Shown one piece after another: positions 1 to 64,000 of a stretch of 64,000 nt of DNA. This stretch comes from Hyunsoonleella pacifica (GTDB taxonomy: Bacteria; Bacteroidota; Bacteroidia; Flavobacteriales; Flavobacteriaceae), in NCBI RefSeq assembly GCF_004310335.1, contig NZ_SIRS01000003.1, forward strand, positions 1 to 64,000, given 5' to 3'. How positions within the stretch are numbered: the first letter of the stretch is position 1; each line of letters begins with the position of its first letter. The translations under genes were made by a program, and so were the position numbers. The notes beneath the pieces were generated by a model. It was given only the letters and a program-made list of their open reading frames with translations. It had not been told where the DNA came from and searched no databases.

Positions 1-317
1 TCATCAGTTTTGGTAGCCTTTGCACTAGCTATATTATCGGTTGTTCTATATATAGGTTTCCCATTGACAATATCATAAATAGCATAGACTTTACTACCAA
101 CTTTTATTCTTCGGGGTTGATCCTGATAGGCATCAAGGTAGGCAGAAACTCTAACTTGCTTAAGCCTATTATTTTCCCGCAAAGTTGATTTAAGGTTTTC
201 AATTGCAGCCGTATTATAACTGGCTGCAATCTTCTGCCTTTCAACTTCGGTCTGTGAAAATAGATGAACACTCCAAAGAATGACAATTATATAAAAAAGG
301 GTAACCTTATTACTCAT
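1..317 (-). CDS. Secreted protein, N-terminal part; probable S8 (subtilisin-like) peptidase, cut by window edge
   Basis: Only the first 105 codons are inside the window. The ATG at 315-317 overlaps the stop of the preceding susD by 8 bases, so the two genes are translationally linked and this is the third gene of the susC-susD operon. Residues 1-22 form a signal peptide: MSNK, a hydrophobic core, then a likely cut after HLFSQ. The following charged stretch and the segment VYAIYDIVNGKPIYR (about residues 77-91) resemble the propeptide-like start of secreted S8 peptidases found in Flavobacteriia. The catalytic part lies off the edge, so the peptidase call is by resemblance only. If correct, the operon would couple extracellular proteolysis to peptide import. 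It could instead be another exported enzyme or binding protein. Confidence 0.6.
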   Translation of the reverse strand, partial: MSNKVTLFYIIVILWSVHLFSQTEVERQKIAASYNTAAIENLKSTLRENNRLKQVRVSAYLDAYQDQPRRIKVGSKVYAIYDIVNGKPIYRTTDNIASAKATKTD

Positions 318-1773
318 TGTTAAAACCAGCATAATTTGGGTTTAGGTCTATCTCGTCTTCCGGTATTTTCAAGAAGAATAAGTTACTGTCTGCTGGAACG
401 TCAATTGAAATGCGATGGATATCATTTCTAATAATAGGTAGGTTATAACGTTTAGCATCAAACCATTGAGGGCCAAACTCTCCATAAAACTCTTTTTTAC
501 GCTCCAATAGTATTTCATCTAATAATGCCTGTCCTGTACTAGTGGTCTTAACAGCATTAGGATCTCTTGCAGATTGTAGCGCAAAGAGTAAATCCTGTGC
601 CCCTGTAGTATTACCTAATTGATATTGTGCCTCTGCATCAAATAATACCATCTCTGATTTTCTGATAAGTGGAATATCTGAAGCAAATGTAAATGCATAT
701 TTAGTGGAAACAAACTCTCTCCAAGGCTCTGTATCTGATACACCATAAATATCAAAGAATAAGTTACGAGAATCAGTAGCTGAAAATTCATTTACAAATT
801 CTGGATCAAAATAGGTTGCTGAATAACTTAATGTTAAATGGTCCATCATAGGTGCCGCATGCCCCCAAAAGAAGTTAGTCTCATCAGTACCATTTTGAAA
901 GAGTGCCCAAAGCCATTCTTGATCGGTCATGTCACTAAACCCATTACCCCAATTAGCGGACTGCACAGCTGAATCTGCATCTCCTCCATAAGCAGCTCTA
1001 GCTACATCAGACATTCTTCCCCAATCATCCTGGGTAACCGATAAAACTCGAGTTAGTACTGCTTGGGCTACAGCCTTGTTGATAAAACTTTTCCCCAATC
1101 GTGTATCTGGCAAATCTGCTACGGCATCTTCTAAATCCTGAATAACTTGATTGTAAATCTCGCGCATCGGTGCTGGAGGATTACCATTCACTGTTTCTAA
1201 AGTAGTTTGTTCTGTATAAAAAGGGATTCTTTCTAAATCTCTATCGTTATTGTAATTGGGACAGAACTCTAATAATAACTCAAATAAATGAAATCCTCTA
1301 AAGAACTTCCCTTTAGCAATAAATTCTTTTTTATCGTTATCACTTAAAACCTCGTTCTCCTGAACTCCCTTAATTAGGGTATTAGCAAAATTTACATTCT
1401 CATAATTAAAATCCCATGTAAAATCTGTACGCCTAAAATTGGGTTCTCTATTTTCATGACCATAATCAAAAGTATAAAAGGTAAATGCTTGTATTATATC
1501 ATTACCTTTTACAGCACGGGCAAAGTACATTGAATAAATGCCTCCTTCGTCTGGATTGGCTCTATACTGCCCTTTATAATTAGATAATATCCCATTAATA
1601 AACACCTGTATATTATCTCTATTTGAAAAAATAATATTACCAGTAACACCAGAGTTATCCTTAGGTTCATCAACAAATTCTTCACTACAAGAATTTAAAT
1701 TTATAAGAAACAGCACTATGATAATCATCGATAATGGTAGTTTCCAGATTTTTGTATTATTTATATTTTCCAT
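310..1773 (-). CDS. SusD/RagB-family outer-membrane nutrient-binding lipoprotein
   Basis: The 487-residue protein is a surface lipoprotein that captures ligands and hands them to its SusC partner. Residues 1-29 are a lipoprotein signal with hydrophobic core and lipobox ending LINLNSC (Cys29). The TPR-like helical N-terminal half (about 40-240) and the conserved C-terminal SusD signature are visible: ILLERKKEFYGEFGPQWFDAKRY (read as ILLERKKEFYGE followed by FDAKRYN) and a final block of ISIDVPAD then FFLKIPEDEIDLNPN. Length is within the usual SusD range. It lies 10 bases downstream of susC and overlaps the next gene by 8 bases, so the three genes form one transcription unit. The ligand cannot be read from the sequence; the neighbouring probable peptidase hints at peptides. 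Confidence 0.93.
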   Translation of the reverse strand: MENINNTKIWKLPLSMIIIVLFLINLNSCSEEFVDEPKDNSGVTGNIIFSNRDNIQVFINGILSNYKGQYRANPDEGGIYSMYFARAVKGNDIIQAFTFYTFDYGHENREPNFRRTDFTWDFNYENVNFANTLIKGVQENEVLSDNDKKEFIAKGKFFRGFHLFELLLEFCPNYNNDRDLERIPFYTEQTTLETVNGNPPAPMREIYNQVIQDLEDAVADLPDTRLGKSFINKAVAQAVLTRVLSVTQDDWGRMSDVARAAYGGDADSAVQSANWGNGFSDMTDQEWLWALFQNGTDETNFFWGHAAPMMDHLTLSYSATYFDPEFVNEFSATDSRNLFFDIYGVSDTEPWREFVSTKYAFTFASDIPLIRKSEMVLFDAEAQYQLGNTTGAQDLLFALQSARDPNAVKTTSTGQALLDEILLERKKEFYGEFGPQWFDAKRYNLPIIRNDIHRISIDVPADSNLFFLKIPEDEIDLNPNYAGFNNE

Positions 1774-1783
1774 AACGTTTTAT

Positions 1784-4700
1784 TTATAATTTAAGAAGTG
1801 CTCCAAATGTCAATGTTCTTTGCAATGGAGATCTATTATTGGTCAATCCACTAAATGATTGTTCAGGATCTATTCCTTTGTGAGTTTGCCATGTGATTAA
1901 ATTATCTGCTTGCAGATATAATCTAAACTGGTTTAGACCTATTCTTTCTAAAACATCACGAGGCAGATTATAACCAACTGTTAATGCCTTTAATCGCAAA
2001 TAATCGTTTTTAAATAACCACCTTGTGGAACGGTCATTAAAGTTATTATTCCTAAGTGTTAAGCGAGGAAAATCTGAGATATCTCCTGGTTGCGACCAAG
2101 CATTAAAATTATCTGGATGTGCTGAAGATCCTATGGCGGTAAGGTTACTAACTAAGCCTGAATAATCTGTATCAAGAACATAAGCTCCTACACTAAAATT
2201 AAATAACACATTTAAATCAAATTGTTTGAATTTGAAAAAGCTATTAATACCTCCTTGAAAATCTGGCAATGACTCTTTTCCTGTTTCATACCTCGTTGCT
2301 TGATCATACTGGTTAGTAACATCCCTACCTACTACTTCATTATTAGCATCTGTAACGTCTATATACCAAAGCGCATCTCCTGTTGCTGGATCTACTCCTG
2401 CCCATTCTCTGATATAAAACTCAAATATTGAATTACCTGGAGCCCAGAGTTTAGAGCCTTGCACTACCCTATCTGTAAAAGGTGTAATTTCTACTATTTC
2501 ATTTTTGAGAATTGAAAAATTTCCTCCAATACTCCATTGGATATTACTTTTATTGATGATATTACTATTTAGGGTAACCTCCCATCCGCTATTTCTTATA
2601 GAACCAGCATTTGCTCTAACTGTTGGTATACCAGGAGAAGGAGTAGCGTCTATATCTTGTATTAAATCTTTACTTTCTCTAATAAAGTATTCTACTGTAC
2701 CTGAGAATATCCCATCAAAAAGCGTAAAGTCTAGTCCATAATTTGTTGTTTGAATTGTTTCCCATATCAAACCTTGATCGGGAAGCTGTCCTGATGCAAG
2801 AAGCGCTTGTTCTCCTTCCACCGGAGATAAAGTTATATTGCCAAAATTAGCACCAGAAAAAAGGACACTAGTTGGAAAAAAACCTCCAGGTATTGAAATA
2901 TTACCTAGCTCTCCAAAACTAGCACGAAGCTTTAACTTATTAAGCCAGCTTATATTTCTCATAAATTCTTCATTAGTTACATTCCAAGATCCACCTATCG
3001 AGAAAAAATCACCAGTTCTAAATTCTGGAATAAATTGTGAAGACTTGTCTTGACGATAACTACCCTCAATAAAGTATTTTCTATCAAAATTATACATCAA
3101 CCTACCTAAATAGCTTGTAATACGGCGTTCTGATCTGAAACCTCCAAAAGATTCTGCTGAGGTACCATTACCTATTTCTTGTTGTCCAGGTAAAAAACCA
3201 GTGACAGATGTTCTAAAAAAATCACCTGCACTAGTATTGGCCTCATAAATTCCGTCAATCGACACAGAATGCTTACCAAAGGTATTGGAATAGTTTAAAG
3301 CCTGAACCGCATTTAATGCTGTAGTTATATTTCGTCTCTTAGTTACCCTTCCATTAACGTTAGAAGCTGACCCTATCTCATCATCATCAAACTCATGACT
3401 ATCAAAAACATAATTCTCATAGTTTAGTGTTGACCTAAACGTAAAATTACTTAGGAATGATATTTCAGCATAAGCAGAACCTAAAAGGTTGGTTCGTATT
3501 CTTTTCTCCTCACCCAATTGTATAGAAGCTAAAATACTTTCGCCAGAGCTACCTGGTCTGGTATTATTCACAGGTTGCCCTGTTGGTCTTCCATTACCAT
3601 TACCTAAATCAAAAATTAGATTACCATCATTATCTAAAATTAAATTACCATTTGCATCTCTAACATAAATTGGATATATACTACTATTACTATATATCCA
3701 TGAAATGGCTTGCGTAGTACTTCCTGATGTTTGGTCTGGATTGCTTGAATTAGATCTCGAATAACCTAAAGTTATTCCCGTTTTTAACCAATCATTAACT
3801 TGGCTGTCAATTGCTCCTCTAGCTGCTATTCTTTCAAAATTTGATCTGATAACTGGACCTTCTTCATCTAGGTAATCTACTGAAAAGAAGTAATTGGATT
3901 TCTCACTACCTCCAGATACACTTAGCGTATGATTAATCCTTGGGACATCTTTCCTTAATACTGTTTCTTCCCAATCTGTATCCCACAAAAGGTTGGCGCC
4001 CGAAACTACATTACCATCAGTATCTATAGGGTTACTTACGCCAAATGGATTATAACCTAATGTAGGAATTACCGAAGCACTTGCATTAGTACTTGCTTCC
4101 TGAGGATTTTGTCCTAAATTATATATATTATCATTTCTTAATCCAGTCCAGACAAGTTTAAGGTAGTCTTCACTACCCACTATATCATGAATACCTACGG
4201 CAGGATTAGAAAACCCATACTGGCTTCTTAAAGTTACTTCGGCCTGAGAATTCCGTTTCCCCCTCTTAGTAGTAATGATGATGACGCCATTTGCGGCTCG
4301 TGAACCGTATAGTGAAGCAGCACCAGCATCTTTTAAAACAGAAATAGATTCTATTTGATCTTGACTTATTGTATTGATGTTTCCACTAAATGGCGCACCA
4401 TCAACAACTATTAAAGGCGCATTAGAACTTGCAAAATTACCAGTATCAACGTTACGATTACCGTTTTGATCATTAAAACTTCCAAAACCTCTAATCCGAA
4501 TATTAGGGTTTTGCCCAGGTTGACCCCCTGCTGTAACTATATTTACACCCGCAACTGTACCTTGCAATGCTCTTAAAGGAGAGGTTACTTGTTGATTTTC
4601 AATTATCTCAGCATCAATAACATCAACTGCGCCTACAATAGCTTCTCTGGTTTGTGTACCATAGGCAACAACAACTACTTCTTCAAGTGCTGTGGCATCT

Positions 4701-4990
4701 TCTTCAAGATTAATGTTGATAGTATTAGAAGTTCCTATAATAACTTCTTTTGTAATATATCCAACATAACTAAAAACAAGAGTATTTCCTGAATTTAATT
4801 TTATTGAATAATTTCCGTCAAAATCTGTCGAGGTTCCGTTTGTAGTACCTTTAACTATAACAGTGGTTCCAGGAAGAGGTAAGTTGTTTTCGTCAGTAAC
4901 TTGTCCTGAAATAGTTCGTTCTTGGGCAAATGATGATGATACACCAAACATTAATAGCACCAATAATGCATAGTAGTTTTTTAATCTCAT
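1784..4990 (-). CDS. SusC/RagA-family TonB-dependent outer-membrane receptor
   Basis: A 1068-residue TonB-dependent transporter. The signal peptide covers residues 1-22 (cut after SSSFAQ). A carboxypeptidase-regulatory-like beta-sandwich follows at about 25-100 (TISGQVTDENNLPLPG), then the TonB-box-like segment DATALEEVVVVAYGTQ near 97-112, a plug domain to about 245 (containing SISVLKDAGAASLYGSRAANG and IIITTKRG) and the 22-strand barrel to the end. No STN domain is present, in contrast to the receptor at 13129-16416, so it is probably not controlled by a FecR/sigma relay. It is the first gene of an operon with susD and a probable peptidase. The AraC-type gene 234 bases upstream, on the same strand, is the likely regulator. 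Substrate unknown. Confidence 0.95.
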   Translation of the reverse strand: MRLKNYYALLVLLMFGVSSSFAQERTISGQVTDENNLPLPGTTVIVKGTTNGTSTDFDGNYSIKLNSGNTLVFSYVGYITKEVIIGTSNTININLEEDATALEEVVVVAYGTQTREAIVGAVDVIDAEIIENQQVTSPLRALQGTVAGVNIVTAGGQPGQNPNIRIRGFGSFNDQNGNRNVDTGNFASSNAPLIVVDGAPFSGNINTISQDQIESISVLKDAGAASLYGSRAANGVIIITTKRGKRNSQAEVTLRSQYGFSNPAVGIHDIVGSEDYLKLVWTGLRNDNIYNLGQNPQEASTNASASVIPTLGYNPFGVSNPIDTDGNVVSGANLLWDTDWEETVLRKDVPRINHTLSVSGGSEKSNYFFSVDYLDEEGPVIRSNFERIAARGAIDSQVNDWLKTGITLGYSRSNSSNPDQTSGSTTQAISWIYSNSSIYPIYVRDANGNLILDNDGNLIFDLGNGNGRPTGQPVNNTRPGSSGESILASIQLGEEKRIRTNLLGSAYAEISFLSNFTFRSTLNYENYVFDSHEFDDDEIGSASNVNGRVTKRRNITTALNAVQALNYSNTFGKHSVSIDGIYEANTSAGDFFRTSVTGFLPGQQEIGNGTSAESFGGFRSERRITSYLGRLMYNFDRKYFIEGSYRQDKSSQFIPEFRTGDFFSIGGSWNVTNEEFMRNISWLNKLKLRASFGELGNISIPGGFFPTSVLFSGANFGNITLSPVEGEQALLASGQLPDQGLIWETIQTTNYGLDFTLFDGIFSGTVEYFIRESKDLIQDIDATPSPGIPTVRANAGSIRNSGWEVTLNSNIINKSNIQWSIGGNFSILKNEIVEITPFTDRVVQGSKLWAPGNSIFEFYIREWAGVDPATGDALWYIDVTDANNEVVGRDVTNQYDQATRYETGKESLPDFQGGINSFFKFKQFDLNVLFNFSVGAYVLDTDYSGLVSNLTAIGSSAHPDNFNAWSQPGDISDFPRLTLRNNNFNDRSTRWLFKNDYLRLKALTVGYNLPRDVLERIGLNQFRLYLQADNLITWQTHKGIDPEQSFSGLTNNRSPLQRTLTFGALLKL

Positions 4991-5223
4991 AAAAAGTGAA
5001 TTTGAATTAGTCTATGCAGATTGAAAAAAGGAAGACAGCAAAGTTTTTTAAGTGACTAATTCAAAAAATTACACTTTACATAACAAAGTTTAGTAGATTT
5101 CTCTTTATGTTTTTTAGTAAAGTCATTTACTCCCTTACCTTTTAACAATTGCAAGGGTAAAGTAAATTACAAAAGTTTGTAAAATGGATAACCCCCATAA
5201 TAGTTTACTCTTCCGACAAGAAT
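4991..5223. promoter_or_regulatory. Spacer between AraC-type regulator and susC; probable susC promoter region
   Basis: This 233-base AT-rich gap must hold the susC promoter, since susC heads its operon. Two TTTG-containing boxes read on the minus strand (AAACTTTG around 5040-5048 and TAAACTTTG around 5083-5091) are near but not exact matches to the Bacteroidota -7 box TAnnTTTG. No convincing terminator hairpin for the regulator gene is seen. Promoter position is therefore only inferred. Confidence 0.3.
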
Positions 5224-6762
5224 TTACTTTCTTTTTTCTTGAGTTTTTTGTTTCACTTTTGTCTGAATGTACTCTGTAGGAGTAAGAGATGTTACTTTTT
5301 TGAATGCTTTATTAAATGTAACCTTATTGTTATAGCCAACCTCGTAGGCCACATCAATTATATTTAAATTTCCATGTACATCTGCTTCTAATATATTTAT
5401 GGCTTCTTGCACCCTAAACTTATTGATGAGTTCAAAAAAATTCATTTCAAAATGTTCGTTAACAATTTGGGATGTATTATGCCTAGTTGTATTTAGCTTA
5501 TTAGAAAGAATTTCTAAGTTAATATTACTTTTTTTATATACCTTATCTTTAGTAAGTAACATAATTAAATGTTCTTTCAGCTCATTGGAAAGCGCTGGAG
5601 TAAGACCTGATTTTTCATATTTAGATGTTAAAACCATGCCTGTAGCACTATTTAAATCTAAACTAAATATAGTTGGTTGTACAAAAGCAATATAGGTTAT
5701 ATAAAGTATCATAACTGACATTGCTCCAATTTGAAAATGGTAAACATAAATGGAAATATCACTTTTTATAATATATGCAAAAATGCCATATAAAAAATAT
5801 GCTGTTATATATGCCACATGAATTCTATACAAATTTTTAAACCATCTTATTATAGATGATTTATGAGGAAATACACTGTTAATTTCAATTTTTGAAAACT
5901 GAGATTTCCAAATAAGTAATGCATAAAATACTAGTGATGCTATTTTTATAAAAAAGGTAAAAGTGTCATAAAAATCTCCATCAAATTCATTAAGCCCTAA
6001 CATTATTTTTATTTTTTCTGAAGAAGACTTCTTATAAATTGGCGTTAAAAAAAACAATAAAATTATTGTTGGCAGTAAATGAATTAAATCAACAATTCGA
6101 AATTTAAATTTTTGAGTTATACTTTTAAAGTAAAAAAACAATAACGGTCCAAACAATAAAGCTACTGAAGAAGATATACGATAGGCATGCGGATAGATTA
6201 ACAAAAGCCTACACATAAATAATACAAATTCTAGAATAAACAATGAATGAATAGCAATGAAACCGCCTATAAATAATTTGGCATACCGGTTTTCCTTTTT
6301 AGTTAAGTTAATTGCTATAGCAAAAAAAAAGCCTATTAAAGCTGCATAAAAATACACAAAACTCAATGTGGTAACATTAGGTAGATATTTGTTTTTCAAA
6401 CTAATATACTCTTCTGAATCTATAATCTTATTATAAGCACTGTTTTTTAAAATGTCAAAATTTAATGTATTTGAAATATATTTTTCTGAAAATATTTTAG
6501 CATCCCTAGATTGGTTTAGTTCTGCATTTAACAATGCTAAGTTTCTAAAAAACTCAATAGAATCGTTAGGCTTTTCTTTCAATCCGTCTTGATACAAAAC
6601 CAAAAGCTCTAATCTTGTTAAACTATTATCTATAGTTTTTTCCTCAATTAGACTATCTATTTGAATAGATTTTACAGGATAAAGATTAGAAAGCGCATAA
6701 CATTCTACACCAAAAATAAAAACACACAAAACAATGATTAGTACTTTAGGTCGATCTTTCAT
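5224..6762 (-). CDS. Membrane-anchored AraC-type transcriptional regulator
   Basis: The protein joins a membrane-embedded sensor half to a DNA-binding half. Starting at the ATG at 6760-6762 (MKDRPKVLIIVL) gives a clean signal-anchor; an ATG 27 bases upstream is possible but adds nothing. An extracytoplasmic stretch of about 100 residues follows, then about seven hydrophobic segments between residues 130 and 370, and a C-terminal AraC helix-turn-helix pair (final 100 residues, with VAYEVGYNNKVTFNKAFKK and the closing LTPTEYIQ). This architecture is typical of one-component flavobacterial regulators that sense a periplasmic or membrane signal. It lies directly upstream of susC on the same strand and probably controls that operon. 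The specific ligand is unknown. Confidence 0.85.
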   Translation of the reverse strand: MKDRPKVLIIVLCVFIFGVECYALSNLYPVKSIQIDSLIEEKTIDNSLTRLELLVLYQDGLKEKPNDSIEFFRNLALLNAELNQSRDAKIFSEKYISNTLNFDILKNSAYNKIIDSEEYISLKNKYLPNVTTLSFVYFYAALIGFFFAIAINLTKKENRYAKLFIGGFIAIHSLFILEFVLFMCRLLLIYPHAYRISSSVALLFGPLLFFYFKSITQKFKFRIVDLIHLLPTIILLFFLTPIYKKSSSEKIKIMLGLNEFDGDFYDTFTFFIKIASLVFYALLIWKSQFSKIEINSVFPHKSSIIRWFKNLYRIHVAYITAYFLYGIFAYIIKSDISIYVYHFQIGAMSVMILYITYIAFVQPTIFSLDLNSATGMVLTSKYEKSGLTPALSNELKEHLIMLLTKDKVYKKSNINLEILSNKLNTTRHNTSQIVNEHFEMNFFELINKFRVQEAINILEADVHGNLNIIDVAYEVGYNNKVTFNKAFKKVTSLTPTEYIQTKVKQKTQEKRK

Positions 6763-6912
6763 AAAACTATTTGAGAGTAAACTCCACAAAACAAAATATA
6801 AGCTTTTCGCTATTTTTATTATGAATTTATAAATAAAGATATCGGTAAATCTTAAAAAAAACTTAAAAAGGTAACTCCCGATAATCTTTTACTAGTACGC
6901 AAGTTCATATAA

Positions 6913-6941
6913 TAAAAAAGTCACTCTTCAAAAGAGTGACT
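6913..6941 (-). terminator. Rho-independent terminator after galE
   Basis: A perfect 10-bp stem (AGTCACTCTT / AAGAGTGACT) with a 3-base loop is followed on the minus strand by a run of six T. It lies 29 bases beyond the galE stop and separates that unit from the AraC-type gene. Confidence 0.85.
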
Positions 6942-6969
6942 CTAATTATACCATTTTTTATGATAATTT

Positions 6970-7989
6970 CTATTGTCTAACTTTCTGTTCCCAATTCCAT
7001 GCCGATAATATAGCATCATCCAAAGAAAGTTTTGCTTTCCAACCTAACTCATCATTAGCTAGTGTTGTATCAGCATAGGCTGCAGTTATATCTCCTTCCC
7101 TTCTGTCTACTATTTTATAATTCAATTTCTTTTCTGACACACGCTCAAATGACTCAACAACTTCAAGAACAGAACTTCCTTTGCCTGTCCCTAAATTAAA
7201 GGTTTCATAGTTATTTTTATTCTTTCCTTGTAGTAATCTATTAAGAGCTACAACGTGAGCTTTAGCCAAATCAACAACATGAATATAATCACGAATACAA
7301 GTACCATCAGGCGTAGGATAATCATTTCCAAAAACAGATAACTGTTCCCTTAAACCAATAGCGGTTTGCGTAATAAATGGTACTAAATTTTGAGGTACGC
7401 CTATCGGCAATTCTCCTATCTCTATAGAGTCGTGAGCTCCAATAGGATTGAAATAGCGCAGAGCAATAGCCCCTAACGTTGGCACTACTTTACAAGTATC
7501 TTCTATAATTTCCTCTCCAATTTGTTTTGTATTACCATAAGGTGATTCTGCTCTTTTAACAGGTGCATTTTCAGTAATTGGTAACTCATCTGCCTGTCCA
7601 TAAACAGTGCAAGAAGAACTAAATATAAAACTAGCTGAAGGTAGCCTTTTTAATTCTTTTAAAATATAAACTAAGGTTGCAATATTATTTTCATAATACA
7701 GCAATGGTTCTTGTACACTCTCTCCTACAGCTTTACTTGCAGCGAAATGAATAACACCTTTAATATCTTTATGTTTAACAAAAAAAGCTTCAACTCCAGT
7801 TTTATCTTTTAAATCTAGCTTTTCAAAAATTGGTTTCTTACCTGTAATATTAGTAATCCTTGTTAAAACATCTATGGAGGAGTTTGATAAATCGTCAATA
7901 ATCACAACTTCATATCCTTCATTTTGAAGTTCTACAACTGTGTGAGAACCTATAAAGCCTAATCCTCCTGTTACTAATATTTTATCCAT
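6970..7989 (-). CDS. galE: UDP-glucose 4-epimerase
   Basis: A 339-residue member of the extended short-chain dehydrogenase family, interconverting UDP-glucose and UDP-galactose (or the N-acetyl forms) for surface polysaccharide. The NAD-binding Rossmann motif GGLGFIGSHT is at residues 8-17, the catalytic serine region FIFSSSCTVYG at 121-131 and the YxxxK pair at Tyr151/Lys155 (YGNTK). The conserved ALRYFNPIGAH and CIRDYIHVVDLA segments follow. Length is normal for GalE. The start overlaps the stop of the upstream sugar aminotransferase by 8 bases, so the two are co-translated, and a strong terminator follows. The pairing suggests nucleotide-sugar supply for LPS or glycan synthesis. Confidence 0.95.
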   Translation of the reverse strand: MDKILVTGGLGFIGSHTVVELQNEGYEVVIIDDLSNSSIDVLTRITNITGKKPIFEKLDLKDKTGVEAFFVKHKDIKGVIHFAASKAVGESVQEPLLYYENNIATLVYILKELKRLPSASFIFSSSCTVYGQADELPITENAPVKRAESPYGNTKQIGEEIIEDTCKVVPTLGAIALRYFNPIGAHDSIEIGELPIGVPQNLVPFITQTAIGLREQLSVFGNDYPTPDGTCIRDYIHVVDLAKAHVVALNRLLQGKNKNNYETFNLGTGKGSSVLEVVESFERVSEKKLNYKIVDRREGDITAAYADTTLANDELGWKAKLSLDDAILSAWNWEQKVRQ

Positions 7990-9145
7990 TTATATAGTTT
8001 ATAATTGTTGCTGTAATAAATTCAATTTGTTCTTCATCCAATTCCGTATGCATAGGTAAAGAAATGACTTCTTGCACTAATTTATTGGTTATAGGGAAAT
8101 TTGTCTCTTTATATCTACCGCCTAAATAAGCTTTTTGTTTATGAAGTGGGATAGGGTAATATACTCCACAAGGAATTCCTTTTTCATTTAAGTGCTTTAC
8201 AAGTGCATCCCTATCAATGTCAATTAGCCTTAAAGTGTACTGATGAAACACATGACAATCACATATGTCGCAGATATCCTCCTCACATCCATTTCCTAAA
8301 TTAGGTGTTACAATTTGTTTTATATCTTTAAAAGCTTCATTATACTTCCTGGCTGCTACTTGTCTTGCTTTATTATAAGCGTTCAATTTGGGCAACTTAG
8401 CATCTAAAACTGCTGCTTGTATGCTATCTAAACGAGAGTTAACACCAACCACATCATGATGATATCTTTCATACATACCATGATTAACAATACCTCTAAT
8501 GGTATGCGCTAAATCATCATCATTGGTAAAAATAGCGCCACCATCTCCATAAGCTCCAAGATTTTTTGATGGAAAAAATGAAGTAGCTCCCACATGTCCT
8601 ATTGTACCAGCTTTAGCTTTTGTTCCATCTTTAAATCTGTAATTAGCTCCTATGGCTTGAGCATTATCTTCAATTACATATAAGTTATTTGCTTGCGCAA
8701 TCTCCATAATAGCTTCCATATTGGCACATTGCCCAAATAAATGTACTGGAACAATTGCCTTTGTTTTTGGAGTAATAGCTTGTTTTATAGCCTCAATATT
8801 AATGTTAAAATCATCTTCGTTAACATCAACCAAAACTGGGGTTAAATTAAGTAAAGCTATAACCTCAACAGTTGCCGCAAAAGTAAAATCTGCAGTAATT
8901 ACCTCATCACCTGGTTTTAATCCTAATCCCATCATAGCAATTTGTAAGGCATCTGTTCCATTAGCACATGGAATTACATGTTTTACTCCTAAATAACTTT
9001 CTAAATTCTTCTGAAACTCATGAACCTTAGGTCCGTTTATAAAAGCAGTATTTTCTATTACATTATTAATTGAAGTAGTTACAACATCTTTTATATCGTG
9101 ATACTGACCCTTAAGGTCTACCATTTGAATTTTCTTCATATTCAA
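7982..9145 (-). CDS. DegT/DnrJ/EryC1/StrS-family PLP-dependent sugar aminotransferase
   Basis: A 387-residue PLP enzyme of the family that transaminates nucleotide-linked keto-sugars to amino sugars. The pocket residues are visible: ANGTDALQIA at 61-70, the Asp160 of EDNAQAIG that holds the pyridine nitrogen, and the internal-aldimine Lys194 in SFFPSKNLGAYGDGG. A cysteine-rich insertion (GCEEDICDICDCH, about 281-293) sits in the C-terminal domain; it could bind a metal or form disulfides but is not a known catalytic part. It is first in a two-gene unit with galE, so it most likely feeds an unusual amino sugar into LPS or exopolysaccharide. The exact sugar substrate cannot be assigned. Confidence 0.9.
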   Translation of the reverse strand: MNMKKIQMVDLKGQYHDIKDVVTTSINNVIENTAFINGPKVHEFQKNLESYLGVKHVIPCANGTDALQIAMMGLGLKPGDEVITADFTFAATVEVIALLNLTPVLVDVNEDDFNINIEAIKQAITPKTKAIVPVHLFGQCANMEAIMEIAQANNLYVIEDNAQAIGANYRFKDGTKAKAGTIGHVGATSFFPSKNLGAYGDGGAIFTNDDDLAHTIRGIVNHGMYERYHHDVVGVNSRLDSIQAAVLDAKLPKLNAYNKARQVAARKYNEAFKDIKQIVTPNLGNGCEEDICDICDCHVFHQYTLRLIDIDRDALVKHLNEKGIPCGVYYPIPLHKQKAYLGGRYKETNFPITNKLVQEVISLPMHTELDEEQIEFITATIINYING

Positions 9146-9212
9146 AGTTTTAGAGTCTTATAAAAATTTTACGACCCTATTTTAATTATACTCGACTTGA
9201 GGTTTCGGCTAA

Positions 9213-9220
9213 CAAAATTA
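9213..9220 (-). promoter_or_regulatory. Candidate -7 promoter box for the aminotransferase-galE unit
   Basis: On the minus strand the spacer reads TAATTTTG, an exact match to the Bacteroidota -7 consensus TAnnTTTG, 68 bases before the aminotransferase ATG. No TTTG is found at the usual 17-23 base distance upstream (the nearest is 10 away), so the call is weak. Confidence 0.3.
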
Positions 9221-9288
9221 CAAAATTCATCAAAGCCATTCATTGATTTCTTTCAAAGAAATGTATTTTAGCAAGAAAGACAATAGGC

Positions 9289-10524
9289 TTGCAGTTTATA
9301 TATAGTATAGGCACTTATTTCGCTGGGTTTATTTTAAAAATCGTAGCGCTATTCAACACTAAAATTAAGTTAGGGGTTGATGGTAGAAAACGTACTTTTA
9401 AAATTCTAGAACAACAACTTGAACCTACAGATAAAACCATCTGGTTTCACTGTGCTTCACTTGGCGAGTACGAACAGGGGCTTCCTGTTTTTGAAAAGCT
9501 AAGAGAACATTTTAACAAGCACAAAATTGTATTAAGCTTTTTTTCTCCTTCTGGTTTTGAAATACGAAAAAACACCACAATTGCAGATATTGTTGTGTAT
9601 TTACCTTTAGATACTAAAACAAATGCAAAGCGATTTATTAACCTTCTTCATCCTGAACTTACTGTATTTGTAAAATATGATATTTGGCCTAACTATTTAA
9701 ATTTACTAAAGAAAAAAAATGCTCATACCATTCTAATTTCAGCTATTTTCAGACCTAAGCAAATCTATTTTAAATTTTACGGAAACCTTTTTAGAAAAGC
9801 GCTTTTTACCTTTAACCATATTTTTGTTCAATACGAAAGTTCAAAAAAGCTTTTAGAGTCGATTGGTTATAACGATGTAACTATTTCTGGCGATACCAGG
9901 TATGATAGGGTTAGTAATCAATTAAATAAGAACAATACATTAGATTTTATTGAACGGTTTAAAAGTAACAAGCTATCTGTTGTAATTGGAAGTTCATGGC
10001 CTGAAGATGAGTTATTATTTACTAATTTTATTAATAATAAACACTACCCCGAAGTAAAGTACATTATTGCTCCTCACAATATAAAAACCTCTCAAATCAA
10101 TAATTTTATTTCAAAAACAAACACAAAATCCATTTTATTTTCTGAAATGGAGAACAAGCCATTGGAAGAATATAATGTGTTTATTATAGACACTATTGGT
10201 TACTTGTCAAAAATCTATAGCTACGCAGATATTGCTTATGTTGGTGGGGCAATGGGAACAACAGGGTTGCATAATACACTTGAACCTGCTGTTTTTGGAA
10301 TACCTATATTAATTGGTAGCAACCATAAAAAGTTTCCTGAAGCACAAGCTCTTATTAATAATGGTGGTATGTTCTCTATAAAAAACCAATCACAATTCAA
10401 CAAAGCACTAATAAAATTACTCAAGAACAGTGACTATCGTAAAAAATTAGGGTCTAAAAATTTGGAGTTTGTAAAGAAAAATAGTGGTGCTGTCATCCAA
10501 ATACTAGATTATCTACGTATATAA
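9289..10524 (+). CDS. waaA: 3-deoxy-D-manno-octulosonic acid (Kdo) transferase
   Basis: A 411-residue glycosyltransferase of the KdtA/WaaA family that adds Kdo to lipid A at the inner face of the cytoplasmic membrane. A hydrophobic N-terminal anchor (about 4-22) is followed by the family N-terminal domain with WFHCASLGEYEQGLPVFE, containing the proposed catalytic Glu of the SxGE motif, and a GT-B C-terminal domain with GSSWPEDE, YVGGAMG and HNTLEPAVFGIPILIG. The start is TTG at 9289-9291: no in-frame ATG lies upstream, and TTG places the membrane anchor at the expected position. It diverges from the aminotransferase-galE unit, making this a small LPS-related block. Confidence 0.93.
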   Translation: MQFIYSIGTYFAGFILKIVALFNTKIKLGVDGRKRTFKILEQQLEPTDKTIWFHCASLGEYEQGLPVFEKLREHFNKHKIVLSFFSPSGFEIRKNTTIADIVVYLPLDTKTNAKRFINLLHPELTVFVKYDIWPNYLNLLKKKNAHTILISAIFRPKQIYFKFYGNLFRKALFTFNHIFVQYESSKKLLESIGYNDVTISGDTRYDRVSNQLNKNNTLDFIERFKSNKLSVVIGSSWPEDELLFTNFINNKHYPEVKYIIAPHNIKTSQINNFISKTNTKSILFSEMENKPLEEYNVFIIDTIGYLSKIYSYADIAYVGGAMGTTGLHNTLEPAVFGIPILIGSNHKKFPEAQALINNGGMFSIKNQSQFNKALIKLLKNSDYRKKLGSKNLEFVKKNSGAVIQILDYLRI

Positions 10525-10620
10525 AGTGTTTTTCTTAAAGAAAATCCAAACAATTGTGCGCTTTTTAATTATTAGATATTAAATTGCATACTAAATAATT
10601 AACACTAAAAAATAACTACA

Positions 10621-10998
10621 ATGAAAAAATTAGTATTAGGAACAGCTTTATTATTAGCATTAGGATTGTCTTTCACATCTTGTAGAGACACAAAAAAAGC
10701 TGAATCAGTAGAAGAGGCTGTAGAAAATGCTGCAGAAGCAACTAAAGAAGCAGCAAGTGATGCTGTTGAGGCAGCTGGAGAAGCTGTTGATAAGGCAGGT
10801 GATGCTGTTGAAGGTGCTGTAGACGCTGCAAAAGAAGCTGGAGAAAACGCAGTTGATGCTGCTGGCGAAGCTGTAGATAACGCAGCTAAAAAAGCTGGAG
10901 AAACAGTTGATAAAGCTGTTGATGCTGCTGGAAAAGCCGCTGACAATGCTGCCGATGCTGTAAAGAAAGAAGCAGATAAGTTAAAGTCTAGTCACTAA
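10621..10998 (+). CDS. Small Ala-rich lipoprotein with LEA-like amphipathic repeats
   Basis: This 125-residue protein has a lipoprotein signal (core LGTALLLALGLSF, lipobox FTSC, Cys21). The mature part is almost entirely Ala, Glu, Lys, Asp and Val in a repeating 11-residue-like pattern, such as AVDAAKEAGENAVDAAGEAV. That pattern forms amphipathic helices like those of late-embryogenesis-abundant and apolipoprotein-type proteins. It is likely envelope-anchored and may help protect against desiccation, salt or freezing, but the function is inferred from composition only. It is monocistronic, with a strong terminator 25 bases after the stop. A related LEA-like stretch appears at the N-terminus of the protein at 41307-41783. 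Confidence 0.85.
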   Translation: MKKLVLGTALLLALGLSFTSCRDTKKAESVEEAVENAAEATKEAASDAVEAAGEAVDKAGDAVEGAVDAAKEAGENAVDAAGEAVDNAAKKAGETVDKAVDAAGKAADNAADAVKKEADKLKSSH

Positions 10999-11021
10999 TA
11001 ACGACTAAATTTAATGATTTT

Positions 11022-11048
11022 AAAAACCACCTTTTGGGTGGTTTTTTT
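11022..11048 (+). terminator. Rho-independent terminator after the LEA-like lipoprotein
   Basis: Stem AAAACCACC / GGTGGTTTT with a TTTTG-type loop is followed by a run of T on the plus strand. Confidence 0.88.
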
Positions 11049-11071
11049 GTTTACATACATATTTGAAAACA

Positions 11072-11103
11072 AAAAAGCCTTATCTATTTAGATAAGGCTT
11101 TTA
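11072..11103 (-). terminator. Terminator for the ECF sigma gene
   Basis: A 12-bp perfect stem (AAAAGCCTTATC / GATAAGGCTTTT) with a 6-base loop runs into a T-rich tail when read on the minus strand. It lies about 120 bases past the sigma-factor stop; it could also act on plus-strand transcripts. Confidence 0.75.
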
Positions 11104-11221
11104 CAGAATATTGACCTATTCTCGAACCAATCCATTAATTTTTTTTAAAAAAGGTTTATGCTGCCATATTTAAAACAACAGCAATTAAAGTCACATTAAA
11201 ATATAATATTATAGTACTTAA

Positions 11222-11791
11222 TTAAGATGAGGAAACATTCAAATCGTGCATACATACTTTTATTAAAGCATATGCTCTTCTAATATGACCTTCAACCGTT
11301 TTAATAGAAATTTCTAAGTTTTTAGATATTTCAATATATTTTAAACCAGAAATCTTTTTATCCAAAAACACCTTTTTACATCTCTTAGGAAGTTTATTAA
11401 GGCATAAGTCCAGCTTTGCTAATAGTGCAGCTTTATAATTGTCATCTTCCTCTATAGCAATTGTTGCTTCTTTTACAGAGGATTGATAAAAAGCCAAATA
11501 TTCATCATTCTTTTTGGAGTTATTTTTAAAGGCGTCCATAAGTTTATAATAAACAATTCTATATAGATAGCCTTTAAGTGAAGATTTAATTTTCAGTTTT
11601 TTTCGTTGATGCCAAAGATCTAAAAAAGTATCCTGAACAATATCTTGGATTAAACTACGATCAGGCGTATATTTAAGAGCATACACACAAAGTTCATCAT
11701 AAAACCTGTTATAAATAGTTTCATAAGATTTTAAGTTCCCTTGCTTTAAAGACTTTAAAATAATACTTAAATCTTCACTCTTTTGATCCAT
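11222..11791 (-). CDS. ECF-type RNA polymerase sigma factor (FecI-like, Bacteroidota RpoE type)
   Basis: A 189-residue sigma-70 factor of the extracytoplasmic-function type. Region 2 is at about 20-90 (IYNRFYDELCVYALKY, IQDIVQDTFLDLWHQR, LYRIVYYKLMDAFKNN) and region 4 at about 125-185 (LNKLPKRCKKVFLDK, YIEISKNLEISIKTVEGHIRRA). It lacks extra domains. It is transcribed away from the FecR-like gene 94 bases away. Its likely job is to drive transcription of the STN-SusC/SusD operon once FecR is signalled by the loaded receptor. The divergent layout is less common than a co-directional sigma-FecR pair. Partner specificity is inferred from adjacency. Confidence 0.93.
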   Translation of the reverse strand: MDQKSEDLSIILKSLKQGNLKSYETIYNRFYDELCVYALKYTPDRSLIQDIVQDTFLDLWHQRKKLKIKSSLKGYLYRIVYYKLMDAFKNNSKKNDEYLAFYQSSVKEATIAIEEDDNYKAALLAKLDLCLNKLPKRCKKVFLDKKISGLKYIEISKNLEISIKTVEGHIRRAYALIKVCMHDLNVSSS

Positions 11792-11885
11792 TTACATTAA
11801 ATATTGTGGATAAAACTAAGTAAATTTAAATAAAAATGGAGGGTTTTTGCAATTGTTGAAGACGTAATACTAAAAGCACCAAATA

Positions 11886-13028
11886 ATGAATCAAAAGCAA
11901 ATAGACCATTTAATAGTTAAATTTATAGAGAATGATATTTCTCATCAGGAACTTTTAGATTTAAAAGCGTGGTTAAATAATGCAAACAATAAAGCCTACT
12001 TTGATGAGTACATTAGGGTTAATTATTTAATAAATTTAAAAACACCTTTTAGCCGCGAGTCGTCCTTAGATGAAATTAAAATGGTAATTGCAACTAATTC
12101 CAGAGTTAAAAAGGTGCGCTTCATTAAATATGGTGCAATCGCAGCGTCAATAGCACTTTTAATATCGCTAACTTTTATTTTTAATAGTAATAATTCTCAA
12201 GTTGAAGAATCAATAATAGTAAATAATCAAATAAAAACCGGCACAGATAAGGCAATCCTAACTATGGAAACTGGAGAGGAAGTTGCTTTAGCTAAAGGCG
12301 TCTCTTTTCAAACTCAAAATGCTACTAGTAATGGTGAAGGCATTGTTTATAATAATAATTCTTCCCAGCAATTAGTATATAATTATTTAACTATTCCTCG
12401 AGGAGGAAAATTTTTTATTGAATTATCTGATGGCACTAAAGTTTGGTTAAATTCTGAATCTAAATTTAAATACCCTGTAAGTTTTATAGATGGAGAGGCC
12501 AGAGAAGTTGAATTAGTTTATGGCGAAGCTTATTTTGATGTATCATCTAGTATAAACCATAATGGTTCTGCTTTTAGAGTAATTAATGAAACACAAGAAG
12601 TTCAGGTTTTGGGAACCGAATTTAATATTAAAGCATATAAGGACGATTATCAAATTTTAACCACACTGGTAGAAGGTAAAGTAGCATTAAACATAAAAAA
12701 TGATGTTAAAGTATTAGCACCAAGTGAGCAAGCAAATTTCAATAAACTAAATGAAACCATAGAAATTTCAAAAGTTGATATCTACAATGAAGTTTCTTGG
12801 AAAGAAGGCATCTTCAGTTTTAAAGATAAACCTCTTAAAGATATTATGACTATACTATCTAGATGGTATGATTTTAATGTACTATTTGAAAATAAAGATA
12901 TGGAAAAAGACCTTTTTGGAGGTGTTTTCTCAAAAGACCAGAATATTAAAGATATTTTAAAAATGATTGAAAACTCGAATGCTGCCGTACGCTTCGAAGT
13001 ATCAGAAAAAACAGTTACGGTAAAATAA
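11886..13028 (+). CDS. FecR-family anti-sigma factor / signal relay
   Basis: A 380-residue single-pass inner-membrane protein. Cytoplasmic residues 1-80 would bind the sigma factor, a hydrophobic segment lies near 82-102 (YGAIAASIALLISLTFIF), and the periplasmic FecR domain follows at about 165-260 (IPRGGKFFIELSDGTKVWLN, YGEAYFDVS, VLGTEFNIKAY). A C-terminal DUF4974-type domain is at about 305-380 (FKDKPLKDIMTILSRWYDF). The C-terminal domain is thought to touch the STN domain of the partner receptor, which here is the next gene. Only 100 bases separate it from susC, consistent with one functional unit: receptor, FecR, sigma. Confidence 0.94.
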   Translation: MNQKQIDHLIVKFIENDISHQELLDLKAWLNNANNKAYFDEYIRVNYLINLKTPFSRESSLDEIKMVIATNSRVKKVRFIKYGAIAASIALLISLTFIFNSNNSQVEESIIVNNQIKTGTDKAILTMETGEEVALAKGVSFQTQNATSNGEGIVYNNNSSQQLVYNYLTIPRGGKFFIELSDGTKVWLNSESKFKYPVSFIDGEAREVELVYGEAYFDVSSSINHNGSAFRVINETQEVQVLGTEFNIKAYKDDYQILTTLVEGKVALNIKNDVKVLAPSEQANFNKLNETIEISKVDIYNEVSWKEGIFSFKDKPLKDIMTILSRWYDFNVLFENKDMEKDLFGGVFSKDQNIKDILKMIENSNAAVRFEVSEKTVTVK

Positions 13029-13030
13029 AA

Positions 13031-13080
13031 AAGAGAGCAGAGTTTAGACACATCCTACCGTACCAATCTCTGTCCCTCTT
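13031..13080 (+). promoter_or_regulatory. Imperfect hairpin between fecR and the STN-SusC gene
   Basis: Arms AAGAGAGCAGAG and CTCTGTCCCTCTT pair as two 5-bp blocks around a small internal loop, with a 25-base apical loop and no T-run. It may be an attenuator or an mRNA stability element that uncouples receptor from anti-sigma levels. Weak evidence. Confidence 0.25.
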
Positions 13081-13128
13081 GAGTATTAATTAATTATGAA
13101 GTATAACTAACTAAAAACAATCAAATTT

Positions 13129-16100
13129 ATGGAAATTAATTTTAGTAGAGCTCCTATTCATATTAGGAAAAGACTCTTTATTTGGATTATGAGATTATTC
13201 GTTCTTTTATGTTGCACTTTTACTTTTGGTTTAAACCCTGTTACTGGGTTCTCTCAAAATATTAAAATAAACATTGATCATGACCAGGAATTGTCAGTTA
13301 TAGACGTTTTTGAATTGATAAAAAAAGAAACAGATTATCGGTTTGTTTATCGAACAGAAAGCTTTAAAAACGCACCTAGCGTTAAATTAAACAAAGGTAT
13401 TATTACGGCACACGACTTACTATCTAGATGCCTCTCTTCTAGCAATTATCTCTATGAGCTCACAGCAGATAAAACAATTATTTTAAAACAAAAACCTCCA
13501 GCAAACCAGAATAGAACAATTTCTGGAAAGGTAACCGACGAAAATGGTGTACCATTACCTGGAGTTACCATCTTAGTACATCGCAATGAAAACAATAACT
13601 TTAGAGGAACAACCACCGATTTTGATGGTGGATATGAAATAGCGGTTCAAAAAGGTGATATTGTTAAATTTAGTTATGTCGGTTTTCTTATGCAGAGAAT
13701 TGTTATCGAGGATCAAACCATAATTAACATTACCATGAAAGAAGATGCTTCTAAACTGGATGAGGTTGTCGTTGTAGCGTATGGTAGCGAATCTCGAGAA
13801 AAACTAACTGGAGCAGTAGATAAGGTTGATATAGGTGTATTGCAAACCACTCAAAATGTATCTTTTGCTGATGCTTTAATTGGTGTTGTACCAGGCTTAC
13901 TCGTACAGGAAAGCTTTAACAATCCAGATACGCCTCCATCCATTCTACTTAGAGGTGTAGGCTCTATAAATGCGGATACCGAACCACTAATAGTTATCGA
14001 TGGTGTTCAAATGCCAGCAGGTTTGGCTTCATCTGCTCTAAATGTTAATGATATTGAAGGTATTAGTATTTTAAAAGATGCAGCGGCTACTTCTATTTAT
14101 GGTTCCAGAGGTTCTAATGGCGTTATTTTAGTTACCACTAAAAGAGGAACAAAAAATAGCAAATTACAAGTTGCTGTAAATACAAGATTAGGTTTTAATA
14201 ACCCTAACACGTCATTTACGGACGATCTCATGAACGCCTCTCAAAAACTTGATTACGAGGAATCTTTAGGGTTTTACGATTCCGATGCGGCATTATTGGA
14301 TGAACGTAGAAATTCAGGTAATGATATTAATTGGACCGATTTGTTAGTAAGTAATGAAGTGAGCCAGAATCATGATATTGCTATTTCAGGTGGCGGTAAT
14401 AATTCAAGCTACTACACATCCATATCCTACAGCAACGTCGATAATATTTTTGGTAGTGAATACGAACGTTACACGGCTACAATGCGAGCAGATTTTGAGT
14501 TTAGCAAAAAAATAAAATTAGCCTTGTCTGGAAATTTTGGAAATGTTAATAATCAAGACAGACGTGATGTAGGCAACCCTTTTTCTAATGCTTTTTTATT
14601 AAACCCTTGGGAGCAAGCATTTGATGATTCTGGAAACCCCACAAGATTAATCTCTTTTTTAACAAGCGGTGGAGGCGAACCATTGAATCCTCTTTTTGTA
14701 AGAGACAATACGAGTACGAGATCAGTAAGAAAAAATATTGGTGGAAGTGTTAATTTAATATATAAACCCTTAGAGTGGTTAACCTTAAACGGTATTTTAG
14801 GAGCCAATTATAACACATCCAAGAATACTACCTATGAAAACGAGATTGTCGAAGGTGGAGAACTAAATTTGTCTAATGGTAATAACAACAACTATACGGC
14901 AACACTTATGGCGACCGTTGATAAAACGTTTAATCAACATAATTTCAATCTTCTATTAGGTAATGAATTTAATGAAAATGAAATATCAAGTTTTACAGGA
15001 ATTGGCAGAGGTTTCGAGTCTGATGCAGTTCAAACTTTAAGTGCAGCAGCCAATCCTCCAACAATTTTTGATACTGAAACACATGCCGGGTCTATTTCTT
15101 ATTTTTCAAGGTTAAATTATTCTTTTAACAATACATACAACTTGTCATTATCTTACAGAAGAGACGGTTCATCTAGATTTGGAGACAATAATAAATATGC
15201 CAATTTCTGGGCTATCGGTACTTCCTGGAACCTTCACAATACACTTTTTAAAGAAAGTGAAACGGTAAACAATTTAAAATTACGTTTTACTACAGGAACT
15301 TCTGGTAACGATTTTATTGGAAACTTCTCCTCTCAATCCCTCTATCAATATAGATTTAACTATGATGATGCTGGTGTTCCTACCTTATCAAGAGGAGCTA
15401 ATCCTGATTTAACCTGGGAAAAAAATGAGAACACCAACTTCGGATTGGACTTTGGATTGTTTAATAATAGAATTAACGGTTCTATTGACTATTACATCAG
15501 AACCACTAAGGATTTACTCGCTCAGATTCCAACGCCGTTAACGTCTGGATTTGACTTCTTGGACGCTAATATTGGTAATTTTGAAAATAAAGGCTTCGAA
15601 ATTGCATTAAACACCATCAATGTTCAAAATGATAATTTTAGATGGACTACCAATATTACGTTTGCAACTAACGAAGGAACTGTAGTTTCTTTGATTGAAG
15701 ATCGAGACCTGATCTTAAGAGGTAATATAGCTTACAAACCAGACAGTCCTATAAATGCATTATATCTTGTAGATTGGGCGGGCGTAAATCCAGACACCGG
15801 TTTTAACCAATATAGAGATACCGAAGGGAATCTTATAGATTATGACACAAATCTCCGTGGCGGTAACAGAAACGAAATTACGGAATTAAGAGAAGCTAGC
15901 GATAAAACTGCAATACCGACATATCATGGCGGTGTAACCAATGCGTTTACTTTTAGAAATTTCGACGCTTCTTTTTTAGTTTCATTTTCTGGAGGCAATC
16001 ATATTTTAAATACTGGCTTACACAGCTTATATAATAATGTAAATCTAAATCAACATATTGATGTATTAAACGCATGGCAAAATCCTGGCGACCAAACAAA

Positions 16101-16416
16101 TATTGCGGTTAGAACGGTTGACTCTAGAAGACCTACAACAAGGATATTAACTTCAGATTTCCTGCAGTCTACTCAATTCGTGCAGGACGCTAGTTACATT
16201 AAGCTTAAAAACATTGTTATAGGCTATACGTTAAATAAAACCGTTTCAAAGAAAATAGGTATCGAGCGTTTAAGGATTTTTGCCCAAGCCCAAAACATCC
16301 TTACTATTACAGATGTGGATTATATAGATCCTGAGTTTGCATCAGGATTAGGAGGCATCGGCTTATCCGCACCTATTAATACAGGATTTTCTTTTGGTAT
16401 TAATGCTAACTTTTAA
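13129..16416 (+). CDS. SusC/RagA-family TonB-dependent receptor with N-terminal STN signalling domain
   Basis: A 1095-residue outer-membrane transporter. After a long signal peptide (about 1-43, ending near TGFSQ) come the STN domain at about 45-120 (IDVFELIKKETDYRFVYRTE, LLSRCLSSSNYLYEL), a carboxypeptidase-like domain (about 128-210), and the TonB-box-like DEVVVVAYGSESREKLTGAV. Plug and barrel follow (ISILKDAAATSIYGSRGSNG). The STN domain is the hallmark of receptors that report ligand loading to a FecR/ECF-sigma pair, here immediately upstream. It is followed 10 bases later by its susD partner. No direct clue to the ligand is present. The downstream peptidase-type and redox genes fit peptide-like substrates but lie beyond a terminator. 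Confidence 0.95.
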   Translation: MEINFSRAPIHIRKRLFIWIMRLFVLLCCTFTFGLNPVTGFSQNIKINIDHDQELSVIDVFELIKKETDYRFVYRTESFKNAPSVKLNKGIITAHDLLSRCLSSSNYLYELTADKTIILKQKPPANQNRTISGKVTDENGVPLPGVTILVHRNENNNFRGTTTDFDGGYEIAVQKGDIVKFSYVGFLMQRIVIEDQTIINITMKEDASKLDEVVVVAYGSESREKLTGAVDKVDIGVLQTTQNVSFADALIGVVPGLLVQESFNNPDTPPSILLRGVGSINADTEPLIVIDGVQMPAGLASSALNVNDIEGISILKDAAATSIYGSRGSNGVILVTTKRGTKNSKLQVAVNTRLGFNNPNTSFTDDLMNASQKLDYEESLGFYDSDAALLDERRNSGNDINWTDLLVSNEVSQNHDIAISGGGNNSSYYTSISYSNVDNIFGSEYERYTATMRADFEFSKKIKLALSGNFGNVNNQDRRDVGNPFSNAFLLNPWEQAFDDSGNPTRLISFLTSGGGEPLNPLFVRDNTSTRSVRKNIGGSVNLIYKPLEWLTLNGILGANYNTSKNTTYENEIVEGGELNLSNGNNNNYTATLMATVDKTFNQHNFNLLLGNEFNENEISSFTGIGRGFESDAVQTLSAAANPPTIFDTETHAGSISYFSRLNYSFNNTYNLSLSYRRDGSSRFGDNNKYANFWAIGTSWNLHNTLFKESETVNNLKLRFTTGTSGNDFIGNFSSQSLYQYRFNYDDAGVPTLSRGANPDLTWEKNENTNFGLDFGLFNNRINGSIDYYIRTTKDLLAQIPTPLTSGFDFLDANIGNFENKGFEIALNTINVQNDNFRWTTNITFATNEGTVVSLIEDRDLILRGNIAYKPDSPINALYLVDWAGVNPDTGFNQYRDTEGNLIDYDTNLRGGNRNEITELREASDKTAIPTYHGGVTNAFTFRNFDASFLVSFSGGNHILNTGLHSLYNNVNLNQHIDVLNAWQNPGDQTNIAVRTVDSRRPTTRILTSDFLQSTQFVQDASYIKLKNIVIGYTLNKTVSKKIGIERLRIFAQAQNILTITDVDYIDPEFASGLGGIGLSAPINTGFSFGINANF

Positions 16417-16426
16417 TTAAAAAACT

Positions 16427-17824
16427 ATGAAAACAATCATAAAATTTATATTTATATTTTTAGTAACCATCGGACTTACAAACTGTTCTGATGATATTAT
16501 AGAGAAAGAACCACTTGATGAAGTATCTCCAGAAAATTTGCTTCAAACAGAAGGTGGTTTTAGGACTGCTCTTGATGGGGTTTACGGTATCATGCAAGAA
16601 GATTTTTTAGGATATAACTTTTGCATTTACTCTATTCCGGAAGCCATAAATGATGATATCATTGCGGGAGATCCTAATGGTTTTACTTTTGAAAACACTC
16701 ATGCTGATATTTATCCATTAGCGTATGATGCTACGACATTTCAAATTGAAGGATTTTGGAGAGAGTCTTATAAAGCGATTAATAATGTTAATGCTATTAT
16801 AAAAGCTGCGAGAACAAGTAGTTTGGCTAACAAAGACGCGTTTCTCGCAGAAGCACTTGGTATCAGAGCCATGTTGTATTATAACTTGTATCGCTTCTTT
16901 GCACCAGCTTACAATACAGATGCTAACGCTTCAGCAATTCCATACAAATTCGAAACGGAGGCACTTCTAGATACAAAGCCTAGAAATACGAATCAAGAAG
17001 TTATAAATTTTGTCTTAAGCGATCTATTAGAAGCAACAAGTTTAGCTGAAAACGATGTTAATTCTTATAGAATGTCTAAAACAGCTATTGAAGCATTAAC
17101 AGCTCGAGTTTATCACGAAACAAATGATTTTTCTAATGCCATTACCTATGCGGAGCGTGCCTTAACAGATGCTAGGTATATGCTTGATACCGATGCTACA
17201 GCCTTACAAAATCAATGGCAGCTGGACGATTCGAATGAAATCATTTTCAGAATTCGCTTTGAAGAATCGGATGCTAGCTTTAACGCCGCCTTATTATCCA
17301 TACCATTATTTTTCAGTTTTCCGTATTTTGTCTCCGATGATTTAATAAATCTTTACGATCAAACCAACGACACTAGGTTTGCTACTTATTTTGAACCAGA
17401 GCCCTTTGGCTCAGGAGCTTTTTATCCCGTAAAGCATGCTGGTACCAGAACTGCCGATCCAGATGCTTTTAATCCAGGGGCAATAGATATTAAATTGATA
17501 CGTGTTCCAGAATTACACCTAATTCTTGCTGAGGCTTATGATAAAACAGGAAATGGAGGTATGGCATTAAATCATTTAAATATTTTAAGAAATGCTAGAG
17601 GCTTGGGTGATTATGTAGGTGGTGATTTATCAAATGAAATTTTAGATGAACGCCGACGTGAACTTGCTTTTGAAGGTTTTAGGTTTACCGATTTAAAACG
17701 ACTGGGGCTTGGGTTTACAAGACCTGACGGTACATCATTAGCTCCAAATGCAGATCGTTTTGCCTTACCAATTCCTCAACTGGAAATAGACAGATCTGGT
17801 TTAATGCAAAATGATGGGTATTAA
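16427..17824 (+). CDS. SusD/RagB-family outer-membrane nutrient-binding lipoprotein
   Basis: A 465-residue lipoprotein partner of the STN-SusC receptor. The lipobox ends LVTIGLTNC (Cys21). The N-terminal SusD-like segment has LLQTEGGFRTALDGVYGIM and WRESYKAINNVNAIIKA. The C-terminal SusD domain shows VPELHLILAEAYDKTG, LNILRNARGL, ILDERRRELAFEGFRFTDLKRLG and the terminal FALPIPQLEIDRSG motif. It lies 10 bases after susC and is the last gene before a strong terminator, so the regulated unit is receptor plus binding lipoprotein. The ligand is unknown. Confidence 0.95.
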   Translation: MKTIIKFIFIFLVTIGLTNCSDDIIEKEPLDEVSPENLLQTEGGFRTALDGVYGIMQEDFLGYNFCIYSIPEAINDDIIAGDPNGFTFENTHADIYPLAYDATTFQIEGFWRESYKAINNVNAIIKAARTSSLANKDAFLAEALGIRAMLYYNLYRFFAPAYNTDANASAIPYKFETEALLDTKPRNTNQEVINFVLSDLLEATSLAENDVNSYRMSKTAIEALTARVYHETNDFSNAITYAERALTDARYMLDTDATALQNQWQLDDSNEIIFRIRFEESDASFNAALLSIPLFFSFPYFVSDDLINLYDQTNDTRFATYFEPEPFGSGAFYPVKHAGTRTADPDAFNPGAIDIKLIRVPELHLILAEAYDKTGNGGMALNHLNILRNARGLGDYVGGDLSNEILDERRRELAFEGFRFTDLKRLGLGFTRPDGTSLAPNADRFALPIPQLEIDRSGLMQNDGY

Positions 17825-17973
17825 TACGAATTTACTTTTATGGCAAGTTCTAAACCTATTAGGGCTATTGGTCATCTGCTTTTTAATTTATAAGGTTTAT
17901 AAATACATGAGCAGAAACCCTAAATAATTTAAGGGCATACTAAATAATTTTTTTTTTGAGTTAGTCTTCAATT

Positions 17974-18013
17974 AATAAAGGTGGTACTATTAATCAACCA
18001 CCTTTATTTTTTT
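17974..18013 (+). terminator. Strong terminator after the SusC/SusD pair
   Basis: A perfect 12-bp stem (AATAAAGGTGGT / ACCACCTTTATT) with an 11-base loop ends in a T-run. It isolates the receptor operon from the amidohydrolase-thioredoxin genes that follow. Confidence 0.88.
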
Positions 18014-18041
18014 AGTCTCCCTGATATAATAATTATATGAA

Positions 18042-19313
18042 ATGAAAAAAATATTGAAACTAAGTTTAGTCCTTTTACTAAGTATTGGTATTAACAAATC
18101 TTATGGGCAGTATCAAGTAAAAAAGGATTCTTTATTGGTTTTAAAAAACGGGTTTATTATAAACCTAACTCCTAAAGGAGGTTTCATTAAAAGAGGAACC
18201 ATTGTTATTGAAAAAGATAACATTAAAGAAGTAAACTACCTAAATAATGGAAAAACCTATGCCAATGCTAAAGTTATAGACCTCAACGGAAAGTATATTT
18301 TACCAGGTTTAATAGATACGCATGTACACTTAGCTACAGTTCCAAAAAAAGGCAGAAACGAGAACAATGCTTTTATGGAAAAGCAATTAAATAAAATGCT
18401 TTATTCTGGAATAACCACGGTACGTGATATGGCAGGAAATGCAATTATTCTTTCAGATTATGCCAGAGCAAGCAATTTAAATCAAATTCCTGCGCCTTCA
18501 ATTTTTTATGCCTCGCAATTTGCAGGACCAAAGTATTTTAATGAGATACGAAGTTATTCAACTAATACTAGAAGCAAAAAAGACAGGCCTTGGGCGCAAA
18601 GCATAACAGATTCAACAAACATGCCTTTGGCAATAGCTAGAGCAAAGGGAGCTGGTGTTACGGGTATTAAAATTTATGCAAACTTAAAACCTTCATTAGT
18701 TACAAAAATAGTTAAAGAAGCAAAAAAACAGGGGCTTCAATCTTGGAGTCATGCCGCAGTATTTCCAGCCTCTCCATTACAAATTGCAACAGCAAAAGTA
18801 AATACCATGTCTCATGCTTGGGATATGATGTATGGGCTTAATACTACAGGTACTATAACTCGAAAAGATTTAGCCAAAGACATTAACTTTAATAAGCTAG
18901 ATAGTTTATTATACATCATGAAGGACAACAATATTATACTTGATGCGACTAACTATATAGCAGAAAACAACAGTATGCACAATGGTGTAAACATTACAAA
19001 ACGAGCACATAAACTAGGAGTTAAAGTAAGTGTAGGAACCGATTGGCCCTATTTATACGAGCCAGAAATCCCTTTTTATAAAGAATTAAGATTACTTATT
19101 GACAAGTGTGACTTTACCTATACTGAAGCGATATACAGCGCCACAAAAATAGGAGCCGAAAGTATTGGATTAACAGATAGAGGCGTTATAGAAAATGGGA
19201 AAAAAGCAGATGTCATTGTCCTTAATAAAAATCCTATAAATAATATAGAAAACTTAAAAGACCTACATCTTACCATTAAATCTGGAATCATTTATAAAAA
19301 AGAAACACCATGA
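18042..19313 (+). CDS. Exported amidohydrolase-family metal-dependent hydrolase
   Basis: A 423-residue member of the imidazolonepropionase/dipeptidase-like branch of amidohydrolases, with a signal peptide (1-22, cut after NKSYGQ), so it acts in the periplasm or outside. The metal site is visible: HxH at His94/His96 (GLIDTHVHLATV), a probable carboxylated Lys in GIKIYANLK, later His in WSHAAVF and MSHAWD, and the catalytic Asp in SVGTDWPYLY. The reaction is probably cleavage of a cyclic amide, peptide-like amide or related bond. Its stop overlaps the start of the next gene by 4 bases (ATGA), so it is co-translated with the first TlpA-like lipoprotein. Substrate not assignable. Confidence 0.88.
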   Translation: MKKILKLSLVLLLSIGINKSYGQYQVKKDSLLVLKNGFIINLTPKGGFIKRGTIVIEKDNIKEVNYLNNGKTYANAKVIDLNGKYILPGLIDTHVHLATVPKKGRNENNAFMEKQLNKMLYSGITTVRDMAGNAIILSDYARASNLNQIPAPSIFYASQFAGPKYFNEIRSYSTNTRSKKDRPWAQSITDSTNMPLAIARAKGAGVTGIKIYANLKPSLVTKIVKEAKKQGLQSWSHAAVFPASPLQIATAKVNTMSHAWDMMYGLNTTGTITRKDLAKDINFNKLDSLLYIMKDNNIILDATNYIAENNSMHNGVNITKRAHKLGVKVSVGTDWPYLYEPEIPFYKELRLLIDKCDFTYTEAIYSATKIGAESIGLTDRGVIENGKKADVIVLNKNPINNIENLKDLHLTIKSGIIYKKETP

Positions 19314-20401
19314 AAACACTAAATGCTTCACTGCTTATACTATTTTTATTTGCTAGCTGTAAACCGTCTATAAAACCTAATTTTATTGGCAAAATAACCG
19401 ATAATGATAACGTACAGCAAATAAAACTAATTGATCTAGAAAACGGTTATACCATTTTAGATTCAACTAACGTAGTAAACCAAACCTTTAGTTTTAATCT
19501 TTCCTTTAAACACAAAAAGCTTTTAAAACTTAGAACGAATGATCGTAAGGTGTCCAGACCCTTATTTTTTTATGAACCTGGATTAAATTACACCTTTCAT
19601 ATTGAAAACAAAGAAGCTTTAATTCAAGCACCAGAAAACTCATTGCAATATGAATATAATGGGTTATTAAGAAAACTTAATCCGCTAAATGAAAAATTAA
19701 GTAAAGTATCACGAGACACAACACTAACCAAAGCACAGCTTAATACACTATCGACCAAATATTTTACAGAGCAATTAGTCATTAAAAAAAATTATATACA
19801 AACCCATCCCGAATCTTACATATCACTTTACTTACTGAAAGATTTAGTCAGGCTTGGTCCAATTTTAAGTTATCATGAACTAAAAGACTTTTTTAATATT
19901 GTAAACATTGATGCACACAAAGGAAGTCCTATGCTAGATTTTATTAGCGATAAACTAAAAACCATAGAAGCAAACAGAATAATAGGTAAAACTGCGCCTG
20001 CATTTTCGCTAAAAAGCCCAAACGGAAAAGTGTACACTCTCGAAGATTTTAAAGAAGGGTATACACTTATAGACTTTTGGGCAAGTTGGTGCACTCCATG
20101 TAGAGTTGCCAATAAAAAAATTATTCCTTTGTATGAAAAATATAAAGATAAAGGCTTCAATATTATTTCAATATCCTTTGATGACAATAAAGAAAAATGG
20201 GTAAAAGCCATAGAGGAAGATAAAATTCCTTGGGTACAAGTATCAGATTTAAAAGGGTTTAAAAATTCTGAAATTAGAAACCTTTATAAAGTAAAGCAAT
20301 TGCCTACAACCTATGTTTTAGATCCTGAAGGTAAGGTTGTTGATCAACATTTAAAGCACCATGAACTGGAAAATCTTCTTGAAACTATTTATCAAAACTA
20401 A
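19310..20401 (+). CDS. TlpA-family thiol-disulfide oxidoreductase lipoprotein (first copy)
   Basis: A 363-residue envelope thioredoxin. The lipobox is LFLFASC (Cys17). Residues 20-220 form a DUF4369-like or linker region, and a C-terminal AhpC/TSA-thioredoxin domain starts near 225 (GKTAPAFSLKSPNGK). The active site WASWCTPC has Cys261/Cys264, and the cis-proline loop is KQLPTTYVLDPEG. It overlaps the amidohydrolase gene by 4 bases and is followed 27 bases later by a second protein of the same type. Such proteins reduce disulfides in periplasmic substrates. The nearby DsbD-like gene could supply electrons. The active-site dipeptide TP differs from the GP of the second copy, suggesting different redox potentials. 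Confidence 0.92.
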   Translation: MKTLNASLLILFLFASCKPSIKPNFIGKITDNDNVQQIKLIDLENGYTILDSTNVVNQTFSFNLSFKHKKLLKLRTNDRKVSRPLFFYEPGLNYTFHIENKEALIQAPENSLQYEYNGLLRKLNPLNEKLSKVSRDTTLTKAQLNTLSTKYFTEQLVIKKNYIQTHPESYISLYLLKDLVRLGPILSYHELKDFFNIVNIDAHKGSPMLDFISDKLKTIEANRIIGKTAPAFSLKSPNGKVYTLEDFKEGYTLIDFWASWCTPCRVANKKIIPLYEKYKDKGFNIISISFDDNKEKWVKAIEEDKIPWVQVSDLKGFKNSEIRNLYKVKQLPTTYVLDPEGKVVDQHLKHHELENLLETIYQN

Positions 20402-20428
20402 TTTTTCTCTCTTTTAAAATTCACAACA

Positions 20429-21592
20429 ATGAAAAAAATATCAAACTTAATATACGTCTTAACTTTTATTGCAATTACCATAGTGTCCTGTACCAGTTCA
20501 AAAGAACAAAACAAATCTTTAATACAAGGAACAATTAAGGGGTTGGGAAATAATTCTATTGTTTTAATGGACGCTAAATACCAGCCATTAGATACTGTTC
20601 AGGCAAGTAACGACACCTTTGTGTTTGAACATGAATTAGACATAAGTAACCCTAAAATGCAAGGTCTTTTTATACCCCAGTTATCAAATAAAAAAGACCG
20701 TGGTAGGAGAGTGAATAAGACTTACTTCTTTGTAGACAGCAAAACGATTAACGTTACAGCATCGATTGTTAACGAAAACTTAGAAAACATAGAAGTTACT
20801 GGGTCTCCAACCACAAAAGAATACAAGGACTTGGAAGCTAATTTCCCAGCCAGTATAGAAATAGAAAAATATTCAAAACCATATAGCGACGCATTTCATC
20901 TTTACAACTACGTAGAGAAAAGTGAAGAGCATTTAAAAACATTGGAATATTATACTAATATAATAGATTCATTACTTACGGAAAAAGGGAAAAATATAAT
21001 AGATGCTATTGAATACAACAAAGAAAGTATCGCCCTTTCCTATATTGTTTATCAAAATTATGGAACTAAACCTGCTCCATTTATTAAAGACTTGTTAAAT
21101 AAGTTTTCTCCAAATATTGAAGACTCCTACTATATTTCGCTTTTAAAGGAGCAAGTGAAATTAAAAGAAGAATCTTCTGTTGGTGCTATGGCGCCTGATT
21201 TTGCACTGGTTGATGATACAAACAAAATTGTAAAACTTTCCGACTTTAAAGGATCTTATGTTCTTATTGATTTTTGGGCCAGTTGGTGTGGCCCATGCAG
21301 ACGGGAAATCCCTCATTTAAAAAAGGCTTACAATACATTTAAAGATAAAGGGTTTCAAGTAGTTTCTGTTTCTATTGACAGTAAAAAAGAAGCTTGGGAA
21401 AAAGCTTTGAAAAAAGAACAATTGCCTTATGTAAAATTATGGGATGAAAAAAAGGAAACCATGCAATTATACCAATATCGAGGGATCCCATATATTGTTT
21501 TAGTTTCTCCAGAGGGAAAAATACTGAAGATAAAAGAAGGCTTAAGAGGAGATGCTTTAGAAGAAACTTTGAAAAACATTTTTTTAAATTAA
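20429..21592 (+). CDS. TlpA-family thiol-disulfide oxidoreductase lipoprotein with DUF4369-like domain (second copy)
   Basis: A 387-residue lipoprotein (lipobox AITIVSC, Cys21). An N-terminal beta-rich DUF4369-like region (about 30-130: LIQGTIKGLGNNSIVLMDAK, PLDTVQASNDTFVFEH) is followed by a helical linker and a C-terminal thioredoxin fold. The active site is WASWCGPC (Cys287/Cys290) and the cis-Pro loop is YRGIPYIVLVSPEG. It belongs to the same unit as the preceding TlpA-like gene. Together with the M16 peptidase downstream, the set looks like a periplasmic system for unfolding and digesting disulfide-containing peptides; that is inference from context. Confidence 0.92.
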   Translation: MKKISNLIYVLTFIAITIVSCTSSKEQNKSLIQGTIKGLGNNSIVLMDAKYQPLDTVQASNDTFVFEHELDISNPKMQGLFIPQLSNKKDRGRRVNKTYFFVDSKTINVTASIVNENLENIEVTGSPTTKEYKDLEANFPASIEIEKYSKPYSDAFHLYNYVEKSEEHLKTLEYYTNIIDSLLTEKGKNIIDAIEYNKESIALSYIVYQNYGTKPAPFIKDLLNKFSPNIEDSYYISLLKEQVKLKEESSVGAMAPDFALVDDTNKIVKLSDFKGSYVLIDFWASWCGPCRREIPHLKKAYNTFKDKGFQVVSVSIDSKKEAWEKALKKEQLPYVKLWDEKKETMQLYQYRGIPYIVLVSPEGKILKIKEGLRGDALEETLKNIFLN

Positions 21593-21923
21593 AAGTGATT
21601 TCTAAAAAAACCTAAGGCAAAGAAAAGGCCCTGCGAACCCACAATTGACTTAAGCAATGACCTGCTTTTATTAATACCTTGATTAAAACATATTAAACAA
21701 ACTATTGCGTAAAAAATGCTCAAGAGCATATTTCACACAAGCAATTGATAAACAGCATATTTATAGAGTTTCAGATTTAAAAATTTAATCCTACGAATTT
21801 CTAAAATTACCTCTGCTTATAAAACCAGAGAAGCCCGTTTTAGCCTACATATTTTTTTAACATTTTATTAGCAAGGGGGAAATGAAATTTGCTCGACATA
21901 CCTTAAACACAAAGAAAGAATAA
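21593..21923. other. Non-coding spacer of 331 bases before the M16 peptidase
   Basis: The stretch is AT-rich and holds no open frame worth calling, no tRNA and no clear terminator. A short potential stem (CTCTG / CAGAG around 21808-21829) has no T-run. It presumably contains the promoter of the M16 peptidase gene, but no exact TAnnTTTG box was found. Confidence 0.5.
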
Positions 21924-24722
21924 ATGAAAAATATAATAAGTCTAGTTAGTGTATTACTATTTTTAAACCTTAATGCACAAAATTTAAACACACCTCTTCC
22001 ACTTGATGATAGTATCAAAAAAGGTGTTCTACCTAACGGAATAACCTATTACTTGCATAGTACAGATGTTGTTGAAGATGTAGCCAGTTACTACATCATT
22101 CAAAATGTAGGATCCATACTTGAAGATGATAACCAACAGGGGTTAGCTCACTTTTTAGAACACATGGCATTTAATGGAACTAAGCATTTTCCGGGTAAAG
22201 GCATCTTTGATACTTTAGGAAAAGAAGGGATTGTATTTGGTAAGGATATCAATGCCTATACAAGTTTTGATGAAACAGTTTACAATATAGATAATATACC
22301 AACAACACCTGAGCTTATACATACAGGGTTGCAAATCCTCCACGATTGGTCAAATTATTTATTATTAACCGAAGAAGAAATTGACGCAGAAAGAGGCGTA
22401 ATTAAAGAAGAATGGCGTACAAGACAAAATGGTGGAATGCGGATTATGCAACAAACTATTGGGACGGCCTATGGAAATTCCAAATACGCTAATCGACTTC
22501 CAATTGGTAAAATGGAGATTGTTGAAAATTTTGAATATAAGGCACTAAGAGACTTCTATCATGATTGGTACAGAACCGATTTACAAGCTATAGCCATTAT
22601 TGGTGATTTTGATGTAAGTGAAATGGAGGCTAAAATAAAAGAAAAGTTTTCTTCCATTCCTGCGGTAAAAAATGCGCCAGAGCGCTATGTTGTTAAAATT
22701 GAAGACAATGATAAGTTAGATTATGCTATCGCTATGGATAAAGAAGTTTCAACAGCTAACATCCAGTTTAGTATAAGACATAAAAAAAATACTGATAAAA
22801 GCACAGCCTCATACTTAAGAAATGCACTGGTAAATGGATTTATTTTTAACATTTTAAAAGAACGCTTTAGTAAAATATCACAAGAACCAGATGCGCCATT
22901 TGTAAATGTATCTGCACGTTATGCTAATCTGTCCAGAGCACATAAAACATTTAGTGTGAATGTTATACCCAAAGAAAACAAACAGCAAGAGGCGTTTAAA
23001 CTAGCTATGACTGAAATTAATAGAGCTGTAAAATTTGGATTTACTAAATCGGAAATTAATAGAGCTGTTATAAAGTATAAAAGCTTATATGAAAATCAAA
23101 TTGCAAGGTTGAGTGATAGATCTCACAGAAAAATTATAAACTTAATTAAAGCAAATTATTTAGAAAATGTCCCTTTAACAGATTTAGCAAAAAAATATGA
23201 AATTGCTAAACCTATTCTTAACAATATAACACAAGATGACTTACTAAAACAAATGCAGGAGCTTTACACTCCCAACAACAGAAGTGTTATTGTTACTGGT
23301 GTAGAGGGCAAAAACAATTTATCTGAAACTGAAGCAGTTCAAATTATTGATGCCATTGAGAATGATGAGTCATTACAGCCATATAAAGAGGAAGCAGAGG
23401 TAAAACCTCTAATGTCTAGGGTTAAAATTAAACCAGGTAAAATTAAGTCTACAAAGAAAAATAAGGCACTTGGTTTTACAACCTTCACTCTAAGTAATGG
23501 TATTCGCGTGCATTATCAATTTGTTGATAAAGACAAAAACAAGGTGTTATTAAGTGGACACAGTTATGGCGGTACGTCATTATTAGCCATAGACGATTTA
23601 CCCTCAGCAAGTGTGATAAGCAATGTAATGCCGATGTTTGGATTGGGTGAGTTTTCAGCAACAGAACTTCCTAAGGTTTTAGCAGGCAAAACAGCTATGG
23701 TAAAGTTCTTTTTAGGTGACATTACAGAATCTATTTATGGTTCTTCTACAACTAAAGATGTAGAAACTATGCTTCAATTATTAAATCTTCGCTTTACCAA
23801 ACCACGCTTTGATGAATCTGCTTATAAAGTGTTTTTACAACAATTGGATACTTATTTGACATATAAAAGTCAAGATTTAAAATCTAAAATGAAAGACAGT
23901 TTAAACATGACATTATACGGTAATAATAATCCATACAAAAGAGTGTTTAATCAAGATTACGTTGATGATATCAGTTTTGAAAAAATTAAAGAAATATACA
24001 CTACTAGATATGCAGATGCTTCAGATTTTCAATTCTTTATTGTTGGGGATACAGAAGAAGGTGTTCTTAAACGTTTATTAGAGCAATATGTTGCCAGTAT
24101 TCCAACAACTAATTCAAAACCTGAAAATTATAAGGACAACTCAGCAGAATGGTTAAATCCAAGCATTGATAAAGACATTTATTTACCTATGGAAGATTTA
24201 AAAACTTCTGTTAGAATTGCTTTTAAAAAAGAAATGCCTTATTCCATTAAAAACTCGATATTAATGAAGGCTTTGGGCAGTATTCTTCAATTAAGGTATC
24301 TGGAGTCTTTAAGGGAGGAAGAAGGCGGTACTTATGTAGCAAGTGCAAGGGGCTTTTTGGTTAAAGAACCAAAACCACTAGCTTTTCTCTCAGTTAGCTT
24401 TGATTGTAACCCAGATTTAGCCGAAAAACTAATCAGCATTGTTCATAAGGAGATTGAAACCATTAAAACTGGCGATATAAAGCAAGAGGATTTAGACAAA
24501 ACATTGGCCAGCTTAATAAAAGAAAGAGAAGAAAGTAAAAGCTCTAACCAATATGAAATGTCTGCAATGAAGACGTTCATTATAGACGGCTATAATCAAA
24601 ACGCTCCAGAAAATTTCGAGAACACTGTTAAAGCTATAACAATAGAAGATATTCAAAGTATAACAAAGGATTTGTTGGAAGACAGTAAATCTTATGAAGT
24701 AGTTTTTAAACCTGAAATATAA
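21924..24722 (+). CDS. M16-family (pitrilysin/insulinase-type) zinc peptidase, two-module
   Basis: A 932-residue exported peptidase. The signal peptide ends near LNLNAQ (residue 19). The N-terminal catalytic module carries the inverted zinc motif HFLEH (His76, Glu79, His80), and the third ligand lies in the following helix around AERGVIKEEWR. The C-terminal half (from about 525) is the second M16 module, which lacks HxxEH but keeps the RYLESLREEEGGTYV segment typical of the substrate-binding half. The single-chain, clam-shell form degrades oligopeptides and small proteins, here in the periplasm. It sits between the TlpA pair and a DsbD-like gene and ends with its own terminator. Confidence 0.94.
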   Translation: MKNIISLVSVLLFLNLNAQNLNTPLPLDDSIKKGVLPNGITYYLHSTDVVEDVASYYIIQNVGSILEDDNQQGLAHFLEHMAFNGTKHFPGKGIFDTLGKEGIVFGKDINAYTSFDETVYNIDNIPTTPELIHTGLQILHDWSNYLLLTEEEIDAERGVIKEEWRTRQNGGMRIMQQTIGTAYGNSKYANRLPIGKMEIVENFEYKALRDFYHDWYRTDLQAIAIIGDFDVSEMEAKIKEKFSSIPAVKNAPERYVVKIEDNDKLDYAIAMDKEVSTANIQFSIRHKKNTDKSTASYLRNALVNGFIFNILKERFSKISQEPDAPFVNVSARYANLSRAHKTFSVNVIPKENKQQEAFKLAMTEINRAVKFGFTKSEINRAVIKYKSLYENQIARLSDRSHRKIINLIKANYLENVPLTDLAKKYEIAKPILNNITQDDLLKQMQELYTPNNRSVIVTGVEGKNNLSETEAVQIIDAIENDESLQPYKEEAEVKPLMSRVKIKPGKIKSTKKNKALGFTTFTLSNGIRVHYQFVDKDKNKVLLSGHSYGGTSLLAIDDLPSASVISNVMPMFGLGEFSATELPKVLAGKTAMVKFFLGDITESIYGSSTTKDVETMLQLLNLRFTKPRFDESAYKVFLQQLDTYLTYKSQDLKSKMKDSLNMTLYGNNNPYKRVFNQDYVDDISFEKIKEIYTTRYADASDFQFFIVGDTEEGVLKRLLEQYVASIPTTNSKPENYKDNSAEWLNPSIDKDIYLPMEDLKTSVRIAFKKEMPYSIKNSILMKALGSILQLRYLESLREEEGGTYVASARGFLVKEPKPLAFLSVSFDCNPDLAEKLISIVHKEIETIKTGDIKQEDLDKTLASLIKEREESKSSNQYEMSAMKTFIIDGYNQNAPENFENTVKAITIEDIQSITKDLLEDSKSYEVVFKPEI

Positions 24723-24794
24723 AAACAGTAATTAGTAGCATCTTTCTTATAATTATTTGAGTTAGTCAGTCAATTTTTGATTTAGGAAAGAGCG

Positions 24795-24824
24795 AAAGGG
24801 CTGGTTTCAATCAGCCCTTTTTTA
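24795..24824 (+). terminator. Rho-independent terminator after the M16 peptidase
   Basis: Stem AAAGGGCTG / CAGCCCTTT with an 8-base loop is followed by a T-run. It lies 72 bases after the stop and 15 bases before the next ATG. Confidence 0.85.
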
Positions 24825-24839
24825 ATCAACCATAAAACT

Positions 24840-26819
24840 ATGAAATGTTTTTTATCATTAATAATTTTACTCGTAAATACTATAACGTATTCTCAAATCT
24901 ATGAACCCGTAAAATGGACTACTAAAGTAGAAAAAGTATCAGATACAGAATATAAATTAATTAGTAAAGCTAGTATACAAAATGGATGGCATTTATATTC
25001 TCAAAATGTTCCAGAAGACGGTCCAATTCCAACTACATTCACTTATAATAACGCTGAAGCAAGTTTTACTCTAGTTGGGGATACAAAAGAAGAAGAAGGA
25101 CATACCGTTAATGACCCCGTCTTTGAAATGGAAATAACGTTTTTTGAAAAAACAGCAACATTTGAACAATTAATAAAAGTTACAAGAGATGTTAGTCCCA
25201 TAAAGGGCTTTGTGGAGTTTATGGTATGTGATGATACGAGATGCCTACCACCAACCGAGGTAGACTTGGTATTTAACATTTTAGATAAGTCTAAACAAGG
25301 TAATGCAGTAGTAGATTCATCAGAAATACAACCGAATAATGATAGTGAATCATCTTCCAAACCAAAGAAATCTGAGGAGGGGTTATGGACTATATTTTTT
25401 ATAGCGTTTTTTTCTGGCTTTCTCGCCTTGTTAACACCGTGTGTGTTTCCTTTGATTCCTATGACCGTAAGTTTCTTTATCAAACAAAGTAAGAACAAAT
25501 CTACTGGAATTAAGAACGCCGTTATATATGGTGTCTCGATAATAATAATTTATGTGGTATTAGGAACATTGGTAAGCTTGGTTTTTGGTCCAGATGCTTT
25601 AAATGCCTTTTCTACCAATGTTTGGTTTAATGTCGCTTTTTTCCTTTTATTGCTTGTTTTTGCAGCTTCATTTTTAGGAGCATTTGAACTGGTACTGCCT
25701 TATTCATGGGCAAACAAAGTAGACAAACAGGCCGACCGAGGAGGGCTTATAGGCATATTTTTTATGGCCCTGGCACTAGCCATAGTCTCTTTTTCATGTA
25801 CGGGGCCAATAGTAGGTACTTTATTAGTTAAAGCAGCTGGAGGGAGCCAAGTAGGACCAATTGTTGGTATGCTTGGTTTTTCTTTGGCAATTGCCTTGCC
25901 ATTTGCATTATTTGCAGCCTTTCCGGGCTGGTTAAATTCATTGCCTAAATCTGGTGGCTGGTTGAATACTGTAAAGGTTGTTTTAGGGTTTTTAGAATTG
26001 GCTCTCGCTTTCAAATTTTTATCAAATGCTGATTTGGTACTACAATTACATTGGTTGGAACGTGAGGTATTTATCGCTATATGGATAGCTATATTTGGAG
26101 CGCTAGCCTTTTATCTTTTTGGGAAGATACAATTGCCACATGATTCGCCAATAACCCATATTTCGGTAGGGCGACTAAGTTTAGGTTTGGTGGTATTATC
26201 ATTTACAATTTACATGATTCCTGGATTATGGGGTGCGCCATTAAACTTAATAAGCGCTTTGCCACCACCGCAGCATTATAGCGAGTCTCCGTACGGTGTT
26301 GGATATACACAATTAGGTTTTGGAAATGTAACTAGCGAAAATCATGATAAGGTGCCTGAAGGTGCACACTTGATGCCTCCTCATAACATTCTTGCTTTTA
26401 ATGATTATCATAAAGGGCTTGCATACGCTAAAAAGGTTGGCAAACCCATCATGATTGATTTTACTGGGCATGCGTGTGTAAATTGTCGAAAGATGGAACA
26501 AAACGTATGGGTAAAACCGAAGGTTTTGGATATTCTTAAAAATGACGTAGTTCTTATATCGCTATATCTCGATGACAAACGTAAACTTGAAGATGATGAA
26601 GTAGTAGATTCAAAACTAAAACCAGGTAAAAAACTAAAATATATAGGGCAAAAATGGAGTGAGTTACAAACCATTAATTATAAAACCAACTCACAGCCTT
26701 TTTATGTGTTGATGAATCACAATGAAGAAAATTTAATTGAACCCGTAGCATATACCCCAGATGTTGAAGAGTATTATGAATGGTTAATTGAAGGAACCTC
26801 AAACTTTAAAAATAAGTAG
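24840..26819 (+). CDS. dsbD: DsbD-like thiol:disulfide interchange protein (transmembrane electron importer)
   Basis: A 659-residue protein with the three DsbD modules. It has a signal peptide (about 1-19) and an N-terminal periplasmic alpha-like domain (about 20-150, with [11 protein letters not shown]). An eight-segment CcdA-like membrane domain (about 180-460) carries the redox cysteines Cys201 ([14 protein letters not shown]) and Cys320 ([12 protein letters not shown]). The C-terminal thioredoxin-like gamma domain has the motif CVNC at Cys546/Cys549. It moves electrons from cytoplasmic thioredoxin to periplasmic acceptors. The two TlpA-like lipoproteins 4 kb upstream are plausible acceptors. 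It stands as its own unit between two terminators. Confidence 0.93.
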
Positions 26820-26851
26820 ATATTATAAACATTTTATTAGTTTTTAGTGTT

Positions 26852-26894
26852 AGAACTGCCCTGAATCTTGGCTTTATTTAGGGTAGTTCTTTTA
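26852..26894 (+). terminator. Terminator after the dsbD-like gene
   Basis: AGAACTGCCCTGAAT pairs with ATTTAGGGTAGTTCT (two G-U pairs) and is followed by TTTTAA on the plus strand. Confidence 0.75.
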
Positions 26895-26931
26895 AAATAA
26901 TAATGACATAATTAGTTGTGCAATACATCAT

Positions 26932-28434
26932 ATGAAACATATATTTGGCAATAAGCAAAAAAAGACATCTAAATTAGAGCGTTTTTTTCAACCATTTAGA
27001 AATAACATTATTGGTATAGATGAAGCATTTGATTCGCCTTACGGCAGAAAAAAGATTATTTATGCAGACTGGACTGCAAGCGGAAGGTTGTATAGACCCA
27101 TTGAAGAAAAAATATCAAATGAAATAGGTCCCTACGTAGCCAATACCCATACCGAGACCTCAACCACAGGAGCGGCTATGACTTTAGCCTATCACGATGC
27201 CAGAAATATTATTAAGAATCATGTCAACGCATCTAAGGACGATGTATTAATTACCGTTGGTACGGGAATGACGGGCGCCATTAATAAATTCCAACGTATT
27301 TTAGGGATTAAACTCAACGAAAATTTAAAAGATTATACTCAAATTCCAGAAGAAAAGAGACCTATTATTTTTGTGTCTCATATGGAACATCATTCTAACC
27401 AAACCTCTTGGTTGGAAACCATTGCAAAAGTGATAGTGATACCTTCAAATAATGATGGGTTGCCCTGTTTAAAAAGTTTAAAGGATTTACTGGAACAACA
27501 TAAAAACATTCCAATAAAAATCGCTGCGGTAACAGGTTGCTCTAACGTAACGGGTATTAAAACCAACTATCATGATATTGCTGAAATAATGCATAAAAAT
27601 AATGGATTATGCTTTGTAGATTTTGCATGTTCTGCCCCATATGTTCATATAAATATGCATCCAGAACATAAAGACCAATATTTAGACGCTATTATATTTT
27701 CTCCACATAAATTTTTAGGAGGTCCAGGAGCATCGGGGGTGCTAATTTTTAATAAAAAACTCTATAATAATTTAGTGCCAGATAACCCTGGCGGTGGTAC
27801 AGTAAGTTACACAAACCCTTGGGGCGACCATGATTACATAGATGATATAGAGACTAGAGAGGATGGGGGAACTCCTGGCTTTTTACAAGCTATTAAAATT
27901 GCATTGTCTATTCAGTTAAAAGAGCAAATGGGTGTAAAGAATATTTTGAATAGAGAGCATGAATTAAACAAGATTATTTTTAAAAGACTATCTAAAATAG
28001 ACAACCTAAAAATTTTAGCTCCAAAACACAAAGACAGGCTAGGGGTATTTTCTTTTTATATTGAAAATGTGCATTATAATTTGGTGGTAAAACTTTTGAA
28101 TGATTGCTTTGGAATTCAGACCCGAGGAGGATGCTCTTGTGCCGGCACTTATGGTCATTATCTCTTAAATGTTGATGAGACTACCTCTAAGGCTATTGAG
28201 CATAAAATCCTAGAAGGATGTTTAGTAGAACGCCCAGGTTGGATTCGTATGTCCATTCATCCTACCATGACAAATGATGAAATAGAGTTTATTTGTGAAG
28301 CTATAAAACAGATTGCAGAAAATATTGAATTATGGCAAAAACCTTATAAATATAATGCCGAAAAAAATGAGTTTGAACATATAAATAACTTAAACACAGA
28401 AAGAAAAATAGTTAAAAGTTGGTTTAAACTTTAG
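26932..28434 (+). CDS. Class V aminotransferase / cysteine desulfurase-like PLP enzyme
   Basis: A 500-residue PLP enzyme of the SufS/CsdA fold. The cofactor Lys260 is in SPHKFLGGPGASG. The His of MEHHSN and the Asp of FVDFACSAPY are in the expected places. Where desulfurases carry the sulfur-accepting Cys there is RGGCSCAGTYGH (Cys401 and Cys403), so a persulfide chemistry is possible. It is about 90 residues longer than housekeeping SufS and has no suf or isc genes nearby. It is followed by a 78-residue ACT-like protein and a PLP decarboxylase, suggesting a small amino-acid pathway. The substrate is unknown; it could be a desulfurase, a lyase or an aminotransferase. Confidence 0.85.
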   Translation: MKHIFGNKQKKTSKLERFFQPFRNNIIGIDEAFDSPYGRKKIIYADWTASGRLYRPIEEKISNEIGPYVANTHTETSTTGAAMTLAYHDARNIIKNHVNASKDDVLITVGTGMTGAINKFQRILGIKLNENLKDYTQIPEEKRPIIFVSHMEHHSNQTSWLETIAKVIVIPSNNDGLPCLKSLKDLLEQHKNIPIKIAAVTGCSNVTGIKTNYHDIAEIMHKNNGLCFVDFACSAPYVHINMHPEHKDQYLDAIIFSPHKFLGGPGASGVLIFNKKLYNNLVPDNPGGGTVSYTNPWGDHDYIDDIETREDGGTPGFLQAIKIALSIQLKEQMGVKNILNREHELNKIIFKRLSKIDNLKILAPKHKDRLGVFSFYIENVHYNLVVKLLNDCFGIQTRGGCSCAGTYGHYLLNVDETTSKAIEHKILEGCLVERPGWIRMSIHPTMTNDEIEFICEAIKQIAENIELWQKPYKYNAEKNEFEHINNLNTERKIVKSWFKL

Positions 28435-28464
28435 TTATTTCCAATAACATAAATTTCATTTCAA

Positions 28465-28701
28465 ATGATTAGTAGAAGTGTTATTCTTTATAAAATAAGT
28501 ACTGATATCTTATTAAATGAAGACTCCCTATCCCAATTTATAAGCATATATAAATTACAAATATTAAATATACAAAAAAAGCATACCATAATAGCATTTA
28601 CCGGTACTGATGAAAAAATCGAAGAGATAACCGCATTGTTATATCCTTATGGAATAATTGAAAGTTCTAAATCCAGTGAGGTAAAAATTTTAATAACCTA
28701 A
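28465..28701 (+). CDS. Stand-alone small protein resembling the C-terminal domain of acetolactate synthase small subunit
   Basis: A 78-residue protein with no signal or membrane segment. Its order of elements matches the C-terminal half of the IlvN/IlvH regulatory subunit: an opening strand with a basic residue (SRSVILYKIS), a helix (NEDSLSQFISIYKLQILNI), a strand ending in FTGTDEKIEEI and the signature LLYPYGIIE, comparable to the LLKPYGI.E of IlvN. The N-terminal ACT domain of IlvN is missing and no ilvB, ilvC or ilvD lies nearby. It sits 30 bases after a class V PLP enzyme and 17 bases before a PLP decarboxylase, so it may be a regulatory or partner subunit for one of them. The resemblance is by eye. 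Confidence 0.6.
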   Translation: MISRSVILYKISTDILLNEDSLSQFISIYKLQILNIQKKHTIIAFTGTDEKIEEITALLYPYGIIESSKSSEVKILIT

Positions 28702-28718
28702 TTTTTAATTCATAGAGA

Positions 28719-30194
28719 ATGATAGATAAACCTTTTTTGAATAAAGAAACAGAAAGTACCAATAAAGAAATGGTTTTATCAAAACAAGAAATGCTAGACT
28801 ATGGCTATCAAATAGTTGACACTATTGTGGAACACTTTGAAAATCAGCATTTAAAAGCCCCTGTTTCTGTATCAACAAGAGAAGAAATGGATAGCGTGTT
28901 TCTTGAGGAGGCTCCTGAAAATCCCATGAATGCGATTAAGGTCTTAGAGTTTGTAAAAGAAAAGGTGTTCTCAGAAACCACAAATGTTGCTCATCCAAAG
29001 TTTTTTTCCTTCGTTCCAAGCCCTAGTAATTTCATTAGTGCAATGTCCGATAGTTTGGCTACGGGATTTAACATATTTTCTGGTGGATGGTCTACCTCTG
29101 CTGCTGCTGAATTAGAGATTGTCTGTATTAATTGGCTCTTAAAACTATTCAATTTTCCTGTAAAAAAGGGAGGGGGTATTTTTACCAGTGGGGGATCAAT
29201 GGCAAACCTAACTGCATTAGTAACAGCAAGAAGAGAAAAGCTTGGTGAGAACTTTGAAAATGGAACAATTTATATGTCTGATCAAACACACTCATCAAAT
29301 ATAAAGGCAATTAGAATTATTGGTCTTAAAAAAGAACAGGTAAGAATTATACCGACAGACTTAGAATTTAAAATGTCCTTAAATAAATTGCGAAATGCAA
29401 TTGCCAAAGATAAATTAATGGGATTTAAGCCATTTTGTATAATAGCCAATGCTGGAACAACAAATACAGGTTCTGTGGATAATTTATTTGAAATATCCAA
29501 GATTTGTAAAGCAGAAAGGATATGGCTACATATTGATGCGGCATATGGAGGTGGAGCTATTTTATCAACTAAAGGCGCTCTTGCTTTAAAGGGGATAGAA
29601 AAAGCCAATTCCATAACAATTGATCCCCATAAGTGGTTTTATCAGCCATATGAAATAGGATGCCTTCTAGTTAGAAATCACAAATGGTTGAGTAATACTT
29701 TTACTGAAAAACCTGAATATTTAAAAGATATAGAGGGTAACCAGTCAGAAATTAACTTCTATGATTATGGAATTCAATTAACTCGAAGATTTAGAGCTTT
29801 AAAGTTTTATATGTCAATTAAAACTTTTGGTTTGAAAGCTTTTAGGGAAGCTGTAACCTATAACATTGAATTGGCTGAAAAAACAGAAGCGTTAATTCGA
29901 AAAAGTAAGCACTGGGAAATCGTAGCTCCAGCAAACCTTGCAATTATTAACTTTAGATACAATCCTGTAGATACGGATTATAAGGAAAATGAATTAGATA
30001 GAATTAACCAGGCGATATCGCAGCGCATTAGTAATCAAAAAAGTGCTATGCTCGTTACAACAATTCTTCAAAATCAAATTGTGCTAAGAATGTGCCTAAT
30101 TAATCCTAGAACGACGATTAATTCTATAAAAGAGACTTTAAAACTATGCCACGACTTTGCGATTGAAATATCAAAAACGTCTGAGAAACGTTAG
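28719..30194 (+). CDS. Group II pyridoxal-dependent amino-acid decarboxylase
   Basis: A 491-residue cytoplasmic enzyme of the aromatic-amino-acid / glutamate / diaminobutyrate decarboxylase group. The N-terminal arm contains VAHPKFFSFVPSPSNF, and the PLP-phosphate segment is TSGGSMANLTALVTARRE. The Asp in WLHIDAAYGGG and the cofactor Lys305 in the DPHKWFYQPYEIG motif are present. The ordering and length fit the DOPA/tryptophan-decarboxylase-like branch; substrate choice cannot be made from motifs. It is the last gene of the three-gene set that begins with the class V PLP enzyme; the spacing is 17 bases. A biogenic amine is the likely product. Confidence 0.9.
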   Translation: MIDKPFLNKETESTNKEMVLSKQEMLDYGYQIVDTIVEHFENQHLKAPVSVSTREEMDSVFLEEAPENPMNAIKVLEFVKEKVFSETTNVAHPKFFSFVPSPSNFISAMSDSLATGFNIFSGGWSTSAAAELEIVCINWLLKLFNFPVKKGGGIFTSGGSMANLTALVTARREKLGENFENGTIYMSDQTHSSNIKAIRIIGLKKEQVRIIPTDLEFKMSLNKLRNAIAKDKLMGFKPFCIIANAGTTNTGSVDNLFEISKICKAERIWLHIDAAYGGGAILSTKGALALKGIEKANSITIDPHKWFYQPYEIGCLLVRNHKWLSNTFTEKPEYLKDIEGNQSEINFYDYGIQLTRRFRALKFYMSIKTFGLKAFREAVTYNIELAEKTEALIRKSKHWEIVAPANLAIINFRYNPVDTDYKENELDRINQAISQRISNQKSAMLVTTILQNQIVLRMCLINPRTTINSIKETLKLCHDFAIEISKTSEKR

Positions 30195-30472
30195 TATGTC
30201 TACCTTCCCATAAGGTAAAGATGTTTATTCTGTTTTACAGACAAATTCATACAACTCAGTTTCTGTAACTATTCCTATCCGTATACTTGACAAACCTAAA
30301 AGGACTGTTGGATATTTCCATTAGTTCAATTATGGAAGTATTTTATTTCTAATAGAACTAAACAGAAATGAACTAAGAATCAATTGAAACTAAAATCATA
30401 GCTAACCATCTAACATCAATGAGAATTTGGTTCATAGAGTAGTTAACTGTTGTACCTATGCTGTACCTAAAT
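30195..30472. other. Gene-free spacer beside the tRNA genes, with a direct repeat
   Basis: About 280 bases without a supported gene. A minus-strand open stretch of about 31 codons ending near 30223 has no start codon and is not recognised. At 30451-30469 the 8-mer TGTACCTA occurs twice, 11 bases apart, close to the 3' side of tRNA-Leu. This could be a remnant recombinase arm site, but no integrase or second tRNA fragment is present. Confidence 0.4.
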
Positions 30473-30508
30473 AAAAAAAGCCTTTACAAGAAATCTTGTA
30501 AAGGCTTT
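30473..30508 (-). terminator. Terminator for the tRNA-Gly/tRNA-Leu transcript
   Basis: A perfect 14-bp stem (AAAGCCTTTACAAG / CTTGTAAAGGCTTT) with a 4-base loop is followed on the minus strand by seven T. It starts immediately after the tRNA-Leu 3' end. Confidence 0.9.
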
Positions 30509-30509
30509 G

Positions 30510-30593
30510 TACTGAAGACGGGACTTGAACCCGTACGGACTAATGTCCATTGGATTTTAAGTCCAACGTGTCTACCAATTCCACCACTTCAGC
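30510..30593 (-). tRNA. tRNA-Leu (anticodon TAA)
   Basis: Read on the minus strand, an 84-base cloverleaf starts GCTGAAG and ends CTTCAGT plus discriminator A. The D arm is GTGGTGGAATTGGTAGAC, the anticodon loop CTTAAAA gives TAA, and a long variable arm is typical of tRNA-Leu. The T arm contains GGGTTCAAGTCCC. CCA is not encoded. The first acceptor pair is G-T. Confidence 0.95.
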
Positions 30594-30648
30594 ATACTTC
30601 GATTGTGCTAAGCACATCGACAATTGGTATATTTTAAGAAAGTATCAG

Positions 30649-30720
30649 AGCGAAAGACGGGATTTGAACCCGCGACCCTCACCTTGGCAAGGTGATGCTC
30701 TACCCCTGAGCTACTTTCGC
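30649..30720 (-). tRNA. tRNA-Gly (anticodon GCC)
   Basis: Read on the minus strand, a 72-base cloverleaf starts GCGAAAG and ends CTTTCGC plus T. The D arm is GTAGCTCAGGGGTAGAGC, the anticodon stem-loop ACCTTGCCAAGGT gives GCC, and the T arm contains GCGGGTTCAAATCCCG. CCA is not encoded. It is transcribed with tRNA-Leu 55 bases downstream. Confidence 0.95.
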
Positions 30721-30758
30721 AGTATATTTATGAACATACAATCTCTCGATTGCGGATG

Positions 30759-30788
30759 CAAATTTAAAATATTTCTAGGAAATGCAAA
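30759..30788 (-). promoter_or_regulatory. Promoter of the tRNA-Gly/tRNA-Leu unit
   Basis: On the minus strand TTTG (30785-30788) is followed after 18 bases by TAAATTTG (30759-30766), matching both boxes and the 17-23 base spacing of the Bacteroidota housekeeping promoter. The tRNA-Gly 5' end is 39 bases further on. Confidence 0.7.
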
Positions 30789-30817
30789 GCCTTTTGATAA
30801 AATAAATAAAAATATTT

Positions 30818-33478
30818 TTATGCTTGTTTTTTCTTTATCAACATCCGCTTAATCTCGTTAAGTTTCATAAGTGCTTCTACTGGAGTAAGTGTATCAATAT
30901 CTGTATGTAAAATTTCGTCTTTAATATTCTCAAGCAAAGGGTCATCTAAATTAAAGAAACTTAACTGCATATCATCGTGCAAGGTTTTTACTTTATCTGT
31001 GAGTTCTTCACTTGAATGTGATTTTTCTAACTTTTCAAGAATTTTATTTGCTCTACGTAACACCTGTTGAGGCATTCCCGCCATTTTTGCTACATGTATA
31101 CCAAAACTATGCGCGCTTCCACCTTCAACCAGTTTCCTGAGAAATAAAACATTGTCTTTAAGCTCTTTTACTGAAACATTATAATTCTTAATACGCTCAA
31201 AGGTTTCACTCATTTCATTAAGTTCATGATAATGTGTAGCAAATAGCGTTTTAGGTTTTGCGGGATGTTCATGCAAATATTCACTAATTGCCCATGCAAT
31301 TGAAATACCATCATACGTACTAGTACCTCGTCCAATTTCGTCAAGTAATACTAAACTTCTATCTGAAATATTATTCAAGATTGATGCTGTCTCATTCATT
31401 TCAACCATAAACGTAGATTCTCCCATAGAAATATTGTCACTCGCCCCAACTCTGGTAAAGATCTTATCTACCAATCCAATTTTAGCTTCTTTAGCTGGTA
31501 CAAAACTTCCTATTTGTGCTAGTAATACTATTAAAGCTGTTTGTCTTAAAATTGCTGATTTACCTGACATATTTGGTCCAGTAATCATGATGATTTGCTG
31601 AGAAGTCCTATCTAGAAACACATTATTAGCAATATAAGCTTCTCCAATAGGTAGTTGTTTTTCTATAACTGGGTGACGGCCATCTTTGATATCCAAATCA
31701 AAAGTATCATCAATCTTTGGATACACGTAATTATTATCTTTTGCTAATTGTGCAAAGCCGCATAAACAATCTAGTTGCCCCACTAAATATGCATTTTGTT
31801 GTACTGCTTTAATGTACTGATGCATCCAAGCTACTAATTCTGAAAACAGTTGTTGTTCAATAGCCAAAATACGCTCTTCGGCTCCTAAAATTTTAGCTTC
31901 GTATTCCTTAAGTTCTTCAGTAATATAACGTTCTGCGTTTACCAAAGTTTGCTTTCTAATCCAATCTTCAGGAACCTTATCTTTATGTGTATTTCTTACC
32001 TCAATATAATAGCCAAACACATTATTAGATGCTATTTTAAGTGATGTAATTCCTGTACGCTCACTTTCTCGCTCTAACATATTATCTAGGTAATCTTTTC
32101 CAGATTTGGATAAACTTCTTAATTCATCCAATTCTGAAGAAAAACCAGTTGCTATGGTATTCCCTTTTAGAACATTAACAGGTGCTTCTTCATTTAAAGT
32201 CAACTTAATTTTCTCTCGTAGAATTTCGCAGCTTTGTAAATTATCTCCAATAATTCTTAAGGATTCATTTTTAGAATTTGAGGCTATAGCTTTTATAGGC
32301 ACAACAGCTTCTAATGAGTTTTTAAGTTGTATTACCTCTCGCGGATTTACTTTCCCTGTTGCTGTCTTAGAGATTAAGCGTTCTAAATCGCCAATATGCT
32401 TGATGTGGCCTTGAATCTTTTGTAAAACATCTTCTTCTTTTGTAAAAAAATCAACAACTTCATGACGTTGTTTAATTTTTTCAACATGCTTTAGAGGGAG
32501 TGCTAACCATCGCTTTAATAACCTTCCGCCCATAGGCGAAATAGTTTTATCAATAACATGTAAGAGTGTAACAGCATTATTATTTGTAGAATTATACAGC
32601 TCTAAATTTCTAATGGTAAACTTATCCATCCATACATAATCATCTTCTGCTATACGAGCAATAGATGTAATATGTTGTAATTTATGATGTTGTGTTTCTC
32701 CTAAATAATGCAATATAGAGCCTGAGGCTATAATACCTTCATATAAATCTTCAATACCAAAACCTTTCAACGTTTTTGTATTAAAATGTTTGGTTAAGGT
32801 TTCGTAAGCATAATCGGTTTGATACACCCAATCTTCTAAATAAAACGTATGGAAGTCTTCTCCAAAAGTTTCATTAAACAACGCCTTTTTTTGTTTAGAA
32901 ACTAAAACTTCACTGGGACTAAAATTTTGAAGTAACTTGTCAATATACTCTGCATTTCCTTGAGAGGTTAAAAACTCTCCTGTTGAAATATCTAAAAATG
33001 AAATACCAATATACTTTTTATCAAAATACACTGAGCACAAAAAGTTGTTAGATTTTGATACTAAAACCTCATCATTTAAAGCAACTCCAGGAGTTACCAA
33101 TTCCGTAACACCACGTTTTACAATTGTTTTAGTTTGCTTTGGGTCTTCTAACTGATCGCAAATAGCAACACGTTCTCCTGCTTTTACTAACTTTGGTAAA
33201 TATGTATTAAGCGAATGGTGTGGAAATCCTGCCAATTCTGTTTCACTCTCACTACCTGCACCACGTTTGGTTAAAATAATACCTAAAATACCAGCAGCTT
33301 TTACAGCATCACTCCCAAAAGTCTCATAAAAATCGCCTACACGAAACAATAATAAAGCATCAGGATATTTAGCTTTAATAGCATTGTATTGTTTCATTAA
33401 AGGGGTTTCTTTTTTTGCTTTTTTAACCAATAGAAAGTTGTTTTTAAGTGTTACTTTTGACAAAATTGTAGCATGCAA
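30818..33478 (-). CDS. mutS: DNA mismatch repair ATPase MutS
   Basis: An 886-residue MutS1. The mismatch-reading motif FYE is in [13 protein letters not shown] near residue 53, then come connector, core and clamp domains. The C-terminal ABC-type ATPase has Walker [18 protein letters not shown] near 635, Walker [18 protein letters not shown] and the FATHYHE switch. It is of usual length. The ATG at 33478 gives a 27-residue lead before ETPLMKQYN; a TTG at 33430 ([11 protein letters not shown]) would match the length of relatives better and may be the real start. It is monocistronic, 98 bases from tRNA-Gly, and diverges from the RNA methyltransferase. Confidence 0.97.
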
Positions 33479-33558
33479 TGTACTATTAATTTCATGTTTT
33501 TTGAAGTTGAACTATTAGAAGTTATCTACAATTAAAGTGAGATTTCAACAATAAAACC

Positions 33559-34089
33559 ATGCGAAAACTAAAAAATAGTGAATTAGACAGATTAAGTGTT
33601 GACGGCTTTAAATCAGCAAAAAAAGCACCAATCATCATTATTCTTGACAATATCAGGAGCTTGAACAACATCGGCTCAGTATTTAGAACGAGCGATGCCT
33701 TTCTAATTGAAAAGATTTATCTCTGCGGTATTACTGCAAAACCGCCCCATAAAGACATCCATAAAACCGCATTGGGAAGTACTGAAACCGTAGATTGGGC
33801 ATATTTTGAAAGCACATTGGATGTAGTTGAAAAACTAAAAACCGAAAAGGTAAAAATATGTAGTATTGAACAAGCTGAAAATGCTACAATGCTAAATGAT
33901 TTTAATGTTGAAAACAACACTAAGTATGCTTTAATTTTTGGTAACGAAGTGAAAGGCGTTGCGCAAGATGTTGTTGATGCTAGCGATACAGTAATTGAAA
34001 TCCCCCAATTTGGCACTAAACATTCATTAAATATTTCTGTAAGCTGTGGTGTTATAATTTGGGATTTATTTAGCAAAATGAAAGTATAA
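33559..34089 (+). CDS. TrmH/SpoU-family RNA 2'-O-methyltransferase
   Basis: A compact 176-residue SPOUT methyltransferase using S-adenosylmethionine to methylate tRNA or rRNA ribose. The three SpoU motifs are present: NIRSLNNIGSVFRTSDAF (about 27-44), ALIFGNEVKGV (about 126-136) and IPQFGTKHSLNISVSCGV (about 148-165). No N-terminal substrate-binding extension exists, as in the short TrmL/TrmH-like members. It diverges from mutS across 80 bases and is followed 3 bases later by a methyltransferase-like gene. The modified nucleotide cannot be assigned. Confidence 0.9.
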   Translation: MRKLKNSELDRLSVDGFKSAKKAPIIIILDNIRSLNNIGSVFRTSDAFLIEKIYLCGITAKPPHKDIHKTALGSTETVDWAYFESTLDVVEKLKTEKVKICSIEQAENATMLNDFNVENNTKYALIFGNEVKGVAQDVVDASDTVIEIPQFGTKHSLNISVSCGVIIWDLFSKMKV

Positions 34090-34092
34090 AAG

Positions 34093-34917
34093 ATGATTAC
34101 AAAAAAAATAAACAAACATAAATTAATACTTAAAAGGCGGTTAGAGCAGAAGAAAACTTTAGATAAAATGTCTAAAATTAAAAATGCCACACTTCAACTT
34201 TTTATACACGTCTTTACAAGTGTAAAACAGCAAAAATTTACTGATGATGATATAGTAGCATTTAAAAGATGTGAATACTACAGACATTCCCTTTTGAAGG
34301 ATGATAGAAAAGTGAAATATGATATTTTTGGTTTAAACGAAACTGCATTAGTTTCAGAAATATGTGTCAAAGCTGCATCTAAACCCAAGTGGTGTCAGTT
34401 ATTATATGGGATAGCAAAAAAATTAGACAATCCATCTGTTTTTGAAATTGGCACTAATTTGGGTATCTCTGGAACGTATTTATTGGAGGCTTTAAAAAAT
34501 AAACAAGGATTTTTCACAACTATGGAAGGTTTACCAAAGCTTTGTGAAATAGCTTCAAATCAATTTAGTACAATTACTACTGAAGACAATTTTCAGGTTA
34601 TTCAAGGACTGTATGACGATACGTTTCCAAAAGTGATGCAACAAGAGCATAAATACAACCTAATTTTTATTGATGGCAATCATAAAAAGAAACCAACTCT
34701 AGAATATTTTTATGCCTTAAAAACAAAAATGCGTATACCTTCAATTTTTGTTTTTGATGATATTTATTGGAGTTCTGAAATGATAGAGGCATGGACTATC
34801 ATAAAAAAAGATAGTGATATTAATTTCTCTATTGATTTATACGAGCAAGGTATTGCAATAATTGACAACGATGAAGTTATTAAAAACCAAAACTTTAACT
34901 TACATCTCTCCTATTAA
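34093..34917 (+). CDS. Class I SAM-dependent methyltransferase-like protein (first of two)
   Basis: A 274-residue protein with a Lys-rich first 35 residues and a Rossmann-type methyltransferase core. Motif I is FEIGTNLGISGTYLLEAL (about 117-134), the motif II acid is in GFFTTMEGLP, and the block LIFIDGNHKKKPTLEYF with IFVFDDIYW resembles O-methyltransferases of the class-24 type (DGNH/D pair for metal or substrate). No signal peptide is present. It begins 3 bases after the SpoU gene and is followed 9 bases later by another methyltransferase, so all three are likely co-transcribed. Substrate unknown. Confidence 0.8.
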   Translation: MITKKINKHKLILKRRLEQKKTLDKMSKIKNATLQLFIHVFTSVKQQKFTDDDIVAFKRCEYYRHSLLKDDRKVKYDIFGLNETALVSEICVKAASKPKWCQLLYGIAKKLDNPSVFEIGTNLGISGTYLLEALKNKQGFFTTMEGLPKLCEIASNQFSTITTEDNFQVIQGLYDDTFPKVMQQEHKYNLIFIDGNHKKKPTLEYFYALKTKMRIPSIFVFDDIYWSSEMIEAWTIIKKDSDINFSIDLYEQGIAIIDNDEVIKNQNFNLHLSY

Positions 34918-34926
34918 GCAAAAATT

Positions 34927-35589
34927 GTGAGTAAAAAAACAAAAAAGCCCTGGCCTACTAAAGATGTTATGACTCAAATTTATGACAAGCATCTTTGGGG
35001 TGATAATGCACATGACTATTACTCAGGTTTCGGTTCTCATGATAATAATATTGTAAAACCATATTTAGAGGCTGTCATTAATTTTTTAAAATCTTTCACT
35101 GAACCTTTAACTATATGCGATTTAGGCTGTGGTGATTTTAATGTTGGTAAACAACTTGTGCCTTTCACTAAAAATTACATTGGTATTGATATTGTCCCTC
35201 TTTTAATTGAGCGAAATAAAAAAAAATTCCATGCTGATAATTTAAAATTCCATTGTTTGGATATTGCAAAAGATGAATTGCCTATAGGTGATTGTGCAAT
35301 TTTACGGCAGGTACTTCAACACTTATCTAATCTTGAAATACTACAAATATTAAATAAATTAATCAATTATAAATATGTTATTCTAACTGAGCATATACCT
35401 ATGGGCAATTTTACTCCGAACAAGGATATTATCTCTGGGCAAGGTATTCGGTTTAAAAAGAATAGTGGCGTTAGTGTATTAAAACATCCGTTTAATTTAA
35501 ACATTAAAGATGCTAAACACTTAACGACACAATATTTGGAGACTCCTACTAATAGTCAAATTACCACCACATTGTATCAATTATTCTAA
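34927..35589 (+). CDS. Class I SAM-dependent methyltransferase (second of two)
   Basis: A 220-residue protein starting at GTG (34927-34929), with no in-frame ATG before the methyltransferase core. Motif I is ICDLGCGDFNVGKQLV (about 64-79), followed by the ribose-binding YIGIDIVPLLIERN, motif II-like LKFHCLDIAKDELP and a motif IV region ILRQVLQHLSN. The N-terminal part (WPTKDVMTQIYDKHLWG) is conserved-looking but not recognised. It is the third gene of the SpoU unit and ends before a bidirectional terminator. Small-molecule or glycan methylation is possible; the substrate cannot be named. Confidence 0.82.
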   Translation: MSKKTKKPWPTKDVMTQIYDKHLWGDNAHDYYSGFGSHDNNIVKPYLEAVINFLKSFTEPLTICDLGCGDFNVGKQLVPFTKNYIGIDIVPLLIERNKKKFHADNLKFHCLDIAKDELPIGDCAILRQVLQHLSNLEILQILNKLINYKYVILTEHIPMGNFTPNKDIISGQGIRFKKNSGVSVLKHPFNLNIKDAKHLTTQYLETPTNSQITTTLYQLF

Positions 35590-35619
35590 AACTTTTCATA
35601 CTTGCTTGTATTCCCAAAT

Positions 35620-35652
35620 AAAAAAGCTACCTCTTTTCAGGTAGCCTTTATT
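35620..35652. terminator. Bidirectional terminator between converging units
   Basis: Stem GCTACCT / AGGTAGC with a CTTTTC-type loop is flanked by an A-run on the left and T-rich sequence on the right. It can serve the methyltransferase unit (plus) and the lipoprotein gene (minus). Confidence 0.75.
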
Positions 35653-35690
35653 ATTTAGTATACTTAATGCGCTTCTAATTCAAATTCAAA

Positions 35691-36620
35691 TTAGTTTTGA
35701 ACTCTATCATGCGTAGTATTCGCCCATCTAATTTGTGCTCTACCGCCTCTAACACGGTATGCGCCATATCTAATTTTCGATTGCGTTCCTCTTTCAGGAT
35801 CAGGAATATTCCAATTAAAGGCCTCACCACCAATTATAGCATTACAATAATGTACTTTTTTAGAAGAATCGCTTGAGTCCACTTTGAAACCTACCTCTAA
35901 CACAAAAGAAGTTATTTCATTTTTATTAACTCTCTTAAGCAAAACCACTTCTCTACCGCTTCCTGAACCACCACGTTCTAAGATGCGTTCAGCATAAATA
36001 TCGAATGCCACTTGCTTGTCTGCATTACTACCTGTACCGTAAACAGGATGTGCTCTATATAAACAAATAGCAGGATCTGGAGATCCACCACCACCAGTAT
36101 GCTGTCCTTTAGCTTGAGCTATGTATGACCCATCTTGACTAAAAGAGCCTGCATCAGCTACTTCAAGAATTCTAAAGTCTCCTGTAAATTTTACAGATGA
36201 TCCTACATTAGAGTTGGCTACAGGTAATGAGCGCTCCATTCTAGGTTGTAGGGTATTCGCTGCATCTTGATTATTAGAGCCGTCTGTTATATTGTAAACC
36301 CCCCATGTAACACCATCAATGATACTTTCACTATAATTAGAGTAACAAGTTCTATCATCAATAGTCCCTATATTTACAGGGTTTGGTAAATCGTCCGAAG
36401 TTCTGGTAGTATTTGCCCCTTCTGGTGTACAAGTTGTAATTTCTCTTGTATCTTCATCACTTGCTACTAGAGGATTTGGATCCGGATCCGGATCTGGATC
36501 TTCTGGAATAACTAGTTCTAATTCATCGTTATTAGTACCTCCATCACTGCTGCAAGAAAAAACACTTACACAAATAAATAATACTAATATTAATTGTATT
36601 TTTAAATTCACTTTTTTCAT
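35691..36620 (-). CDS. Lipoprotein of unknown function with DP-rich linker
   Basis: Starting at the ATG at 36618-36620 (MKKVNLKIQ) gives 309 residues with a lipobox ending VSVFSC. A start 30 bases upstream is unlikely because a promoter box lies inside that stretch. After the Cys comes a Ser/Gly/Asn stretch and a DPDPDPNP linker coded by a GGATCC-like tandem repeat. The remaining 240 residues have paired cysteines, [29 protein letters not shown] and other alternating beta-strand patterns. A jelly-roll, lectin- or lyase-like fold is plausible, but I do not recognise the family. It stands alone between two non-related units. Confidence 0.75.
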
Positions 36621-36638
36621 AAAACAATACTTTTTTTT

Positions 36639-36646
36639 CAAATATA
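36639..36646 (-). promoter_or_regulatory. Candidate -7 box for the lipoprotein gene
   Basis: On the minus strand TATATTTG matches TAnnTTTG, 19 bases before the ATG at 36620. This supports that ATG rather than the upstream one. No TTTG at standard distance. Confidence 0.4.
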
Positions 36647-36745
36647 ACAACCTATTTTTTATTATCTGTCCTGAACAATGCTGTAAACCTTACAATTCAC
36701 AGGTCTTTTTTAACCAAAAAAACTATCAACCAAAAAAATAATAAT

Positions 36746-37870
36746 CTAAAACAACTGTTTTAACACCCACAGATAATCTTCTCTTTGATTCACAAAATCT
36801 TTATCAGCAACATCAATAATCTTCACATTTAAGTCGGTTTGGGTTTTTAAAAACTCCAAATATCCTGAATTAATATGTTCCAAATAGTCATTTTCAATAT
36901 TCTGTTCGTACTCGCGTCCACGTTGTTTAATATTCTCTTGTAGGCGTTCTGTATTCTGGTAGAGATATACATAGAGTTCTGGTTTTTTAATGTCTTTATA
37001 CATTAAATTAAACAGCTTTCTATATAAGGTAAACTCGTCTCCTTTTAGAGTAATTTTAGAAAAAATCAACGATTTTATAACGTAATAGTCACTAACAATA
37101 AAATGCTTAAACAAATCTAGTTGTGATAAATCGTCTGAAATTTGCTGATACCGATCTGCCAAAAATGACATTTCTAAAGGAAAAGCGTACCTATTAGCAT
37201 CTTCATAAAATTTGGGCAAAAAGGGATTATCTGCAAAACGTTCTAATATTAATTTTGCATTAAAATCTTGAGCTATTTTTGTAGCTAAACTTGTTTTCCC
37301 TGCACCAATATTACCCTCTACAGCTATATAATTATATTTAGAAAAGTTATACTGTCTGCTTGGGTTTTTTAACCATATATTACTGGGTTCTAGTACAGAT
37401 TCATCTTCACATTCTTCTAAAAGAACTGATATTTCTTTTTCTAATTTTGGGTGTATTACTTTAGAAGCAATATCATTTAAAGGCAGTAATACAAATCTAC
37501 GCTTTTGCATTTCTGGATGCGGTACTTGTAGTGTTTTTGTACTAATAATATCATCTTCAACTAAAGCAATATCTAAATCTATAGTTCTTGCTTCATAGCC
37601 CTCCTTTTTATTGCGTGTTCTTCCTAAATTAGTTTCAATCTCTAATAATCTATCTAGAACATTTTGGGGTTTAAAATCGCTTTCTAAAACCAAACAACAG
37701 TTTAAAAAATCATCGCCTTCAAAACCAAAAGCTGGCGATTTATAAACTTTAGAAATAAGCTTTATGCTACCTATGTGTTGATAAATAGCATCAACAGCTA
37801 GTTGCAAGTTTTTAAACTTATTGCCTTTGTTACTTCCAAGAGCAATATAAAATGTTTTGGATGTAGTCAT
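36746..37870 (-). CDS. folK: Fusion: HPPK (FolK) with deoxynucleoside kinase
   Basis: A 374-residue bifunctional protein. Residues 1-160 are 6-hydroxymethyl-7,8-dihydropterin pyrophosphokinase (YIALGSNKGNKFKNL at 8-22; signature RTIDLDIALVED at 96-107), the step before dihydropteroate synthase in folate synthesis. Residues 178-374 are a deoxynucleoside kinase with P-loop GNIGAGKT (186-193), the substrate segment LERFADNPFLPKFYED and a DRYQQI motif. This combination is repeatedly seen in Bacteroidota and links folate supply with nucleotide salvage in one polypeptide. It is a single-gene unit. The nucleoside preference (dA/dG or others) is not readable. Confidence 0.93.
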   Translation of the reverse strand: MTTSKTFYIALGSNKGNKFKNLQLAVDAIYQHIGSIKLISKVYKSPAFGFEGDDFLNCCLVLESDFKPQNVLDRLLEIETNLGRTRNKKEGYEARTIDLDIALVEDDIISTKTLQVPHPEMQKRRFVLLPLNDIASKVIHPKLEKEISVLLEECEDESVLEPSNIWLKNPSRQYNFSKYNYIAVEGNIGAGKTSLATKIAQDFNAKLILERFADNPFLPKFYEDANRYAFPLEMSFLADRYQQISDDLSQLDLFKHFIVSDYYVIKSLIFSKITLKGDEFTLYRKLFNLMYKDIKKPELYVYLYQNTERLQENIKQRGREYEQNIENDYLEHINSGYLEFLKTQTDLNVKIIDVADKDFVNQREDYLWVLKQLF

Positions 37871-37953
37871 GAAGAAGCAAAATACTAAAATCTAAATAGA
37901 TTTAAGCTATATTCTTCAATGCAATTTTTAAAGAATTTTATTAGTTTTAGTCT

Positions 37954-38364
37954 ATGAAAAAAACCATTATCGTTTTTTCAGGATTAATATTAGTAATAGT
38001 ACTTTTATTTCATATTAGTACCTACTCTATCTATTCAGGACATCTTAAAATTGAATTAGTCATGGCCATTATCGCTGTTCTGTTTTTAATACTTGGAATT
38101 TACATTAATAAAAAAAGTCTACATCAATTAAAGCCTGAATTAAAAACAATAGATCATAAAAAAATACAAGAGTTAGAAATTACATCTAGGGAATATGAAG
38201 TACTACAGTCGATTTCAGAAGGGTTATCCAACAAAGAAATCGCTGATAAATTATTCCTATCAGAAAGCACCATAAAAACCCATGTATCTAATCTGCTAGT
38301 AAAACTAAATGCAAAACGACGAACACAAGCGCTACAAATTGCAAAATCTTATAAAATCATTTAA
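37954..38364 (+). CDS. Small membrane-anchored LuxR-type HTH regulator
   Basis: A 136-residue protein with two hydrophobic segments (about 5-20, IIVFSGLILVIVLLF, and 30-48, LVMAIIAVLFLILGIYI) followed by a C-terminal LuxR/NarL DNA-binding domain (about 70-133: LEITSREYEVLQSISEGLSNKEI, LFLSESTIKTHVSNLLVKL). There is no receiver domain, so any signal must come through the membrane part or through a partner protein. It diverges from folK-dNK across 83 bases and is followed 107 bases later by a VOC-family gene. Target genes unknown. Confidence 0.88.
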   Translation: MKKTIIVFSGLILVIVLLFHISTYSIYSGHLKIELVMAIIAVLFLILGIYINKKSLHQLKPELKTIDHKKIQELEITSREYEVLQSISEGLSNKEIADKLFLSESTIKTHVSNLLVKLNAKRRTQALQIAKSYKII

Positions 38365-38416
38365 AATTCATACTTTTAAAACTAAAGTATTAGCAATTTG
38401 GTACTTTAGTATGAGC

Positions 38417-38444
38417 CTTGTTTCTACCTACACCTCTAGTTTTG
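38417..38444 (+). promoter_or_regulatory. Promoter upstream of the VOC-family gene
   Basis: CTTG (38417-38420) and TAGTTTTG (38437-38444) with 16 bases between them resemble the Bacteroidota -33/-7 pair. The ATG is 26 bases downstream. Confidence 0.5.
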
Positions 38445-38470
38445 TTTTCAATTAATCAAAATCAAATTAT

Positions 38471-38842
38471 ATGAAATTAGGCGCATTTTCTATTAGTTTA
38501 AGTGTTAAGGATATTCATAAATCTAAGGCTTTTTACGAGTATTTAGGCTTCAGCATTTTTGCTGGAGACATAGAACGCAACTATCTCATCATGAAAAACG
38601 GCAATGCTCTTGTTGGGTTATTTCAAGGTATGTTTGAGCAAAATATTTTAACCTTTAATCCTGGTTGGGATGAAAATGCTAATACACTTGAAAACTTTGA
38701 TGATGTTAGAGCTATTCAAAAACATTTAAAAAATAAAGATATAACTTTAGAAAGAGAAGCAAATGAGAACACGTCTGGCCCCGCGAGTGTTGTTTTAACA
38801 GATCCTGATGGCAATACTATTTTAATAGACCAACACGTGTAA
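38471..38842 (+). CDS. VOC-superfamily (glyoxalase/dioxygenase fold) protein
   Basis: A 123-residue protein with the paired beta-alpha-beta-beta-beta pattern: FSISLSVKDIHKSKAFYEYLGF at the start (quoted in part: SVKDIHKSKAFYEYLGF) and VVLTDPDGNTILIDQH at the end. Candidate metal ligands are few, with a terminal Asp/His and a Glu, so both an enzyme and a binding role are possible. It starts a run of small unrelated genes on the plus strand (DUF4199, DUF1801, a second VOC gene). The physiological substrate is unknown; antibiotic-binding and glyoxalase I-like roles are both seen in this superfamily. Confidence 0.82.
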   Translation: MKLGAFSISLSVKDIHKSKAFYEYLGFSIFAGDIERNYLIMKNGNALVGLFQGMFEQNILTFNPGWDENANTLENFDDVRAIQKHLKNKDITLEREANENTSGPASVVLTDPDGNTILIDQHV

Positions 38843-38864
38843 CATCAATTAAAAAGCGAACAAA

Positions 38865-39371
38865 ATGAAAAATACAGTGATTAAGTACGGTGGTTATGGT
38901 CTATTAACCGGTATCGTTATTTTTTTAGCTACTATTTTATTAGGAAAAGGCTTGAGCTATACTACTCAAGAAATTTTGGGATATGCCTCTATGGTGGCTT
39001 CTCTTTCTTTTATTTTCTTTGGTATAAAACACTATAGAGATAAAGTAAATAATGGTGTTGTATCATTAGGAAAAGCTACACTTATTGGAATATTAATATC
39101 CATTTTTGTTGGTGTTGGTGTTGCAATAGCTGATTATATTTACACTACAACTATAAATCCAGATTTTGCCAATGAATATTTAGAGACTACTTTAAAAACT
39201 ATGGAAACGTCAATGATTCCAGAAGAATTTGAAATAAAAAAAGCTGAACTTACAAAGCAAATGGAAGATTATGGAGGCTCAGGAACCATGGCACTTTTAA
39301 TGTTTATTACTGTTGTGCTTATAGGATGTATTATATCTTTAATTTCAGGTTTAATTCTTCAACGTAAATAG
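38865..39371 (+). CDS. DUF4199-type membrane protein
   Basis: A 168-residue inner-membrane protein with four hydrophobic segments (about 12-27, 37-52, 68-88 and 140-164). A conserved-looking extracytoplasmic loop begins DYIYTTTINPDFANEYLE and continues with Met/Glu-rich helices, matching what I know of the DUF4199 family common in Bacteroidota. It lies 22 bases after the VOC gene and 6 bases before the DUF1801 gene, so the three are probably co-transcribed. No function is known for the family. Confidence 0.8.
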   Translation: MKNTVIKYGGYGLLTGIVIFLATILLGKGLSYTTQEILGYASMVASLSFIFFGIKHYRDKVNNGVVSLGKATLIGILISIFVGVGVAIADYIYTTTINPDFANEYLETTLKTMETSMIPEEFEIKKAELTKQMEDYGGSGTMALLMFITVVLIGCIISLISGLILQRK

Positions 39372-39377
39372 AAACTT

Positions 39378-39836
39378 ATGCAATACGATGCTACATCTCC
39401 TGAAGATTACATTAGTCAAGTCCCTAAAGAAAGACGTGCTACTTTAGAGAAGCTTAGACAGCTTATTAATAAAAACCTTCCTGAGGGATTTGAAGAGGGC
39501 ATGATTTACAAAATGATAGGTTATTATGTACCACATTCGGTATATCCCGATGGGTATCACTGCGACCCTAAAACACCATTACCTTTTATGAGTTTTGCTT
39601 CTCAAAAAAATTCTATCAACCTATACCATAGTGGGATTTATGCTAAACAGGAATTACATGATTGGTTTGTTAATGCATATCCTAAATACAGCAAACGAAA
39701 ACTAGATATGGGTAAAAGCTGTATTCGTTTTAAATATTTAGATGATATTCCTTTTGATTTGATTGAAGCACTAGTTAAAAAAATGACCTGTGATGAGTGG
39801 ATTGAAATTTATGAAAGTACTATAAAGAAAAAGTAG
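39378..39836 (+). CDS. DUF1801-family cytoplasmic protein
   Basis: A 152-residue soluble protein. The N-terminal helix pattern ISQVPKERRATLEKLRQLI, the central EGMIYKMIGYYVP and the later PLPFMSFASQKNSINLY with a closing GKSCIRFKYLDDIP fit the YdhG/DUF1801 fold, related to the iron-chaperone frataxin-like alpha-beta plait. It has no signal or membrane segment. It lies 6 bases after the DUF4199 gene. A dispersed palindromic repeat follows right behind the stop codon. Function in the family is not settled. Confidence 0.82.
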   Translation: MQYDATSPEDYISQVPKERRATLEKLRQLINKNLPEGFEEGMIYKMIGYYVPHSVYPDGYHCDPKTPLPFMSFASQKNSINLYHSGIYAKQELHDWFVNAYPKYSKRKLDMGKSCIRFKYLDDIPFDLIEALVKKMTCDEWIEIYESTIKKK

Positions 39837-39997
39837 TTTGTAGTTTAACAACAAATACGTTAGGGATTGCAGTAATAGCTTCTGGTCCCGCTTAAGCGGG
39901 AAGCCAAAACTACAAACGCAAAGCCCGACCCGAGAACATATATATAAATGATTGTTCAAAATAAAGTCATCGAGGGAAACCTGCCTGTCGGCAGGCA
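39836..39997. repeat. Dispersed palindromic repeat element (REP/MITE-like), non-coding
   Basis: Outer 11-bp inverted repeats GTTTGTAGTTT (39836-39846) and AAACTACAAAC (39907-39917) enclose TTAGGGATTGCAG and the perfect 16-bp palindrome TCCCGCTTAAGCGGGA (39886-39901). GCCCGACCCGAGAAC follows just outside, and a second stem CCTGCC-TGTC-GGCAGG is at 39980-39995. From memory, elements with GGGATTGCAG and AAGCCCGACCC ends recur between genes of Flavobacteriia. Locally it is much more GC-rich than its surroundings. It may act as a transcript-end or mRNA-stability element. Confidence 0.65.
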
Positions 39998-40034
39998 AGC
40001 GCCAAAACTAAAATTAAGAATAATATTTTTTAAA

Positions 40035-40421
40035 ATGAAAAACAGAGTTACAGGAATAGGTGGGTTATTTTTTAAAACTAAAGACCCAAAAGCTTCTAAA
40101 GCTTGGTATAAAAAACATCTTGGTTTTGATACTGACGATTACGGCTGTACATTTTGGTGGAAAAATAATGAGGGTAAGAAGTGCTCTACGCAATGGAGTC
40201 CGTTCCCTGAAGACACCAAATATTACGAACCTTCTAAAAAAGACTTTATGTTTAACTACCGTGTTGAAAATTTAAAGGAACTATTAGAAGTTTTGAAGAC
40301 CGAAGGAGTAACGATTGTTGGAGACATAGAAGAGTATGAGTATGGAAAATTTGGTTGGATTCTTGATAATGATGGTAATAAAATAGAGCTTTGGGAACCT
40401 ATAGATAGTGCTTTTTTGTAA
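40035..40421 (+). CDS. VOC-superfamily protein (second copy)
   Basis: A 128-residue protein starting at the ATG at 40035 (MKNRVTGIGG). The open frame extends further left, but that part would translate the dispersed repeat and is not protein-like. VOC features are GGLFFKTKDPKASKAWYKKH at the start, CTFWWKNNEGKKCSTQWSPF in the middle and the terminal GKFGWILDNDGNKIELWEP, where the Glu is the usual metal ligand. It is similar in layout to bleomycin-resistance/glyoxalase-like proteins. It is only distantly like the VOC protein at 38471. Substrate unknown. Confidence 0.85.
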   Translation: MKNRVTGIGGLFFKTKDPKASKAWYKKHLGFDTDDYGCTFWWKNNEGKKCSTQWSPFPEDTKYYEPSKKDFMFNYRVENLKELLEVLKTEGVTIVGDIEEYEYGKFGWILDNDGNKIELWEPIDSAFL

Positions 40422-40446
40422 TTTAGCATTTATAAGAAAATAACTC

Positions 40447-41211
40447 TTGTCTTACTTAGAAATTCTTCAATCACATGGTTTAACCCAATTGCAATGGGTT
40501 GCTATTGGTCTAGCAGCATTTATTTTAGGCTTTTCTAAATCTGGAATAAAAGGAATAGGCATTATTATTATATTAATTCTAGCTTTTGTTTTTGGAGAAA
40601 AAGCTTCTACAGGAATTTTATTGCCAATGCTTATCTCTGCAGATATTGTTGCTGTAAGCTACTACAATAGGCATACCCAATGGCGGTTTATAAAAAAACT
40701 TATACCTTCTATGGTAGTTGGGGTTTTAGTTGGAGTTTGGGTTGGAGATATTATCTCTGAAATTGTATTCAAGCGTGTTATGGCTGTCATTATCATAGCA
40801 TCCTTGGGAATCATGCTGTTTTTTGAAAAACAAAACACTAACTCAATTCCTAAAAACAAAGTTTTTTCCAATTCCGCGGGCTTTTTAGCAGGATTTACTA
40901 CTATGATAGGGAATTTAGCTGGACCTATTTCTAATATTTACTTTCTGGCTATACGCTTACCCAAGAATGAATTTATTGGCACTGGTGCTTGGCTGTTTTT
41001 TATTATAAATGTATTTAAGCTACCGTTTCATTTCTTTGTTTGGAAAACAGTAACAAAAGAAAGCCTAGTATTAAATTTAACATTAGTTCCTATAATTTTA
41101 GTAGGCTTTTTTATTGGTGCCACTTTAGTTAAAAAAATTTCAAATGTCAATTATCGTAAATTTATAATTATTGTTACGGCTATAGGTGGGGTAATAATGT
41201 TATTCCGATAA
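40447..41211 (+). CDS. TauE/SafE-family sulfite/organosulfonate exporter-like membrane protein
   Basis: A 254-residue inner-membrane protein with about eight hydrophobic segments and the family repeat motifs: LAAFILGFSKSGIKGIGII near 23-41 and, in the second half, SAGFLAGFTTMIGNLAGPI with an Asn/Pro-containing turn. The start is TTG (40447-40449), giving MSYLEILQSHGL; no in-frame ATG precedes the first membrane helix. It is 25 bases after the VOC gene. Family members export sulfite, sulfoacetate or similar anions, but many have no known substrate, and no sulfur-metabolism gene is adjacent. Confidence 0.88.
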   Translation: MSYLEILQSHGLTQLQWVAIGLAAFILGFSKSGIKGIGIIIILILAFVFGEKASTGILLPMLISADIVAVSYYNRHTQWRFIKKLIPSMVVGVLVGVWVGDIISEIVFKRVMAVIIIASLGIMLFFEKQNTNSIPKNKVFSNSAGFLAGFTTMIGNLAGPISNIYFLAIRLPKNEFIGTGAWLFFIINVFKLPFHFFVWKTVTKESLVLNLTLVPIILVGFFIGATLVKKISNVNYRKFIIIVTAIGGVIMLFR

Positions 41212-41306
41212 TTTTATAATTGTAACAGTTTTAAACTTTTAAACACATATAGTTAGTAGTAATTTTTTTATTACTTTTAAATACTAATCAAAAAAAATAA
41301 AAAATC

Positions 41307-41783
41307 ATGTCAGACGAAAAAAAATTAGGAGACGATTTAAACGATATGTTAGATGATGCTAAAGACGGTGCAAAAATGGCAGCCGACAAAGCTGGAGAAA
41401 TAGCTGATGAGGCAAAAGAAAAGGCTAAAGATTTTGCAAATGAAGCTAAAGAAACTGTTTCTGAGTTTGCAGATGATGCTAAAGAAGTATTGAGTGATGG
41501 AAAGAACGTAGCAATAATAGCTCACATTACATTTATTGGATGGATAATAGCATTGATTATGAATAGTAGTAATAAAACCGAATTGGGTTCATTTTATATT
41601 AGACAAATGTTAGGATTAGTCTTGATCTCTTTTGTAGGAAGCTTTATTCCTATCTTAAATATTATTCTATGGATTGTCATGTTAATATTATGGATTATGA
41701 GTTTAGTAGGTGCTTTAGGAGGAGACAAAAAACTTACCCCTGTTTTAGGAGAGCATTTTCAAAATTGGTTTAAAGCTCTATAA
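41307..41783 (+). CDS. LEA-like N-terminus fused to DUF4870-type membrane domain
   Basis: A 158-residue protein. Residues 1-65 are a charged, Ala/Lys/Asp/Glu-rich amphipathic helix (DAKDGAKMAADKAGEIADEA and more of the same), resembling the LEA-like lipoprotein at 10621. Residues 68-150 contain three hydrophobic segments with VAIIAHITFIGWIIALIMN, a pattern I associate with DUF4870 proteins. It probably sits in the inner membrane with the LEA-like arm in the cytoplasm. Monocistronic with a terminator. A stress-protection role is plausible but not shown. Confidence 0.82.
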   Translation: MSDEKKLGDDLNDMLDDAKDGAKMAADKAGEIADEAKEKAKDFANEAKETVSEFADDAKEVLSDGKNVAIIAHITFIGWIIALIMNSSNKTELGSFYIRQMLGLVLISFVGSFIPILNIILWIVMLILWIMSLVGALGGDKKLTPVLGEHFQNWFKAL

Positions 41784-41791
41784 TATAGATT

Positions 41792-41826
41792 AAAGTCCAT
41801 TGATTAAATCTCTTTGGACTTTTTTT
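41792..41826 (+). terminator. Terminator after the LEA-DUF4870 gene
   Basis: Stem AAAGTCCA / TGGACTTT with a 15-base loop is followed by a T-run on the plus strand. Confidence 0.7.
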
Positions 41827-41840
41827 AGTTAATTTATTAT

Positions 41841-41860
41841 TGTAATATTGCAATATTACA
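41841..41860. promoter_or_regulatory. Candidate ArsR operator: perfect 20-bp palindrome
   Basis: TGTAATATTG is followed directly by its exact reverse complement CAATATTACA. It ends 36 bases before the arsR ATG and overlaps the -33 box of the promoter described next, the expected place for autorepression by an ArsR dimer. Confidence 0.72.
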
Positions 41861-41877
41861 TTTTAGTTATATATTTG
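41848..41877 (+). promoter_or_regulatory. Promoter of the ars operon
   Basis: TTG at 41848-41850 and TATATTTG at 41870-41877 (exact TAnnTTTG) are 19 bases apart, as in Bacteroidota housekeeping promoters. The arsR ATG follows 19 bases downstream. Confidence 0.68.
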
Positions 41878-41896
41878 TACTTATAATTAGATAATC

Positions 41897-42220
41897 ATGG
41901 GAGCTTCAAAACTACATATTTACAGTAAAGACATCAACGAAATGGCCGCTATAGCAAAAGTATTTGCACACCCTGCTCGTATTTCAATTTTACAATATAT
42001 AAGTAAACAAGAATCTTGCATTTGTAATGACATAGTTGATGAAATAGGGCTATCTCAACCGACAATTTCTCAACACTTAAAAGTTATAAACGAGGCTGGT
42101 TTACTAAAAGGTAATTTTGAAGGAAAGAGTATTTGCTACTGTATAAACATTGAGCGCTTCCAAGAATTTCAAACACAGTTAAACATTTTTTTTAATACTA
42201 CAGCATCTAGCTGTTGTTAA
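41897..42220 (+). CDS. arsR: ArsR/SmtB-family metalloregulatory repressor
   Basis: A 107-residue winged-helix repressor. The recognition helix region is DEIGLSQPTISQHLKVINEAG. The metalloid-binding position in the third helix is occupied by Cys41 and Cys43 (ESCICNDIV), corresponding to the CxC of As(III)-sensing ArsR, with further cysteines at 80/82 and a C-terminal CysCys pair (106/107). It probably represses its own operon (arsR, DUF6428 gene, arsC) by binding the palindrome directly upstream and releases on As(III) or Sb(III). Start is clear: MGASKLHIYS. Confidence 0.92.
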   Translation: MGASKLHIYSKDINEMAAIAKVFAHPARISILQYISKQESCICNDIVDEIGLSQPTISQHLKVINEAGLLKGNFEGKSICYCINIERFQEFQTQLNIFFNTTASSCC

Positions 42221-42264
42221 AACTACTATTTAATTAAAATCTATCGACCATATAAAACTTTAAT

Positions 42265-42759
42265 ATGAGAACACAAGAATTTTTTTCAATTTTGGAATCA
42301 AATAAAGATAAAACGTTACTTTTTGAATATGCCGAAGGTGTATTCGTTAGTGCTAATTATCATATTACAGAAGTAAAACATATCTCTATAGACTCTGTAG
42401 ATTGCGGAGCTGGCACTGATAGTTGGAGAGAAACTATAATCCAACTTTGGGAAAGTCCTGAGGAACATGATAAAACTGAATACATGTCTGTTTTAAAAGC
42501 TCTAGGAATTTTAAATAAAGTTGGACGAATGAAACCTTTTGTTTTGGATGCAGAGGTAAAATTCGAATATAGTAATGAAACCTTCCATACTGCTCAGTTA
42601 TTTGTTAACGATTTCGAAATACGCGGTCATAACTTAATTTTTAAATTAGCTGTTGAAAAAACAGACTGTAAAGCCAAAGAAGCATGTGGTATTAGTTCTG
42701 AAGAAAAAGTAACTTCAACAAATGAGGCATGTTGTTCTCCAAATAGTGGGTGTTGTTAA
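42265..42759 (+). CDS. DUF6428-type protein of the ars operon
   Basis: A 164-residue cytoplasmic protein without membrane segments. The core shows EYAEGVFVSANYHITEVKHI and the DCGAGTDSWRETIIQLWES segment, which I associate with DUF6428 proteins found beside arsenic genes in Bacteroidota. The C-terminus is cysteine-rich: C.AKEAC near 133-138 and a final stretch with ACCSPNSGCC. These thiols could bind As(III) and act as a metallochaperone or sink. It lies 44 bases after arsR and 16 bases before arsC. Function not established. Confidence 0.8.
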   Translation: MRTQEFFSILESNKDKTLLFEYAEGVFVSANYHITEVKHISIDSVDCGAGTDSWRETIIQLWESPEEHDKTEYMSVLKALGILNKVGRMKPFVLDAEVKFEYSNETFHTAQLFVNDFEIRGHNLIFKLAVEKTDCKAKEACGISSEEKVTSTNEACCSPNSGCC

Positions 42760-42775
42760 AATTTAAAAATTTGAT

Positions 42776-43387
42776 ATGTTATTTAATACTATTTCTAATG
42801 TCATAGCAACATTAGACACGAGCATAATTTCAGAAGAGAGAAAAACTATTTTAGAAGAATTAATTAGCTACTTACAGAAAAAAAAGGCATCTGATTCTCC
42901 TATTCGTTTAAATTTTATTTGCACGCATAACTCAAGACGTAGCCATTTATCACAAATATGGGCGCAAACTATGGCGTCTTATTTTAATATAAAAAATGTA
43001 TCGTGTTATTCTGGAGGGACAGAAGCTACAGCTATGTTTCCAAAAGTTGGTGAGACTTTGAGTAATCAAGGCTTTAATATTGATACATTATCTAATGAGA
43101 ATAATCCTGTTTACAGCATCAAATTTTCTAAAAATGATCCATCTATAATAGCTTTCTCTAAGAAGTATGATGACGATTTTAATCCAGCTTCCGAATTTGC
43201 AGCAATAATGACATGCTCTTCAGCTGATGCAGGTTGCCCAATGGTTTTTGGTTCCGATAAGCGTATTGCACTTACGTATGAAGACCCAAAAAAATCTGAT
43301 GGTACACCTCAGCAAACAGAAACGTATTTAGAGCGTAGTTTACAAATTGCTACTGAGATGAAGTTTGTATTTTCTAGGCTAAATTAA
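42776..43387 (+). CDS. arsC: Thioredoxin-coupled arsenate reductase-like protein (LMW phosphatase fold)
   Basis: A 203-residue protein. The phosphate loop C-X5-R is CTHNSRRS (Cys49, Arg55). Two further cysteines at 147 and 154 (MTCSSADAGCPM), seven residues apart, match the relay pair of thioredoxin-type ArsC, and a DP loop follows (YEDPKKSDG). Thus arsenate reduction with a three-cysteine relay is more likely than plain tyrosine phosphatase activity. A 45-residue N-terminal helical extension is unusual relative to the short 130-residue type. It is the last gene of the ars unit; it converges with the next gene after 17 bases and no exporter gene follows. Confidence 0.85.
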   Translation: MLFNTISNVIATLDTSIISEERKTILEELISYLQKKKASDSPIRLNFICTHNSRRSHLSQIWAQTMASYFNIKNVSCYSGGTEATAMFPKVGETLSNQGFNIDTLSNENNPVYSIKFSKNDPSIIAFSKKYDDDFNPASEFAAIMTCSSADAGCPMVFGSDKRIALTYEDPKKSDGTPQQTETYLERSLQIATEMKFVFSRLN

Positions 43388-43404
43388 AATCTGTTCTACA
43401 TCAA

Positions 43405-44406
43405 TTACAATCCATAACCAAAAGGTAATAAATCTCCAACGCGCTGCGCTGCAATTTTACCAGCGAAAAGTACTTTATCTGCTTCTGTGTAATTACCGTA
43501 ATAGTCAATTAAAATTGAAGGTGTCTCAAACTCAATACTCGATTTCTTCCAATTCTTGAAAAGAATATTTAAAGGTTGTGATAAAGAAACACGCTTTATT
43601 TCAGTATTGTCTTTTGGTTCTACATGAATGTATTCCCATGGATCTACCGGGGTATTTTTAGAATATATTTGATATTTTTTTAATTTTTGGATATAGAGGG
43701 CACGCATAAATTGTAGTTTAGAACCATCATACGCCTTTCTTCTATTTTTGAGTGCTTTTTTCTTATCAAAATTCTCAAAATCTTGGTAATACGAATTACC
43801 TAGAAATCCTACTCTTTGCACACTGAAGAGGCCTTGGTTTGGAGTTGGGGGATTAAATTTTAATGTAAAGGAATTTAGATCGTAAGTTAGATTGTATTGT
43901 AATGCGTTATTTTTAACACGCAAAGGAGCTTTAGAATGAGCTGTTAATACTCTTTCTTTTTTGTTGTAACTGAGTATAATATCATCCTCGTTTAGAATAG
44001 TGCAAGATTTACCAAACCTAGAAAGTCCTAAAAATTCTCTTCTAAAAAATCGAAGCTTTTGCTTTCGTGTTAGTCCGTCATTAGCATTTACGACTACTTC
44101 TCCCAAACTTTCGTAGTCTTCTTCTAGTAAAATCATTAAAGTATTATTATTTCTATAATTAGTAACGACCTGTTTTTTATAACCCAAAAAAGATATAATT
44201 AAGGGTGATTTTATAGCATCAGAATATTTTATAGAAAATTTACCATCACTTCTAGTAATTGCTCCTAGGCTTGTATTATCAAAATAAACAGTAGCTGTTT
44301 CAATTGGGGTTTTGGTTTTGGAATCTAAAACAGTACCACTTATAGTTTGAGAATTTATTGAAAAGCCAAGTAATAAAAATAATAAAGGGTATAATTTAAC
44401 TTTCAT
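43405..44406 (-). CDS. Exported protein with carboxypeptidase-regulatory-like domain
   Basis: A 333-residue protein with a signal peptide (1-19, LLFLLLGFSINSQ). Residues 20-100 are a CarboxypepD_reg-like beta-sandwich (TISGTVLDSKTKTPIETATVYF, DGKFSIKYSDA, ISFLGYKKQVV; quoted in parts). The remainder is a basic beta-rich region not recognised, without TonB plug or barrel motifs. It is the last gene of a four-gene minus-strand run and overlaps the end of the acyltransferase gene by 11 bases, so it is co-translated with it. The role is unknown; such domains often occur in outer-membrane-associated proteins. Confidence 0.78.
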   Translation of the reverse strand: MKVKLYPLLFLLLGFSINSQTISGTVLDSKTKTPIETATVYFDNTSLGAITRSDGKFSIKYSDAIKSPLIISFLGYKKQVVTNYRNNNTLMILLEEDYESLGEVVVNANDGLTRKQKLRFFRREFLGLSRFGKSCTILNEDDIILSYNKKERVLTAHSKAPLRVKNNALQYNLTYDLNSFTLKFNPPTPNQGLFSVQRVGFLGNSYYQDFENFDKKKALKNRRKAYDGSKLQFMRALYIQKLKKYQIYSKNTPVDPWEYIHVEPKDNTEIKRVSLSQPLNILFKNWKKSSIEFETPSILIDYYGNYTEADKVLFAGKIAAQRVGDLLPFGYGL

Positions 44407-46225
44407 GATTATCCATGAATTTTTGTTCTAGCTCAGCTTGAAATTCTTCCATTACGGGTCTAACAGTACTCTCAGGCAAGTCTGCTATTTTAATGTACAT
44501 TAAGCCATCTACTGCATTATTAAAAAGTGGATCTACATTAAAAGCAACAAGTTTAGCATTTTGTTTGATATATTTTTTTAGAAGGACGGGAAGTCTTAAC
44601 GCACCTGGTTCAACTTCATCTATAATTTTATCAAATTTATTTAAATCTGCTTCTGTTTCATCAAAAACAAAATCTTTATCAGCATCTTTTAACTTTACTT
44701 TAAATTCTTTTTTCGGCCTTACATATTGGGCTATATATGGATCGTAGTAATGCGATTTCATAAACTCAATCATCAATGATTTAGAGAAGTTTGAAAATTG
44801 GTTACTGATACTTACACCACCTATTAAATAATTATGTTCTGGGTAACGCAACGTTGTATGTACAATCCCCTTCCAAAGTAAAAATAAAGGCATTGGTTTT
44901 TGCTGATACTCCTTAATAATAAAAGCACGACCCATTTCTATGGATTCGCTCATCATCTTATAGAGTTCGGGCTCAAAACGAAATAAATCTTGTAGATAAA
45001 AACCATCAATACCGTAGCGTGCAAATATTTTAGATCCTAACCCCATTCTGTATGCCCCAGCAATTATCTTTTTCTCATTATCCCATAAAAACATATGATG
45101 ATAATAATTATCAAAAGCATCTAAATCTATAGCTTCATTAGTACCTTCTCCCACTTCTCTAAATGTAATTTCTCTAAGCCTACCTATTTCTCTGAGAATA
45201 TTAGGAATTGTTTTAGCATCAGCTAAAAACACTTCGTAATTCTTACTTTCTAGAAGTCTAGATTTATCTTTTCGTAGTGCCTCTACTTCCTGAACCATTA
45301 GATTGTTATCAACAGGAGTAACAATATTTTTAGGTGGCTTGGGCACTTTTAATGACGAAGATATATTGTCTAGTATTTTAGATTTATCCTCAAAAGCATT
45401 AGAAAGCATATATGTTTTTTTTCTAATGAATTCTGAAAAATCTTCTAAAGATGTATATTCTTTTTGATCTTTTATTGAAATAGGTTTTCCTATTCGAACT
45501 TTTATGGTCCTTCGTTTTTGCGTTAATAATTCCGAAGGTAATTTTGCCGTTCTAAACGTATCACTAATTTTAGATAGCTTGTAAAACAACTTACTGTTTT
45601 TTGCATGAAAATAAATAGGCACTATAGGCACCTCTGCTTTTTTTATCAATTTCATGGCTGCTTCTTCCCAAGGTTTATCAACAACTAATTTACCGTCTCG
45701 ATATGTGGAGACCTCACCTGCTGGAAAAATACCAAGAGGGTGCCCTTCTCGAAGATGTAAAATGGCATTTTTAAAACCAGATATACTAGATTTGACATCC
45801 TTCCTATCTTCAAAAGGATTAACTGGCATAATGTAAGGCTTTAATGGTGCAATACGGTGCAATAAAAAATTGGCGATAATCTTAAAGTCTGCTCGTTGTT
45901 CTATCATCAACTTTAGCAACAAAATCCCATCAATTCCTCCCAAAGGATGATTAGAAACAGTAATATATGCACCATCTTTAGGTAAACGTTTTAAGTCTTC
46001 TTCAGGAATTTCAAACTTTATTTGAAAGTCCTCTAAAATAGCATTTAAAAACTCAAGATCGCTTAAGTGTTTATTTCGTTTATAGATTTTATTAAGTGTA
46101 GAAATTTTAAGAACCTTCATAAGCACCCAACCTATAAAAGTACCTAAAAACCCATACTTATTAAGTTGTATAGCCTTAGCTACTTCTTTTGCTGTTACCA
46201 GCCCTATATCTTGCTGTTTCCCCAT
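44396..46225 (-). CDS. olsF: OlsF-like bifunctional aminolipid synthase (O-acyltransferase plus N-acyltransferase)
   Basis: A 609-residue two-domain protein. Residues 1-280 are a PlsC-type lysophospholipid acyltransferase: the active-site block SNHPLGGIDG (His93, Asp99, a variant of HX4D) and GIFPAGEVS. Residues 320-560 are a GNAT-like domain of the OlsB/hemolysin type: LREITFREVGEGTNEAID, the His pair YYHHMF, IIAGAYRMGLG. Ordering and domain types match OlsF, which makes ornithine lipid from ornithine in one chain. The acceptor could instead be glycine or another amino acid, since Bacteroidota also make glycine lipids. It is 23 bases after aspartokinase and overlaps the downstream gene by 11 bases. 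Confidence 0.75.
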   Translation of the reverse strand: MGKQQDIGLVTAKEVAKAIQLNKYGFLGTFIGWVLMKVLKISTLNKIYKRNKHLSDLEFLNAILEDFQIKFEIPEEDLKRLPKDGAYITVSNHPLGGIDGILLLKLMIEQRADFKIIANFLLHRIAPLKPYIMPVNPFEDRKDVKSSISGFKNAILHLREGHPLGIFPAGEVSTYRDGKLVVDKPWEEAAMKLIKKAEVPIVPIYFHAKNSKLFYKLSKISDTFRTAKLPSELLTQKRRTIKVRIGKPISIKDQKEYTSLEDFSEFIRKKTYMLSNAFEDKSKILDNISSSLKVPKPPKNIVTPVDNNLMVQEVEALRKDKSRLLESKNYEVFLADAKTIPNILREIGRLREITFREVGEGTNEAIDLDAFDNYYHHMFLWDNEKKIIAGAYRMGLGSKIFARYGIDGFYLQDLFRFEPELYKMMSESIEMGRAFIIKEYQQKPMPLFLLWKGIVHTTLRYPEHNYLIGGVSISNQFSNFSKSLMIEFMKSHYYDPYIAQYVRPKKEFKVKLKDADKDFVFDETEADLNKFDKIIDEVEPGALRLPVLLKKYIKQNAKLVAFNVDPLFNNAVDGLMYIKIADLPESTVRPVMEEFQAELEQKFMDNHES

Positions 46226-46248
46226 TAGCGTAAAAGTAATAAATAAAA

Positions 46249-47499
46249 CTATTTAGTAACTATTTGTACTATTTCTTGTGTTAATTGTTTCAACAACACT
46301 CTTTTATCTTCTTCTAACTTTTTTAAAACTTCGTTATTGTAATGTCTTATAGTATATAAAGAAACATTTTTATGACAGGTTACTTTGAATTTTGCTTTAA
46401 GATGTTGAAGTAGTTGTTCTAGGTTATTGAAAATATTATCAATACAAACCGAAAAACTTATAGCTGAGTTTTGAATAACATCTACTTTCATTTTATGAGT
46501 ATGTAATAACTGGAAAATTTCACTTATGTTGTCTTCAACTATATATGAAAAATCTAAAGAAGATAAAGAAATCAACACCAGTTCCTTTTTCACAATAAAA
46601 CAAGGTATATCTGGCTGTAATGTAATGCCTTTACCAACACGAGTTCCTTCATTTTTTGGGTTTAAAAAAGATTTAACATATAAGGGAATTTCCTTTCGCT
46701 GTAGTGGTTGTAATGTTTTAGGATGAATTACTGAGGCTCCATAAAATGCAAGTTCTATTGCTTCTTCATAAGATATTTGATGCAATAATTGGGCATTATC
46801 AAAATACCTAGGATCAGCATTTAAAACCCCGGGAACATCTTTCCAAATTGTTACACTTTTAGCATTAAGGCAATACGCATATATAGCAGCGGTATAATCA
46901 CTTCCTTCTCTTCCTAAAGTGGTTGTAAAATTATTAGCATCACTCCCTAAAAAACCTTGGGTAATATTTAAAATACTATTTTCAAAATTTGAAGAAATAT
47001 TATGTTGAGTCTCTTCCCAATTTACATTGGCACGTCTGTAGTAGCTATCTGTTTTAATTTGCGTTCTAGCATCTATCCAATGGGTACTTATATTAATACT
47101 ATCTAAGTATGCACTAATAATTTTAGTAGATACCAATTCTCCAAAACAGGTAATTTGATCATAAACAAAATTGTAGTCGGGAGATTTATTAGTTCTTAAA
47201 ATATCATCTAGCTCTCTAAAAAGTGTATTTACTTTTTTAAATATAGGATGAGACTCGTTTTCGAATAAGTCTAGCAAAATATTATTATGAAATTTAATTA
47301 CCTCTTGTAAGGCACTTTTAAGATATTCCTTTCTATTAAAATAATTATCCACAACAACTTCAAGAGCATTTGTAGTTTTACCCATTGCGGATACCACTAC
47401 CAGAGTATTTTTATAGCCAACTGTTTGTAACACTTTGGCCAAATTTTTAATACCATTGGCGTCCTTTACTGAAGCTCCTCCAAATTTAAATACTTGCAT
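46249..47499 (-). CDS. lysC: Aspartate kinase
   Basis: A 416-residue monofunctional aspartokinase, the first step of the lysine/threonine/methionine pathway. The N-terminal kinase signature VFKFGGASVKDANGI (residues 3-17), LVVVSAMGKTTNALE, TTLGREGSDYTAA and the VPGVLNADPRY motif are all present. The C-terminal 110 residues form a regulatory ACT-like region that looks short or divergent, without clear GDG-type effector motifs. Its start lies 1 base from the GNAT gene and its end 23 bases from the OlsF-like gene, a co-transcribed set. Feedback control cannot be judged by eye. Confidence 0.92.
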   Translation of the reverse strand: MQVFKFGGASVKDANGIKNLAKVLQTVGYKNTLVVVSAMGKTTNALEVVVDNYFNRKEYLKSALQEVIKFHNNILLDLFENESHPIFKKVNTLFRELDDILRTNKSPDYNFVYDQITCFGELVSTKIISAYLDSINISTHWIDARTQIKTDSYYRRANVNWEETQHNISSNFENSILNITQGFLGSDANNFTTTLGREGSDYTAAIYAYCLNAKSVTIWKDVPGVLNADPRYFDNAQLLHQISYEEAIELAFYGASVIHPKTLQPLQRKEIPLYVKSFLNPKNEGTRVGKGITLQPDIPCFIVKKELVLISLSSLDFSYIVEDNISEIFQLLHTHKMKVDVIQNSAISFSVCIDNIFNNLEQLLQHLKAKFKVTCHKNVSLYTIRHYNNEVLKKLEEDKRVLLKQLTQEIVQIVTK

Positions 47500-47500
47500 G

Positions 47501-47980
47501 CTATAGTTTAGAAATATAATTCTTTATACCTTCTTCATTTAATTGCACTACATCCCAATCACGCATTACATTAGCTCCATTTTTTTCATAAAATTCAATT
47601 GCAGGGGTATTCCAATCTACAACTTCCCAGTTTATACGTTTAACTCCTAATTTGTGTCCATATTTCACTACTTCATCTAATAATTTAGATCCTATACCAT
47701 GCCCACGCATAGCTTCACTTACAATTAAATCTTCTAAATGGATGGCTCTTCCTTTCCAGGTAGAGTATCGGTTATAAACTAAGGCTATACCTTCTATTTT
47801 ATTATCTACTTCAGCAACAAAACAATGAAATTGGGGTTGCTTACCAAATCCATCATATTCTAAATCTTTAACAGTTACCTCAACAGCTTCTGGTTCTTTT
47901 TCAAAAACAGCCAATGCTTTTATAAGATTTAACACCTGTGGCATATCTTCTTTTTTCGAGTCTCTAATTATTAATTCCAT
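47501..47980 (-). CDS. GNAT-family N-acetyltransferase
   Basis: A 159-residue acetyl-CoA-dependent transferase. The acetyl-CoA pyrophosphate loop is VSEAMRGHGIGSKLLDEVV (Q/RxxGxG/A at RGHGIG), preceded by AIHLEDLIV and followed by the INWEVVDWNTPAIEFYEKNGA motif typical of diamine/amino-acid acetyltransferases of the SSAT-like group. It is the first gene of the run GNAT-lysC-olsF-carboxypeptidase-like protein. The substrate could be a polyamine, thialysine or another amine; not assignable. Confidence 0.88.
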   Translation of the reverse strand: MELIIRDSKKEDMPQVLNLIKALAVFEKEPEAVEVTVKDLEYDGFGKQPQFHCFVAEVDNKIEGIALVYNRYSTWKGRAIHLEDLIVSEAMRGHGIGSKLLDEVVKYGHKLGVKRINWEVVDWNTPAIEFYEKNGANVMRDWDVVQLNEEGIKNYISKL

Positions 47981-47999
47981 AACTTATTTGTATAGAAAC

Positions 48000-48007
48000 C
48001 AAATATA
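48000..48007 (-). promoter_or_regulatory. Candidate -7 box for the GNAT-lysC-olsF run
   Basis: TATATTTG on the minus strand matches TAnnTTTG exactly, 19 bases before the GNAT ATG. No clear TTTG at the -33 position. Confidence 0.35.
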
Positions 48008-48101
48008 GTTTAAAGTTCATATTTTATTATACTTATAAGTTACGAAAACGTTGTAATTCTTGAAATTTTATAGATATTTGTATTACTAAACTCAAACATT
48101 T

Positions 48102-49109
48102 ATGTCGCAACAAAAACAAACTTTAGGAGAATTTATTATTGAAAACCAGACATCATTTAAATATTCATCTGGGGAATTATCAAGTCTTTTAAACTCTATT
48201 CGTTTAGCAGCCAAGGTAGTTAATCATGAAGTAAACAAAGCAGGATTGGTAGATATTATTGGTGCAGTAGGAGATACAAATATTCAAGGTGAAGATCAAC
48301 AAAAATTAGATGTTTATGCTAATGATAAATTTATACAAACCCTTACGCGACGTAATATAATTTGTGGCTTGGCTAGCGAAGAAGAAGATGATTTTATAGC
48401 TATAAATAGCCAAGATGAAAATCACCAAAATAAATATGTGGTACTTATAGACCCCTTAGATGGCTCTTCTAATATTGATGTAAATGTTTCAGTAGGTACT
48501 ATTTTTTCAATATACAGAAGAGTTACCCCTATAGGTACTCCAGTACAATTAGAAGACTTTTTGCAAAAAGGGAATGAACAAGTAGCTGCTGGATATGTGG
48601 TTTATGGGACCTCTACGATGCTTGTTTACACCACTGGAGACGGTGTTAATGGATTTACTTTAAACCCTGCAATAGGGTCTTTCTATTTATCTCACCCAAG
48701 TATGGAATTCCCTGAAGATGGCACTATTTATTCAGTAAATGAAGGTAATTACTTTGATTTCCCTAAAGGTATTAAAAACTACATAAAATATTGTCAAGCC
48801 GAGGAAGGAGAGCGACCATATACTTCAAGATACATTGGTTCTTTAGTTTCAGATTTCCATAGAAATATGATTAAAGGAGGGGTATATTTATATCCTCAAG
48901 GATCTAGAAACCCTAATGGTAAACTACGATTACTTTATGAATGTAACCCTATGGCTTTTCTAGCTGAACAAGCCAACGGAAAAGCTAGCGACGGTTTTAC
49001 CCGAATTATGGATATTGAACCTACCGAACTACACCAACGTGTACCATTTATTTGTGGAAGTAAAAATATGGTAGACAAAGTTGAGGAGTTTATGGAGGAC
49101 GCAAAATAA
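48102..49109 (+). CDS. fbp: Class I fructose-1,6-bisphosphatase
   Basis: A 335-residue gluconeogenic enzyme hydrolysing fructose-1,6-bisphosphate to fructose-6-phosphate. Metal-binding blocks are ASEEEDDF, the [20 protein letters not shown] motif (about 121-140), and the substrate-binding [22 protein letters not shown] followed by [15 protein letters not shown] (each shown in part). The length is usual for class I FBPase, and the N-terminal [10 protein letters not shown] is family-typical. It diverges from the GNAT gene and ends at a terminator shared with the converging T9SS-protein gene. Confidence 0.97.
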
Positions 49110-49138
49110 AAAAGCAAACCAATTAAGATTTGCTTTTT
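49109..49138. terminator. Bidirectional terminator between fbp and the T9SS-sorted protein gene
   Basis: Stem AAAAGCAAA / TTTGCTTTT with a 10-base loop is flanked by A-run and T-run; it starts right at the fbp stop codon. Confidence 0.75.
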
Positions 49139-49175
49139 AATAATTCCCTAAGAGGAACCTTGTTGAAATAGCAAC

Positions 49176-50393
49176 TTAGTTTTTTACTATTTTAAAGGAC
49201 GCACTGCCCGTATCAGTTTTTACATTTAAAATATAAATACCTTGTCTCAAATTGGTTAAATCTAAAACATTCTTTGATCCTATGTTTGAATAGACTGTTT
49301 TCCCTATTCCATCATATATCTCTGTCTTTGTTATTTTGATATTATTAGGTGTATTTATCACTAACTTATCCGAAAACGGATTTGGATATAGTTTTGTAAG
49401 TTTAAATAAACTACTCTCTGTACTAAGACTCGCATCAATATTAAAACTCGCAGAATCATAAATAGACCAATCACCATTTGTGTCTTGAACCCTGACGTAA
49501 AAAATATGATCTCCTTCAGCGAGTCCAGACGAATCTATATTGAGTGTTTGGGTAGATAAAGATGGATTACTAAAAACTACAGAAGTTCCGTTTCCTAAAC
49601 CTGGATCTGTATCAATAAAATACTCGGCTGCATTAATTTCATCAGGAGATACATCAAAATCTTTAATGTAAATAACTTGTCTATCATACAAACTCCAATT
49701 CCCAGAACTATCTTGGGTCCTTAAATAAAAATTATGAAACCCTTCAGGTAATCCAGTAGTTGCAATAGAGAACGTTTGTGTTAGAGTTCCAGAATTGGTG
49801 TTTACACTTAATGATGTTCCGTTTCCTATACCAGGATCTGTATTAAAAAAATATTCTGCAGCTGTAATTGTAAATGTATCAAAACGCTTTACATAGAACA
49901 CCTCTCTATCGTATAAACTCCAACTATTTTCAGTATTTAAAGTTCTAATGTAAAGACTATGAAACCCTTCAGACAAAGAACTCGTGGGAATGGTATATGT
50001 TTGTGTTAATTGCCCTGTATTACTATTTACAGATAAAACTATTCCATTACCTACTCCTGGATCTGTATTAAAAAAATATTCAGCTGCTGTTATATTTGAG
50101 GTTAAAAAACTTTTAAGATAAAAGCTTTTTCTGTCATACAAACTCCAGTTGTTATCACTATTATATGTACGAACATATAAACTGTGAAATCCGTCGGAGA
50201 GGCCCGTAGTAGGAATGGAAAATGTTTGCGTTAATTGTCCCGTATTACTATTTGTAACTAATGCTGTACCGTTACCAACTCCGGGGTCTGTATTAAAAAA
50301 ATACTCGGCATTAGTTATGGTTTGCGAAAAGCAAAAGCAAACACCAAATAGTAAAAAGACACTCGATAAAAGTCGTCCCATATTAATTAGCAT
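49176..50393 (-). CDS. Secreted repeat protein with T9SS type A C-terminal sorting domain
   Basis: A 405-residue secreted protein. It has a signal peptide (ending near VCFCFSQ; a second ATG 12 bases in, at 50381, is equally possible). Four tandem repeats of 75-78 residues begin ITNAEYFFNTDPGVGNG at 26, 101, 176 and 253. Each holds a conserved TDPGxGNG turn, a GLxxGxH segment and a NWSxYDR block. From about 331 there is the Por secretion sorting domain (KLYPNPFSDKLVI, ending in a FKIVKN strand), which sends the protein through the type IX system. Repeats diverge progressively toward the C-terminus. It overlaps the upstream beta-helix gene by 11 bases. An adhesin-like or surface role is likely, ligand unknown. 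Confidence 0.88.
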   Translation of the reverse strand: MLINMGRLLSSVFLLFGVCFCFSQTITNAEYFFNTDPGVGNGTALVTNSNTGQLTQTFSIPTTGLSDGFHSLYVRTYNSDNNWSLYDRKSFYLKSFLTSNITAAEYFFNTDPGVGNGIVLSVNSNTGQLTQTYTIPTSSLSEGFHSLYIRTLNTENSWSLYDREVFYVKRFDTFTITAAEYFFNTDPGIGNGTSLSVNTNSGTLTQTFSIATTGLPEGFHNFYLRTQDSSGNWSLYDRQVIYIKDFDVSPDEINAAEYFIDTDPGLGNGTSVVFSNPSLSTQTLNIDSSGLAEGDHIFYVRVQDTNGDWSIYDSASFNIDASLSTESSLFKLTKLYPNPFSDKLVINTPNNIKITKTEIYDGIGKTVYSNIGSKNVLDLTNLRQGIYILNVKTDTGSASFKIVKN

Positions 50394-51411
50394 TAGTATC
50401 TATAGTTACACTTAAGTTATCCTCTGGTGCAATTCTATCAGTAATATTTGTAATTTTTACAGTAGGAATGCCATTTGTAAAACCAAAGCTATTAAAGGTA
50501 AATGTACTACCGTCATAAATTCCCATATCTACACCTTGCACACCACTATCTATAGCAGGGGATCCTGCTTGTAAATTGTAATCATCCGTAGAATTATAGT
50601 TTGTAGTATCTGTTATATTTACAAATTGAGGATTTTGATTATTGAGATTATTATTACCTGATAAGACACTAACGGTTCCTGAACCAACATTATAGGCTAA
50701 ACAGTTTTCAAAAATTACCCCGTTAGCATTGGGGTTAGGAGTGCTGCTTGTATTATAATATAAAATATTATTTTGAACAGTTATATTTCCTAAAGCTGGG
50801 ATTTCATTTGATATTGGAGTTGAAGTACTAGGAGTAAGAAAAACGTTGTTTTTAATAGATATTGATAAAGGGTCATCTATGTATACTATAGATCCAATAA
50901 TATTATTTGAAATTATAGCGTTTGTGTAATTATTAAAACTGCTAGAACTATTACCTATTATCCTTATAACACTACCTTGAATTATTATATTATCTACAGG
51001 TGTAGCTCCTCTAAAATATATTTGATCTCCAAGACAATTTTCTATTACTATGTTATTAATAGTTTCATTTACAGCTGAACTTGGATAAAAATCATTAAAA
51101 TTTAATCCTGTAAATCTTGAATTTGAAGAACCGTTTAATAAAATTATATCTTCAATAAAGGTGTTTTTATCAATAGCACTATGCCCAAAACCTATTAGAG
51201 TTAACGTTTTAGATATATTAACATTTCCGTAACTGTCAGTTGATGCATGTACATAAAGAATGTCTCCGTTTGCCGCTGCATCAATGGCACTTTGTAAATC
51301 ACTGTATTGAGCATTTGCTCCCACAGAGTTATCAACTGTTATTATATTTTGCGCTCCAGACATAAAGGATAAGAGTAACGCAATTGCTAAAATTGTAATT
51401 TTTGTTTTCAT
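50383..51411 (-). CDS. Exported right-handed beta-helix protein
   Basis: A 342-residue protein with a signal peptide (1-20, LLLSFMSGAQ). Then come IITVDNSVGANAQYSDLQSA, the DAAANGDILYVHAST start of a pectate-lyase-like beta-helix, and Asn/Ile-rich rungs such as NIVIENCLGDQIYF, NAIISNNIIGSIVYID, ISIKNNVFLT and NITVQNNILYYN. No catalytic Lys/Arg set for a lyase is evident and there is no T9SS sorting domain at its end (TVDTNAN-like tail). It is co-transcribed with the following sorted repeat protein. Possibly both belong to one surface assembly. Confidence 0.82.
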   Translation of the reverse strand: MKTKITILAIALLLSFMSGAQNIITVDNSVGANAQYSDLQSAIDAAANGDILYVHASTDSYGNVNISKTLTLIGFGHSAIDKNTFIEDIILLNGSSNSRFTGLNFNDFYPSSAVNETINNIVIENCLGDQIYFRGATPVDNIIIQGSVIRIIGNSSSSFNNYTNAIISNNIIGSIVYIDDPLSISIKNNVFLTPSTSTPISNEIPALGNITVQNNILYYNTSSTPNPNANGVIFENCLAYNVGSGTVSVLSGNNNLNNQNPQFVNITDTTNYNSTDDYNLQAGSPAIDSGVQGVDMGIYDGSTFTFNSFGFTNGIPTVKITNITDRIAPEDNLSVTIDTNAN

Positions 51412-51451
51412 TGTTTTTGTTTTATGGATTAATAAATTTTAAGTGTTTGTT

Positions 51452-51964
51452 TTAAAAGTAATAGTGGATACCGCCGCCGCCATTAAAGCCACCAATAGAT
51501 CCAACACCATCGAAGGAAATATTAGTGTAACCTAATTCGAAAGAAAACGCTAAGCCTTCAATAAAGTCGTTAAAGGTCCATTCTATGCCGCCTCCTGCGC
51601 CTATAGCTATGGAATTTTGGTTGAATGACCCTCCAAAAAAATCATATTTGTACGTCCAGTATCCTACTTGACCGTATACATACGGTTGATACTCTGCAAA
51701 ATCTAAATCTCCAGATGTAAAATTGTAGGCATACCTTCCTGTAATAGACAAACTACTTTGTCCAGAGAAGGAAAAACCGTAATTAGCCGAACCTACAATG
51801 AGCTGCCCCGTATGCGTCTCAGTGAAATTGTATTTTAACGATGCGCCATAATTTAAGGACGTCCAAGCCAAACCTGCTCCAAAAGAGCCTGCCTCTGACA
51901 TTTGAGCATTAACTGTAAAGTGACTAGAAATAATTAAAGCGAAGACGCATATTATTTTTTTCAT
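51452..51964 (-). CDS. Small outer-membrane beta-barrel-like protein
   Basis: A 170-residue protein with signal peptide (1-20, ISSHFTVNAQ). Alternating-residue strands rich in Gly, Tyr, Phe and Ser follow (GAGLAWTSLNYGASLKYNF, YGFSFSGQSSLSITGRYAYNF-like, YGQVGYWTYKYDFFGG), and the C-terminus is GGGIHYYF, an aromatic end typical of outer-membrane barrels. An eight-strand, OmpX/OprF-like barrel is the simplest reading. It precedes the beta-helix gene by 40 bases. Function unknown; possibly a structural porin-like protein. Confidence 0.8.
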   Translation of the reverse strand: MKKIICVFALIISSHFTVNAQMSEAGSFGAGLAWTSLNYGASLKYNFTETHTGQLIVGSANYGFSFSGQSSLSITGRYAYNFTSGDLDFAEYQPYVYGQVGYWTYKYDFFGGSFNQNSIAIGAGGGIEWTFNDFIEGLAFSFELGYTNISFDGVGSIGGFNGGGGIHYYF

Positions 51965-51976
51965 GATGTATTTGTT

Positions 51977-51997
51977 TTATGTTTACCACAAACATAA
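51977..51997 (-). promoter_or_regulatory. Inverted repeat overlapping a -7 box upstream of the barrel gene
   Basis: TTATGTTT and AAACATAA flank a 5-base centre (ACCAC). On the minus strand the repeat includes TATGTTTG (51989-51996), an exact TAnnTTTG box 24 bases before the ATG. An operator at the promoter is possible; no -33 box at standard distance. Confidence 0.4.
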
Positions 51998-52167
51998 TTT
52001 CAATACGTTTTTCATGATTACGGGTAGCCATAAAACAGAGCTGCAACAGTGTTAATTAAGATAAAGTGAAGAAAAAAATCGTTAAGAAACACATTTCGAA
52101 AAAAGACGTTTTCAAATGAATAATTAGGCAATCAGAATAATTGAGATTTTAAATTTAGGTAAGCTAT

Positions 52168-53301
52168 TTAATAGCTATCAAACTTCCAAATACCATTTAC
52201 ATTAACCAATTTACCCTCCCAACTATTACCTTTTAGTCTTAAAAAACTAAAGAAATGGCTAGTATTTTTAGAACTTTTTTGAGCTTGGTAAGCCGCTTGC
52301 AGTTTAATGTAGTTCTCTCGTCCTTGTTCTGTTAATGTAAGTCTTACCAATGCTTCGGTTTTTGTATGGGATACAATATCTACATCTGTACTAAAACCAT
52401 AACTGTACGAGCTTGCTTCTATGGAATTTAACGTGGTGTATAATTTAGGGGTTGATGTATTTTTAATAGTTATTTGAGATTTACTATTTAATCCCCTAAT
52501 AAATAATTGTGCACTAGATTTAATTTTATCTAATACAACAGAGTCATCATTTCTATTCTTGGTGCTGGATGTATTTTGAGTACTTTTAGGCAGTACACAG
52601 CTAGGAGGTATTTTACTATAGGTGCCATTGGACACCGATAAGGTTTTGTAATACACCGAGCGCATTTCTATGGCCCCATCCCCTGTTATTTTATTGCCCA
52701 AAATATATTTACACCAATGGTTTTGTTTATTGGCATTATTAAAGGCTACACACAACAAAATAATTTTGGGTAAGGTAGTGTAAAGAAGGTTAGAACTAGT
52801 AAAATCTAAACTTACTGTACCATTAGCATCTATACTACTTTCTTGTTTTACAGAAATTGTTTGTTGCTCTTTTCCATAAAAAAGGGTAGCATTAACTGTA
52901 ACATCTCTTGCTGCAACAGCTCCAGAATTAGCAAGTTTTAAAAAAAATTTACGTTTATCTTTTAGCCATACAAAACTATCGTCTACTAAATGTATTTTTG
53001 CTGTAGTAAGTGGTGCTTTTTGTGTTATAGCCCCACTACTTTTCTGTTCTGAGGTTTTGGACGTAGCAGGTACTACCTGTATTTTCGCTTTTTCTATTTT
53101 ATCTGTGTCTACCTTAGGTATGGAATCAGCTACTTCTTTATTTTGAGAAGTATCAATTAAAGCATCATTGTTTATAGTATTGTCTGTTTTTTCTTCGTCA
53201 AACACATAATCCGCGAGCTTAAAAAGCACCAGAGCTATTACTAAAATTTTAGAGATGGTAGCAAGCCAAAATTTTATTTTACGTTCTGTTTTTAAGTTCA
53301 T
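52168..53301 (-). CDS. Membrane-anchored protein of unknown function
   Basis: A 377-residue protein with a single N-terminal membrane anchor (about 11-30, FWLATISKILVIALVLFKLA), a low-complexity Lys/Thr/Ser linker (about 35-95) and a beta-rich domain (about 100-200: VWLKDKRKFFLKLANSGA, VTVNATLFYGKEQQTIS) resembling a CARDB-like sandwich. A second beta-rich part ends in LVNVNGIWKFDSY. I do not recognise the family. It lies 9 bases downstream of the coiled-coil gene, and the two form a unit transcribed away from the lipoprotein/kinase cluster. It probably acts in the periplasm or inner membrane. Confidence 0.7.
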   Translation of the reverse strand: MNLKTERKIKFWLATISKILVIALVLFKLADYVFDEEKTDNTINNDALIDTSQNKEVADSIPKVDTDKIEKAKIQVVPATSKTSEQKSSGAITQKAPLTTAKIHLVDDSFVWLKDKRKFFLKLANSGAVAARDVTVNATLFYGKEQQTISVKQESSIDANGTVSLDFTSSNLLYTTLPKIILLCVAFNNANKQNHWCKYILGNKITGDGAIEMRSVYYKTLSVSNGTYSKIPPSCVLPKSTQNTSSTKNRNDDSVVLDKIKSSAQLFIRGLNSKSQITIKNTSTPKLYTTLNSIEASSYSYGFSTDVDIVSHTKTEALVRLTLTEQGRENYIKLQAAYQAQKSSKNTSHFFSFLRLKGNSWEGKLVNVNGIWKFDSY

Positions 53302-53310
53302 CCTTTTCTA

Positions 53311-54051
53311 TTAAATCAAATCATCAACCAAATCCTCTTCTAAACCTTCAAAATCATTTAAAAATTCTTCAAAAATATGTTCAGTACTTACCGCATCATA
53401 GTTAATTGATACGAAAAACAAGCCTATAGCTCCCAAAGTATTGTTAGCAAAATTTGCCTGTTTTAATTTACGTTGCAATTCTTCTATTTTTATTTCTAAA
53501 TGTGCAATCATTCTGGTTTTAATGGCCAAATCATCATTCATTTTTTCCTGTAAATTCTCAAAACGCATTAGTAACTTCTGTTCCATGTTGGCCACTAAGG
53601 TTTTTAGTGTTTGCTCTTCTACATCTTTTTTAAACGATATGTACTGTTCTTGCTGCTCTTCTATAAAAGCAATTTTTTCAGGTTTAGATTTAAAAACTGC
53701 TTGTATTACTTCATGCTTAGGTACATGCTGTTTATAATAGTCTTGTATTTCTTTTTGATGTGTTTTAGCAATTTTTAAAAATCGTTCTTCTGGGTTTTCA
53801 AAATAATAACCACAAAGTGTATTTAATGTTTTTACTGATGGTTTGTAAACTTTTTGCTCTAGTTTATCTTTTTGCAATGCTTCTCTAAGATCAAAAGCCC
53901 GCTTTATGGTTCGTGCATCAATTTCCTTTCTATCTGCCACCCCTTCGTCTGCTATTTTCTTATAGTCAATTTCAGGTTCATCAGCCAAAATCAGGTCTGT
54001 AATATAAATAAATGCGGGCAGGTATGTTTCTGAGAGTCTTGTGATTGGCAT
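53311..54051 (-). CDS. Cytoplasmic coiled-coil protein of unknown function
   Basis: A 246-residue charged protein with no signal. Residues 1-110 are helical with the segment YKPSVKTLNTLCGYYFENPEE (given in part: VKTLNTLCGYYF). Residues 115-205 have the heptad pattern of a long coiled coil (QEQYISFKKDVEEQTLKTL, AIKTRMIAHLEIKIEELQ). The acidic tail is FLNDFEGLEEDLVDDLI. No family is recognised. It is the first gene of the two-gene minus-strand unit and its ATG is 59 bases from the palindrome at 54110-54124, so it may be controlled with the divergent lipoprotein/kinase genes. Confidence 0.72.
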   Translation of the reverse strand: MPITRLSETYLPAFIYITDLILADEPEIDYKKIADEGVADRKEIDARTIKRAFDLREALQKDKLEQKVYKPSVKTLNTLCGYYFENPEERFLKIAKTHQKEIQDYYKQHVPKHEVIQAVFKSKPEKIAFIEEQQEQYISFKKDVEEQTLKTLVANMEQKLLMRFENLQEKMNDDLAIKTRMIAHLEIKIEELQRKLKQANFANNTLGAIGLFFVSINYDAVSTEHIFEEFLNDFEGLEEDLVDDLI

Positions 54052-54109
54052 ACGCCAAATGTAAATAAAAAACTTAAAAAATCTGTCAAAATACAGTACG
54101 TCATATCCT

Positions 54110-54124
54110 TCATGACGGTCATGA
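54110..54124. promoter_or_regulatory. Candidate operator: TCATGAC-G-GTCATGA palindrome in the divergent spacer
   Basis: A perfect 7-bp inverted repeat with one central base lies in the 203-base spacer between the coiled-coil gene and the first 52-residue lipoprotein. Further GTCAT half-sites are at 54100 and 54156. A two-fold symmetric regulator, such as the NarL-like response regulator encoded 2.6 kb away, is a plausible binder. Confidence 0.5.
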
Positions 54125-54254
54125 CAGCACTTTCATACCCCTAAACTATTCCTTTGTCATGTACTTGAAAAGTCACACCGGTTAACACTTTAGCAAGTAT
54201 GTAAACGTCCCAAAACTTTCTTAACCGCAAGTTTAATTTTTAAAATTTAATATT

Positions 54255-54413
54255 ATGAAAAGTGTATTTAAAATAGTGTGCTTAGGGGTTTTATTAGCTA
54301 TATCTGCAACCTCGTGTACAAAAACAGATTTAGAAGCTGAAAATGAGGAGTTAGTGCCTGTGCAAACTGAGGGAGGAGACGAAAAAGTTAAAGCCGTTCC
54401 AAGAGATGATTAA
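54255..54413 (+). CDS. Small lipoprotein, 52 residues (first of tandem pair)
   Basis: ATG at 54255, TAA at 54411-54413. A lipoprotein signal with hydrophobic core and lipobox ISATSC (Cys21) leaves a mature part of only 32 residues, acidic: CTKTDLEAENEELVPVQ followed by TEGGDEK and a short tail ending PRDD. It is followed at once by a strong terminator. The next gene encodes a near-copy: the signal region and the first 17 mature residues are almost identical, and only the tail differs. A membrane-anchored small structural lipoprotein or a lipoprotein-derived signal peptide are both possible; function unknown. Confidence 0.82.
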   Translation: MKSVFKIVCLGVLLAISATSCTKTDLEAENEELVPVQTEGGDEKVKAVPRDD

Positions 54414-54442
54414 TCTCTAGATATTTGTTAATTAATTATGAA

Positions 54443-54469
54443 AAACCGTACAATTTGTACGGTTTTTTT
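54443..54469 (+). terminator. Terminator after the first small lipoprotein
   Basis: Perfect stem AAACCGTAC / GTACGGTTT with a 5-base loop, followed by seven T. It lies 30 bases after the stop. Confidence 0.88.
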
Positions 54470-54510
54470 ATTTTTAACCTGATCTATTAACAATTTAAAT
54501 ACTAAATCAC

Positions 54511-54669
54511 ATGAAAAAATTATTCAAAGTAGTCTGCTTAGGGGGTTTATTAGCAATTTCTGCTACCTCTTGTACAAAAACAGATTTAGAAGCTGAAAAT
54601 GAGGAATTGGTACCTGTACAAACTGTAGGCGCAGATGGAAAGGTATTACCTCCACCAGAAGGCGATTAA
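54511..54669 (+). CDS. Small lipoprotein, 52 residues (second of tandem pair)
   Basis: ATG at 54511, TAA at 54667-54669. It has the same length as its neighbour and the same lipobox ISATSC (Cys21). It has the identical mature start TKTDLEAENEELVPVQT but a different tail (VGADGKV then LPPPEGD). The DNA is also similar, indicating recent tandem duplication, with conservation focused on the signal and the first half of the mature part. It has its own terminator, so the pair is probably expressed separately. It is followed 108 bases later by the sensor kinase. Function unknown. Confidence 0.82.
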   Translation: MKKLFKVVCLGGLLAISATSCTKTDLEAENEELVPVQTVGADGKVLPPPEGD

Positions 54670-54691
54670 TTTAAATTTAATTTTTTAAAGA

Positions 54692-54719
54692 AAAGTCATA
54701 CTATATGTATGGCTTTTTT
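54692..54719 (+). terminator. Terminator after the second small lipoprotein
   Basis: Stem AAAGTCATA / TATGGCTTT (one G-U pair) with a CTATATG-type loop is followed by a T-run, 23 bases after the stop. Confidence 0.8.
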
Positions 54720-54777
54720 CATTAGATTTATGGGATATTTTGTTATGTAACAATTAATTCAGACTATAATTTCTATT

Positions 54778-56700
54778 TTGAATCTCTCAATCAAACATTA
54801 TATTCTTCTAGTATTTACCATAATCGTATGCATTCTAGGGTGTGTAAATAACAAAATACCCAAAGAAACGTCTGAATCTTATCATCTATTAGAATTAAGC
54901 AAACAAAAGGAGAATACTGACGACCAGCTCAGTCTCATTAATAAAGCTTTTAAAGTATCCGAACAATATCATATTGATTCTTTACATCTAGCCATTGTTT
55001 CTAAAAAAGGGATTCTTCATCTACAAAGGCAACAACAGGATAGTTTCTTGTACTACAATCAATTACTATTTAAAAAATCTCAACAAATTAGCAATAATCA
55101 TTACAAAGCTAGAAGTGCTTTCAATTTAGGATATTATTATGACGAACATAGTGTTATACAAGATAGTGCCTTTTATTTTTATGTGATAGCCAAAAATACT
55201 TTTCTCTCTCAAAGAGATACATTAAGAATTGCTGAGACCTTGATGAATATGGCAATACTACAAAATATTCAGAATAATTTTTTTGGAGCAAAAGAAAGTC
55301 TAATAGAAACTTTAAAATATTTAAACAAAAGTCCTAACAAAAAATACATCGCTTCCGTTTATAGTGAGTTGGCTGCTAGCAATCATAAATTACTCAATTA
55401 TACTGATGCTGAACAGCTTTACAATAAAGCTATCGAAATCACTAATGACAAGAATGACGTATTAAAGTATAAAAATAATTTAGCATTCTCTTACATCGAG
55501 CAAAATAAACAACATGATGCCATACCAATACTAAAAAAATTATTGAAGGATTCGTTATTACAAAAAGACCCTGAGCTTTATGCTAGGGTATTACATAATT
55601 TAAATTATGCCCACTGGTTAAACGGTAATAAAGATGTATTGCCTGCTTTTTTAGAAGCATTGCATATTCGTAAAGAAACAAACGATAAGCGTGGACAATT
55701 ACAAAGTTATACCGATTTGGGAAAATACTATTCCAAAACAAACCCTGGTAAAGCGAGCAAATATCTAGATACTTTAATACTTATTTCTAAAGTGCTGAGA
55801 AGTCCTAGAGCTGAAACTGATGCTTTGAAACTTTATATGACATTATATCCTAAACAGGTAACTTATAAAGACCGCTATATCTTTTTAAAAGACAGTTTGT
55901 ACAAGCAAGAGCTAAAGGTAAAAACACAGTTTGCTAAAATGCAGTACGACGATCAACAAGAAAAAGCACAAATACAACAATTGCAACAACAAGCCATAGA
56001 AGAAAAAGCAGCATTAGCCGTACAAAAAACACAAAAAACACTGTTTTTATCGCTTAGTGGTTTGCTTTTAATTGCCGGTATATCATTATACTATGCCTTA
56101 AGGCAACGCCATAAAAAAGAAAAATTAAAAGAGGTTTATAAAACAGAACAACTTATTAGTAAACGGTTGCATGATGAGCTCTCTAACGATATTTACGGTT
56201 TAATGGCATCCATAGAGCAAAACCCAAATAAAGACAAACATTATTTACTTGATAATTTAGAAAAAATATATGGCCAAACTCGATCAATATCCCACGATAA
56301 CAGAGAAATTGCTACCGGTGCTGCATTTGCAGAAGAGCTTAAAGATGCGCTAAGTACCTTTTACAACAAAGAGACCAATGTAGTTGTAAGCGGATTAAAT
56401 TCTATCTCTTGGGAAAACCTATCAGACCACAAATGTATCGCTATACATAGAACACTTAAAGAGTTGATGGTAAACATGAAAAAGCATAGTGAAGCTACAT
56501 TAGTTGCTATAAATTTTAAAAATGAAAGTAAACTAATACGTATTAACTATTCTGATAATGGTATTGGTTTACAAGAAGATCAAAAATTAGGTGTTGGCCT
56601 TAAAAATACGGTTTCCCGTATTGAAGGTGTTAATGGGAAAATTACATTTGATTCTGAAACAGGTAATGGAACAACCATTACCATTACAATTCCTAAATAG
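54778..56700 (+). CDS. TPR-type sensor histidine kinase
   Basis: A 640-residue membrane kinase. The start is TTG at 54778 (an in-frame stop lies 30 bases before it). An N-terminal signal-anchor (about 5-22, LLVFTIIVCILGC) ends in a lipobox-like Cys. The periplasmic part has six to seven TPR-like helical pairs (about 40-380), followed by a coiled coil, a membrane segment (about 421-441, LFLSLSGLLLIAGISLYYAL) and a HisKA_3-like helix with His465 (KRLHDELSNDIYGLM). The HATPase domain has the N box at about 570, DNGIGL and GVGLKNTVSRIEG. The response regulator follows 9 bases later. The signal is unknown; the two small lipoproteins just upstream are candidate partners. Confidence 0.88.
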   Translation: MNLSIKHYILLVFTIIVCILGCVNNKIPKETSESYHLLELSKQKENTDDQLSLINKAFKVSEQYHIDSLHLAIVSKKGILHLQRQQQDSFLYYNQLLFKKSQQISNNHYKARSAFNLGYYYDEHSVIQDSAFYFYVIAKNTFLSQRDTLRIAETLMNMAILQNIQNNFFGAKESLIETLKYLNKSPNKKYIASVYSELAASNHKLLNYTDAEQLYNKAIEITNDKNDVLKYKNNLAFSYIEQNKQHDAIPILKKLLKDSLLQKDPELYARVLHNLNYAHWLNGNKDVLPAFLEALHIRKETNDKRGQLQSYTDLGKYYSKTNPGKASKYLDTLILISKVLRSPRAETDALKLYMTLYPKQVTYKDRYIFLKDSLYKQELKVKTQFAKMQYDDQQEKAQIQQLQQQAIEEKAALAVQKTQKTLFLSLSGLLLIAGISLYYALRQRHKKEKLKEVYKTEQLISKRLHDELSNDIYGLMASIEQNPNKDKHYLLDNLEKIYGQTRSISHDNREIATGAAFAEELKDALSTFYNKETNVVVSGLNSISWENLSDHKCIAIHRTLKELMVNMKKHSEATLVAINFKNESKLIRINYSDNGIGLQEDQKLGVGLKNTVSRIEGVNGKITFDSETGNGTTITITIPK

Positions 56701-56709
56701 CGCGCATTC

Positions 56710-57378
56710 ATGTTTAAAAAAATACTCCTAGTTGAAGATATAGATAGTATTGGACATGGCATGTCTTTAAAACTAGAACAGGATTTAGATATTAAAAATA
56801 TCACAATGACCCAATATTGTGATGATGCCTATTTAAAGTTTTTAAAGGCAGAGCAAGATCAAGCCCCATTCGATTTAATAATTACCGATCTTTCCTTTAA
56901 AAAAGATTATAAAAATAGTAGTATTTCATCTGGAGAACAATTAATTAAAAAATTGCGCAACCAAAACTATAACATCCCTATAGTAGTATATTCTGTAGAG
57001 GAGCGTCCTACGGTTGTTAAAAAGTTAATAGATTGGTATGATATTTCAGCCTATGTTTTTAAAGGGAGAAATAGTACTAAAAATATGGTTGATGCACTTA
57101 AATCCGTAAAAACAGGAAAACACTTTATATCTTCTGAAGTAACGGCTACATTTCAAAAAAATGAGGTTTTTACCCTTGAGGAGTTTGACACGATTATACT
57201 CCGTGAACTCTCCAAAGGAAAGACACAAGAAGAAATTTCTGCATATCTAAAATCTAAGGATATATCTCCAAGTAGTTTAAGTTCTATAGAAAAACGACTT
57301 AACAGATTGAAAGATGAACTTAAGGCAAAAACTACGATACAGTTAATCGCCAATGCCAAAGACTTAGGTTTAATATAA
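56710..57378 (+). CDS. Response regulator, NarL-like with divergent output domain
   Basis: A 222-residue regulator paired with the TPR kinase. The receiver domain (1-125) shows LLVEDIDSIGHGMSLKLEQ, the phospho-acceptor region FDLIITDLSFKK and the conserved Ser/Thr-Lys region (IVVYSVEE, YVFKGRNS). The C-terminal part (about 155-222) has the LuxR-like helix order (FTLEEFDTIILRELSKGKTQ, then ISPSSLSSIEKRLNRLKDEL), but the usual TVxxHxxNIxxKL recognition motif is replaced by SSLSSIEKRLNRLK. DNA binding is therefore likely but with altered specificity. It probably regulates this cluster. Confidence 0.87.
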   Translation: MFKKILLVEDIDSIGHGMSLKLEQDLDIKNITMTQYCDDAYLKFLKAEQDQAPFDLIITDLSFKKDYKNSSISSGEQLIKKLRNQNYNIPIVVYSVEERPTVVKKLIDWYDISAYVFKGRNSTKNMVDALKSVKTGKHFISSEVTATFQKNEVFTLEEFDTIILRELSKGKTQEEISAYLKSKDISPSSLSSIEKRLNRLKDELKAKTTIQLIANAKDLGLI

Positions 57379-57412
57379 TTCTTACTTATTTCCCATTTAG
57401 ACTATTATTTAT

Positions 57413-57483
57413 GCGCCTTAGCGCAAAACCCTTTTGCTTTACGGTTTCCCGTAATCGCCTAGAATTCATACTATTTAGGTTTG
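57413..57483 (+). promoter_or_regulatory. Spacer with two mini-hairpins and a -7 box before the M48 gene
   Basis: GCGC-CTTA-GCGC (57413-57424) and ACGG-TTTC-CCGT (57441-57452) can each form a short stem. TAGGTTTG at 57476-57483 is an exact TAnnTTTG box, 40 bases before the ATG of the M48 peptidase. The region likely carries the promoter of the three exported-protein genes and could end the kinase/regulator message. Confidence 0.4.
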
Positions 57484-57522
57484 TTAGTGTACGATTTTAA
57501 TAACCACTAAAAGCAACCAAAA

Positions 57523-59073
57523 ATGAAAACTAATCTAAAGCCTATATGGTATGGAGTACTCCTGTTTTGTACGCAATTCCTATTTGCACAAAAGGAAGAA
57601 ATCTGGGAAGAAGCAACTGTTTTTGAATTTGCATTACCCTACGAGACCATTACCATAAACTATGACGAAGAAAATTTTGTATTCAATGTTACTGACAAAA
57701 CAAAATTTTTACTTGGCAAAAAGAAATCTATTCCAAAGGAAAAAATCTCAATAGGTAGTACCGTAAATGTGGGTATAGTAATTGAAAACAGAAAACGCGT
57801 ATTAACAAAAATTATATTAGATAAAGATGACTATGGAGAGGTTAAAAAATTTGAAGGTGTGTTTGAATCTTTTGAAGGAGATACTGCAGTTATAGATGGC
57901 AGAAAAGTAGCATTAACAAATAATACCACAATAGAATGTAAAGGAGATCCAAATTGTGCCTGTAGTAAAGGGAGAAGTTTTTTAGGTTTTGATGAATTAC
58001 AGTTAGGCAGTTTTCTAACTGTCTATGGCGAACAAAATAATGATGGTGTTTGCATGGCTTCTAAAATAGAAGTATGCAAAAACACTTATGGCAAGGTAGA
58101 CCAAGAGTTTATGATGAGCTTAAGAAATGATTTTGATGCCTCAAACCTTAATCAATATAAAAGTATACCAAGTAATGTATTTAAAGCTGCTCATGGGCTA
58201 CACAATGGCACTATAAAAATGGGGAATTTAGAATTTAAATTACTGGATGATATTCGTATTCAAGGGTACATTAATATGATAGGAAATCGTGTGCTTCCCG
58301 CATACGCTAAAGAAGACAGTTTTTCAGAGAAGCATGATGTAGTTTTTAGATTTTATGTTATAGAAAACGAAATACCAAATGCCTCTGCTTTACCAAATGG
58401 TATGATATTTATTCACACTGGCTTGTTAAAACTAATGGAAAATGAGGCACAAATAGCAGCTGTATTAGGTCATGAAATAGCACATGTAACTTACGAACAT
58501 GGTATAAAAAGATACAAAACTACAAGGTTTACCAATAGCAACTTAGGTAAAAAAACCTCTAAATGGTTAAAGAAAGCATTCAAAAAGAAAATTAATATCA
58601 ACGAAAATTCTGTTTTAGGAAGCACATTAGATACTGCCTTAGAGTACACTACTCCAGATACAGTAATGAGTTTATTTAATAAAAAGAATGAAACACAATC
58701 GGACAGAGTTGGACTTTACTATATGGTAGAAGCAGGTTACGACCCCAGAGAAGCTGCAAATTTTTGGGGTATTATGAAAGATTACACAGGCAATCAAAAG
58801 TTTATAAATAAAATTTTTACCTCTACTCTAGGTATGGTAAACAATATTCAATCAGATTTAGATGAAACAGATTATAGTGCTTTGGGTAAAGAAGGTATGG
58901 ATCTTTTGGTAAAAAATTTAATGGAGACTATTTACACATCACACCCATTGGCAATAAAGAGATTAGGTGCTATTAATATCCTACTAAGCTCTACATATTC
59001 TGATACAGATTTTTCGAAGTTAGAAACGGGAGAGAAACCTTTTATGAATTATTTAGGCATTTTTAAACAATAG
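57523..59073 (+). CDS. Exported M48-family zinc metalloprotease
   Basis: A 516-residue protein with a signal peptide (1-22, LLFCTQFLFAQ). Two beta-barrel-like segments of about 70 residues (about 25-180, each with strand-turn patterns similar to DUF5666) are followed by a helical linker and the M48 peptidase domain. It has HEIAH at His317/Glu318/His321 (AAVLGHEIAHVTYEHG), and the third ligand is probably the Glu of KNETQSDRVGLYYM. Family members (BepA, LoiP-like) cleave misfolded envelope proteins. It is the first of three exported proteins, followed 2 bases later by the VWA gene. A quality-control role in the envelope is likely. Confidence 0.9.
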   Translation: MKTNLKPIWYGVLLFCTQFLFAQKEEIWEEATVFEFALPYETITINYDEENFVFNVTDKTKFLLGKKKSIPKEKISIGSTVNVGIVIENRKRVLTKIILDKDDYGEVKKFEGVFESFEGDTAVIDGRKVALTNNTTIECKGDPNCACSKGRSFLGFDELQLGSFLTVYGEQNNDGVCMASKIEVCKNTYGKVDQEFMMSLRNDFDASNLNQYKSIPSNVFKAAHGLHNGTIKMGNLEFKLLDDIRIQGYINMIGNRVLPAYAKEDSFSEKHDVVFRFYVIENEIPNASALPNGMIFIHTGLLKLMENEAQIAAVLGHEIAHVTYEHGIKRYKTTRFTNSNLGKKTSKWLKKAFKKKININENSVLGSTLDTALEYTTPDTVMSLFNKKNETQSDRVGLYYMVEAGYDPREAANFWGIMKDYTGNQKFINKIFTSTLGMVNNIQSDLDETDYSALGKEGMDLLVKNLMETIYTSHPLAIKRLGAINILLSSTYSDTDFSKLETGEKPFMNYLGIFKQ

Positions 59074-59075
59074 TT

Positions 59076-60569
59076 ATGAAACAGTTTATCGGTTTAAGTG
59101 TATTGTGCTGTATTATACTCTCTGTAGTATGGCAAACACCAAAAACAGCGCAATACCAAACTCCATTCAAATTAGAAAAGCTTTTAAAGGATTCTATAGT
59201 AAACAAAACATCTACCATATTTCTTATTGATAAATCCGGAAGTATGGCTAGGGCTGGAGAGAGCGGAAAACCTAAATGGGAAGAAGCAAAAGAAGCTGCC
59301 CTAAAAGCAACATCATCAATTTTAAAAAGTGATAGCAAAAATCAACAAGTCGCTTTTTTAACATTCTCTGGAGGTTGTGTTGAAGATCCTACCAAACAGC
59401 AAAACTTAAAATTTAGTAGCGATTATAAAGATATCGCACAACAACTTAAAGCTATTGGAAGACCAGGAGGAGGCACTCCCTTACACGAAGCTGTAATTTC
59501 AGCTAAAAAACGGCTTCAATATTATAGCTCTAACTATGGAGATGGCGATGTTTCTAAACTTATTGTTTTAAGTGATGGGGTGGCAACTTGTGGGCAGATA
59601 AGGCCTAAAGACGTATATGGTACAGGTACAACAATGGTAACAATCGGGACTAATACCCAAACTACTACACCTGCTAGAGGTAGCTCAACGCAACAACCCA
59701 ACGCCCCAAAAAATAACACTTATGGAAACACCTCCAATAGTAGCACCTCATCTAAAATGAGTTCTCTTGTTGGAAACACTAATATTCCCGTAAAGTATTT
59801 TACCATTGGTTTTGATATTAAACCAGGGTCGCCCGCAGAACGCGACCTACAATATTTAGCTGGCCAATCTGGTGGTAAATATCTTAATACCCAAAACGAA
59901 TTTGAACTCACTAGAGCGTTTACAAAGTTTTTTAAAGTTTACTATCCAAAACCCCAAAGTAGCATCCAAAATTTAGACTTTGAAAAAGCACACATGTTCC
60001 TTACTGGTGTGGAAGCTATTCAAGGAGAAAAATATAGGAAAGCAAAACAGCTATTTGAAGATTTCTATAAGGAGCATCAAAAAGATTTTAATGCTGCATT
60101 TAACTTGGCATTAATGTACGAGGCTAATGATTTTCATTTACAAGCTATTGAAAAATTTGAAACTTATCTAGCGCTTCATCCCAAAGCTGAAGATAAAGAT
60201 TGGGTTATTGAGCAAATACAGCTATTGCAAAATGATATGCTAAATTTTTATGATTACACTAAAAAACTTTTAAAAACAGATCTAGAATATCTAGAACACC
60301 ATTTTAAGAAAGTACAAAATGGAGAAAGTCTAGCCTTAGCATACGAATTCACTGGGTTTATAAAAGAAAAGGAATTTTACTATAAAGACTTGCCTTCCAA
60401 ATTAGGACTTGAAAGTAGGTCTAAACAAGAGTTATGTAACACCATACAGTCAGGTTTAAACAAATGTGCTAAATACATTAAAAAGGATCCTGAAAATTGG
60501 GACAAAAATGCAACATCCCCTCTTTCATTAGTATTTTTTAATCTAGAGATGCTTATCAATGCATTATAA
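59076..60569 (+). CDS. Exported VWA-domain protein with TPR-like C-terminal part
   Basis: A 497-residue protein. It has a signal peptide (about 1-20, CCIILSVVWQ), then a von Willebrand A domain (about 44-290) with a complete metal-ion-dependent adhesion site: FLIDKSGSMARAG (Asp52, Ser54, Ser56), a Thr in GRPGGGTPLHEAV and SKLIVLSDGVATCG. A Thr/Ser/Asn-rich insertion interrupts the domain (about 190-230). From about 305 there are TPR-like helices (FLTGVEAIQGEKYRKAKQ, FNLALMYEANDFHLQAIEKF). It probably binds partner proteins in the periplasm or at the surface. It lies 2 bases after the M48 gene. Confidence 0.88.
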   Translation: MKQFIGLSVLCCIILSVVWQTPKTAQYQTPFKLEKLLKDSIVNKTSTIFLIDKSGSMARAGESGKPKWEEAKEAALKATSSILKSDSKNQQVAFLTFSGGCVEDPTKQQNLKFSSDYKDIAQQLKAIGRPGGGTPLHEAVISAKKRLQYYSSNYGDGDVSKLIVLSDGVATCGQIRPKDVYGTGTTMVTIGTNTQTTTPARGSSTQQPNAPKNNTYGNTSNSSTSSKMSSLVGNTNIPVKYFTIGFDIKPGSPAERDLQYLAGQSGGKYLNTQNEFELTRAFTKFFKVYYPKPQSSIQNLDFEKAHMFLTGVEAIQGEKYRKAKQLFEDFYKEHQKDFNAAFNLALMYEANDFHLQAIEKFETYLALHPKAEDKDWVIEQIQLLQNDMLNFYDYTKKLLKTDLEYLEHHFKKVQNGESLALAYEFTGFIKEKEFYYKDLPSKLGLESRSKQELCNTIQSGLNKCAKYIKKDPENWDKNATSPLSLVFFNLEMLINAL

Positions 60570-60641
60570 ATTAAACTCCAAAATAAAACTATAACACACA
60601 TAAATCATAATCAAAATTTCAAATTAAAACATCTACTAAAA

Positions 60642-61967
60642 ATGAAAAACTACAACATACACTTACTACTTATAATTCTATCAATTGTATCTTTTAGTTA
60701 TGGTCAAACTAACGAAAACAAACAGGGTAATCTCAAAATAATAACAGATTTATCCCTTAAGGATAATCCAAAAAACTGGAATTTTTCTAAAACTATAAGT
60801 ACATCCCAAAAGGCGTCTTCCTACAAGAAAATAGCAAAAGATCATTTAAAGAAAAATGATAACCAACTTGCAATGTTGAGTTTAATGACTGGGCTATCCA
60901 AAACCAAAAAGCGAGGTCAGATTAAAAAATTTAAAAAGCTACTAACTAAAGATTTTGTTTCCTCTACATTTGATGAATGGTCTAAAGAACACCATAAACT
61001 TGAGACAGCAATCACAGAAAAAGAGCTTATCGATAAAATTAAAGAACAATTAAAATTAATTCATCATCTAAAGTATTTAAGAAGTGTAAATGAATTAATT
61101 ACTGTTTCTGAAAACTTAGAAGACTACAAACCCTTATCTGTTGACATTAAAATTGATGAAGATCTACAGAAGTCTTATAAAGAAAATAAAGCTGCTATTG
61201 CCCCCTATTATTATGATCTAGCCCAAAATCTTGAAGGTAAAGCCCAAACAAAATTGGATTGGAAAAAGGTAAGTGCATATTACAGAATAACAACATATTA
61301 CCAAAAAGATTATGAAGATGCAAATACAAGGGAAAAAAATGCCTTAGAGCATTCTATATACACTCTAAACGTGAGACCTGAAATTATTCAATCGCAAAAA
61401 TATAGACGTTTAGATAAATCACTTCAACTATTAATTACCGATAGAGTTTCACAAACTTTAAATTATGGTACTTTACCTCATTTAAAACTTTTTGCACCTG
61501 AAACTTTAACTGATTATTCCATCCATTTAAGAATATCTGATATTGATGTACAACATGGAAGTGTAAAATCTACAAAGGTAAATTACGATAGAGAGATAGT
61601 AACTGGAAAAGACGATAATGGTAACGAAATTAAAAAAAGAGTAAATGCTACTGGTGTAATTTATTCAAAAGAAAGCAAAGCAAGATTGATGATATCTTTG
61701 GAAATAAGAAACAACAATTCTAGTGAGATTATGTTTTCTAAAGTATTTAGTGGCCTCAAGCAATGGCACGACAGATGGTATAAGTTAAATGGCGATGAAG
61801 ATGCTTTAACTAAAAAACAAAAGAGATTATTACCATATTCTACCACTCCGCAAGAAACACCATCTGATTTAAAGATGATACAAGATGCTGTGGAATCTGA
61901 ACTAAAAAATATGGATAACTTTTTACACTCAAATTTTTTATATGAAAAGGGAAAGGTGTTGTATTAA
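60642..61967 (+). CDS. Exported protein of unknown function
   Basis: A 441-residue protein with a clear signal peptide (1-21, ending VSFSYGQ). It is Lys-rich, with a helical first half (about 50-225) and a beta-rich second half (about 265-385: YSIHLRISDIDVQHGSVKST, VIYSKESKARLMISLEIRN, quoted in part). The tail is helical, starting PSDLKMIQDAVESELKNMDN. No cofactor, zinc or nucleotide motif is seen. I do not recognise the family. It follows the VWA gene by 72 bases and ends the exported-protein trio, so it probably works with the M48 protease and the VWA protein. Confidence 0.75.
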   Translation: MKNYNIHLLLIILSIVSFSYGQTNENKQGNLKIITDLSLKDNPKNWNFSKTISTSQKASSYKKIAKDHLKKNDNQLAMLSLMTGLSKTKKRGQIKKFKKLLTKDFVSSTFDEWSKEHHKLETAITEKELIDKIKEQLKLIHHLKYLRSVNELITVSENLEDYKPLSVDIKIDEDLQKSYKENKAAIAPYYYDLAQNLEGKAQTKLDWKKVSAYYRITTYYQKDYEDANTREKNALEHSIYTLNVRPEIIQSQKYRRLDKSLQLLITDRVSQTLNYGTLPHLKLFAPETLTDYSIHLRISDIDVQHGSVKSTKVNYDREIVTGKDDNGNEIKKRVNATGVIYSKESKARLMISLEIRNNNSSEIMFSKVFSGLKQWHDRWYKLNGDEDALTKKQKRLLPYSTTPQETPSDLKMIQDAVESELKNMDNFLHSNFLYEKGKVLY

Positions 61968-62004
61968 CTTTTACTATGTTGAAGTCGTAAGCCTAGGATA
62001 AAAT

Positions 62005-62036
62005 AAAAAATGCGAACTCTTGTTCGCATTTTTTAT
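62005..62036. terminator. Bidirectional terminator between the exported-protein gene and gltD
   Basis: A 13-bp stem (AAAAAATGCGAAC paired with its near-complement TTCGCATTTTTT) and a 5-base loop serve both converging units. Confidence 0.85.
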
Positions 62037-62057
62037 GTATTAAGTTTAAAGGGATTT

Positions 62058-63524
62058 TTAATGTAATCCTACTAAATCTCCACTTACATCTTTTGATGGT
62101 AAGTCTGATTTACCCATTAAGTATAAGTCTACTTGCCTTGCTGCTTCTCTTCCTTCTGAAATTGCCCAAACGATTAGAGATTGGCCACGGCGCATATCAC
62201 CAGCAGTAAATATATTTGAAATATTAGTTTGATATTTACCATACTCTGCTTTATAGTTAGAACGGGCATCGGTTTCTATACCTAATTTATCAGCCAATGT
62301 ACTTTCTGGACCTGTAAAACCTAGTGCTAGTAATGCTAAATCACAAGGCCATGTTTTTTCTGTACCTTCAACTTCAATCAATTGAGGGCGCTGTCCTGGC
62401 ACCATTTTCCACTCTACATTTACAGTTTTTAAACCTGTAAGCTTATTGTTTTTATCTGTAATAAATTCTTTTGTATTAATTAACCAGTTTCGTTCTACAC
62501 CTTCTTGATGAGAAGATGACGTTTTTAACTGTAAAGGCCAAAAAGGCCATGGCGTTGTTGGAGAACGATGTCCAGGAGGCTTTGGCATAATTTCAAAATT
62601 AACTACTGATTTTGCTCCGTGTCTATTAGATGTCCCTATACAGTCAGAACCAGTATCTCCCCCTCCAATCACAATTACATTCTTATCAGTAGCCATCACT
62701 TGATTATCCACTTTTTTCCCAAACAATACTTTGGTTTGCTGTGTTAAAAAGTCCATAGCTTGTACTACACCATCTGCATCAATACCAGGAGTTGGTAAAC
62801 TTCTTCTTTCAGTAGCACCACCACATAGCACAACTGCATCAAAAGCTTTTAATGCTTCAACATCATAATTTACACCAACATTAACATTAGTTTTAAACGT
62901 GATGCCTTCGGCTTCTAAAATAGCTAAGCGACGATCTATAATCTCCTTCTCCATTTTAAAGTTAGGAATACCATAACGTAATAATCCTCCAATTTCGTCA
63001 TCACGTTCAAAAACAGTAACGGTATGTCCTGCTCTATTTAATTGTTGTGCTGCTGCTAAACCTGCAGGACCAGAACCCACAACGGCTATAGTTTTCCCTG
63101 TTCTTGTTTTGGGAGGCTGTGGTTTTATCCAACCTTCTTGAAAAGCGCGCTCTACAATTTGTTTTTCAATATTTTCAATAGAAACTGGATCTTCAATAAT
63201 ACCTAACACACATGATTTTTCACATGGCGCAGGACAAAGACGACCCGTAAATTCAGGAAAATTATTTGTTGAGTGTAATATCCAAGAGGCTTTTTGCCAC
63301 TCCCCTTGATGTACCATATGGTTAAAATCTGGAATAAGATTTCCTAATGGACAACCACTATGACAAAACGGAATGCCACAGTCCATACAACGTGAACCTT
63401 GTTTAGTGATTTCCTCCTCAGACAGAGGCACTGTAAATTCTTTATAATGTTTTACACGGTCTTTTACAGGCGTGTATGTTTCATCTTGTCTTTCAAATTC
63501 TTTAAAACCTGTTACTTTCCCCAT
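62058..63524 (-). CDS. gltD: Glutamate synthase small (beta) subunit
   Basis: A 488-residue NADPH-dependent flavoprotein that supplies electrons to GltB for glutamate synthesis from glutamine and 2-oxoglutarate. Cysteine motifs for [4Fe-4S] clusters are in the N-terminal 110 residues (CMDCGIPFCHSGCPLGN, LCPAPCEKSC). The FAD site GSGPAGLAAAQQLNRAG and a GGGDTGSDCIG NADP site follow, and the C-terminal IFTAGDMRRGQSLIVWAI is present. It is of usual length, 4 bases downstream of gltB, so the subunits are produced together. Confidence 0.96.
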   Translation of the reverse strand: MGKVTGFKEFERQDETYTPVKDRVKHYKEFTVPLSEEEITKQGSRCMDCGIPFCHSGCPLGNLIPDFNHMVHQGEWQKASWILHSTNNFPEFTGRLCPAPCEKSCVLGIIEDPVSIENIEKQIVERAFQEGWIKPQPPKTRTGKTIAVVGSGPAGLAAAQQLNRAGHTVTVFERDDEIGGLLRYGIPNFKMEKEIIDRRLAILEAEGITFKTNVNVGVNYDVEALKAFDAVVLCGGATERRSLPTPGIDADGVVQAMDFLTQQTKVLFGKKVDNQVMATDKNVIVIGGGDTGSDCIGTSNRHGAKSVVNFEIMPKPPGHRSPTTPWPFWPLQLKTSSSHQEGVERNWLINTKEFITDKNNKLTGLKTVNVEWKMVPGQRPQLIEVEGTEKTWPCDLALLALGFTGPESTLADKLGIETDARSNYKAEYGKYQTNISNIFTAGDMRRGQSLIVWAISEGREAARQVDLYLMGKSDLPSKDVSGDLVGLH

Positions 63525-63528
63525 GATT

Positions 63529-64000
63529 CTAAGCTGTTAATTCTTCTACCATTTGTTCTTCAGTCTCTAAACGCTTTAATGCACGTTTATATTCAATTGG
63601 CATTACTTTTACAAAGTTGCCCAAAGCAGTATCCCAATCTGATAATAAAGTTTTTGCAATTTTACTATTTGTATACAGTTGATGCTTTTCAATAGATGCT
63701 TTTAATTCATTAGCATCTTCACTAGTAATATCTTCAAACTCTATGGTTTCTGTATTACACAATCCATTTACAAATTTGTTATCAGGATCGTAAACATAAG
63801 CAATACCTCCACTCATACCTGCTGCAAAATTTCTTCCTGTTTTTCCAAGAACTATTACTCTACCTCCTGTCATATACTCACAACAGTGATCTCCAACACC
63901 TTCAACTACTGTTGTTGCTCCTGAATTTCGTACAGCAAAACGTTCTCCTGCAATACCATTAATGTATGCTTGACCATTTACTGCTCCAAATAAACATACA
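63529..64000 (-). CDS. gltB: Glutamate synthase large (alpha) subunit, C-terminal part, cut by window edge
   Basis: The last 156 codons of gltB are inside the window. The frame is open from the edge and reads VNGQAYINGIAGERFAVRNS, then VEGVGDHCCEYMTGG and VIVLGKTGRNFAAGMSGGIA. These are the conserved GXGXG-type beta-helix rungs of the GltB C-terminal domain. The final residues (RLETEEQMVEELTA) are followed by the stop and, 4 bases later, gltD. An internal Met (of EYMTGG) is not the start. The synthase, FMN and amidotransferase domains lie off the right edge. Confidence 0.95.
   Translation of the reverse strand, partial: VCLFGAVNGQAYINGIAGERFAVRNSGATTVVEGVGDHCCEYMTGGRVIVLGKTGRNFAAGMSGGIAYVYDPDNKFVNGLCNTETIEFEDITSEDANELKASIEKHQLYTNSKIAKTLLSDWDTALGNFVKVMPIEYKRALKRLETEEQMVEELTA

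Follow-up and report, generated by a model that had tools for sequence, protein, structure and literature searches.

We propose, with a probability of about 0.7, that two tiny lipoproteins encoded in tandem in Hyunsoonleella pacifica are peptide ligands of the histidine kinase encoded beside them and that the tail of each is recognized by the TPR sensor of this kinase. The genes lie in the window analyzed here, that is, the whole 64,000-nucleotide stretch of contig NZ_SIRS01000003.1 (features in Table 1). The pairing of such lipoproteins with TPR kinases is well supported by sequence comparison; direct binding of the tail to the sensor, an effect on the kinase, feedback on the promoter, and signaling between cells are what we infer.

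Table 1. Features of the lipoprotein–kinase locus (window coordinates)
Feature	Position	Strand	Remarks
Operator-like element with palindrome GTCATGAC	54111..54130		Upstream of lipoprotein A; putative
Lipoprotein A, 52 aa	54255..54413	+	Cys21, conserved front 21–38, variable tail 39–52; ortholog in Hyunsoonleella ulvae
Block diverged vs H. ulvae	54370..55700 (approximate limits)		Lipoprotein tail, lipoprotein B, kinase residues ~1–300; from 100-bp identity profile
Terminator-like hairpin after lipoprotein A	54440..54468	+	Same hairpin type after the single H. ulvae lipoprotein gene
Lipoprotein B, 52 aa	54511..54669	+	Front as in A, tail different; absent from H. ulvae
Terminator-like hairpin after lipoprotein B	54689..54719	+	Hairpin with T run
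Histidine kinase, 640 aa, TTG start	54778..56700	+	TPR sensor, transmembrane helix, transmitter
Kinase sensor part	54847..56037	+	Modeled as all-helical TPR superhelix (AlphaFold2)
Response regulator, 222 aa	56710..57378	+	Response_reg 9.9e-7, just under curated cut-off; 100% identical in H. ulvae

Tandem lipoprotein genes upstream of a TPR histidine kinase

The two adjacent 52-residue lipoprotein genes of the original prediction are both present as ORFs on the + strand, and the near-identical fronts and differing tails ascribed to them were recovered as well, with the identity of the mature proteins spanning 18 residues from Cys21 (CTKTDLEAENEELVPVQT). The signal parts of lipoproteins A and B are unlike at four positions, and their last 14 residues are strongly divergent. 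Between A and B, codons 1 to 38 carry 10 synonymous and four nonsynonymous differences, and codons 39 to 52 carry four synonymous and eight nonsynonymous differences, a pattern that indicates constraint on the front and freedom in the tail and is not that of chance ORFs; the synonymous bias in the front, the H. ulvae ortholog, and the family-wide linkage described below rule out the latter. All Pfam and NCBIfam models scored below their cut-offs against both lipoproteins. This pair represents the only close copies in its own genome, in which a third, more distant copy (on C29) belongs to a class I locus (defined below) with its own TPR kinase. A mobile element found no support in a plasmid collection, in which the lipoprotein has no match.

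Each gene is followed by a terminator-like hairpin with a T run, as had been anticipated, and the region 53500 to 55500 holds three terminator-like sites (one on the opposite strand) compared to 0.5 ± 0.6 in shuffles; the stretch has no excess of promoter-like matches, with 10 observed and 9.4 expected by chance. The palindrome expected beside the pair, GTCATGAC, is found at 54118 to 54125, and the 20-mer that surrounds it has an identical copy before a related locus of another genus (L115). The kinase indeed starts 108 bases past the stop of lipoprotein B and matches TPR_12 (3.9e-11) and HATPase_c (6.3e-8), with TTG 54778 the sole ATG, GTG, or TTG within its first 50 codons. Its layout comprises a lipobox-like N terminus (CILGC, residues 18–22), TPRs at approximately residues 24 to 420, a transmembrane helix at approximately residues 422 to 440, and a DesK-like transmitter.

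Downstream of the regulator lie a gene for an M48 peptidase with DUF5666 (57523–59073) and then one for a VWA/TPR protein (59076–60569). No gene for a modifying or processing enzyme is found between the window genes, and the M48 peptidase gene follows the regulator.

Tiny lipoproteins are paired with TPR kinases across the Flavobacteriaceae

Weak matches of the window lipoprotein in relatives are other tiny lipoproteins, several of which are encoded directly before TPR kinases. We derived a profile from 13 tiny lipoproteins, searched 299 Flavobacteriaceae genomes with it (best ≤22 candidates per genome), and inspected every listed place down to an E value of 7e-8 for kinases. The matches listed to this value include 80 non-seed loci in 69 genomes; a same-strand kinase ORF lies directly downstream of the lipoprotein gene in 75 of these 80 (68 genomes). 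A widespread motif without ties to kinases, which would have counted against the original prediction, is not what is seen: the association holds, aside from a minor kinase-free context (L127, L129, L137, L144, L042, and L043). Kinases of the 75 listed loci all match TPR_12 (75/75), and nearly all match HATPase_c (71/75, E ≤ 0.001); their phospho-acceptor His does not vary. With the seed-derived loci added, the window and L003 included, a kinase is found at 83 of 88 listed loci; of the five lacking one, L133 runs into a contig edge, and the remaining four (L127, L129, L137, and L144) have a different context. Judged from hydropathy and reading, the 83 listed kinases have their TPR part between a signal-like N terminus and a transmembrane helix. 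A regulator-sized ORF sits right behind the kinase at 79 of the 83 lipoprotein–kinase loci, and of the remaining four, at least two stop at a contig edge. In a scan of 247 genomes from the phylum (E ≤ 1e-6, best ≤27 candidates per genome), eight gave a match, all of them Flavobacteriaceae, in a sample whose own share of Flavobacteriaceae is not stated; more diverged versions may exist in other families.

Three classes can be distinguished among the loci. Class I (44 loci) has the front CTKQDLNEDDVL, a tail often with TGG, and a regulator with DDHPMIIEGYQ, and a full LacI-type gene lies upstream in 41 of the 44. Class II tails carry Cys-Cys and poly-Pro and are rather conserved, and class III tails resemble ATEGDDGEVKPPPDD; the window pair is nearest to class III.

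The kinase-free context is marked by a CTKQELDEEN-like front (L043 6295–6979, L042 5057–7186, L129, L127, L144, and L137). In L042, L043, and L129, the lipoproteins adjoin an approximately 200-aa membrane protein and a small opposite-strand gene resembling an HTH regulator.

The reading that the original prediction named first, structural envelope lipoproteins with an incidental kinase neighborhood, would suit tiny, duplicated proteins with a conserved signal, and a related kinase-free context does exist; we nonetheless consider it very improbable, given the TPR kinase downstream at the great majority of the listed non-seed loci and a tail that tracks the sensor (see below), a covariation that such a role leaves unexplained. 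The same numbers support the reading named second, a lipoprotein-derived signal or kinase accessory.

We also started from the kinase. At E ≤ 1e-30, the window kinase as query had 53 matches among 60 genomes of the family, spread over 35 of them, and we examined 53 kinase ORFs, 52 of them from these matches and one an ORF cut by a stretch edge. A strict detector placed a tiny lipoprotein upstream of 24 of the 53 kinases; among 47 other ORFs from these stretches, it did so for two, and both cases are doubtful. Inspection of the remainder added five lipoproteins and nine tiny exported peptides that lack a lipobox (eight form one related group), for a total of 38 of 53 kinases with a tiny exported peptide; this step was done by hydropathy and eye, and the control ORFs apply to the strict detector only. 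No tiny exported peptide was found upstream of the other 15, one of which has too little upstream DNA for a judgment, and none was seen at the 53rd match (L244). Four kinases of the window's own genome that resemble the window kinase (L035, L037, L039, and L041) have larger putative lipoproteins (153–201 aa) upstream.

The lipoprotein tail covaries with the kinase sensor

In class I (n = 44), the distance between tails correlates with that between sensors (r = 0.515) and not with that between transmitters (r = −0.001) or regulators (r = −0.08); with transmitter and regulator removed, the partial correlation is 0.539 (0/2000 permutations). The front, that is, the signal and first residues, does not follow the sensor (r = 0.139, 109/2000; partial 0.071, 419/2000), which argues against a pheromone located in the signal peptide. 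The original prediction is partly supported: the duplicated tiny exported genes are real, but that the arrangement recurs across the family, and that the tie to the kinase lies in the variable tail and not in the conserved front, are points that it does not make.

Class I sensors come in two forms, short (24 loci) and long (20 loci), and tails with a C-terminal Arg or Lys occur in none of the 24 short-sensor loci versus 16 of the 20 long-sensor loci (Fisher 1.2e-8). The tail–sensor correlation is retained inside the long form (0.407, 0/2000) and is weak inside the short form (0.172, 57/2000). For 41 loci, we built a tree from LacI, transmitter, and regulator; it implies approximately 12 changes of sensor form, six of them forced by supported branches. 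Over six independent pairs on this tree, the tail goes with the sensor in 5.7 on average and against it in 0.0 (median p = 0.031). A tree without LacI (44 loci) counts 11 changes, of which two are forced by supported branches, too few for testing.

Because tail and sensor adjoin in the DNA, we also carried out a linkage test on 37 class I loci, leaving out seven that have tandem copies, unusual gaps, or little upstream DNA. The explanation at issue is that tail and sensor are exchanged jointly by recombination without touching one another, as their separation of approximately 100 bp and a diverged block that covers both relative to H. ulvae (see below) would allow. The intergenic DNA is short and somewhat tracks the sensor (0.281); it follows the transmitter (0.363), however, and not the tail (0.075, 183/1000), and the tail–sensor correlation remains at 0.577 (0/1000, n = 37) once intergenic, upstream, transmitter, and regulator distances are removed. 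Linkage is thus disfavored as the sole cause of the covariation, and we regard this explanation as improbable.

In classes II and III taken together (n = 33), the tail correlates with sensor (0.374), transmitter (0.257), and regulator (0.335). The tail–sensor correlation is not significant within class II (0.139, 177/1000) and borderline within class III, the window's own (0.214, 36/1000), for which these distances are suggestive of covariation. Candidate ligand and sensor therefore covary against a conserved background in class I and more weakly in classes II and III, and the case rests on class I.

The window locus differs from that of H. ulvae in tail and sensor

The sister species H. ulvae has the same locus with a single lipoprotein gene, lipoprotein B being the one missing. 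From 51800 to 54300, most 100-bp bins are 92 to 100% identical between the two species (one is 88%); identity falls to 66 to 70% in bins 54800 to 55400, is 85 to 86% at 55500 to 55600, and returns to 90 to 99% from 55700 to 57300. The kinase proteins correspondingly have an identity of 0.56 over residues 23 to 240 and of 0.98 over residues 421 to 640. Since the M48 peptidase gene is also less conserved than most neighbors (mostly 84–94%) and identity drops to 69 to 75% at 59600 to 59700, the block in Table 1 is the longest, not the sole, diverged stretch. In H. ulvae, an A-type hairpin comes after the lipoprotein gene, and the sequence beyond this hairpin resembles that preceding the window kinase, an order which indicates that the species differ by gain or loss of one array member. 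The tails of A and of the H. ulvae lipoprotein are fairly alike (4 of 14 codons nonsynonymous) though the sensors differ, so the ligand proposal fits here only on condition that the current partner is B or that contact is made elsewhere.

Arrays, repeated tails, and a local or intercellular role

Several loci carry more than one copy of the gene or of its tail. G106 has four lipoprotein copies in a row, G118 has four profile matches in a row among the matches listed, and G565 has ten matches in tandem, of which the eight readable ones have nearly identical tails. In G025, which belongs to the same genus as G565, one gene contains the tail unit three times; four of the 6 genomes of this genus have a single match each. 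The tail repeat is two-fold in L171 and L173 (by eye).

These features bear on where the peptide would act. One possibility, to which we give slightly under even odds, is that neighboring cells read the tail or lipopeptide, either after its release or on the outer surface of the cell that makes it, as a signal of density or kinship. Product dosage is suggested by tandem arrays, which reach ten near-identical genes, and by two- or three-fold tails; nine kinases are accompanied by exported peptides that lack a lipobox, as judged by eye; and repeated switches of sensor and tail type between related species, together with the diverged block in the window locus, would be in keeping with pherotype cassettes, which show comparable type switching and diverged blocks. 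Most of the peptides retain a lipid anchor, however, and no dedicated export or processing gene was recognized in the inspected loci. Alternatively, the lipoprotein may remain tethered in the periplasm of the same cell and keep the sensor in an off or on state, thereby reporting on the condition of the envelope or on the traffic of lipoproteins, for which NlpE/CpxA and RcsF provide models. We consider this tethered role plausible but somewhat doubtful: the lipobox, the exported TPR sensor, and the lipobox-like N termini of class III kinases would put both partners at the membrane, and any direct contact would give covariation, but alone it leaves the arrays of up to ten genes, the repeated tails, and the recurrent type switching unexplained. 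Taken together, arrays, repeated tails, lipobox-free homologs, and type switching favor a signal between cells; the anchor and the exported sensor also fit a local role.

If the intercellular reading is right, the Flavobacteriaceae would possess an undescribed Gram-negative peptide pheromone system of hypervariable lipopeptides or secreted peptides, encoded at some loci by arrays that reach ten genes, and exported TPR histidine kinases, in which tail–sensor units that switch type repeatedly between related species would divide these species into pherotypes; we advance this tentatively.

Predicted sensor structure and proposed mechanism

We modeled the window sensor with AlphaFold2 from a two-sequence alignment. 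The best of five models (pLDDT 74.7, pTM 0.58; the worst has a pLDDT of 48.0) is an all-helical TPR superhelix. Among solved structures, the TPR domains of LGN, most of them bound to partners, are closest to it (Z 28.4, rmsd 6.4 over 330 residues); the pheromone receptors RapI (Z 24.5, 4.4 over 315) and NprR (Z 22.7, 5.8 over 308) come next. TPR matches are frequent for models of this kind, and a common fold proves no function; peptide binding would be consistent with the model.

In the mechanism that we favor, with the tail as ligand, the conserved lipoprotein signal would export each peptide, the Cys would anchor it, and the conserved acidic front would act as a spacer or as a signal for sorting. 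The groove of the exported TPR superhelix would then recognize the short, variable tail at the C terminus, and binding of the tail would set the kinase and, via the kinase, the response regulator, with possible feedback of this regulator on the promoter of the lipoprotein genes. As tail and sensor change jointly, each lineage would hear its own peptide. Flavobacteriaceae commonly have TPR histidine kinases, for dozens of which this proposal offers a genome-readable candidate ligand, testable through a swap of approximately fourteen residues. If the peptides do act between cells, they would mediate lineage-specific exchanges in a large group of marine bacteria, overlooked by annotation because the genes are tiny.

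Relation to known signaling systems

Peptide signaling via kinases is well known in Gram-positive bacteria, in which agr (AgrD–AgrC) and ComX–ComP are peptide/histidine-kinase cassettes. The window locus resembles these in having a small exported propeptide gene beside a kinase and a response regulator and in the joint change of candidate ligand and sensor while the remainder is conserved; it differs in that the peptide would come from a lipoprotein, the sensor is a predicted TPR superhelix rather than a membrane domain, and the hosts are Gram-negative. No AgrB- or ComQ-like gene was recognized beside the window genes. The enterococcal sex pheromones cAD1 and cCF10 are also lipoprotein-derived, and here too a lipoprotein gene would be the source of a peptide signal; in those systems, however, the pheromone sits in the signal peptide, whereas in class I it is the mature tail that follows the sensor and not the signal and front.

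Adjacent genes for a propeptide and a TPR receptor are a feature of RRNPP systems (Rap–Phr, NprR–NprX, PlcR, and Rgg), the receptors of which are intracellular according to passages of PMC10075063. The likeness lies in an exported propeptide encoded next to a TPR receptor, as seen here at 75 of 80 listed non-seed loci, and in a predicted TPR fold near those of RapI and NprR; the difference is that the TPR part belongs to a histidine kinase and stands before a transmembrane helix and behind an export-signal-like N terminus. Because RRNPP receptors are intracellular and the Gram-positive cassettes use sensors other than TPR, we place the window locus in neither group.

Among Bacteroidetes, FimS–FimR of Porphyromonas gingivalis has a periplasmic sensor with eight TPRs, the signal of which is given as unknown, with a protein suggested, in passages of PMC5706477. 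The window kinase scores 37.8 bits against the FimS model NF053520 (cut-off 600). The PG1828 family lipoprotein (NF050142) is likewise a tiny Bacteroidetes lipoprotein, and its model gave 15.4 to 19.7 bits in four of seven lipoproteins scanned (cut-off 50), in matches that cover the signal part plus a few of the residues after it. We know of no established Bacteroidetes counterpart of peptide–kinase signaling, and a full-text literature search, with most subscription papers and preprints outside its reach, found no account of this arrangement; peptide signaling through lipoproteins and TPR kinases thus seems undescribed so far.

Upstream DNA and minor features of the loci

The upstream DNA of class I (43 loci) shares ATTAATCCATT-, CCCTC-, and TAACCTTAAAAT-like elements. 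Of 38 stretches upstream of class II/III genes, 13 contain ACTTCTCA and 12 contain ACTTCCCA, many more than expected from shuffles, and often as inverted pairs; neither was found before the window pair. The cognate regulator may control the lipoprotein promoter. A scan of the window's own genome with the class I upstream motif gave one place, with 3 mismatches, which is the motif's own locus, but a reversed control matched twice, so the scan says little and shows no regulon. In the leaders of three class III loci (L125, L152, and L157), a long inverted repeat of the GGGTGGCTG...CAGCCACCC type lies directly before the lipoprotein gene and is perhaps an attenuator or RNA structure.

A divergent gene of approximately 200 to 225 aa is found upstream of some class II/III loci (L045 2125–2784, L048 2839–3513, and L133 582–1187, all on the – strand), with 34% identity between those of L045 and L048. 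The divergent gene of the window (53311–54051) does not match that of L048, and we therefore rejected the divergent neighbor as a common part of these loci.

Lipobox-like N termini are found in the class III kinases of the window (CILGC, 54778–54850), L115, L121, L125, L146, and L157, so these kinases may themselves be lipid-anchored or cleaved there. Finally, TTG starts are frequent among class I kinases (e.g., L036 and L080–L092) and recur at the window kinase, while the adjacent lipoprotein genes use ATG; such a start may hold receptor expression low.
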